Source: Armatimonadota bacterium | GTDB taxonomy: Bacteria > Armatimonadota > Hebobacteria > CAIYQO01 | Reading direction: 5' to 3' | DNA length: 34,594 bases | Assembly (NCBI GenBank): GCA_029553475.1 | Contig: JAKPKV010000062.1 | Location: 1-34,594 of the forward strand | Part shown: piece after piece, positions 1 to 34,594 of the stretch | How positions within the stretch are numbered: the first letter of the stretch is position 1 | Layout of the letters: the number at the start of each line of letters is the position of its first letter | Notes under the pieces: model-generated | The model's database searches: none | The model's input: the letters and a program-made list of their open reading frames with translations, nothing else | Told to the model about the DNA's origin: nothing | Translations under genes and position numbers: made by a program

Positions 1-714
1 GACGGCGGCGCGACGTGGGGCGAGCGCCGCCGCATCACCCCGGAGGCTGGCTACTATACCGGCGCCAATGACCGCGCGCTCCGCCTCACCAGCGGGCGCA
101 TCCTCCTCCCCTGTCACGTGCGCGTGAATTTGCGGAACGGGGACATGTCGCCGGTGATGGTCTGGAGCGACGACGCGGGGGGGACGTGGACCACCGGCGC
201 GCCGCTGGCGCACGTGCCGCAGCCTGGTGAGGCACAGCAGCCGCTGAAGATCAGCGAGCCGACGGTGGCGGAACGCGCCGACGGCTCGCTGCTCATCCTC
301 TGCCGCTCGACGATGGGCACGCTCTTCACCGCCACCTCGACGGACGGCGGCGAGCACTGGACCACGCTGACGCCCAGCGCGATTGCCAGCAAAACCGCGC
401 CGCCGTATCTGAAGCGCCTCGGCGATGGCCGCCTCATCCTGCTGCGCAACCCGCCCACCCCCGAGGAGATCGCGCGCAACCGCTACGTCCCCGACGTGCG
501 CACCACCCTGCAGCTTCTCATCAGTCGCGATGACGGCGCCGCCTGGAGCGCGCCGCTCACCCTCGCGCACGACGGCGTCAACGGCTACTGCTACCCCGCC
601 GTCCTCGAGCTGCCGCGTTCGCGCGAGCTCCTCGTCTTCTGCAGCAAGACGCCGGAGACGATCTCCGGCGCCGCCTACGTGCTGCTGCGCCTGCCGGTGC
701 CCGGCGAACCATAA
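1..714 (+). CDS. Sialidase-like (BNR/Asp-box) protein, 5'-truncated
   Basis: The open frame runs from the first base of the window to TAA at 712-714, so only the C-terminal 237 residues are present. Asp-box motifs (S/T-x-D-x-G-x-x-W) occur four times: DGGATW at the very start, SDDAGGTW, STDGGEHW and SRDDGAAW. They are spaced as in six-bladed beta-propeller sialidases. In that family the fold hydrolyses terminal sialic acids or acts on other glycans; the N-terminal arginine of the active site lies outside the window, so substrate cannot be judged. No signal peptide can be assessed. It converges on the secreted pectin-lyase-fold gene on the minus strand, which suggests a polysaccharide-use neighbourhood. 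Other Asp-box proteins, such as BNR-repeat glycosidases of unknown activity, remain possible. Confidence 0.8.
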   Translation, partial: DGGATWGERRRITPEAGYYTGANDRALRLTSGRILLPCHVRVNLRNGDMSPVMVWSDDAGGTWTTGAPLAHVPQPGEAQQPLKISEPTVAERADGSLLILCRSTMGTLFTATSTDGGEHWTTLTPSAIASKTAPPYLKRLGDGRLILLRNPPTPEEIARNRYVPDVRTTLQLLISRDDGAAWSAPLTLAHDGVNGYCYPAVLELPRSRELLVFCSKTPETISGAAYVLLRLPVPGEP

Positions 715-749
715 CCGGGAGAATCACCACCGGAAAGAGTGCCGGTCGT

Positions 750-2984
750 CTACTTCACCGCCCCCGGGTGATTGATCCGCAAGTCCATCTCGCCCAGCAG
801 GCGGAGGTCGTCGAGGGCGACGGTGAGCCTGGCGAGGGTGTCGGCGGAGAGCGTCTCTTCCACCTGCACGCCGTCCAACTGCTCGGAGACGCCGGAGCAG
901 CCGACGAGGGAAATGCGCGCGGCCTCATCCTTTTGCACGGCGAGCTTCGTATTGTAAAAACTGCCGCCCCAGACGATCATCTCCAGCGGTTTGGCGCCGA
1001 CGTGGGTGAGGGGCATCAGCTTCGGATCGATGTAGAACTGCGCCGGGCCGTAGGCGATCTGCCCGTGGTAGCCGCGGATGTCGAAGGCCACGCCCGGCTG
1101 TCCGTCCTTGCGCGGACTCAGGTGCAGCTTCGGCGCCTGCAGGGTGAGACGGCCCGGCGGATCGCCGGGGCTGCCTTCCAACCAGTAGCCGTTGTCCGCC
1201 TGCTCGATGTAAAAATCGCTGGCCACCAGGCTGTGGTTATCCTTCACGTAGAGGGCGTGGGTGCAGCTCGTGCCCAGGCGGGTGATGATGCCGAGGAAGC
1301 CGTCGCGCTCCTTCGCCGCGCCCTCTACCACCACCGAGCCTTCGTAGCTGTTGCCCAGCAGCACGGTGGCGCGGGCGGCGTCGCGCAGGCGGATATTCCC
1401 CTGCACGTGGCTGACGCGCACCACCGCGCCCTTCCCCAGGTCGCGCAGGCACAGCCCCTGGCGGAAGGGGGCGCGCTGGTACATGCCGTAGACCACCACG
1501 TTGTCATAGGTGATCTCCGACGACTGCGCCGTGCCCGTCTGCAGGATGTCGCACTCGTTTTTCATGCCGAGCCCGACGTCGTGGCCGCCCACCGCCAGGT
1601 TTTCCATGACGATGCGCCCCGGATCCACCACTTCGATGATCGCGCCGGCTTCCTGCCCCTTCCAGGTGAGGCCGGTCTTGAAGCCGCTGCCGCCGACGTA
1701 ATAGTCGGCCCCGGTGACGCGCAGCGGCTTCGTCACCGCGTACACGCCCGTCGGCAGGTAGGCGATGGCGCCGTTGCCGTGTGCGCGGGCGGCGTCAATC
1801 GTCTTCTGCAGCGCCTCGGTGTCGTCGGTGCGGCCGTCGGCCTTCGCGCCGAACTCCACTTTCGCGTCAAAGACCTTCCCCGGCACCGCCGCCGTGTCGC
1901 GCAGGAAGCGGTGGTCGGCGGAGGTGAGGCTGCCTTTGCGCGTGCCGGCGGGGATCTCGTAGACGCGGCCCACCTTCGGGGTGTAGACACCATCCGTCGC
2001 GGTGGAGACGTTCCCCGAGACGAAGAGCCGCTGGCCGCCGGAGCGGATCTGTACCGGCGGCGTCTTCCCCGGCGGGTTGGTGAAGACGCAGTCGAAAATG
2101 GTCACCGGCGCCCCGCCGATGCTCATCGCCCAGTCGGGGTTCGTCCAGTCGCTCACCTGACAATCCTGCACGGAGAGCGGCGCCACCGGGTTGCCGTAGG
2201 AGAGGAAGGCTTTCGCGCCGACGGAGACGCAGCGGCGCACCGACGAGCCGTGCTCCGGATTCAGCGTGATGTCCACGGTGGTGCTGCCTTCGAAGCGGCA
2301 GTTGCGGATGTAGGTGTTGCCGTGGCTGCACTGGATGGCCGTGCCGCAGCGGCGGAATTCGCAGCCGTCAATCGTCCAGTCGTAGTCGTTGAAGTTGAGG
2401 AAGGCGATGCCGCGCCCGCAGTCCTCGAAGAGGCAGTTCTCGATCATGATCTCCGCGGTGGCCGGCGCGCCGCTGGCCAGCAGGCCGGTATCGGTGAAGT
2501 TGCGGAAGGCCATGTGCCGGTGCCCCACCTCCGTTTCGAAGCCATTCGGGCCGTTCTGGTGGTGCAGGCCCACCGTCGCTTTGCCGCGCCCGTCAAATGA
2601 CAGCCCGATGTAGCGCCCGTGGGCGTTGCCGTGGTCGAGCCACAGCGGCTGCCCCGCCGGGCCGTCCCACACCAGCGTAGTATCGCGCCCATGCCCGAGG
2701 ATCATCACCCCGATGAGGCGCACCTTCGGCTGCAGCCGCAGCGTCGAAGTGACGCGGTAGGTCCCCGCCGGGAAATAGAGCGTCATGCCCGCCGCCAGCC
2801 CGTCAAACGCCCCCTGGATCGCCGCGGTGTCATCGGCGACGCCGTCGCCCACCGCGCCCAGTTTCTTGACGTTCGTCCAATCGGACCGCTCGGTCCAGTT
2901 CAGCGCGGGAATCTGCGCCGGCGCCGCCATCGCCATCATCCCCACCCCCAGCAGCCATACGCCGCACAACAACCTGAAGAACAT
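750..2984 (-). CDS. Secreted tandem pectate_lyase_3 (right-handed beta-helix) protein
   Basis: The product is 744 aa. I place the start at ATG 2984 because a GAGGAGG ribosome-binding site lies six bases upstream and the protein then opens with a signal peptide (MFFRLLCGVWLLGVGMMAMA, cleavage near AAPAQ). The frame extends 13 codons further upstream without support. Two pectate_lyase_3-type segments begin near residues 45 and 375; both show the hallmark G-A-x-x-D-G-x-x-DDT-x-A-x-Q pattern (GAVGDGVADDTAAIQ and GAKADGRTDDTEALQ). Tandem beta-helices of this sort occur in GH55-like exo-beta-1,3-glucanases and in uncharacterised carbohydrate-active proteins, so a secreted glycoside hydrolase or lyase is likely but the substrate is unknown. 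It is monocistronic and convergent with the sialidase-like gene. Confidence 0.85.
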   Translation of the reverse strand: MFFRLLCGVWLLGVGMMAMAAPAQIPALNWTERSDWTNVKKLGAVGDGVADDTAAIQGAFDGLAAGMTLYFPAGTYRVTSTLRLQPKVRLIGVMILGHGRDTTLVWDGPAGQPLWLDHGNAHGRYIGLSFDGRGKATVGLHHQNGPNGFETEVGHRHMAFRNFTDTGLLASGAPATAEIMIENCLFEDCGRGIAFLNFNDYDWTIDGCEFRRCGTAIQCSHGNTYIRNCRFEGSTTVDITLNPEHGSSVRRCVSVGAKAFLSYGNPVAPLSVQDCQVSDWTNPDWAMSIGGAPVTIFDCVFTNPPGKTPPVQIRSGGQRLFVSGNVSTATDGVYTPKVGRVYEIPAGTRKGSLTSADHRFLRDTAAVPGKVFDAKVEFGAKADGRTDDTEALQKTIDAARAHGNGAIAYLPTGVYAVTKPLRVTGADYYVGGSGFKTGLTWKGQEAGAIIEVVDPGRIVMENLAVGGHDVGLGMKNECDILQTGTAQSSEITYDNVVVYGMYQRAPFRQGLCLRDLGKGAVVRVSHVQGNIRLRDAARATVLLGNSYEGSVVVEGAAKERDGFLGIITRLGTSCTHALYVKDNHSLVASDFYIEQADNGYWLEGSPGDPPGRLTLQAPKLHLSPRKDGQPGVAFDIRGYHGQIAYGPAQFYIDPKLMPLTHVGAKPLEMIVWGGSFYNTKLAVQKDEAARISLVGCSGVSEQLDGVQVEETLSADTLARLTVALDDLRLLGEMDLRINHPGAVK

Positions 2985-3256
2985 CGTCGCCTCCTCACCC
3001 GGTATCGGTAACTTCTTCGACACCCGTTTCTTCCATGCGTTGCGGGGGGAGTCCTGCTGGGATGGCAGGACGGAGGCCTGGGAGCGCCGGCCTCCGGCCG
3101 GCCCATACCGTCGCGCCGCGCGCGGAGGGGTCGCGGCCGCCTCTCCACACCCCTCCCGCGCGTCACCTCACCCCTTCTCCTCCCCACCTTCGCGTCTTCC
3201 TTGTCTTCCGTTCTTCGTGGCACACCCGCACCGCTCCGCCACCCACCAACGCGGAA

Positions 3257-3285
3257 ACTCGTGCGGAGTGCAACGCCGCGGCCCC
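3257..3285. repeat. Solo arm of the ACTCGTGCGGAGT palindromic repeat
   Basis: The 29 bases match the right arm of the large palindrome at 29855-29886 with only two differences (G for A and G for T in the middle). No opposite arm is found nearby, so this is a half copy. Confidence 0.7.
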
Positions 3286-3342
3286 CGGTGCGGCGGCGCG
3301 ACGGAATCTCGCCCGCCAGCGCAGGACTTCGGACTGATTTTA

Positions 3343-3351
3343 TGCTACAAT
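3343..3351 (+). promoter_or_regulatory. Extended -10 promoter of pgi
   Basis: TGC-TACAAT forms an extended -10 (TG at 3343-3344, TACAAT at 3346-3351). No good -35 hexamer is found 17 bases upstream, as is usual for extended -10 promoters. Predicted transcription begins near 3358, leaving a leader of roughly 40 bases before the GGAGG ribosome-binding site. Confidence 0.5.
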
Positions 3352-3394
3352 ACCCCCCGATTCGCCGGGGAGCCGGTATCTGCGTGGAGGTGTT

Positions 3395-4756
3395 ATGATG
3401 GCGGGACAGGTGCCCGTGTCGCTGGAGTATTCGTATCTGCTGCCGGACGTGGAGCCGGAGGAGCTGGCGAGCTGGCAGCCGGCGGTGACGCTGATGCATG
3501 AGAGGCTGGAGGGGGGCACCGGCCCCGGCAGCGCTTTCCTCGGCTGGCTGGACCCCGCCGCCATCATGCCCGCGGAACAGCTCGCCGCCATCCAGGCGAC
3601 GGCGGCGCGGCTGCGCGAGGCGACGGAGGTGATGGTGGTGGTCGGCATCGGCGGCTCCTACCTGGGCGCGCGCGCCGTCATCGAGGCGCTGGCGGCGCCC
3701 GGCGGGCCGACCGTGCTCTACGCCGGGCAGACGCTCTCCGCGGAGTATACCGACTGGCTGCTCACTTACCTGAAGGACAAGCGCTTCTGCATCAACGTGG
3801 TGAGCAAATCGGGCACCACTACCGAGCCGGCGGTAGCGTTCCGCCTGCTGCGCGACCTGCTGCGGCGCCAGGCGGGCGCGGAGGCGAACGAACGCATCAT
3901 CGCCACCACCGACCCCGACCGCGGCGCGCTGCGCGGCGTGGCGACGAAGGAAGGCTACCAAACCTTCCCCATCCCCGCCAACGTGGGCGGGCGCTACAGC
4001 GTCTTCACCGCGGTGGGCCTGTTGCCCATCGCCTACGCCGGCGTGGACGCGGCGGCGCTCCTCGACGGCGCGACCGCGTGCGCCGCCGCCTGCCGCACCC
4101 CCGACCTGGCGAAGAACCCCGCCTACGTCTACGCCGCCGCGCGCAACCTGCTGTATCGGAAGGGCAAGAGCATCGAGCTGCTGGCCACCTTCGAGCCGCG
4201 CCTGCACTACCTGGCCGAGTGGTGGAAGCAGCTATACGGCGAATCGGAAGGCAAGCGCCAGATGGGCATCTTCCCCGCCAGCGTGGAGTTCACCACCGAC
4301 CTGCACTCCATGGGCCAGTGGATTCAAGAAGGGCGGCGCGACATTTTTGAGACCTTCGTCACCATCGCCGGCGGTCAGCCCGCGGTGATGATCCCCGGCG
4401 ACCCCGACGACGCCGACGGGCTGAACTTCCTCGCCGGCAAAAAATCCGTGGACGACGTGAACCGCCGCGCCTGCGCGGGCACCATACTCGCCCACCGCCA
4501 GGGCGGCGTGCCGAGCATGACCATCACCCTGCCGGCGCTCGCCCCCCGCCCGCTGGGCGCGCTGCTCTACTGCTTCGAGAAGGCCTGCGGCGTCAGCGGC
4601 TACCTGCTCGGCGTCAACCCCTTCGACCAGCCCGGCGTGGAGCAGTACAAGACGAATATGTTCGCGCTGATGCACAAACCCGGTTTTGAGACCGAAAGCG
4701 CCGCCGTGCTCGCCGCCGTGCAGGAGCGCCAGGGCAAGCACGTGGTGACGTTCTAG
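3395..4756 (+). CDS. pgi: Glucose-6-phosphate isomerase
   Basis: This 453-aa cytoplasmic enzyme interconverts glucose-6-phosphate and fructose-6-phosphate. The first sugar-isomerase (SIS) domain carries VVGIGGSYLGARA (residues 82-94) and VSKSGTTTEP, the phosphate-binding loop. The second carries GGRYSVFTAVGLLP and MGQWIQEG, followed by the QPGVEQYK region. The length fits the short Bacillus-type Pgi rather than the 550-aa E. coli form. There are two adjacent ATGs, at 3395 and 3398. GGAGG at 3386-3390 is four bases from the first and seven from the second, so 3398 may be the true start. It has its own promoter and no operon partner, being followed by a large palindromic repeat. The assignment is secure. 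Confidence 0.96.
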   Translation: MMAGQVPVSLEYSYLLPDVEPEELASWQPAVTLMHERLEGGTGPGSAFLGWLDPAAIMPAEQLAAIQATAARLREATEVMVVVGIGGSYLGARAVIEALAAPGGPTVLYAGQTLSAEYTDWLLTYLKDKRFCINVVSKSGTTTEPAVAFRLLRDLLRRQAGAEANERIIATTDPDRGALRGVATKEGYQTFPIPANVGGRYSVFTAVGLLPIAYAGVDAAALLDGATACAAACRTPDLAKNPAYVYAAARNLLYRKGKSIELLATFEPRLHYLAEWWKQLYGESEGKRQMGIFPASVEFTTDLHSMGQWIQEGRRDIFETFVTIAGGQPAVMIPGDPDDADGLNFLAGKKSVDDVNRRACAGTILAHRQGGVPSMTITLPALAPRPLGALLYCFEKACGVSGYLLGVNPFDQPGVEQYKTNMFALMHKPGFETESAAVLAAVQERQGKHVVTF

Positions 4757-4796
4757 GGCACATCGGCAAACAGCCGGTCCGCATTGGTGTCCGTCG

Positions 4797-4931
4797 CCGC
4801 CTCCGGCTGTTGGTAGTGCGCCACGCAGCGGAGCGGAGTGGCGCCGTGCAGGCTATGTCTCCACCGGCTTAGCGCCACTCCGCTCCGCTGCGTGGCGCAC
4901 TACCAACACGCGGAGGCGATTGTCGGAGGAG
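4797..4931. repeat. Palindromic repeat, TTGGTAGTGCGCCACGC family, copy 1
   Basis: A perfect 35-bp inverted repeat (4810-4844 against 4872-4906) flanks a 27-base loop. Similarity between the two sides continues outward through a CGCCTCCG word. The right arm and the following ACGCGGAGGCGATT recur at 12362-12405. No T-run follows, so it is not a standard terminator. It fills the gap between the convergent pgi and lpxK genes. Confidence 0.85.
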
Positions 4932-4998
4932 CACACCCCCGAATACGTTACCCCGTATACGAAGTGACGTGGCCGTGATCAACGATGCCGATTGCGCG

Positions 4999-6045
4999 TC
5001 ATCGTCCCGGCTGCTGCCCTATCTCCACCTCCGCCATCTCCACCTCGACGACCAGGAGCGGCAGGGGGAGGTCGTGGGGGAGGCGGATGGCGTCTTTGGG
5101 GGTGGTCACGAGCAGCATGTCGCCGGTGAGCTGCGCCTGGATGCCGGCGAGGTCGTCCACGGAGTAGCGGTGATGGTCGGGGAAGCGGCAGGGGGTGACG
5201 GCGGCGCCCAGCGTTTCCAGCATCTGCTCGAATTCAGCCGGGTGGCCCAGGCCGGAGAGCGCGAGCACGCGGCGGCCGCGCAGCAGCGCCAGCGGCGCCC
5301 GCGCCCCGTCCAGCGCGCGCAGGGTGATGGGCCGGTGCTCGGTGTAGCGCACGCGGGCGCGCGGGGCGAAGACGGCGATGCGACGCTGCACATGCGCCAG
5401 CTGCGCCGGCGAGGCCAACCCGGCGTGCGTCACCCAGACTTCGTGCGCGCGGCGCAGGTGCGACCAGGGCTCGCGGAAGAGGCCGCGCGGCGCCAGCGCC
5501 TCGCGCGCGGCGGGCTGCAGCGCGTCCAGCAGCACGATGTCGGTATCCCGGTGCAGGCGCCAGTACTGAAAGCCGTCGTCCAGCAGCAGCACCTCGGGGT
5601 GAAAATGCTCCAGCGCGTAGCGGCCCGTCTCGCGCCGGTTCGTGCCCACCAGCACCGGCACGCCGGGCAGGCTCACCGCCAGCAGGTACGGCTCGTCCCC
5701 CGCCTCTTCCGGCGTCAACCGCACGCCCGACTCGGTGGAGACGACAGCCATCGCCTCCCGCGAGACGCGCCCGTAGCCGCGGCTGAGGATGACCACCTTC
5801 TTGCCCGCCGCCGCCAGCTCGCGCGCCAGCTTCAGCACCGCCAGCGTCTTGCCCGTCCCGCCCATGGAGAGGTTGCCGACGCTGATCACCGCGACCGGCA
5901 GCCGCGTCTTCCCACCGATGAGCATATCACCGCGCAGCCCGAGCCAGTAGAGCCACGACCCCACCCGCAGCAGCGCCCGCAGGGCCGCGGGTTTGATCCC
6001 CGGTACGCCGTCTATGACCGCCAGTAGGTAGTCGCGTGTTGTCAT
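4999..6045 (-). CDS. lpxK: Tetraacyldisaccharide 4'-kinase
   Basis: LpxK phosphorylates the 4' position of the tetraacyl-disaccharide lipid A precursor at the inner membrane. The 348-aa product has a hydrophobic N-terminal segment (about residues 22-40), then the LpxK Walker A GNLSMGGTGKT at 57-67, then ILSRGYGR, DEPYLLA and LLLDDGFQ, all typical of the family. The start at ATG 6045 overlaps the waaA stop as ATGA, implying translational coupling; no strong separate ribosome-binding site is seen. The frame stays open further upstream inside waaA, but that portion is only the other reading frame of waaA. With waaA it shows that the host makes Kdo-lipid A. Confidence 0.95.
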   Translation of the reverse strand: MTTRDYLLAVIDGVPGIKPAALRALLRVGSWLYWLGLRGDMLIGGKTRLPVAVISVGNLSMGGTGKTLAVLKLARELAAAGKKVVILSRGYGRVSREAMAVVSTESGVRLTPEEAGDEPYLLAVSLPGVPVLVGTNRRETGRYALEHFHPEVLLLDDGFQYWRLHRDTDIVLLDALQPAAREALAPRGLFREPWSHLRRAHEVWVTHAGLASPAQLAHVQRRIAVFAPRARVRYTEHRPITLRALDGARAPLALLRGRRVLALSGLGHPAEFEQMLETLGAAVTPCRFPDHHRYSVDDLAGIQAQLTGDMLLVTTPKDAIRLPHDLPLPLLVVEVEMAEVEIGQQPGR

Positions 6046-7391
6046 GGGTCTGCCAGGCCGGAGGCCGGACGCCGGCCCTCGGACGCCGGCCCGATCGCCC
6101 CCATCGCCTCCAGCAGCGTCCGCGCCACCAGGGCGCAGCGGGCGGCGGCGCCGCTGTGGCGGGCGAAGACATCTTTCGCCTGGTCGGCGATTTTGCGGCG
6201 CAGGCGCGGGGTGCTCATCAGCTCGATCCAGCGCGCGGCGAGCGCGTCGGCGTCCGCCACCTGGTAGCCCACGCCGGCCTCCAGCACGATGGCGGTGATG
6301 TCGCGGGTTTTGTGCATGTGTGGACCGAAGAGCACCGCCTTGCCCAGCCCCAGCGGCTCCAGCAGGTTGTGCCCGCCGATGGGCACGAGGCTGCCGCCCA
6401 CGAAGGCGGCGCCGCACAGGGCGTAGGCACGGGCGAGCTCGCCGATGGTGTCGAGGATGATCACCGCGTCGGGCGGCGGGGGGGTCGTCGCCAGCTTGCT
6501 GCGGCGGGCGACGGCAAAACCGTGCGCCACCGCCAGCTCCTCCACCGCCTGCGCGCGGTCAATGGCGCGGGGGGCGATGATGAGGCGCAGCTTCGGCTGC
6601 GCGGTTTTGAGCTGCCGAAAAGCCTGCAGCACGATCTCCTCTTCGCCGGGGTGGGTGCTGCCCGCCACCACCGCCGGCTCGTCGCGCTTCAGCCCCAGCG
6701 CGTTGCGCAGCGTCACCTGCTCGCCCAGCGGCACCGCGGTGAGCACCTGGTCGAATTTCGTATTCCCCACCACCGTCACGCGGTCGGGGTCGGCCCCCAG
6801 CCGGATGATGCGGTCGGCGTCTTCCCGCGACTGCATGCAGAAGCAATCAATGTTACTGAGCATCCAGCGGTACAGGAAGCCGAACCGCGCCGCGCCGCGC
6901 AGCGAGCGGTCGCTGATGATGCCGTTCGCCAGCATCACCCGGCACCCGAGCAGCTTCGCCACCGCCAGGAAATTCGGCCAGAGCTCCGTTTCCACCAGCA
7001 CCACCAGCCGCGGGCGCACCGCGCGCAGCGACAGCCACACGCCGGGGAGGAAATCGAAGGGGAAGTAGACGGTCTGGCCGCGGCCGCCCACCATGCGCTG
7101 CGCCTGCGCCTGCCCGGTGTCGGTGGTGGTGGAATGAAACAGCTCCCACCCCGGCAGCGCCGCCAGCAGCGCCTCCCAGATCGGCTTGGCCGCCACCGTC
7201 TCCCCCACCGAGACGGCGTGCAGCCAGATGCGCGGCGCCGTGCCCCGCAGCTTGCGCCCGGCGATCCATCCCATCTGCTCCGCGAAGCCCTTGCGCGACT
7301 TCCCGTATGCCACCAGCCGCCAGAGCAACACCAGCAGCGCCAGCGGGCTGAGCAGCACCAGCACCAGATTGTAGAGGAGAAAAATGACCAT
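6042..7391 (-). CDS. waaA: 3-deoxy-D-manno-octulosonic-acid (Kdo) transferase
   Basis: WaaA (KdtA) is a GT30 glycosyltransferase that adds Kdo from CMP-Kdo to lipid IVA on the cytoplasmic face of the inner membrane. The 449-aa protein starts with a membrane anchor (MVIFLLYNLVLVLLSPLALL), then WLHAVSVGE with the family's catalytic glutamate, VETELWPN, and GNTKFDQ at the domain linker. The C-terminal nucleotide-binding domain has GSTHPGEEE and GGSLVPIGGHNLLEP. The last 16 or so residues are encoded by a GC-rich repeat-like word (6053-6095, GGCCGGAGGCCGG) and look like a repeat captured into the coding end. The start at 7391 has no clear ribosome-binding site. The gene overlaps lpxK by four bases. 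Confidence 0.95.
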   Translation of the reverse strand: MVIFLLYNLVLVLLSPLALLVLLWRLVAYGKSRKGFAEQMGWIAGRKLRGTAPRIWLHAVSVGETVAAKPIWEALLAALPGWELFHSTTTDTGQAQAQRMVGGRGQTVYFPFDFLPGVWLSLRAVRPRLVVLVETELWPNFLAVAKLLGCRVMLANGIISDRSLRGAARFGFLYRWMLSNIDCFCMQSREDADRIIRLGADPDRVTVVGNTKFDQVLTAVPLGEQVTLRNALGLKRDEPAVVAGSTHPGEEEIVLQAFRQLKTAQPKLRLIIAPRAIDRAQAVEELAVAHGFAVARRSKLATTPPPPDAVIILDTIGELARAYALCGAAFVGGSLVPIGGHNLLEPLGLGKAVLFGPHMHKTRDITAIVLEAGVGYQVADADALAARWIELMSTPRLRRKIADQAKDVFARHSGAAARCALVARTLLEAMGAIGPASEGRRPASGLADP

Positions 7392-7520
7392 GGTTGACCG
7401 TACTGCTCATTTCGACGCGCGCGCGCCGAAGCCCTTTTTCCCGCGTGGACCGGCGTGTTCCGGCAGGAAACCGCCGCCCCGCGCCGAATAGCCTCTCCCG
7501 GCAAGCGAGGAGGCACACCC

Positions 7521-8513
7521 GTGGTGAAGATTCCGGTACAGGCGCAGGGCAGTTACGCGGTGGGCGTGGACGTGGGCGGCACGAATATCCGCGCCGGGGT
7601 GATCACCCGCGAGGGGAAGAAACTCGGCGAGGGGCGCCGGCCCGCGCGGGCGATGGAGGGCATCGCCGTCACGCTGCGCATGATCACCGAGGCGATTGAC
7701 GCGGCGCTGGCGGACGCCGGCGTGGACCGCGCCGGGCTGATGGGCATCGGCATGGGCGTGCCCGGCCGGCACAGCTCGGAGGAAGGGCTGGTGTACTACT
7801 CCCCGAACTTCGCCGGCTGGACGAACGTGCAACTGCTGCTGCCGGTGGAAGAGTATTTCGGCGTCGCCTGCTTCATGCGCAACGACGTGAAGACCGCCAG
7901 CATGGGCGAATATTATTTCGGCGCGGGCCAAGGCTGTAACTGGGTGGTGATGATCACCCTCGGCACCGGCATCGGCGGTAGCCTCATCGCCAATGGCAAG
8001 CTCATGCTCGGCTCCGGCGAAGGTTTTGCCGAAGTGGGGCATATGACGGTGCATCCCACGGGCCGCCTGTGCGGCTGCGGCAACCAGGGCTGCTGGGAGG
8101 CGATGGCCGGGCGCGACGCCATCATCGAGCGCGCCATCCGCCTGCTGCAGACCGGCCGTCCCAGCGTCCTCGGCGACCTGACGGGATTTGACGTGACCGC
8201 CATCACGCCCGCCGGCATCGCCCAGGCCGCGCAGGACGGCGATGCCCTCGCCCGCGAGGTGCTGGAGGAGACCGGCCGGTGGGTGGGCATCGGCGTCGCA
8301 AACCTCATCCAGCTCTACAACCCCGACGTGGTCATCATCGGCGGCGGCATCAGCCAGGCCGGCGATCTCCTCTTCGGCCACATCCGCCGCACCGTCAACT
8401 GGCGCGCCCGCATGGTCCCCGCCCGCACCGCCCGGATCGTCCCCGCCGCCCTCGGCGACGACGCCGGCATCTTCGGCGGCGCCGTGCTGGTGTTCGAGGC
8501 GGCGAAAGGGTGA
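7521..8513 (+). CDS. ROK-family sugar kinase (glucokinase-like)
   Basis: This 330-aa cytoplasmic kinase phosphorylates glucose or a related hexose (or N-acyl hexosamine) at O6 with ATP. The phosphate-binding motif is VGVDVGGTN (14-22), and LGTGIGGSL follows the catalytic RNDVK segment. The ROK zinc motif CGCGNQGC (Cys184, 186, 191) follows GHMTVHP, and IIGGGISQ lies near the C terminus. I choose GTG 7521 because GAGGAGG sits seven bases upstream; a second GTG follows directly at 7524. The frame is open to an ATG at 7455 with no ribosome-binding site, and those residues do not resemble the family. Glucose is the default guess, but the window also encodes amino-sugar enzymes, so an N-acetylmannosamine or N-acetylglucosamine kinase is possible. 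Confidence 0.9.
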   Translation: MVKIPVQAQGSYAVGVDVGGTNIRAGVITREGKKLGEGRRPARAMEGIAVTLRMITEAIDAALADAGVDRAGLMGIGMGVPGRHSSEEGLVYYSPNFAGWTNVQLLLPVEEYFGVACFMRNDVKTASMGEYYFGAGQGCNWVVMITLGTGIGGSLIANGKLMLGSGEGFAEVGHMTVHPTGRLCGCGNQGCWEAMAGRDAIIERAIRLLQTGRPSVLGDLTGFDVTAITPAGIAQAAQDGDALAREVLEETGRWVGIGVANLIQLYNPDVVIIGGGISQAGDLLFGHIRRTVNWRARMVPARTARIVPAALGDDAGIFGGAVLVFEAAKG

Positions 8514-8794
8514 GTCGGCAACGCGCCCGTTCTCCATCAACGAGATCCTCGCGCGTGGGGAGTGCCGTGACCGGCAGGGGGCAGACGGAACGGTATGGGC
8601 CTGACACCAGGTATCGCGTATCGCGCCCGCCCGCCTGCCGTCGGCCCCGTTTGCGCCCATCTCTCCCATCGCTGTGCCCGAATGCGCACACCGGTGCCGG
8701 TATCCGCCCATACCCGGGGGCACATATCCGATAGCTTCTCCGGCAGCGTGGCCGCTGAATCACCGTCGGGAGTGCCGGAACAGGGAGGTGGCGG

Positions 8795-9169
8795 GTGAGT
8801 AACCTGATCGGCTTGACCGTGCGGACACGCCGTGTCAACGCGCGTACGGCGGTGGTGACGCTGGAAGGGGAGATGGATATCTTCACCACCCCCCGCGCGC
8901 GGGCGACGATGCTGCGCCTGCTGGACGACGGCTGCCATGATCTCATCGTGGACCTGCGGCAGGCCGCGTACCTGGACAGCACGGCGCTGGGCGCGCTGCT
9001 CGGCATGCTGCGGCGCGCGCGGGAGCGCGGCGGCGGGGTGCGCCTGCTGGCGCCGTCGCACTCCGTCTATCGCCTGCTGGAGATCACCCGGCTGACCCTC
9101 GCCTTCCCCATTGACGCCACCGAACATGACGCGCTGGCCGCGGTGGGAGGCCGGCAGGGAGACGCGTGA
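8795..9169 (+). CDS. STAS-domain anti-sigma factor antagonist
   Basis: The 124-aa product has the SpoIIAA/RsbV fold: an N-terminal strand pair (TAVVTLEGEMDIFTTP), then DLIVDLRQAAYLDSTALGALLG. Ser62 in the YLDSTALG motif is the phosphorylation site used by the family. Unphosphorylated antagonists bind and neutralise a kinase anti-sigma factor. GTG 8795 is preceded by GGGAGGTGG. The stop overlaps the next gene by one base (TGATG), so the two are co-translated, consistent with a partner-switch pair. No sigma factor gene is adjacent. The 281-base upstream gap (8514-8794) holds no clear promoter or gene. Confidence 0.9.
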   Translation: MSNLIGLTVRTRRVNARTAVVTLEGEMDIFTTPRARATMLRLLDDGCHDLIVDLRQAAYLDSTALGALLGMLRRARERGGGVRLLAPSHSVYRLLEITRLTLAFPIDATEHDALAAVGGRQGDA

Positions 9170-9636
9170 TGGAGACGTTATTGGAGCTGACCATGACGCC
9201 AGCGCCGGAACTCGTTGGCATGGCTCGCCTGGCAGTGTCGCTGGTGGCGCACCGGCTCAACTATTCCTGCGCGGCCGTCGAAGATTTCCAGGTGGCGGTG
9301 GGGGAAGCCTGTGCCGACGCCATCGCCTACGGCCGCCGCGCCATGGACGCGGACGCGACGCTGCGGGTGCGCTGCTCCGTCGGCAGCGGCCTGTTCGTCA
9401 TCATCGTCGAGGCCTCCGGCCGCGCCTGTGACGAACCGCAGCGGCGCCATCAAGGCCCCTTCCCCTCCGAGCAGACGCTCAGCCGGCTCGTGCTGGATGC
9501 CCTCATGGATACGGTGGCCTATCGCTGCGCGCCCGGTCGCGGCATGAGCATCCGCATGGCCCGCGCCCTGCCGACGGATGAGCGCGCGCGCACGACCACC
9601 GCCGCCGCGCCGCCCCGAACGGCGCAGATCCCCTAA
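9169..9636 (+). CDS. RsbW/SpoIIAB-like anti-sigma kinase homologue, degenerate ATP site
   Basis: The 155-aa protein aligns by eye with the HATPase_c_2 anti-sigma kinases: an N-terminal strand, VEDFQVAVGEACADAIAYG as the N-box helix, LFVIIVEASG, and a C-terminal LVLDALMDTVAYR. In active family members the N-box reads E-A-x-x-N and is followed by D-x-G-x-G and a GLGL loop. Here the N-box Asn is Asp50, the D-x-G-x-G equivalent reads EASGRACDEP, and GLGL is missing. It may therefore bind its partners without phosphorylating them. ATG 9169 is preferred (GGGAG upstream); GTG 9166 is possible. Its position directly after the STAS gene supports the partner-switch role. Confidence 0.75.
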   Translation: METLLELTMTPAPELVGMARLAVSLVAHRLNYSCAAVEDFQVAVGEACADAIAYGRRAMDADATLRVRCSVGSGLFVIIVEASGRACDEPQRRHQGPFPSEQTLSRLVLDALMDTVAYRCAPGRGMSIRMARALPTDERARTTTAAAPPRTAQIP

Positions 9637-10401
9637 GAAACTGTCCGAGAAACCGTGTTCACCGTGCTCGCCGGCCCCATCATGGCAGGCGGTATGTTTC
9701 GCAGTTACGCCGTCACGGTCACGCGGTCGCCGAGGGTGATGCCGTCCTGGGTGACGGCGCAGCGATAGGCGTACACCTCCACGCCGGCGGCGCGGGCGCG
9801 CGCCAGCGCGGCGGCGAAAGCGGGATCGAGGGCGCGGTGGGGGGCGAAGCGGGCCGCGTCGGCGCGTTGAATGATGAAGAGGGCGGCGGCGCGGCAGCCG
9901 TCCCGGCGGGCGGCGATGAGTTCCTCCAGGTGGCGCGCGCCGCGGGCGGTGGGGGCGTCGGGGAAGAGGGCGGTGCCGTCCTCCACCAGCGTGACGGATT
10001 TCGCCTCGACCCAGCCCCGACGCTCCCCCCGCGCCAGGAGGAAATCAAAGCGGCTACGACCAAAAAACGCCTCGCGCCGCGCCAGCGCCCAGCCGGCGAA
10101 CTCCGGCACCGCCCCCGCCGCCAGCGCCCGCGCCAGCAGCCGGTTCGGCGCCAACGCATCCACCGACACCAGCGTCTCGCCGTCGCGCGCCAGCACCAGC
10201 GACCACGCCGTCTTCCGGCGCGCTCCCGCCATCGGCGCCAGCCACACCGCCGCCCCCGGCGTCAGCAGCTCCCGCATGCGGCTGGAGGTGGGCACGTGGG
10301 CGGTCACCGTCTCCCCCGCCATCTCCACCACCGCGACGAAGCGGTTGGGTTTGTGGAGGAAGGTGGCGGGGGTGAGGGTAGAAGGGAATAAGATGGCGGT
10401 G

Positions 10402-11003
<602 letters not shown>

Positions 11004-11031
11004 TCATGTGCGGTCATACGATTCATCTTGC

Positions 11032-11041
11032 AGTATACCAC
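11032..11041 (-). promoter_or_regulatory. Extended -10 promoter and partial operator of the DUF433/DUF5615 pair
   Basis: On the minus strand TGG-TATACT forms an extended -10 (TATACT complements 11032-11037). Overlapping it on the plus strand, ATACCACAC and GTGTAT (11035-11052) make an imperfect palindrome that could be the autoregulatory operator. Confidence 0.45.
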
Positions 11042-11074
11042 ACGGCAGTGTATGCGGACGCATTTCCACAGAGT

Positions 11075-12064
11075 TCACGACGCCTTCTTCCACCGATCAT
11101 ACGCCATGAACGCGTCGAACATCACCCGCTTCTTCTCCAACGGCACGCCGATGGCCTCGCCGTCGCCGTAGTCGCTGAGGATGAAGCCGCCCTGATCGGT
11201 GGCCCAGTGCGCGAGGAGGAGGCGGGCTTCCTCGCGGATGTCGGCGTCGGATTTGAAGGGGAGGGTGGATTGGATGTCGCACAGGCTGGAGAAGGCGATG
11301 CGGCCGGCGTAGCGGCGGCCGATGGCCTCGATGCCCAGCGCGCGCGGCTGCTGCAGATTCATCACGTTGCAGCCGATCTCGATGAGGTCTTCGATGATCT
11401 CGTTCACGTAGCCGCAGCTATGCATCCACACGTCCCACCCCTGCGCGTGGCAGGCATCGAAGATCGCCCGGTAGCGCGGCTTGAAAAATTCCTGCCAGCG
11501 CTCGCGGGAGATGAAGCAGGCCTGCTGCGTGCCCCAGTCGTCGCTGAAGCTGAAGCCGTGCACGCGGCCGTGGGCGATCTCGCCCATGCGCTGGATGCGG
11601 CGGACGGCGTTGTCCACCAGGCGATCGGCCAGCGCGGCGGAGAGTTTTGGCTCCAGGTAGAGGTCTTCCAGCGTGTTCTGAAAGCCGCGCAGCGCGTGCA
11701 TGCGCTCAAACAGCAGCATGAAATGGCCCGTGATCACGTAGGTGTCGCCCACGCCGGCGAGGACATCCTCCACGTGCGCGTAGGCGGCGGGATCGTCGGC
11801 GTCGGGGAACGGGTAGTCGTCAAACCGCGCCCAGTCCGCCAGCGGGTGGCCGGTCACCTGTCCCATGTTCGCCATCTCCGTCTTCGACCAGACGCACCCC
11901 CACTCGTCCGCGCCCAATCCCGTCCGGCCGCGCTCGCTGGGGAAGGCCGGCGCCACCCAGCCCATCAGATCATCCACCCCCAGCGAGCCCATGCTCACCG
12001 GCAGGCGGTCCGGCGTCGCAAAATGCACCGCGCGGTAGACGACTTCGTAACTGGACATCGGCAT
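11075..12064 (-). CDS. Uroporphyrinogen decarboxylase (URO-D) family protein
   Basis: The 329-aa product resembles the URO-D-like proteins of environmental bacteria, not canonical HemE. It has SSYEVVYRAVHFATPDRLPV at the start, then DEWGCVWSK, ALADRLVDNAVRRIQRMGE, FSFSDDWGTQQ, and WMHSCGYVNEIIEDLIEIGCNVMNLQQP with the H-x-C-G motif found in methyltransferase members (MtaA/CmuA-like). Family members act as corrinoid or coenzyme M methyltransferases or have unknown roles, and often sit with glycan genes, as here. ATG 12064 is chosen because GAGGTGG lies six bases upstream; the longer frame to 12289 runs into a repeat element. A consensus TATAAT sits upstream at 12086-12091. Confidence 0.85.
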   Translation of the reverse strand: MPMSSYEVVYRAVHFATPDRLPVSMGSLGVDDLMGWVAPAFPSERGRTGLGADEWGCVWSKTEMANMGQVTGHPLADWARFDDYPFPDADDPAAYAHVEDVLAGVGDTYVITGHFMLLFERMHALRGFQNTLEDLYLEPKLSAALADRLVDNAVRRIQRMGEIAHGRVHGFSFSDDWGTQQACFISRERWQEFFKPRYRAIFDACHAQGWDVWMHSCGYVNEIIEDLIEIGCNVMNLQQPRALGIEAIGRRYAGRIAFSSLCDIQSTLPFKSDADIREEARLLLAHWATDQGGFILSDYGDGEAIGVPLEKKRVMFDAFMAYDRWKKAS

Positions 12065-12085
12065 AGCAGGCCACCTCTCAGCGGG

Positions 12086-12091
12086 ATTATA
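12086..12091 (-). promoter_or_regulatory. Consensus -10 (TATAAT) of the URO-D-like gene
   Basis: The minus strand reads TATAAT, a perfect -10, 21 bases upstream of the start codon. The position 17 bases further upstream has no good -35, so an activator may be required. Confidence 0.45.
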
Positions 12092-12157
12092 CTCGAAGAT
12101 GCGCGATGCCGCTATGGGCCGACGGCCGATGGCTCCCCATCGCACGCGCACCCGCTC

Positions 12158-12440
12158 GTTGGTAGTGCGCCACGCAACGGAGTAGAGTGGCGCCGCCCCG
12201 GCCGTAGATAGAGCGCCAGGTGGAAAAATGGTGACCATCATCCCCTGTCTCCCTGCCGTCAGGGCGGAGGCACCATCGCGGAGGGCCAATCCGCCGGGGG
12301 AGAACGGTCCCCCGTACCGGGATGGTCAGCGGCGGTGCTATGACTACGGCCGGGGCGGCGCCACTCCGCGCTGCTGCGTGGCGCACTACCAACACGCGGA
12401 GGCGATTTTCGAAGGAGGAGGGCCAATCCGCTGGGGGAAC
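12158..12440. repeat. Palindromic repeat, TTGGTAGTGCGCCACGC family, copy 2 (long form)
   Basis: Arms of about 55 bases (12158-12211 and 12338-12393) pair with few mismatches around a 126-base interior. The outer 35 bases match the element at 4810-4906. A GAGGGCCAATCCGC word is directly repeated inside (12281) and just outside (12418). This element fills most of the 503-base gap 12065-12567; no gene is evident there. Confidence 0.85.
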
Positions 12441-12567
12441 GCCATCCCTATACCCACGCACCACAGTGGCGTGGCGTCCGCCGGCTGTAGGCCTCGCATC
12501 CGTTTCGATGACGAGGATGCAGGACCCTCCCGCCCTCCTCGCGAATCTTCACCCCGGAGGCACAGCC

Positions 12568-13614
12568 ATGCGCACGGTTCGCTACGGCATCATCGGCACG
12601 GCGAATATCGCCAACAGCACGCATATCCCCTGCATTCAGCGCATGGCGGGGACGGAGATCGTCGCCCTGTGCGACGTGGACGCGGCGGCGCTGGCCAAGA
12701 CGCGGGCGCGCGTGGGGGCGCCGGCCGCGGTGCGCGACTACCGCGAAGTGCTCGCGCTGGAGGAGGTGGATGCCGTGGTGGTGGCCACCCCGAACGACAC
12801 CCACGCCGCCATCGTGGTGGACGCCTGCGCCCATGGCAAGCACGTGCTCTGCGAGAAGCCGATGGCCATCAGCGCGGCGGACTGCGACCGCATGATCGCC
12901 GCGGCGGAGGCGGCGGGGACCGTGCTGCAGATCGCCCAGCCGTACCGCTACTCGCCCTTCTATCGCCAGCTCGCCGACCTGCTGGCGAGCGGCGCCATCG
13001 GCGCGGTAGAGATGATGTGGACGAAGGAGTTCATGCGCTGGGGCGACGTGGCGCCGTCCAATCGTGCCTGGCGCATGTACCAGGGGCGCTCCGGCGGCGC
13101 GCTGGTGGAGAAGAATTGCCACCACCTGGACCTGATGAACTGGATGATCGGCGCCCGCCCAGTGAAGGTGTGCGCCTTCGGCGGCAAGAACTGCTTTCAC
13201 CAGCCGGAGATCATTGACAACGCGGCGCTCATCTGCGAATACGACAACGGCGCCCGCGCCATGCTCCTCCTCGCCCTCTTCACCTCCTGGCACATGATTG
13301 ACCTGGAGGTGGGCGCCGCCGGCGAACGGGGACGGGTGGAGGCGTATGACCAGGCGGAGCTCTACCTCTTCCACGGCGGCCAGGGCGACGCCCGCCGTCG
13401 GCCCGACAACATCGCCCGCCCCCCGGCGAGCGAGGAAGACGAGGGCTTCCACAGCGGCGCCCACGCCATGCACCGCGACTTCCTGCGCTGCGTCCGCGAC
13501 GGCGGCCGCCCCTTCTGCGACGCCCGCGTCGGCAAAGACAGCATCCTCATCGGCCTCGCCGGCGAACGCTCCATCCGCGAGGGCCGCGTGGTGGAGATCG
13601 CGGAAATTTTGTAA
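12568..13614 (+). CDS. Gfo/Idh/MocA family oxidoreductase
   Basis: This 348-aa NAD(P)-dependent oxidoreductase has an N-terminal Rossmann fold (RYGIIGTANIAN, residues 5-16; a Thr-Ala variant of GxGxxA), LCDVDAAAL, and the family's C-E-K-P motif at Cys95-Pro98 (VLCEKPMAIS). The C-terminal sheet domain carries SGGALVEKNCHHLDLMNWMIG, whose histidines fit the catalytic pair. Members act on sugars, inositols or glycosides. ATG 12568 has a CCGGAGG ribosome-binding site seven bases away; earlier in-frame starts fall in repeat DNA. nagA follows 164 bases downstream on the same strand, so co-transcription is plausible. The substrate is not predictable. Confidence 0.93.
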   Translation: MRTVRYGIIGTANIANSTHIPCIQRMAGTEIVALCDVDAAALAKTRARVGAPAAVRDYREVLALEEVDAVVVATPNDTHAAIVVDACAHGKHVLCEKPMAISAADCDRMIAAAEAAGTVLQIAQPYRYSPFYRQLADLLASGAIGAVEMMWTKEFMRWGDVAPSNRAWRMYQGRSGGALVEKNCHHLDLMNWMIGARPVKVCAFGGKNCFHQPEIIDNAALICEYDNGARAMLLLALFTSWHMIDLEVGAAGERGRVEAYDQAELYLFHGGQGDARRRPDNIARPPASEEDEGFHSGAHAMHRDFLRCVRDGGRPFCDARVGKDSILIGLAGERSIREGRVVEIAEIL

Positions 13615-13644
13615 TGCGCCGCGGGGGACGCAGAAGGCCAAAAT

Positions 13645-13681
13645 ATTTCACAGTGACCATGTTCCCTTGCCAATGTGAAAT
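13645..13681. repeat. Stem-loop between the oxidoreductase and nagA
   Basis: ATTTCACA (13645-13652) and TGTGAAAT (13674-13681) form an 8-bp inverted repeat with a 21-base loop in an AT-rich pocket. It lacks a T-run, so it may be a weak terminator, processing site or operator. The rest of the gap (13690-13770) is pyrimidine-rich with no gene. Confidence 0.4.
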
Positions 13682-13778
13682 TTGAAATACCAGCTGCTCC
13701 TCTGCGCGCTCCGCGTCCTCCGCGGTGCATTCCTCCCCACGCAGGAAACGCCCCCGCCCGCGGCGAATCGCCCCTTTC

Positions 13779-14978
13779 ATGGCGACGCTCATCATTGACA
13801 ACGTGCAGCTGGTGCTGCCCGGACAGGCGGTGGTGCCGGGCGGGGTGCTGGTGCGCGACGGGGTGATTGCCGGGGGGTCTACCGGGCTGCCGCGGATCTC
13901 GGCGCCGGCGGAGGAGCCGAACGGCGTGGAGCGTATTGACGGCGGTGGGCGGCTGCTCACGCCGGGGCTCATTGACCTGCACGTCCACGGCATCGGGCTG
14001 GAGATGTTCGAGTATGGGCCGGACGCGCTGCGCGCGGGGGCGGCGCTGTTGCCCGCCTTCGGCGCCACCTGCGCCTACCCCACCCTGGTGCCGCGCGAGA
14101 TCGGTCCCGCGCTGCTGGACAGGCTGGCGGCGCTGGCGGCAGCGCTGCCGCACCTGCCGAGCGCGCGCCTGCCGGGGCTGCACCTGGAAGGCCCCTTCAT
14201 GGCGCTGCCGGGGGCGGGGTGCGCGACGCTGCCGGGCGACGTGGCGCTGCTGGATGACCTGCTGGCGGCCTGCGCCGGGCGGCTGGCGATCATGTCCATC
14301 AGCCCGGATACGCCGGGCATCCTGCCGGTGATCGCGCGCCTGCGTGAGCGCGGCGTCGTCCCCTTCATCACCCACACCCGCGCCGACGCCGAGCAGACGG
14401 CCGCCGCCATCGCCGCCGGGGCGGTGCACGCCACCCATTTCTACGATGTCTTCCACGTGCCGCCGGAGACCGAGCCCGGCGCGCGCCCGGTGGGGGCGGT
14501 GGAGGCCATCCTCGCCGACCCGCGCGCCAGCGTGGACTTCATCGCCGACGGCGTGCACGTCCACCCGATGGCCATCCGCGCGGCGGTCGCCGCCAAAGGA
14601 TTTTCCCACGTGATGCTCATCACCGACGCCAACGTCGGCGCCGGCCTGCCGGAGGGCGTCTACGACACGCCGTGGGGCTACCCCGTGCGCGTGGCCCCCG
14701 GCAAGGGCGCACGCGTGGCGGAGGGCCACCCGCTGGCCGGGGTGCTCGCCGGCAGCGCCCTCACCATGAACGAGGGGGTGAAAAATCTGCTCGCCTGGCT
14801 GCCCCTGCCCCCCGCCCAGGTGTGGGCGATGGCCACCAGCAACCCCGCCCGCCTGCTGCGCCTCTCCCGCCAGGGCGTCATCGCCGAAGGCGCCCACGCC
14901 GACCTCGTCCTCTGGAACGCCGACCTGACGCCGGCGATTACCTGGATCGGCGGCGAGGTGGCGTATCGGCAGGAGTAA
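13779..14978 (+). CDS. nagA: N-acetylglucosamine-6-phosphate deacetylase
   Basis: NagA removes acetate from GlcNAc-6-phosphate, feeding amino sugars to glycolysis or to cell-wall precursors. The 399-aa amidohydrolase has LTPGLIDLHVHGIG with the metal-site H-x-H, GLHLEGPFMALPGAG with the metal-binding Glu, then ITHTRADAEQT and ATHFYDVFH with the two metal histidines, DGVHVHP, and ITDANVGAG with the catalytic Asp. The canonical T-H-x-F-N-A-M is T-H-F-Y-D-V-F here, so it is a divergent member. ATG 13779 begins the family-like N terminus (MATLIIDNVQLVLPG), although its ribosome-binding site is weak; the frame extends upstream to 13725. It fits with the ROK kinase, Pgi and sialidase-like genes in an amino-sugar theme. 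Confidence 0.88.
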   Translation: MATLIIDNVQLVLPGQAVVPGGVLVRDGVIAGGSTGLPRISAPAEEPNGVERIDGGGRLLTPGLIDLHVHGIGLEMFEYGPDALRAGAALLPAFGATCAYPTLVPREIGPALLDRLAALAAALPHLPSARLPGLHLEGPFMALPGAGCATLPGDVALLDDLLAACAGRLAIMSISPDTPGILPVIARLRERGVVPFITHTRADAEQTAAAIAAGAVHATHFYDVFHVPPETEPGARPVGAVEAILADPRASVDFIADGVHVHPMAIRAAVAAKGFSHVMLITDANVGAGLPEGVYDTPWGYPVRVAPGKGARVAEGHPLAGVLAGSALTMNEGVKNLLAWLPLPPAQVWAMATSNPARLLRLSRQGVIAEGAHADLVLWNADLTPAITWIGGEVAYRQE

Positions 14979-15055
14979 TCTGGGCGTGCACTGCCCCTGC
15001 TGCGATTTCGCCCGTCGTCCGCGCCCTCCGCCCGCCCATGATTACCCCGCCGGCG

Positions 15056-15109
15056 CCGGCGGCACGCGGTCATCGTAGATGAGGATGCCGCGACGGGGCG
15101 CATCCAGCG
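15056..15109 (-). pseudogene. Remnant of the 3' end of the phosphodiester glycosidase gene
   Basis: About 54 bases match 16107-16164, the region near the 3' end of the intact gene (encoding VRPVASGILVYDDRVPP). There are a few substitutions and a 4-base deletion that breaks the frame. The remnant is in the same orientation, so with the intact gene it forms a direct repeat enclosing the toxin-antitoxin module. Confidence 0.7.
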
Positions 15110-15137
15110 TTGTGCGTAATCAATTGATAACGAAAGA

Positions 15138-15167
15138 TAGACATCATTGGTATTTCGCGGGTATACT
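15138..15167 (+). promoter_or_regulatory. Sigma-70-type promoter of the RHH/PIN module
   Basis: TAGACA (15138-15143), an 18-base spacer, then TATACT (15162-15167). Transcription would start near 15174, just before the AGGAGGTG ribosome-binding site at 15175-15182. Confidence 0.65.
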
Positions 15168-15186
15168 TGCACGTAGGAGGTGCACG

Positions 15187-15429
15187 ATGCCAGACATTCT
15201 CATCCGGAATATGCCACAGTATGTGTACGACGAGTTGAAGAAACGCGCCGCGCGCGACCGCCGTTCGGTGCCGGCCGAAAACGTGCATCTGCTGGAGCAG
15301 CTCTTCGCGCAGGATGCCGCGCGCGAGCAACATCGCCAGGCGATGCAGAGCATTATCGAGCGCGCACAAGAGAAAACGCCCACCGGGGTGGACAGTTTGA
15401 CGCTGCTGCGCGAGGACCGGGACCGATGA
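15187..15429 (+). CDS. FitA/VapB-type antitoxin (ribbon-helix-helix)
   Basis: The 80-aa protein opens MPDILIRNMPQYVYDELKKR, the FitA/VapB ribbon-helix-helix signature (strand, then V-x-x-x-L-K-x-x-A). Its C-terminal half is polar and helical and would wrap the toxin. It is expected to dimerise, bind its own promoter and neutralise the PIN toxin. ATG 15187 is fixed by AGGAGGTG four bases upstream. The typical A-x-x-x-G-R-S-x-x-x-E stretch is A-R-D-R-R-S-V-P-A-E here, slightly altered by a proline. It overlaps the toxin gene as ATGA. Confidence 0.88.
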   Translation: MPDILIRNMPQYVYDELKKRAARDRRSVPAENVHLLEQLFAQDAAREQHRQAMQSIIERAQEKTPTGVDSLTLLREDRDR

Positions 15430-15881
15430 ACGGACTGCCGCCGGTCGCGGTCGTTGATGCCAGCGTCGCGATCAAGCTCTTCCTGATTGAAGCCTATATG
15501 GCCGACGTGCAGGCGCTGTTTCTCCAGGCGGGTGAGGGGCTGGAGCTGTACGCGCCTGACCTGCTGCCCGTTGAGTGTGCCAATATCCTCTGGAAACAGG
15601 TGCAGCGCGCGGAGTATGATCCCGCGCAGGCACGCCGCGATCTCGCGGATCTGCTGCTGCTGCAAAGCGTGGATTGGGTGAGTACCACGACGCTGCTGCC
15701 GGGTGCGCTGGAGATTGCCACGGCCTATTCCATCACCGCGTACGATGCCTGTTACGTCGCCCTCGCGGAGCGCCTCAAGGCACCGTTGCTCACTGCGGAT
15801 CAGCAACTCGCGGGAAAGCTGGCCAGCGCGCCGTTTGTCATCCTGACGCTCGAGACGCTGTTCGCCGCCGCGGAGCAGTGA
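15426..15881 (+). CDS. vapC: VapC-type PIN-domain ribonuclease toxin
   Basis: This 151-aa PIN-domain protein keeps all four acidic residues that bind the catalytic metal: Asp11 (VVDASVAIK), Glu50 (LLPVECANI), Asp107 (TAYDACYVALA) and Asp125 (LLTADQQLA). VapC toxins cleave tRNA or rRNA. The start overlaps the antitoxin stop by four bases, showing coupling. An intact active site and promoter suggest a working module. It sits between a remnant and the full copy of the neighbouring glycosidase gene, and is followed at once by an inverted-repeat element. Confidence 0.93.
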   Translation: MNGLPPVAVVDASVAIKLFLIEAYMADVQALFLQAGEGLELYAPDLLPVECANILWKQVQRAEYDPAQARRDLADLLLLQSVDWVSTTTLLPGALEIATAYSITAYDACYVALAERLKAPLLTADQQLAGKLASAPFVILTLETLFAAAEQ

Positions 15882-15889
15882 GCGGTCTT

Positions 15890-16054
15890 AGAAACTGTCT
15901 TCACAGTCTGCGCCGCCGTTTCGCGGGTGCTGCTCGCGCCTGGCCGCGTTGGCTGGCCTGGCATCCTGATGCTATCGGGACTCGCAGCCCTCCGCCTTGC
16001 CAGCCACGAGCAGCCCGCCGCGATCCGACAACGCAGACTGCGAAAACAGTTTCT
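15890..16054. repeat. 165-bp element with AGAAACTGT inverted ends
   Basis: Ends of 23 bases (15890-15912 and 16032-16054) are inverted with two mismatches. A second inner inverted repeat (GCTGCTCG near 15931 against CGAGCAGC near 16005) makes the whole unit fold back. It has no coding capacity and looks like a non-autonomous repeat. Its right end touches the stop codon of the glycosidase gene. A related AGAAACTGT start is seen at 9635. Confidence 0.7.
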
Positions 16055-17520
16055 TACTCCGCCGGCGCGGGCTCTTCCACCGCCGCCGGCGCGATTGCCG
16101 GCTTCACCGGCGGCACGCGGTCATCGTAGACGAGGATGCCGCTGGCGACGGGGCGCACCCAGGCGCCGGGCGGGGCGGTGACCGTCTCCGCGCCGAGGAC
16201 CAGGCAACTGCTGCCGCCGCCGTCGAGATTCATCGCGTCGGTCGCGCCGCGAGCTTTCAAGAGCGCGGCGAGTTCCTCCAGCGTCGCCCCGCCGCCGTAG
16301 GGGCCGGGCGCCTCGATCACGGCGAGGATGACGCGGCTGGCGGCGGTCACCCCCAGCCCGGTGCGCGCCGGGCGGCCCAGCGCCACGTCCGCGCGAAAAC
16401 GCTCAGCGGCGGCGGTGTTCTCCAGCGCGCCGTTGCGCAGCAGGCGCGGCCCCGCGCCCACCGCCGTCGCGACGCCCGCCCACGCGCCATCCAGCACCGG
16501 CGTCACCGCGATGGGCGCGTCGCAGGCGAGCAGCGCGTCCAGCGCCGTCGCCCGCTCCCCGCGCAGCAGCACGGCGACATCCCGCCGGTGCAGTGGAGCG
16601 CTCTCCGTGCCGCGCGCGGCGATTTTGCCGTCGCGCACCACCACCGTCAACCCCTGCGGATTGTGCGGCGTCGCGCCGAAATTCATCCCGCTGATCACCG
16701 CCTCCTCCGGCGGGGTCGCGGCGATGCTCACGTCGAGATAGTCCGGCAGATCACGTACCGCCCCGTCGGGCAGCGTCACCCGCCAGCGTCCCGCCGGATT
16801 GCCGAAGGTGGGCGCGCCCGCGGGGGGAAAGGCGGCGGCGGTGCGCCCCCACAGCGGCAGCGACAGCACCTGGCCGTCCACCTTCAGCAGGCCCACCGGG
16901 CGCGTGCCGTCCAGGAAGTAGCCGCCGTTGACGCCGGCGGCGGCGCCCGTGCGCGCCACCATGTCGCTCACCCGCTCGCGGTCGCCCGCCGCCGCCGCCG
17001 CGCCGATGCGCACGCGCGGGTCAGCGGCATTCACCTCCAGCAGGTGCGCCAGCAGGTAGCGGTCGTCGGTCTGCCGCTCCAGGCGGGTATAGCGGATGGC
17101 GGGAGAGAGATCGCGCGATTCCTCCAGCGCGAAGCGTTTCAGCACGTCCACCACCACGCGGAACGGCTTGCCCTCCGCGGCGGGCACGGCGAACACGTTC
17201 ACTTTGCGCGGCTTCAGCAGCGAGACGGTGAGCACCGTCATGCCGGCGGCGTCCGGCGTCACCGCGATGCCGCTCACCACCGGGTCGTTCACCGCGATCA
17301 CCGGCACCGCCCGCGCCAGCGGCAGAGTCACGTCCACCACCGCCGCCCGCGGCGTGGAGCGGTCGGTGAACGCCGCTGCTCCCGGCAGGTCCAGCACCAC
17401 GCGCACCGCGTCCGCCGCGGTGGAGAAGCGCACGCCGGGCGGCGGCGGCCCCGCTTCCCCGGCGGCGATGCCGAGGAGACCTCCGAGCAGGCAGACAATC
17501 AGGATGGTGACGCGAACCAT
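16054..17520 (-). CDS. Exported phosphodiester glycosidase (NAGPA-domain) with AMIN-like N terminus
   Basis: The 488-aa product has a signal peptide (VTILIVCLLGGLLGIAAGEA), then an N-terminal region of about 130 residues rich in alternating hydrophobics (VRVVLDLPG, FRVVVDVLKRF) like AMIN domains that bind cell-wall glycan. The C-terminal NAGPA domain shows AAGVNGGYF, GMNFGATPHNPQG and AMNLDGGGSSCLVL. NAGPA proteins cleave GlcNAc-1-phosphodiester or related sugar-phosphate bonds, and bacterial members act in the envelope on wall or exopolysaccharide linkages. The ATG at 17520 is nine bases from GAGGAA; a GTG lies two codons upstream. The sequence ends with a Pro/Ala/Glu tail. A frameshifted scrap of its 3' end lies at 15056-15109. 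Confidence 0.88.
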   Translation of the reverse strand: MVRVTILIVCLLGGLLGIAAGEAGPPPPGVRFSTAADAVRVVLDLPGAAAFTDRSTPRAAVVDVTLPLARAVPVIAVNDPVVSGIAVTPDAAGMTVLTVSLLKPRKVNVFAVPAAEGKPFRVVVDVLKRFALEESRDLSPAIRYTRLERQTDDRYLLAHLLEVNAADPRVRIGAAAAAGDRERVSDMVARTGAAAGVNGGYFLDGTRPVGLLKVDGQVLSLPLWGRTAAAFPPAGAPTFGNPAGRWRVTLPDGAVRDLPDYLDVSIAATPPEEAVISGMNFGATPHNPQGLTVVVRDGKIAARGTESAPLHRRDVAVLLRGERATALDALLACDAPIAVTPVLDGAWAGVATAVGAGPRLLRNGALENTAAAERFRADVALGRPARTGLGVTAASRVILAVIEAPGPYGGGATLEELAALLKARGATDAMNLDGGGSSCLVLGAETVTAPPGAWVRPVASGILVYDDRVPPVKPAIAPAAVEEPAPAE

Positions 17521-17654
17521 GACCACGGCTTCCTCGCTCGGACGCTAGTATACCCCAAACCGCGGGGGTGAACCAGAATCTCGGCGTAGAGGATGCGCTC
17601 TTCATCGCCGTAACGCCCCGGCCGGATTTTTTTACACGCGGCACCGCATCCCGC

Positions 17655-17683
17655 TTGACAAGGTGTAAATGAGACACTATCAT
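17655..17683 (+). promoter_or_regulatory. Strong sigma-70-type promoter of pnuC-nadR
   Basis: TTGACA (17655-17660), a 17-base spacer and TATCAT (17678-17683) form a near-consensus promoter. Transcription would start around 17690, giving a 5' leader of about 118 bases before pnuC. Confidence 0.75.
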
Positions 17684-17701
17684 AAGGTGTATGATATACA
17701 C
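17663..17701. promoter_or_regulatory. Two GTGT-N7-ACAC palindromes over the pnuC promoter
   Basis: GTGTAAATGAGACAC (17663-17677) fills the -35/-10 spacer. GTGTATGATATACAC (17687-17701), a perfect 6-3-6 palindrome, covers the start site. Their centres are 24 bases apart. The placement fits a repressor responding to NAD status; NrtR and NiaR are the known candidates, but I cannot assign this motif to either. Confidence 0.6.
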
Positions 17702-17807
17702 TAACGCGATGGAGGAGCAGGAAGTGCGCCATCGAAATGGACTGGAAGCGCTGACGCGCGCGAAAAACGCCGCGCCGCGCACGGGGAGAGCCGCGAAGGA
17801 GGAGACG

Positions 17808-18479
17808 ATGCGCAGGGGCGTGTGGGCCGCGACGGTGATCATCGCCATGGGGCTGTTCTTGGGCGCCTGGCTGCATTGGCTGCCGCTGCGGTTGGTGGAG
17901 GTGCTGGGCTTCATCACCGGGGCGGTGTGCGTGCTGCTGGTGGTGGAGCAGAACATCTGGAATTTTCCGGTGGGCATCGCCAACAATCTCGCCTTCATCG
18001 CGCTCTTTTTCACCGCGCGCCTGTACGGCGACATGGCGCTGCAGTTCGTCTACCTCGGCCTGGGCGCCGCCGGCTGGTATCAATGGCGCTACGGCGGCGC
18101 GGGGCACACGGCGCTGCGCGTGCGGCGGACGCCGCTGGGCGAGGCGGCGGTGCTGGCGGTCGCCGGCATCGCCGCCACCGCGGCGGGTACCTGGTACCTG
18201 GCGCGCATCGGCGACGCCGCGCCGTTTTTAGATGCGCTCACCACTGTGCTGAGCCTCGTCGCCCAGTACCTGCTGAACGGCAAGCGGCTGGAGAACTGGT
18301 TCGTGTGGATCACGGCGGATATCTTCTACGTCTACCTGTACATCGCGAAAGGGCTCTATCTCACCGCCGTGCTGTACGCGCTCTTCATCGGCCTGTGCCT
18401 CGCCGGGCTGCGCGCCTGGCTGGATTCGCTGCGCCGGCAGCGGGCGGCGGAGGCCGCGCCGGCGCTGGTGGAGGGATGA
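17808..18479 (+). CDS. pnuC: Nicotinamide riboside transporter PnuC
   Basis: PnuC is an inner-membrane facilitator for nicotinamide riboside. The 223-aa product has about seven hydrophobic helices, the substrate-site region with VVEQNIWNFPVGIANNLAF, and QFVYLGLGAAGWYQWRYGG with the W-x-x-W-x-x-G motif. The C-terminal part is RLENWFVWITADIFYVYLYIAKGLYLTAVLY, typical of the family. ATG 17808 is fixed by AAGGAGGAG a few bases upstream; an in-frame ATG at 17691 lies inside an operator-like palindrome and is unlikely to be used. nadR begins one base after the stop, so the two form an operon that imports and then phosphorylates and adenylates the substrate. Confidence 0.95.
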   Translation: MRRGVWAATVIIAMGLFLGAWLHWLPLRLVEVLGFITGAVCVLLVVEQNIWNFPVGIANNLAFIALFFTARLYGDMALQFVYLGLGAAGWYQWRYGGAGHTALRVRRTPLGEAAVLAVAGIAATAAGTWYLARIGDAAPFLDALTTVLSLVAQYLLNGKRLENWFVWITADIFYVYLYIAKGLYLTAVLYALFIGLCLAGLRAWLDSLRRQRAAEAAPALVEG

Positions 18480-18480
18480 G

Positions 18481-19452
18481 ATGTCGCGCTTTCGCACCGG
18501 GGTGGTCATCGGCAAATTCTATCCCCCGCATCAGGGGCATCATTATCTCATCAACACCGCGCTGGCGCGGTGCGACCGCGTGGCGGTGCTGGTCTGCTGG
18601 AAGCCGGAGCAGACGGTGCCCATTGACGTGCGCGTGGCCTGCCTGCGCGAGGAGCACCCGACGGCGGAGATCATCGCGGTGGCCGACCGGCTGGCCGACG
18701 ACGATACCCCCGGCTGGGCGGCGGAGACGATCCGCATCCTCGGTTACGCGCCGGAGGCCGTCTTCACCTCCGAAGCCTACGGCGATCCCTACGCGGCGGC
18801 GATGGGCAGCGTGCATGTCTCGGTGGACCCCGGCCGGATGACCGTGCCCTGCTCCGGCACGCTGGTGCGGTCGAGGCCGCTGGCGCACCTGGACTGCCTC
18901 GCCCCGGCGATGCGCGCGTATTACGTCCCGCGCGTCTGCGTGCTGGGCGCGGAATCCACCGGCACCACCACGCTGGCGCGGGCGCTGGCGGCGCACTACG
19001 CCACCGCCTGGGTGCCGGAATACGGCCGCGAGTACTGCGCGGAGAAGTGGCGGCAGGGGTATGACGACGCCTGGACGACGGAGGAATTCGTCCACATCGC
19101 CGCCGAGCAATCGCGCCGCGAGGACGCCGCCGCCCGCGGCGCCAACCGCGTGCTCATCTGCGACACCGACGCCTTCGCCACCGGCCTCTGGCACGAGCGC
19201 TATCTGGGGGTCGTGAGCCCGGCGGTGGCGGCCATCGCTGCCCCGCGCCGCTATGCCCTCACCCTGCTCACCGGCGACGAGATCCCGTTCGTGCAGGACG
19301 GCCTGCGCGACGGCGAGCAGATCCGCCACGCCATGCACGACCGCTTCGTCGAGATGCTCACCGCCTCCGGCCGCCGGTGGGCGCTGCTGCGCGGCCCGCA
19401 CGCGGCGCGCCTGGCGCGGGCCATCGCCCTGATAGATGCCCTGGTGGGGTGA
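18481..19452 (+). CDS. nadR: NadR-type NMN adenylyltransferase / ribosylnicotinamide kinase
   Basis: The 323-aa protein lacks the DNA-binding domain of enterobacterial NadR. The N-terminal adenylyltransferase domain has GKFYPPHQGHHYL (11-23) with the H-x-G-H signature (His17, His20) and later CSGTLVRSRP, matching the S-x-T-x-x-R motif. The C-terminal kinase domain has VCVLGAESTGTTTLARAL (P-loop from Gly156), PEYGREY, and LICDTDAFATGLWHERY. In the P-loop the usual lysine is Thr162 (G-T-T-T instead of G-K-S/T). That change may reduce kinase activity or be a subfamily variant. The gene follows pnuC by one base with GGAGGG upstream, forming a nicotinamide-riboside salvage operon to NAD. Confidence 0.93.
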   Translation: MSRFRTGVVIGKFYPPHQGHHYLINTALARCDRVAVLVCWKPEQTVPIDVRVACLREEHPTAEIIAVADRLADDDTPGWAAETIRILGYAPEAVFTSEAYGDPYAAAMGSVHVSVDPGRMTVPCSGTLVRSRPLAHLDCLAPAMRAYYVPRVCVLGAESTGTTTLARALAAHYATAWVPEYGREYCAEKWRQGYDDAWTTEEFVHIAAEQSRREDAAARGANRVLICDTDAFATGLWHERYLGVVSPAVAAIAAPRRYALTLLTGDEIPFVQDGLRDGEQIRHAMHDRFVEMLTASGRRWALLRGPHAARLARAIALIDALVG

Positions 19453-19476
19453 TCGCGCCGGGGGCGTGCGCTGGCG

Positions 19477-20040
19477 CTATTCCGGCCACTGGTTCAGGTC
19501 GCAGTCTTCTTCGCGGACGGGGGCGCCGGCGCGGATGTCCCGCACGGCGGCGGTGAGTTTCTCCCAGGTTATCTCCAGCGATTCGGGGAGGACGCGGGTG
19601 TTGCTGACCACGAGCATGAAATTGGTGTCGCCGTCCCAGCGGGGCACCACGTGGAGGTGGAGGTGTTCGGCGATGCCGGCGCCGGCGACGCGGCCCAGGT
19701 TGGCGCCGAGATTGAAGCCGTCGGGGCAGATCACCTTGCGCAGCGCTTCGATGGCCAGCGCGGCCATCGCCAGCATCTCCTGCTGGGTGGCGGGGTCGAG
19801 CTCGCCCAGCTCGTGGGTGTGCCGGTAGGGCACCACCATCAGGTGGCCGTTGTTGTACGGATAGGCGTTGAGGATGATGAAGGTGCGCTCGCCGCGGTGA
19901 ATGATGCCGTTCTCCCGGTCGCGGTCTTCCTTCGGCTTGTCGCAGAAGATGCAGCCGCCGGTCGGCTTGCCGGCGCCGGCGATGTATGCCATGCGCCAGG
20001 GGGCATGCAGGCACTCGGGGCCATGCTGGTCATCAGTCAT
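19477..20040 (-). CDS. HIT-family nucleotide hydrolase/phosphorylase
   Basis: The 187-aa product has the HIT motif HLHLHVVPRW (His126, 128, 130; His128 the nucleophile), preceded by CIFC (Cys30, 33), which with downstream histidines binds zinc as in the Ap4A phosphorylase/GalT-like branch. FIILNAYPYNNGHLMVVPYRHTHELGEL is typical of actinobacterial-type Ap4A phosphorylases. Such enzymes split dinucleoside polyphosphates in the cytoplasm. ATG 20040 has AAGGAG seven bases upstream; the frame is open to 20127 without support. It converges on nadR with a 24-base gap. Confidence 0.92.
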   Translation of the reverse strand: MTDDQHGPECLHAPWRMAYIAGAGKPTGGCIFCDKPKEDRDRENGIIHRGERTFIILNAYPYNNGHLMVVPYRHTHELGELDPATQQEMLAMAALAIEALRKVICPDGFNLGANLGRVAGAGIAEHLHLHVVPRWDGDTNFMLVVSNTRVLPESLEITWEKLTAAVRDIRAGAPVREEDCDLNQWPE

Positions 20041-20196
20041 CCTCGGTCTCCTTCGCCGCGCGCCGCGGCCGCTGCCCGATGATACACGATGGGGGCGGGG
20101 AAGACAACCGCGGCGGCGCGGCGTCACCCCTCCCGGCAGGACTCCATCCCTTCCCCGCCGAACCCCCCTGCTATCTCTTCAGGCGAGGTCGGTGCG

Positions 20197-23100
20197 ATGC
20201 GCGGGTTCGTTTTTCTGGCGGTGATGCTGGCGGCGCTGGCGCTGGCGGGCACGGTGGAGTTCGGCTATACCGAGGCGATGAAGCGGCACTGGCGGCACGA
20301 AGTGCTGAACTTCACGGTGAAGGTACCCAAAACGGTCATCAACCCGCGGCAGACGCCGGCGGAGCGGGCGAAGGCGCTGGCGGGGATGTTCGTCACCGAC
20401 GAGAGCGGCACGCCCGTCCCCGCGCAGCTCTGCGATCCGGTGCTGCATCACGAGCATGAGAGCACGGCGCTCACCGTCACCCTCGTCGCCGACTTCACCC
20501 CCTGGCAGGAACGGACATGGACGCTGCACTACGGCGAAACGACGCCGGCTATCCCGGTCACCGACCTGCAGGCGACGGCGGAGAAGGACGGTTACGTGCT
20601 GGCGAACGACCGCATCGCCGTGCGCACCGGCCGTGGGGCGGTCTCCTTTGCCCAGCCGGTGTTGTCCGATCCCGCGGCCTTTGCCCGCGAGCAACTGTTG
20701 CACGCCCTCCCGCGACCGCCGAAAACGACCGTCGCGCCCGGCCCGATCACGGCGGTGCGCGGACCCGGCGGCGCCTGGCTCGGCCGCGGCTGGATCGAAG
20801 CCCCCGGGTTGCTCGGCTATACCTTTACCCTCACGCACGACGGCCCGATCTTCAAACGGGTGAAAGCGGAATATACCTTTACCGGCGGCCGCTATACCTG
20901 CTACGTCACGCTGCGTACCGGGGAGGATGTCATCCACGTGCGCGAGGAATTCGATCTCGGCGATCCCTCGCCGGCGCGGGACAGCAACTTCTGCTTCAGC
21001 TTCGCGCAGGGATTGCAACCGGACACGATACGCTGGTACGGTCGCTACACGAATATTGACCCCTACGCGCAGTTCAATCCCACCGGCGCGCAGTTCACCT
21101 ATGGCACGATGCAGGAAGCCGTCTTCCCCATTGACTACGCGAAGACGCAGGAGCTGATGCGCATCCACGGCCTCTTCTGCTGGTGGCCGCAGTCGGCGGC
21201 GTATTTCGGCGCGTATCGCGCGGGGAATCCCGGCGGCGACCTGCTGGCGGTGTTCCCGGAGCGTCCCGGCCACTGGCGCAACCCCACCGTGATGTTCCTC
21301 AATACCACGAAGGAGAAAGACCTGGTGCTGCGCGCGCCCATCCGCCAGCCGGAGCAGCACTGGACCACCGACGGCGTGGACTACCGGTCTCCCTACTACA
21401 CCGGCACCGTCTACCCCGGGGCCCCGCGCGGCCTGGGCGTGCGTGAGTGGGGGCTGCTGGTGAGCCGCGCCGGCGACGTGGCGCCCGACGGCGACGACTT
21501 CACGCGGAGCGGCATCCGCCGGGCGTGGACGCGCTACGGGCAAAACCCGCTGGACAAGATCAAGGCGTGGACGCTGGCGTGGCACGATCCCGGCGCGGCG
21601 GCCTATCCGCGCGGCGCCGTCAGCGCCGCCGACCTGCCCGCGCTGCGCGAGCGGGCGCGGAGGATTCCCGCGCTGCAAGGGCTGCTGGGCAGCGCGCAGC
21701 ACCAGCGCTTCGCCTACCTGGTGACGCGGGACGCGGCGCTGGGCGACACGCTGGTGCGGTCGGAGGCGAACGGCGACGCGAACTGGATGGGCATCCTGCC
21801 CAGGCTGCGCTGGTCCGCCAGGTGCTACCTGGACACCCAGGGGGATCTCGGCATCAACACCTTCATGCACCACGGCAACGGGCACATCATGGGCGCGGCG
21901 CCGCTTTTCGACATCGCCATGAGCGTGCCGGAGATGGCGCCGGAGGAGCGCCGCGAGGCGATGGCGCTCTACGCCTTCTGCCTGTACAAGCTCTCCGATC
22001 CCGACTGGCTGGCCTACGGCGCGGGCTTCCACCTGGGCAACCCGAACATGCCGACGATGTCCATGAGCGTGCTGGGCAGCGGGGCGGCGCTCATCCCCGA
22101 GCACCCGAAGGCGGCGGAGTGGATGATGACCGCGGCGAAGAGCACGCTGGACATGCTGCGCGATTACACCGCCCCCGGCGGCGCCTGGCGCGAGTGCCCG
22201 CACTACCAGATGGATGCTTCGCTGAACGGCGTGCTCGCCGCCGCGCAGCCATTCAAGAACGCCGGCTTCATTGACCTATATCAGAATCCCTTCCTGAAGT
22301 CCACCATGCTCTACCACGCGCAGATCATGACGCCGGTGGACCCGCGTTTCGGCATCCGCTCGATGCCGGCCATCGGCAACACGGCGTATGAGACCACCAG
22401 CCTGTATGGCCGCATGGCCGCCGGCACGGCGACGAGCGATCCGCGCTACTCGCGCTGGATGCAGTGGGCATGGCAGGCGATGGGCATGCCGTACCTGTAT
22501 CCGCATGACGAGATGGTGTGCAACGCGGAGCTGCCCGCCGAGCAGCCGGACATGAGCAGCCGGCATTTCCCCGGCTTCGGCACGGTGATGCGCGCGCACT
22601 TCGGCACGCCGCAGGAGACTTTCCTGCTCTTCCGCATGGGTCACCAGCACGAGCACTACGAAAACGAGCAGGGCGAGATCGTCTTCTACGCCAAGGGCGC
22701 GCCGCTCTTGCTCGATTTCGGCTCGCTCTACCAGCCGATGATGGGCCGGCCCTGGCTCCATAACCGCGTCTCGCTGAACCATAAGACGGACTGGTATTCG
22801 CTGGGCGAGATCAGCCAATGGAGCCTGCTCGACGCGGCGGACTCCGCCCTGGGCAGCATGACCATTGATCGCCTGTATCCCATTCCGGAGGACCCGAAAA
22901 CGCCGATGCCGGCGAACAGCGCCCCGCCGGCGGAATATATCACTCCCGTCACCTGGACGCGCCAGGTGACGCTGGTGAAGCACGAGCAGCCCGCGGGCCC
23001 GCACTACGCGGTGGTGCGCGACACCATGCGGGGGGACGGCGACGATTTCCATGAGTTCAGCCTCTGGGGGCTGGCCACCGGCGTGCAGTGCGCCGGCAAC

Positions 23101-23775
23101 ACCGCGCGCTACGCCGGCCAGCACGGCGTGGACCTGACGGTGACGGTGCTCGACCCCGCGAAGCCGGAATTCACCACCGGCCAGTACGGCCATGAATTCC
23201 TCTACGGGCCGATGGTGCATCCGTGGAGAGCGGTGAACGGCGACAAGACATTCGCGGAGGTGCAACACTTCATCCGCATGCAGCGCACCGATCACCAAGG
23301 CTACTTCACCGTGCTCTTCCCGCACCTGCCGAACGAGACGCCGCCGGTCTTCACCCCGTGGGCGAACGGCGCCGGCGCCACCGCCGTGCTCAACGGCGAG
23401 CGCCACGTGGTCATCTGCGCCGACGCCCCCGGCCGCTATGCCGGGGGCGGCATCACCTTCGACGGCCAGCGCGCCCTCGTCCGCGACGGCAACGGGCAAA
23501 CGCTCCTCGCGCTGCTGGCGGGCACGATGCTGAAGGCGGGCGGCTATGCGATCGCGGCCAACGGGCCGCTGGCGGTGACCTTTGCCAACACCGGCATCAC
23601 CGGCGAAGCCAATTTCGCCGCCGCCGGCGCGGTGCAGCTCAGCTTCCCCGAAGCGCACGGCATGAACGCCTTTCTGGTCGTGGATGGCAAGGAGACGCCG
23701 CTGGACGCCACCGTGGGACCGGACAGCCTGAAAGTCATGCTGCCGAAGGGGAAGAGCACGTTTGTGATACAGTAA
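20197..23775 (+). CDS. Large secreted heparinase II/III-like protein
   Basis: The 1192-aa protein begins with a signal peptide (MRGFVFLAVMLAALALAGTV). Residues to about 450 form a beta-rich region (PWQERTWTLHYGE, FTLTHDGPIFKRVKAEYTF). The middle, about 480-780, looks like an alpha/alpha toroid with HHGNGHIMGAAPLFDIAMS and ECPHYQMDASLNGV. The C-terminal beta part (GFGTVMRAHFGTPQETFLLFRMG, YENEQGEIVFYAKGAPLLLDFGS) resembles the heparinase II/III beta-sandwich, where histidine and tyrosine residues act in beta-elimination. It is probably a polysaccharide lyase of unknown substrate. I chose ATG 20197 for the signal peptide and the GAGG eight bases upstream; the frame extends to 20089. It is monocistronic, followed by a large palindromic repeat. 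Confidence 0.72.
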   Translation: MRGFVFLAVMLAALALAGTVEFGYTEAMKRHWRHEVLNFTVKVPKTVINPRQTPAERAKALAGMFVTDESGTPVPAQLCDPVLHHEHESTALTVTLVADFTPWQERTWTLHYGETTPAIPVTDLQATAEKDGYVLANDRIAVRTGRGAVSFAQPVLSDPAAFAREQLLHALPRPPKTTVAPGPITAVRGPGGAWLGRGWIEAPGLLGYTFTLTHDGPIFKRVKAEYTFTGGRYTCYVTLRTGEDVIHVREEFDLGDPSPARDSNFCFSFAQGLQPDTIRWYGRYTNIDPYAQFNPTGAQFTYGTMQEAVFPIDYAKTQELMRIHGLFCWWPQSAAYFGAYRAGNPGGDLLAVFPERPGHWRNPTVMFLNTTKEKDLVLRAPIRQPEQHWTTDGVDYRSPYYTGTVYPGAPRGLGVREWGLLVSRAGDVAPDGDDFTRSGIRRAWTRYGQNPLDKIKAWTLAWHDPGAAAYPRGAVSAADLPALRERARRIPALQGLLGSAQHQRFAYLVTRDAALGDTLVRSEANGDANWMGILPRLRWSARCYLDTQGDLGINTFMHHGNGHIMGAAPLFDIAMSVPEMAPEERREAMALYAFCLYKLSDPDWLAYGAGFHLGNPNMPTMSMSVLGSGAALIPEHPKAAEWMMTAAKSTLDMLRDYTAPGGAWRECPHYQMDASLNGVLAAAQPFKNAGFIDLYQNPFLKSTMLYHAQIMTPVDPRFGIRSMPAIGNTAYETTSLYGRMAAGTATSDPRYSRWMQWAWQAMGMPYLYPHDEMVCNAELPAEQPDMSSRHFPGFGTVMRAHFGTPQETFLLFRMGHQHEHYENEQGEIVFYAKGAPLLLDFGSLYQPMMGRPWLHNRVSLNHKTDWYSLGEISQWSLLDAADSALGSMTIDRLYPIPEDPKTPMPANSAPPAEYITPVTWTRQVTLVKHEQPAGPHYAVVRDTMRGDGDDFHEFSLWGLATGVQCAGNTARYAGQHGVDLTVTVLDPAKPEFTTGQYGHEFLYGPMVHPWRAVNGDKTFAEVQHFIRMQRTDHQGYFTVLFPHLPNETPPVFTPWANGAGATAVLNGERHVVICADAPGRYAGGGITFDGQRALVRDGNGQTLLALLAGTMLKAGGYAIAANGPLAVTFANTGITGEANFAAAGAVQLSFPEAHGMNAFLVVDGKETPLDATVGPDSLKVMLPKGKSTFVIQ

Positions 23776-24002
23776 GGCCCGAAGGGCCGGCAGCCGCTCG
23801 CCACGGGTGGAGCGCAGCGGAACCCGTGGGTCGGGTCACCAATGATAAGGGAAGCCCTGAAAGGGCGGCAGCAGAGCATGTCTGTCGCCCTTTCAGGGCT
23901 CAAAGGAATATCAAGCCACCGCTCGCCACGGGTTCCGCTGCGCTCCACCCGTGGCGAGCGGCTTCGACCCCTTCGGGGTGAACACTGTCTGACCCTCACG
24001 AC
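23776..24002. repeat. Nested palindromic repeat (CCACGGGT type)
   Basis: A perfect 37-bp inverted repeat (23793-23829 against 23926-23962) encloses a perfect 15-bp inverted repeat (23853-23867 against 23886-23900). The right arm is itself a hairpin with at least 15 bp of stem (23919-23933 against 23947-23961). Small hairpins, GGCCCGAAGGGCC (23776-23788) and ACCCCTTCGGGGT (23967-23979), flank it. No open frame of interest. It resembles the REP-like elements common in PVC-type genomes. Confidence 0.85.
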
Positions 24003-24191
24003 TTACTCGATGGCAATCGCCTCCACCGGGCACTGGTCCGCGGCGTCGCGGGCCGCGTCTTCCGCGCCGGGGGGGACGGGGTCCACGTAGGCTTCCGCCT
24101 TGTCGTCATCGTTCATGCGGAACACTTCCGGGCAGACTTCCGGGCAGAGGCCGCAACTGATGCAGGCGTCCTGATCCACAACGGCTTTCAT
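24003..24191 (-). CDS. Single-cluster [4Fe-4S] ferredoxin (frdX-like)
   Basis: This 62-aa ferredoxin has C-I-S-C-G-L-C-P-E-V-C-P (Cys10, 13, 16, 20) and a C-terminal CPVEAI (Cys54). As in Thermotoga ferredoxin, Cys10, 13, 16 and 54 can hold one [4Fe-4S] cluster. The start is firm: AAAGGAGGT precedes ATG 24191. It lies 55 bases downstream of hcp on the same strand. Ferredoxin-like genes next to hcp (frdX) are known to be co-regulated with it, so electron supply to Hcp is the likely role. Confidence 0.92.
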   Translation of the reverse strand: MKAVVDQDACISCGLCPEVCPEVFRMNDDDKAEAYVDPVPPGAEDAARDAADQCPVEAIAIE

Positions 24192-24246
24192 AGGTGACCT
24201 CCTTTGGCGTTATCCGTTGTATTCACGCTTCGCGCGAAAACTCCTG

Positions 24247-25929
24247 TCACGCGACGGTCATTTCGCGCGCATCTTCGCCGAGTATCGCCGCCAGGTCGCC
24301 CTCCACCGTGCCGGTGGGCATGATGTTGAAATGCTGCACCAGCACGCTGAGGATGGCGGGGGTGGCGAAGGCGGGCAGCGAGGGGCCGAGGCGGATGTCG
24401 CGCACGCCCAGGTGCAGCAGGGTGAGCAGGATGGCCACCGCCTTCTGCTCGTACCAGGAGAGCACCAGCGAGAGCGGCAGGTCGTTCACGCCGCACTGGA
24501 AGGCGTCGGCCAGCGCCACCGCGATCTTGATCGCCGAGAAGGCGTCGTTGCACTGCCCGATATCGAGCAGCCGCGGGATGCCGCCGATATCGCCGAAGGG
24601 CAGCGTGTTGAAGCGGTATTTTCCGCAGGCCAGCGTGAGCACCACGCAGTCGTCGGGAATTTGCTCCGCCAGCTCGGTGAAGTAGTTCCGGCCCGGCCTG
24701 GCGCCGTCGCAGCCGCCCACCAGGAAGAAGTGGCGGATGGCGCCGCTGTTCACCGCGTCAATGACCGCCGGGGCGACGGAGAGCACGGTCTGGTGCCCGA
24801 AGCCGACGGTGATGGTTCGCTCGGGGGCGTCTTCCGCGAAACCGTCCGCCGCCAGCGCCGCCTGGATGACCGGGGCGAAGTCCTTCTCCGGGCCGATATG
24901 CTCGACGCCCGGCCAGGCCACCAGCCCGGTGGTGAAGATGCGCGCCCGATACGCGTCCTTCGGCTTCTGGATGCAGTTCGTCGTCATCAGGATGGCGCCG
25001 GGGAAAGCCTCGAACTCCTTCTGCTGATCCTGCCAGGCGCCGCCGTAGTTGCCGGCGAGGTGCGGGTACTGTTTCAGCGCCGGGTAGCCGTGGGCGGGCA
25101 GCATCTCGCCGTGGGTGTAGATGTTGACGCCGGTGCCCCGCGTCTGCTCCAGCAGCAGCTTCAGGTCCTTCAGGTCATGGCCGGAGACGAGGATCGCCTT
25201 CCCCTTCACCGGGGTCACGCGCACCGGCGTGGGCACCGGGTGGCCATACGCGCCGGTGTTGGCGGCGTCCAGCAGGCCCATCACCGTCAGGTTCATCTCG
25301 CCGACCTTCAGCGCCATCGCCACCAATTCCTCCACGGTGTAGCTGTCGCGGGTGAGAAAATCCAGCGCCGCGTGGATGAACGCGTAGACCGCGTCATCCT
25401 CCTGCCCCAGAATCCGCGCGTGGTCGGCGTAGGCGGCCATCCCCTTCAGGCCGTAGGTGATGAGCTCCTGCAGGCCGGTGACGTCGGCGCCCAACTGCGT
25501 GAGACGACTCTCGATCCCGATAACCTCACCCTGGCGCACCAGCGCGTCAACGGTGTCCGCGGGCCGCCAGGCCGCCGGGCCGTCCAGGGGGGCGGGGGGC
25601 GCGCCATGCCGCGCCTGGTAGGCCGTCTCATAGGCGGTTTTCGCGCGTTCGATGAGCCCACCGAGCCGGCGCGCCAGCGCCGCCAGCCGCCCCGCGTCAA
25701 AATTCACGTTCGTTACCGTGGTGAACAGCGCTTCGACGGCGAAGATATCCGCCTCGCGGTCGCGCACCCCCAGCGCCCGGTTGCGATGCGCATACATCGC
25801 CAGCCCCTTCACGCCGTAGAGCAGCAGGTCCTGCAGCGCCGCGGTTTCCGGGTCTTTCCCGCACACGCCGAACGCGGTGCAGCCCGTGCCGCCGGCGGCC
25901 TGTTCGCACTGGTAGCAAAACATACTCAT
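24247..25929 (-). CDS. hcp: Hybrid cluster protein (hydroxylamine / NO reductase)
   Basis: Hcp reduces nitric oxide or hydroxylamine in anaerobes using a [4Fe-4S] cluster and a hybrid Fe-S-O cluster. The 560-aa product starts with the cluster motif C-x2-C-x8-C-x5-C ([13 protein letters not shown], then CGK), the form found in obligate anaerobes. Hybrid-cluster ligands fit [40 protein letters not shown] and [11 protein letters not shown]. The length matches the family. ATG 25929 is eight bases from AGGAG. A perfect TGTGA-N6-TCACA palindrome lies 99 bases upstream, suggesting control by a CRP/FNR-family regulator such as HcpR. Confidence 0.97.
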
Positions 25930-25952
25930 GGGGATCGCTCCTCTCCAGACAT

Positions 25953-25971
25953 TCCTGACGGTAATCGTCAG
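25953..25971. repeat. Leader palindrome upstream of hcp
   Basis: CTGACG and CGTCAG flank a 5-base loop between the CRP-like site and the hcp start. A second short palindrome, ATGAC-GAAA-GTCAT, is at 26011-26024. They could be further operator sites or RNA hairpins in the hcp leader. Confidence 0.45.
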
Positions 25972-26027
25972 TGATGGTCAGAGGGTAACAGGGGGCGGCC
26001 TTGCTCGACTATGACGAAAGTCATACC

Positions 26028-26043
26028 TGTGAATCGTTTCACA
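26028..26043 (-). promoter_or_regulatory. CRP/FNR-type operator upstream of hcp (HcpR-like)
   Basis: TGTGAATCGTTTCACA is a perfect TGTGA-N6-TCACA palindrome. In several anaerobes the CRP-family regulator HcpR binds a site of this type in front of hcp and frdX. No CRP-family gene is in the window, so the regulator is inferred. Confidence 0.75.
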
Positions 26044-26058
26044 AATATTTTCGTCAGG

Positions 26059-27120
26059 TTACGGCGTCGGCCGCCGCGGCGCCACCGGCTGGGGGGCAGC
26101 TGACGCGCCGTCTACCCTTTCCACCGTGAACCCCGTCGCCGGGATGATGGTCAGCGCGCAGGCGGTTTGGGTGGGGGCATCGAGGCCGACGCGCGATGCG
26201 TCGGCGAGGATGCGGGCGTAGCGCTCGCGGGCGCGGGCGCGGGCGCGGGCCGCGGTGAAGGCCAGGCAGCCGGGGGCGATGATCTCGGCCAGCCGCTCGG
26301 CGGTGAGACAGACGGCGGGGCGCGAGGCGTCGGCGGCCATCCAGCGGCGGCCCAGGCGCTGGGCGACGGCGGCGGTGGTGCCGCAGCCACAGCAGAAGTC
26401 GCCCACGACATCGCCGGGGTCGGTCAGCGGCAGCAGCAGGCGGGTGAGCAGCGCTTCCGGCTTCTGCGTGGGATAGCCCAGCGCTTCCTCAGCCCACGGC
26501 AGCAGCGCGTGATGCTCCCACACGTCGTCCGGCAGTTTGCCGCGCGCGTAGTCGCGCGCGGAGCCGTCGGCGCGCGGCTGGCCGTCCGTCCACTTGTAGG
26601 GGGTGCGCACGCGGTCGGCGTGGAATGTCCACGCGTCCGACTTCGTGTAGAAGAGGATGGAATCGTGCTTGCGGGCGAAGCGCCGCTTCGACGCGCCGCC
26701 GCCGGAGTAGTACCAGATGAATTCGTTCTGGAACCGGCGCATGCCGAAGAGGCGGTCGAGCAGCACCTTCACGTAATGCACGGCATGCCAGTCCAGGTGC
26801 ACGAGCAGCGCGCCGGACGGCTTCAGCAGCCGGCGCATCTCCGCCAGCCGTTCACCAAGCCAGGCCAGGTAGGCGGCGAGGCCGTCCGCCCAGTCGTCGG
26901 GATAGGAGGGCAGCGCGCCGGGCGCGTCCTGGCTGGCATGCCGGTGTTTGCCGGTGAAGAAGGGGGGGTCGAGGTAGAGGAGGTCGAACGTTTCGTCGGG
27001 CAGCGCGCGCATGGCAGGCAGGCAGTCGCCAAAGAGTATCCGGTTGCGGCCATCCGGAAACGCGGGGGTGGGCTCCCCCGCCGGGCCGATTGCCTGCAGG
27101 ATGGTGCTGCGCGCGGACAT
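26059..27120 (-). CDS. Orphan beta-class DNA (N4-cytosine or N6-adenine) methyltransferase
   Basis: The 353-aa enzyme has catalytic motif IV as DPPF (residues 51-54) near the N terminus and the AdoMet-binding motif I (DFCCGCGTTAAVAQRLG) near the C terminus, the beta-class order. Further landmarks are LLYLDPPFFTGKHRH, LLVHLDWHAVHYVK, NEFIWYYSGG, and GYPTQKPEALLTRLL before motif I. No restriction nuclease is adjacent, so it is probably a solitary methyltransferase with a regulatory or epigenetic role, or a relic of a restriction system. ATG 27120 is chosen (AGGGG just upstream, weak); the frame opens at 27168. A tiny membrane ORF starts 156 bases upstream and may share its transcript. Confidence 0.9.
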   Translation of the reverse strand: MSARSTILQAIGPAGEPTPAFPDGRNRILFGDCLPAMRALPDETFDLLYLDPPFFTGKHRHASQDAPGALPSYPDDWADGLAAYLAWLGERLAEMRRLLKPSGALLVHLDWHAVHYVKVLLDRLFGMRRFQNEFIWYYSGGGASKRRFARKHDSILFYTKSDAWTFHADRVRTPYKWTDGQPRADGSARDYARGKLPDDVWEHHALLPWAEEALGYPTQKPEALLTRLLLPLTDPGDVVGDFCCGCGTTAAVAQRLGRRWMAADASRPAVCLTAERLAEIIAPGCLAFTAARARARARERYARILADASRVGLDAPTQTACALTIIPATGFTVERVDGASAAPQPVAPRRPTP

Positions 27121-27177
27121 GCCCCTATTCTTGGCCGCCGGGCGGCGAATTCCTCCCGCGCGGCGCACGATCTCCCG

Positions 27178-27276
27178 TCACGGGATGCTCACGAAGCTGT
27201 CGCCGTAGAGCAGCAGCATCGTCGCCACGAAGGACAATACCATCATCACCGTCGTTCTGGCCGTGACGGCTATCAT
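27178..27276 (-). CDS. Small predicted membrane protein, 32 aa
   Basis: ATG 27276 is preceded by a strong GAGGAGG ribosome-binding site six bases away. The frame encodes 32 residues: MIAVTART, then a hydrophobic helix TVMMVLSFVATMLLLYG and a short polar tail ending FVSIP. This is typical of single-span small membrane proteins. It resembles no family I can name. It lies 57 bases before the methyltransferase start on the same strand. The 19 bases spanning its ribosome-binding site and start codon are identical to those of the beta-helix gene starting at 2984. Confidence 0.5.
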   Translation of the reverse strand: MIAVTARTTVMMVLSFVATMLLLYGDSFVSIP

Positions 27277-27406
27277 CGTCGCCTCCTCACCCTGCTACCG
27301 CTTCCGCGGGCCCGCCTGGCGTTCGCTTGCTACGCTCAGTATTCCATGCTGTGCGGCAATCGTACCATACGCGGCAGTGAGCGGGGGGCGAAGAGGCGAC
27401 CGGCGG

Positions 27407-28729
27407 CTATTGCTTCGGGGAGAGCGTGGCGACCCCGCCATCCAGGGCGGCGCGGGCGTTGCGCGCGGCGGCGTAGGCCTGCAGGGCGTCGAGGGTGAAG
27501 GCGGACAGGGCGGCCTCGCCGTTCACCAGCGCATGCGGGGCGAGCAACGCGTAGCCGCTGGCATCGGTCCACCCGCGCAGGGCTTCCAGCGCGGGCAGGG
27601 GCCGGCCGGCGGGGGCGGGCGCGCCGGGCGTTTTCGCCTGGGCGCGGTCCGGCGTCAGCAGGTAGTAATCGGCGGTGGCCGCGCCGGTGGTCAGCGCGAG
27701 CCGATACGTCGCGCCGGCGGTGGTTTCCAGCGTGATGACCGTCTCCGGCGGCGTCACGTCGTAGCGGCGCTCCGTCTTGCCGGCGGTGACGCGCAGCGAG
27801 CCGGCTTCCGCGGCCGCCATGCGCAACTGCAACTGCGCGCCGTTGACGATGGCGGCGCGCAGCGGGAGCGGCGCGGCCTGGGCATCGGCGGTGGGCGTCT
27901 CGGTGAGCCTCACCGCCGCCGGCGGACTGAGCGCGGATTTTTGCAGCATGCTCGTCGTCGGCGCGGCGTTCGCCGGCGCTTCCGCCGCGGAGGTGCGAAA
28001 GGTGCCGGGCTGCAGCTCCCCTGTGTCGGTCAGCGCGCCGGCGTCGTCCGCCGGCGCCGTCGCCACGGATCCCTTCGCCATCATCGTGCCATCCGCTGCC
28101 GCCGATGCGTCCAACGGCACTGCCGACGAGGCGATGTCCCCGTCATCGGCCGCCACCGCGGCGCCCGCGGCGCGGGGAGCGCCGGATTCCCGCGTGATGA
28201 CCGACGTGGGCGCGGGCGGCGCGGCGGGCTTCACCTTGCCGCCGCCCGCGAAGGGGTCCGTGGCGATGGTGACCAGCGGCCGGCCAGTCGCGGGAGCGGG
28301 CGGCGCGGGCTTGGTCAGCGTCTTCTCGCCCGCATCGCGCGCAGCGTCCGGCAGGAGCTCCCGCCGCGTATCGCCCGTGACCGGGGCCGGGGCATCGGGC
28401 GCCTTGGCCATCTCCGCCCCGCGCTGCCAGATCGGCGCCGCCAGGGCCACGGCGATGGCGGCGGCCAGCGCGCCGGCGGTGGCCCAGGCCGGCCATAGCG
28501 GGCGCGGCGCCCGGCGCGTCAGCCGTTCGCGCACGGCCGCCGCCATATTGTCCGGCGCCGCCGGCGCGGGCACGGCGCGCAGCGCGTCCACCAGCGTCCG
28601 CATCTGATCCAGCCCGGCGGCGCAGCGGGGGCATGCGCCCAGGTGCGCGTCCACCCGCCGGCGGGCCTCCTCCGGCAGGCTGCCTTCCAGGTACGCGGTA
28701 TACCACTCGTCAACGTGACGGCGTGTCAT
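27407..28729 (-). CDS. Zinc-finger anti-sigma factor with long Ala/Pro-rich periplasmic region
   Basis: The 440-aa protein has an N-terminal anti-sigma zinc finger (YLEGSLPEEARRRVDAHLGACPRC; His29, Cys33, Cys36 form H-x3-C-x2-C). A transmembrane helix follows at about residues 85-103 (WATAGALAAAIAVALAAPIW), then a long exported part. The first 200 exported residues are low-complexity Ala/Pro/Thr. The C-terminal 130 are more structured (VTAGKTERRYDVTPPETVITL, TYRLALTTGAATADYYLL). Anti-sigma factors of this class hold an ECF sigma factor at the membrane until an envelope signal triggers release. It lies 141 bases after the sigma gene. ATG 28729 gives the cleanest family start, though its ribosome-binding site is weak; 28750 is the alternative. 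Confidence 0.88.
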   Translation of the reverse strand: MTRRHVDEWYTAYLEGSLPEEARRRVDAHLGACPRCAAGLDQMRTLVDALRAVPAPAAPDNMAAAVRERLTRRAPRPLWPAWATAGALAAAIAVALAAPIWQRGAEMAKAPDAPAPVTGDTRRELLPDAARDAGEKTLTKPAPPAPATGRPLVTIATDPFAGGGKVKPAAPPAPTSVITRESGAPRAAGAAVAADDGDIASSAVPLDASAAADGTMMAKGSVATAPADDAGALTDTGELQPGTFRTSAAEAPANAAPTTSMLQKSALSPPAAVRLTETPTADAQAAPLPLRAAIVNGAQLQLRMAAAEAGSLRVTAGKTERRYDVTPPETVITLETTAGATYRLALTTGAATADYYLLTPDRAQAKTPGAPAPAGRPLPALEALRGWTDASGYALLAPHALVNGEAALSAFTLDALQAYAAARNARAALDGGVATLSPKQ

Positions 28730-28775
28730 GTCTCTCGTTTCACTCACCATGTCGTCCACGGGCATGACGTCCCGT

Positions 28776-28819
28776 GCCGGGATGGTCCGGTCGGCTTTCC
28801 CCGACTCGACCATCCCGGC
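28776..28819. repeat. 12-bp inverted repeat between sigma and anti-sigma genes
   Basis: GCCGGGATGGTC (28776-28787) and GACCATCCCGGC (28808-28819) pair perfectly around 20 bases. It could tune anti-sigma expression relative to sigma. A similar CCGGGATGGTC word occurs in the element at 12317. Confidence 0.55.
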
Positions 28820-28870
28820 CCGCGGAGGCGGCGTTCGCCGCCCCGGCTCCGGCGGGCAATCCGGAAATCC

Positions 28871-29475
28871 TCAGCTAGTGGGACCGCCCCCGGTGGGGAA
28901 AAGTTCCCGGCAGTCCTCTAATTTTTCGCGCAGCAGGTTGCGGGCGCGGTTCAGGCGCGATTTGACCGTGCCGACGCGCTGCTTCAGGATGTCGGCGATC
29001 TCCTGGTAACTGAACCCCTGCAGGTCGTAGAGCACCAGCACCGCGCGAAAATGCTCGGGCAGCGTCGTGATGGCGGCCTGCACCGCCCGCCGGCGCTCCA
29101 GTCGCAGCGCGGCGTCCTCCGGGCTCTCGCCGCCGGCCAGCGTCTCGGCGCGCGCGTCGCCCTCCTCGTGCTCCAGGTCGGTGAAGGTGGCGGGGCGGCG
29201 CCGGCGACGTTTCAATTCATCGTAGCAGACGTTGGTGACGATGCGGTAGAGCCAGGTGGAGAAGGCGGCCTCGCCCTTGTAGCGGGGCAGGGCGTGATAG
29301 ACGCGCACGAAGGCTTCCTGCGCGATGTCCTGGGCGTCTTCGCTGTTGCCGACCATCCGGTAGGCCAGGGCGTAGACGCGCGGGGTGTACTGCTCGACCA
29401 GGCAGTCGAACGCGGCCGCGTCGCCCTGCGCGGCGCGGCGGATGAGCGCGTCTTCATGCTGGACCGAGTGGGCCA
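28871..29475 (-). CDS. ECF-type RNA polymerase sigma factor
   Basis: The 201-aa protein has sigma region 2 (FDCLVEQYTPRVYALAYRMV, then DAQDIAQEAFVRVYHALPRY and FSTWLYRIVTNVCYDELKRRRR) and region 4 (TTLPEHFRAVLVLYDLQGFS, then YQEIADILKQRVGTVKSRLNRAR, a helix-turn-helix). It belongs near the RpoE/SigW groups. The partner anti-sigma gene follows, so the sigma is presumably released in response to envelope stress. ATG 29475 is chosen; GTG 29484 is an alternative, and neither has a clear ribosome-binding site. Two GGAAC words upstream (minus strand, complementing 29512-29516 and 29531-29535) resemble ECF -35 elements and may allow autoregulation, but no matching -10 was pinned down. Confidence 0.95.
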
Positions 29476-30050
29476 TTGAGGCCACGGATCGTCACCGTCC
29501 CCTGATCCTGTGTTCCGCGCCGGCGGAGAAGTTCCTGTTTTGCGCGCGGACCACGGGCAGGATACCCGGAAATGGGGCATGGCGTATCCCCGTCTTGCTG
29601 CCCCCGTGCGCCGCGTTATCGGTTTGGTCGCGGTATATAGGGGAAGGGGCTGGGGGAAGCCGTCCCCCGGATTCACATCCGGGGCTGGAGCCACGAAGTC
29701 CACCGTCGTGGATTGGCCGGATCGGGCCGACGGACCGGATACCGAGCAACGCGGGAGGAATGTGGCAAAGAGCATTACGCCGCCCACCACTGGGGCCGCG
29801 GAGTTGTACTCCGCACGAGTTTGCATTCTCTTTGTTCAACGAAAGGGTGAGGTCACTCGTGCGGAGTACAACTCCGCGGCCCCAGTTTGGGCGGCGTACA
29901 ACGAACCAGGAACAAGGAACAATGTTCCCAGGCGGACGATGGGGGCCGTGTTCGCGCGGATGCCGCGGGGGGAAGCGGCGCAGAACTCCGCTTCCCCCCT
30001 GCTTTTCTCTTCCCCTCGGCGGCGTGCGCGGCCGCCGGGGGGAGGGGGCG
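29476..30050. other. Gene-free stretch rich in hairpins
   Basis: No gene is supported. It holds possible ECF -35 words near 29512-29535, a hairpin CCCCGGAT-TCAC-ATCCGGGG (29676-29695 region), a CCACGA/TCGTGG hairpin directly after it, and the large palindrome at 29776-29899. A purine- and C-rich tract lies at 29975-30050. Confidence 0.6.
29776..29899. repeat. Palindromic repeat, ACTCGTGCGGAGT family, complete copy
   Basis: Perfect 32-bp arms (29789-29820 and 29855-29886) surround a 34-base loop. With one single-base gap the pairing extends outward through a TACGCCGCCCA word on each side, to roughly 45 bp. A half copy lies at 3257-3285. There is no coding potential and no T-run. Confidence 0.85.
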
Positions 30051-30692
30051 TCAGCGGTAGGGGCCGTTGAACACCAGGTGGACCGTGAAGCCGGTGCCGC
30101 TGCCGTCATTCGGGAAGATGAGGCCGCCGAGCAGGCCCACGCGGTCGGTGAACTGGTAGTTGACGCCGGCGGAGGCGCTGTTTTCGTCCCCGGCGGTGTA
30201 GTCCGCCATCAGCGTCCAGCGGGCGCCGAGGGGGGCATCAATGCCGACGAAGGGGCGGGTGTTGCCCTCGGCGCGCTGGACCCCCAGATGGCCGCGGCAG
30301 GCGGTGAAATCCCGCGTGCCGACCAGGTAGGGGACGGCGGTGAGCCCGTTGCCGATATTCTGCACCCCGGCGGCCAGCGCCAGGGCGCCGTCCCCGCCGG
30401 TGGCGAAGACGTATTTGCCATTGAACAGCACGCGGGGATCTGCGCCCTTGCTGAGGTCGAAATCCACGCCGACTTCCACGCGGTCGCCGAGGCCGATTTC
30501 GGTGTTCAGGATGTGGGTGTCGCTCTCGAACGGCGACGTCGGGCCATCGGCCTGGAGCTCGATGCCGTATTGCCCGGCGCCGACGGTGTCGGCGGTGGGA
30601 ATGACGGTGAGGCCGCTGTAGCAGGCCAGGCCGGGGACGGCTGCCGCGAGCAGGCAGGCCAGCGCGGGCAGCAGGTGACGACAACATTTCAT
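30051..30692 (-). CDS. Predicted outer-membrane beta-barrel protein
   Basis: The 213-aa protein has a signal peptide (LLPALACLLAAAVPGLA, cleavage before CYSG). Then come alternating amphipathic strands: SGLTVIPTADTVGAGQYGIE, THILNTEIGLGDRVEVGVDF, ARWTLMADYTAGDENSASAGV, VGLLGGLIFPNDGSGTGFTV. The opening G-L-x-x-I-P-T-A-D recalls YjbH-type barrel proteins. It could be an outer-membrane protein of unknown role. Start 30692 is firm: AAAGGAG lies six bases upstream. A Cys at the predicted cleavage point raises the option of a lipoprotein, but the residues before it do not make a good lipobox. Confidence 0.7.
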   Translation of the reverse strand: MKCCRHLLPALACLLAAAVPGLACYSGLTVIPTADTVGAGQYGIELQADGPTSPFESDTHILNTEIGLGDRVEVGVDFDLSKGADPRVLFNGKYVFATGGDGALALAAGVQNIGNGLTAVPYLVGTRDFTACRGHLGVQRAEGNTRPFVGIDAPLGARWTLMADYTAGDENSASAGVNYQFTDRVGLLGGLIFPNDGSGTGFTVHLVFNGPYR

Positions 30693-30719
30693 GGGGTACT
30701 CCTTTGTTGCGGTGTCGTG

Positions 30720-30824
30720 TTGTGACGGCGAGGCAGCCTGTGGTAGAATCCCATTGCCGGCGTGATTCACGCACGCTGCCCCCGGCCCTCGATGTTGGCG
30801 CATGGAGGGCCGGTTTATGTTTTT
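30720..30824 (+). ncRNA. Candidate small RNA unit (promoter plus terminator)
   Basis: A plus-strand promoter, TTGTGA (30720-30725), an 18-base spacer and extended -10 TGG-TAGAAT (30741-30749), is followed about 33 bases later by a GC-rich stem (30782-30789 against 30806-30813) and TTTATGTTTTT to 30824. No plus-strand gene follows; both neighbours are on the minus strand. The predicted RNA is about 69 nt, starting near 30756. No known RNA family was recognised. Confidence 0.45.
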
Positions 30825-30848
30825 CGCGTCATCGCCTCCCGGCGACGA

Positions 30849-31007
30849 TCAGTCCGGTTGACGACCGTTATCCGTCTGCTCGTGGCAGCGGCACTCGGTG
30901 CAGCCGGTGCATTTCTCCTCCTTGCCGACGATGATCCGGTAGAACGCCCGCCCGGCGAACACCGCGGCAGCGCCGACGAGCAGGATGACGATGAGGGTTT
31001 CCCACAT
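30849..31007 (-). CDS. FeoB-associated Cys-rich membrane protein
   Basis: The 52-aa protein starts with MWETLIVILLVGAAAVFAGR, a single transmembrane helix. It then has a cytoplasmic or periplasmic tail with KCTGCTECRCHE, a C-x2-C-x2-C-x-C cluster. This is the hallmark of the FeoB_associated family, which accompanies FeoB in many anaerobes and is thought to help ferrous iron transport. ATG 31007 is preceded by AAGGAGGT. It lies 11 bases after feoB and is the last gene of the feo operon. Confidence 0.92.
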   Translation of the reverse strand: MWETLIVILLVGAAAVFAGRAFYRIIVGKEEKCTGCTECRCHEQTDNGRQPD

Positions 31008-31018
31008 GGATGACCTCC

Positions 31019-33175
31019 TTACGCGCCCCCCAGGGGCAGGCGGCTGCCGATCTGATAGACGATGAGCGTCACCAGGTAGGCCAATGCGGTGAGTCCGGCG
31101 AATTGCAGCAGCGCCCAGCGCCAGGAGTTGCTCTCGCGCTTCGTGACGGCCACCGTCGCCATGCACGGCGCGGTAATCAGGCAAAACAGCATGATGCAGT
31201 AGGCGACCAGCGGCGAATACTGCTTCCGCAATTGCGCCCGCAGCGAGTCGGACGACTCGTCCGCTTCGCCCACGGCGAAGACGATGCCGAGCTGCGCCAC
31301 GAACACCTCCTTGGCCGCCACCGCGCCGATGAGCGCCGTGCCGATGCGCCAGTCAAACCCCAGCGGGCGCAAGGCCGGCTCCATCGCGTGGCCGATGCGC
31401 CCGGCCGCGGTGTAGGCGAGCGTCTCCGCCTGCTCGGCTTCTTCGAGCTCCTGCAGCCGCTGGTCGAGGGCCTCCTGATCCTGCGCGAGCTGCTGCTGCG
31501 CCTGCTGGGTCAGCGCCGGGTAATCCTGCGCGAACACCGTTTTTTTCGGGAAACTGGTGAGCACCCAGAGGAGCACGGAGATGCCGAGAATGATGGTGCC
31601 CGCTTTGCGCAGGTACAGCCACCCGCGCTCCCACATGTGCAGCAGGATGCTTTTCACGGTGGGGAGGCGGTAGGGCGGCAATTCCATCACGAAGGGGGCG
31701 GTCTCGCCTTTCAACAGGGTGATGCTCATCAGCTTGGCGCTGCCGATCGCCAGCAGGATGCCCAGGATGTACAGCGACCAGAGCACCGGCGCCTGCAGCG
31801 CGTGCGGAAAGAAGGCGGGGATGAGCAGCACGTAAATCGGCAGGCGCGCGCCGCAGCTCACCAGCGGCACCACCAGCATGGTGAGCAGGCGATCGCGCCG
31901 GTTCTCCATGGTGCGGGTGGCCATGATGGCGGGCACCGAACAGCCGAAGCCGATGATGAACGGGATGAAGCTCTTGCCGTGCAGCCCGAACTTGTGCATC
32001 AGCCGGTCCATGATGAAGGCCGCGCGCGCCATGTAGCCGGTGTCTTCCAGCAGGGCGATGGCCAGAAACAGCAGCAGGATATTCGGCAGAAAGACCAGCA
32101 CGCCGCCGACGCCGGCGATGATGCCGTCAACCAGCAGGGATTGCAAAAGACTTTCCGAGCCGCTCGGCCACCACCCCGTTACCGTCGAGCCTAACCACCC
32201 GAAAAAGCCGTCAATCCAATCCATCGGCGGCGTGCCCAGCGTGAAGGTGAGCTGGAACACGAGATACATCAGGCCGAGGAAGAGCGGCATCCCCAGCCAG
32301 CGATGCGTGACGAGGGCGTCAATGCGGTCGGAGAGGTGGCGTTTCGGCTCCGGCGTGCTCCGCACGGCATCGCGGCAGAGCTCGGCAATCGCGCGGTAGC
32401 GGCGGTCCGCGATGGCGATCTCCGGGGGATTGTGCAGGGCCTCCTCGATGCGGGCGCTGCTCCGGTCTACCTGCGCTGACACGCGGGGCGCGCTGATGCC
32501 GGCGGCAACCGCCTCATCGCCTTCGAGCAGCTTGATCGCGCGCCAGCGGGCGTCTCCGTGTTGCGCGTCGCCGTCCTGCGCGAGGAGCGCGGCCAGCGCG
32601 GCGATTTCCTCTTCCACCTCCTGGCCGTAGGTGATGGGCGCGGGCGCCGGCGGCGCGTGCCCCTGGGCGACCGCGACGACCGCGTCGAGCAAGGCGCGGG
32701 TGCCTTCGTTGCGCGTGCTGACGAGCGGCACCACGGGCGCGCCGAGGAGCCGAGAGAGTCGTGCGGCATCAATCTGGATGCCGCGACGCTGCGCCACGTC
32801 GCTCATGTTCAGGGCGAGCACCAGCGGCTGGCCGAGTTCGATGAGCTGCAGCGTCAGATAGAGGTTGCGCTCCAGGTTGGACGCGTCGAGGATATTGACG
32901 ACCACCTGCGGGCGCTCCTCGATGAGGTAATTCCGCGCCACCAGCTCGTCCACGGCCGCGGCGGTCAGGCTGTAGACGCCCGGCAGGTCCACGACGTGGA
33001 TCTCGGTGCCGGCGTGCCGGCAGCGCCCCTCTTTCTTCTCCACCGTCACGCCGGGATAATTTCCCACGTGCTGGCGCGCGCCGGTCAGGTTATTGAACAG
33101 GGTCGTTTTCCCGGTGTTCGGGTTGCCGGCCAGCGCGATGGTGATCGTCTTGGCCGGGGTTGCGACGGATGTCAT
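31019..33175 (-). CDS. feoB: Ferrous iron transporter FeoB
   Basis: FeoB imports Fe(II) across the inner membrane. The 718-aa protein has an N-terminal G domain: G1 GNPNTGKTT (17-25), the switch NYPGVT, G3 DLPGVYSL and G4 ALNMSDVA. A helical guanine-dissociation-inhibitor region follows to about residue 270. The membrane part has two Gate motifs, with [22 protein letters not shown] in the first. A Gln/Glu-rich helix (residues about 545-575, [20 protein letters not shown]) sits between the Gates. Residue lengths fit the family. ATG 33175 has an AAAGGAG some ten bases upstream. It is preceded by feoA with a separate promoter and iron-box-like sequence between them. Confidence 0.97.
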
Positions 33176-33219
33176 CGTTTCCAGGCTCCTTTGGGTGAGG
33201 TTCTTCGCGTGGACATACT

Positions 33220-33248
33220 TATATAGCCTCGCCTAACTTCCGGGGCAA
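33220..33248 (-). promoter_or_regulatory. feoB promoter with DtxR-like half sites
   Basis: On the minus strand TTGCCC (complement of 33243-33248), 17 bases and TATATA (33220-33225) form a promoter. Its spacer contains TTAGGCGAGGCTA, which resembles the TTAGG-N5-CTAA type of DtxR/IdeR boxes imperfectly. Confidence 0.5.
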
Positions 33249-33254
33249 AAAAAA

Positions 33255-33506
33255 TTACCCCACGAGAATGCGGTGCGCCATGCCGCGGTCCAGCGCCAAC
33301 CGGCTCTCCTTCACGGCGATGATGCACGGGCCGCCGAGCGACGCGCTGATGACCGTCAGCTCCACGCCGGGGTAGACGCCCAGGGCGGCCAGGCGCGTCC
33401 GCAGCTCGCTGCCGCCGCGGATGTCATGCACGGTCACCGGGCGGTCAGTGGGCGCCAGCAGCAGCGGCAGGCCGCTGCCGGATCGTGGCGGCAGAATGGG
33501 AGTCAT
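33255..33506 (-). CDS. feoA: FeoA-domain protein
   Basis: FeoA is a small SH3-like cytoplasmic partner of FeoB. The 83-aa protein shows DRPVTVHDIRGGSELRTRL, ALGVYPGVELTVIS, and GGPCIIAVKESRLALDRGMA, the usual FeoA pattern (L-x-x-L-G-x-x-P-G). It overlaps the upstream regulator's stop by four bases (ATGA), so the two are coupled. A run of eight Ts follows its stop codon directly, but without a clear stem. Confidence 0.93.
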   Translation of the reverse strand: MTPILPPRSGSGLPLLLAPTDRPVTVHDIRGGSELRTRLAALGVYPGVELTVISASLGGPCIIAVKESRLALDRGMAHRILVG

Positions 33507-34255
33507 GCGCGCGGCTCCACGGCGATGCAGGCGGTCTCCTCCCGTCGCAGCGACAGGTGGTACCCTTTCACTTTCACGTCAATCGGATCCCCCAGCGGGG
33601 CCACGCGTTCGACTTCGACCAGCGTGCCGGGGGTGAGCCCCATGTCGAGCATGCGGCGACGCAAGCTCCCTTGGGCGGTGATGGTGGTGATGGCGCCTTT
33701 TTGCCCCGGCTGCAGGGTGGTCAAGGTGACAGGCATCGGTGACGGTGCTCCTTCGGTCGTGGATGTGCTGGCGACGGCGTCCAGGCACTGCCGGATGCAC
33801 GCCGCGCACGCGCCGATCTCCCCGGACTCGCACAGGGAGGCGAACCCGCGGATCCATTGATGGCCGCCGCGCGGGCAGCGTTTGATGAACTCGACAAAGC
33901 CTACCAGCCGCTCCAGGATCGGGCCACGGATGACGTGCTCCAACTGGCAGGCGGTCGCCTCGGCGGTCGGCGCGTCCAGCAGCAGCACGTCGGCGCAGAA
34001 TTCGCGCAGCGCTTCATGGCGCTTCACGACGCTCTCTGCCAGCTCCCGGCCCGCGGCCGTCAAGGTGATCACATCGTAGGGGGCGTAATTGACGAGGCCT
34101 TTTTCGGACAGCAGGCGCAGCGCGCCCGTCACCGACGGGCCCGTCACCGTCAGGTGCGCGGCGATGTCTTTGCTGCGCGCCGCCCCCTTGCTGGCGGCGA
34201 TGAGGAAGATGGCTTCCAAATAGTCTTCTAAGCTGGCGCTTAACGCCTCGGTCAC
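33503..34255 (-). CDS. DtxR-family metalloregulator fused to FeoA, with a Cys cluster
   Basis: The 250-aa protein has a winged helix-turn-helix (about residues 10-65, ARSKDIAAHLTVTGPSVTGA), then a dimerisation/metal-binding domain with His80-Glu81 and ACQLEHVI (Cys103, Glu106, His107). A five-Cys linker follows (Cys127, 142, 150, 153, 157). It ends in a FeoA/SH3 domain (176-247, LRRRMLDMGLTPGTLVEVER). DtxR-family proteins repress iron-uptake genes when Fe(II) or Mn(II) is bound. The Cys pattern C-x14-C-x7-C-x2-C-x3-C suggests a bound Zn or Fe-S cluster. GTG 34255 has AGAGGA seven bases upstream. It heads the feo operon and its promoter carries a clear palindrome. Confidence 0.92.
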   Translation of the reverse strand: MTEALSASLEDYLEAIFLIAASKGAARSKDIAAHLTVTGPSVTGALRLLSEKGLVNYAPYDVITLTAAGRELAESVVKRHEALREFCADVLLLDAPTAEATACQLEHVIRGPILERLVGFVEFIKRCPRGGHQWIRGFASLCESGEIGACAACIRQCLDAVASTSTTEGAPSPMPVTLTTLQPGQKGAITTITAQGSLRRRMLDMGLTPGTLVEVERVAPLGDPIDVKVKGYHLSLRREETACIAVEPRA

Positions 34256-34292
34256 GATGATGTCCTCTGAAAATTCGCCCTGGTGAAGCGCA

Positions 34293-34314
34293 AATGTTAG
34301 CTTCGACTAACATT
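34293..34314. promoter_or_regulatory. Iron-box-like operator of the dtxR-feo operon
   Basis: AATGTTAG-CTTCGA-CTAACATT is a perfect 8-6-8 palindrome overlapping the -10. Its TTAG/CTAA halves match DtxR/MntR-type boxes, so autoregulation by the encoded regulator is likely. Confidence 0.75.
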
Positions 34315-34340
34315 CTAGCGACCTCCAGACGGCGTGTCAA
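34312..34340 (-). promoter_or_regulatory. Promoter of the dtxR-feoAB operon
   Basis: On the minus strand TTGACA (complement of 34335-34340), 17 bases and TAGAAT (complement of 34312-34317) form a near-consensus promoter with the palindrome at its start site. Confidence 0.75.
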
Positions 34341-34594
34341 GGGCCTACGCCGCCAAGAAGGAAAATTTTTCGGCGAACAGGATGATCGTCCGGCGGCGAG
34401 TGGGCGGTTGGCGTGCGGAAGGCCACGGCGGGGGAGCGGATCGCCGGGCGCGCATACGAACAACTGGCGGGGGCGTCTTGGTGGGGCGGATGCGGCGAAA
34501 TGGACGGTTCCGGAAATCGAACATTTCCAGAAGCCAGCAGGCGTAAATCATGCTGCCTGGCGCCCCTTTCAATCTGCATGGGGCGCAGCGTGCC
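34341..34594. other. Right edge: no gene seen
   Basis: No open frame here resembles a protein. A short inverted repeat, GCGCCCC and GGGGCGC, lies at about 34559-34586. An upstream gene beyond the window may explain the region. Confidence 0.4.

Follow-up and report, generated by a model that had tools for sequence, protein, structure and literature searches.

Behind the feo operon of an Armatimonadota bacterium (assembly GCA_029553475.1, contig JAKPKV010000062.1), a promoter-like and a terminator-like sequence follow one another on the strand opposite to the genes, which raises the question of whether this interval encodes a small RNA and on what such an RNA would act. The window, meaning the whole stretch of 34,594 nucleotides under analysis, was therefore considered together with further sequence of its own genome and with other genomes of the phylum. 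The reading that emerges as reasonably probable is that the interval constitutes a small-RNA gene belonging to a new family confined to this phylum, and that its product would most likely pair with the opposing message between the metal gene and the next gene.

The features of the locus are collected in Table 1. The first-pass annotation had described TTGTGA-18-TGGTAGAAT, a GC stem and a T-rich tail at 30720-30824, with no plus-strand gene on either side; these coordinates proved exact, and both flanking genes are on the minus strand. Folding of 30756-30825 (70 nt) gave -35.7 kcal/mol with a z of -3.4. The standard scan of the window listed the promoter and missed the terminator, because its rule permits loops of 3-8 only. 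No Fur/DtxR box was seen by eye at the small-RNA promoter, and the palindrome GCGTGATTCACGC, considered as an operator, was set aside, with 2 exact and 14 near matches across the genome compared with 7 in the control.

Table 1. Features of the window around the candidate small-RNA unit
Feature	Position	Strand	Basis or remark
Strong hairpin with T tail, dG -28.4	29965-30002	+	between two minus-strand genes; no promoter seen
Gene for 213-aa protein (gene after feo)	30051-30692	-	no Pfam match; signal-peptide-like N-terminus (by eye); gene starts at 30692
-35-like hexamer TTGTGA	30720-30725	+	promoter scan
Inverted repeat, left arm	30732-30750	.	GGCAGC 30732-30737, GTG 30740-30742, GAATC 30746-30750
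Extended -10 box TGGTAGAAT	30741-30749	+	sequence, alignment of members
-10 hexamer TAGAAT	30744-30749	+	preceded by TGG; spacer of 18 to TTGTGA
Predicted small RNA, ~69 nt	30756-30824	+	start inferred from -10 box
RNA 5' hairpin CGGCGUG / CACGCUG	30758-30778	+	folding, wobble counts
Inverted repeat, right arm	30764-30780	.	GATTC 30764-30768, CAC 30772-30774, GCTGCC 30775-30780
Terminator hairpin, conserved apex TGTTGGCGCA	30782-30813	+	hairpin scan, wobbles, covariation; CCGGCCCTC 30782-30790 pairs with GAGGGCCGG 30805-30813
T-rich tail TTTATGTTTTT	30814-30824	+	sequence, members
feo operon: DtxR-FeoA fusion, FeoA, FeoB, FeoB_associated	30849-34255	-	converges on RNA; FeoB_associated gene ends at 30849
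feo promoter TTGACA-17-TAGAAT, then GTTAGTCGAAGCTAAC, a DtxR-like dyad (by eye)	34340-34295		ahead of DtxR-FeoA fusion gene

Whether such a promoter-terminator pair could arise by chance was assessed in a genome sample of 40 stretches of 20 kb plus the window, amounting to 835 kb at 66.9% G+C. The sequence TGNTANAAT is a real promoter box in this genome, as 31 of its 51 occurrences in the sample are found immediately before a gene on the same strand or at its 5' end. Hairpin-plus-T sites with dG <= -25 occupy 12 rows (overlaps counted), the window terminator among them, compared with 2 in one Markov control. When a promoter scoring at least 9/12 was combined with a terminator at or below -18 within about 230 nt, four units (5 rows, one duplicate) were recovered, compared with 3 in 12 Markov genomes, and units in the wrong orientation numbered 0. 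The four are tRNA-Pro, tRNA-Val, L198:7357 and the window unit, the last consisting of a promoter followed by a hairpin and U tract that serves no protein gene. These control counts indicate that the pair in the window is more than chance. The unit gives one match in its own genome and is thus not a repeat, which disposes of the first-pass alternative that the stem is only that. Elsewhere in the same genome, L198:7357-7540 constitutes a further promoter-terminator unit with no tRNA or Rfam match, and a cobalamin riboswitch is located at L198:917-1065. The assembly yielded no 16S gene.

Relatives of the unit were sought in 291 genomes of the phylum with a series of covariance models. The model built from the window alone (R1) gave matches at E <= 0.1 in 26 of the 291 genomes, and most of those inspected were discarded as lying inside reading frames or being plain terminators. 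One match, in G047, shares the apex TGTTGGCGCA and has TGGTAGAAT at its start; it is situated 1.2 kb past a FeoB match, on the far side of a Fur gene and in the opposite orientation to that gene. A second model (R2), built on the window and G047, retrieved G073, G077, G079 and G071 at 38-55 bits; the matches ranking below them scored near 30. A third (R3), built on G047, G073, G077, G079 and G095, retrieved G045 (44.8 bits, at the end of its feo operon), G075 (44.1), G072, G101 and G094, scored G285 at 29.9 and G071 at 23.8, and re-found the window at 38.6 bits, a result that is not independent because the training members had come via a model containing the window. Acceptance was based on the box and both structures, neighbours not being used, and led to a family of 13 members in 13 of the 291 genomes (the window and 12 others).

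Among 30 R3 loci, the 11 with a GGTA box were kept and 19 rejected; G077:C43 (32 bits), without that box, was left out, as were the R2 loci L263, L266, L267 and L269, which have the box but no matching hairpin pair, and L265. The sole DNA-similarity match besides the window (61 genomes), in G014, shares the 22-nt promoter box and was left out as its hairpin differs (R2, 20.5 bits); at that locus, L252:464-566, the same promoter box is followed by a different hairpin and a T-rich tail. The R2 and R3 searches found the element in none of the 13 same-class relatives (G001-G013), of which G001, from the same genus and 78% complete, lacks close relatives of the window FeoB and of the next gene, and R3 gave 0 matches against 80 FeoB loci of other phyla. 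The expectation of conservation in close relatives, as first put forward, therefore fails literally, the element being conserved in other families of the phylum instead. One of the relatives, G017, matches an Abditibacteriaceae record with full identity across 6001 bases; this family is assigned to Armatimonadota by GTDB and to Abditibacteriota by NCBI.

The -10 box reads GGTA in 13/13 members and TAnnnT in 12/13 (the -10 of G073 is TAAAAC), TTGnnn stands at the -35-like place in 4/13, and the tails make only weak terminators in G047, G073 and G077. At L267:1500-1585 in G281, TGTGGTATAATACC occurs upstream of rpsF-ssb-like genes (by eye), indicating that the box serves the phylum as a general promoter.

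Paired stem changes in related genomes had been proposed as a check of the stem, and they are present. In the 13-row alignment, fitted to a model that five of its rows had trained, 24 of 28 base pairs changed on both sides, as did 66 cells; 90.0% of cells pair, compared with 38-47% in slid versions, and none of 500 shuffles reached any of the covariation or pairing values. Three helices are involved, two forming an inverted repeat around the -10 box (its left arm contains the box in the window copy) and one forming the terminator. Within the repeat the -10 side is constant and the partner side varies, the pattern that a promoter would show. Wobbles across the 13 members, counted with a pairing routine scoring G-U and A-C alike, favour the plus strand over the other in the terminator (25 vs 4), in apex pairs wholly after the -10 box (18 vs 2) and in the 5' hairpin available to the RNA on its own (21 vs 7), compared with 20 vs 17 for pairs reaching to or upstream of the box. 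The asymmetry thus sets in approximately at the predicted start. This favours a plus-strand RNA with its 5' end at that point over a single RNA running through the entire repeat on just one of the strands; the inverted repeat may act as DNA, or in both RNAs.

The genes flanking each member are listed in Table 2. Feo, Nramp, ABC-3, Fur or DtxR genes lie beside 8 of the 13 members, and no metal gene is in view at the remaining five, including G077 near its contig end; beside rejected matches the count is 0/10 (20 flanking proteins, from a subset of the rejects). A convergent neighbour is found at 10/13 members, G094 and G095 having none. Palindromes of the form TTAACYATGGTTAA, MntR-like by eye, occur on the gene strand upstream of the elements of G077 and G095 (L282 and L285). 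Taken together, covariation, strand-specific wobbles, the conserved box and T tail, and recurrence at metal loci support the free-standing small-RNA unit first suggested for the window, as far as sequence comparison can indicate.

Table 2. Genes beside the 13 members of the family
Member	T-tail side	Other side
Window	FeoB_associated	213-aa protein
G047	Fur (after FeoAB)	DUF1559
G073	ABC-3 permease	no named family
G079	small ORF after Nramp	OprB
G071	DtxR	DUF1559, then Nramp
G285	Fur	no named family, then FeoA-like (small ORF, by eye) and FeoB
G045	213-aa relative (after FeoB)	none
G072	Nramp	DUF1559 (by eye)
G077	no named family, near contig end	OprB
G075	SMI1_KNR4	DUF1559
G101	DUF1559	PEP-CTERM
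G095, G094	non-convergent gene	DUF1559

The gene for the 213-aa protein is the next after feo both in the window genome and in G045, where the relatives of FeoB_associated and of the 213-aa protein are directly adjacent; from this adjacency, the window pair probably belongs to a single operon that contains the element. The window RNA would lie opposite a gap between co-directional genes whose co-transcription is suggested by the G045 gene order. Since its predicted end falls approximately 24 nt short of the last feo gene, it would be antisense to the intergenic gap and not to feo coding sequence.

In the proposed mechanism, RNA polymerase would start at the extended -10 box and transcribe about 66-81 nt, the RNA folding into a 5' hairpin followed by the terminator hairpin. 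Transcription would end at the stop codon of the convergent gene for metal uptake or metal regulation, or shortly ahead of it. Such an RNA would be fully complementary to the opposing message between the metal gene and the next gene, and its most likely action would be to pair with that stretch, possibly in connection with metal levels. Of the nine members that have a downstream gene close by, eight have a message that can fold into a long hairpin concealing an arm able to pair with the ribosome-binding site; the antisense RNA has the sequence of the opposite arm and could displace that arm, which would turn the downstream exported-protein gene off. In the window copy this ribosome-site pairing is missing, and its action may be confined to pairing with the message, or be exerted in trans.

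The pairing was tested for the nine members whose start codon lies no more than 45 nt away, comparing the near arm with the ribosome-binding region: relative to shuffles, p <= 0.014 was obtained in 5/9, 0.05-0.12 in 3/9 and 0.65 for the window, which is moderate evidence because the shuffles preserve nothing but composition and ribosome sites resemble one another. The distance from element to start codon is fairly constant in these nine (26-40 nt); in G045 the element stands after the operon with no gene behind, and in G072 and G075 the next gene starts more than 100 nt away (starts judged by eye). The displacement switch is therefore plausible for the relatives and unsupported for the window copy. 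A bolder formulation, doubtful at present, is that the family represents a new class of sense-antisense metal-homeostasis switch, with a promoter in a covarying repeat and an RNA whose mirror arm frees the anti-ribosome-site arm, shutting the surface-protein gene behind the metal importer.

Other readings of the same structure have to be weighed. A longer plus-strand RNA starting upstream of the repeat could be an antisense-acting metal riboswitch, with the long hairpin as aptamer and the terminator as a switch over antisense transcription into the metal operon; in its favour, a long hairpin with covariation precedes a terminator and the unit converges with metal-uptake genes, and antisense-acting riboswitches at operon 3' ends have been published (PMC9943018). 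It is nevertheless unlikely, given that pairs reaching upstream of the -10 box lack a strand preference, that no other common promoter box is seen upstream by eye, and that GGTAnnnT fits a promoter and also precedes unrelated genes (L267). There is a similarly small chance that the structure is a minus-strand leader, a cis translation switch in the downstream message (for the 213-aa protein, OprB or a DUF1559 pseudopilin) without any plus-strand RNA; the fairly constant start-codon distance and the arm complementary to the ribosome-binding site would be expected of such a leader, whereas the wobbles of the terminator and 5' hairpin and the T-rich tail all point to the plus strand, and the G045 element has no gene behind it.

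Improbable, too, is a trans-acting small RNA, RyhB-like in role, with targets elsewhere and only an incidental antisense overlap: the conserved terminator apex, the free-standing unit and the metal-gene neighbours agree with it, yet it would offer no explanation for the covarying inverted repeat around the promoter. The absence of the element from close relatives is what one would expect if the resemblance to a promoter and a terminator were due to chance, or if the interval held an intercistronic stability hairpin with no transcript of its own; the randomised-genome counts together with covariation over 13 genomes make that reading very improbable.

Comparison with known systems suggests that the preferred reading, a small RNA pairing with the opposing message, concerns an apparently undescribed unit of promoter, two hairpins and terminator. 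Rfam 15 at the gathering cut-off gave 0 matches in the window, this being the check initially recommended for the interval, and no tRNA or tmRNA match; at E<=5 the window stretch gave two chance matches only, far below the cut-off, and the 12 member loci one viral frameshift match, also below it. Neither a description of this RNA nor a small-RNA study for this phylum was found in the literature searched, which covers subscription journals thinly. The predicted RNA would work like a cis-antisense or small trans RNA, and the searches place it in no named family.

IsrR and RNA-beta of Vibrio are cis-antisense small RNAs of iron or metal genes, and the predicted RNA would likewise lie opposite a metal-related message, whereas it overlaps only the intergenic gap, has its own terminator and belongs to a conserved structured family with a covarying repeat around the promoter. 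The yybP-ykoY manganese and NiCo riboswitches share the metal-gene neighbourhood and the hairpin with terminator; unlike them, the present unit has no Rfam match and is oriented opposite to the genes. RyhB-type small RNAs are Fur-controlled and short, with a terminator and an iron context, and the unit resembles them in its predicted length, terminator and iron context, differing in its locus structure and in showing no Fur/DtxR box by eye. Antisense-acting riboswitches are structured RNAs at operon 3' ends in antisense orientation with a terminator, features that the predicted RNA would share, while it has no known aptamer and its predicted start lies inside the hairpin (PMC9943018).

For this little-studied phylum, the finding would mean a small-RNA family connected with iron and manganese uptake that yields clear sequence predictions. 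Should the promoter-in-hairpin design operate in the proposed way, it would provide a compact coupling of an importer and an outer-surface gene within one operon.
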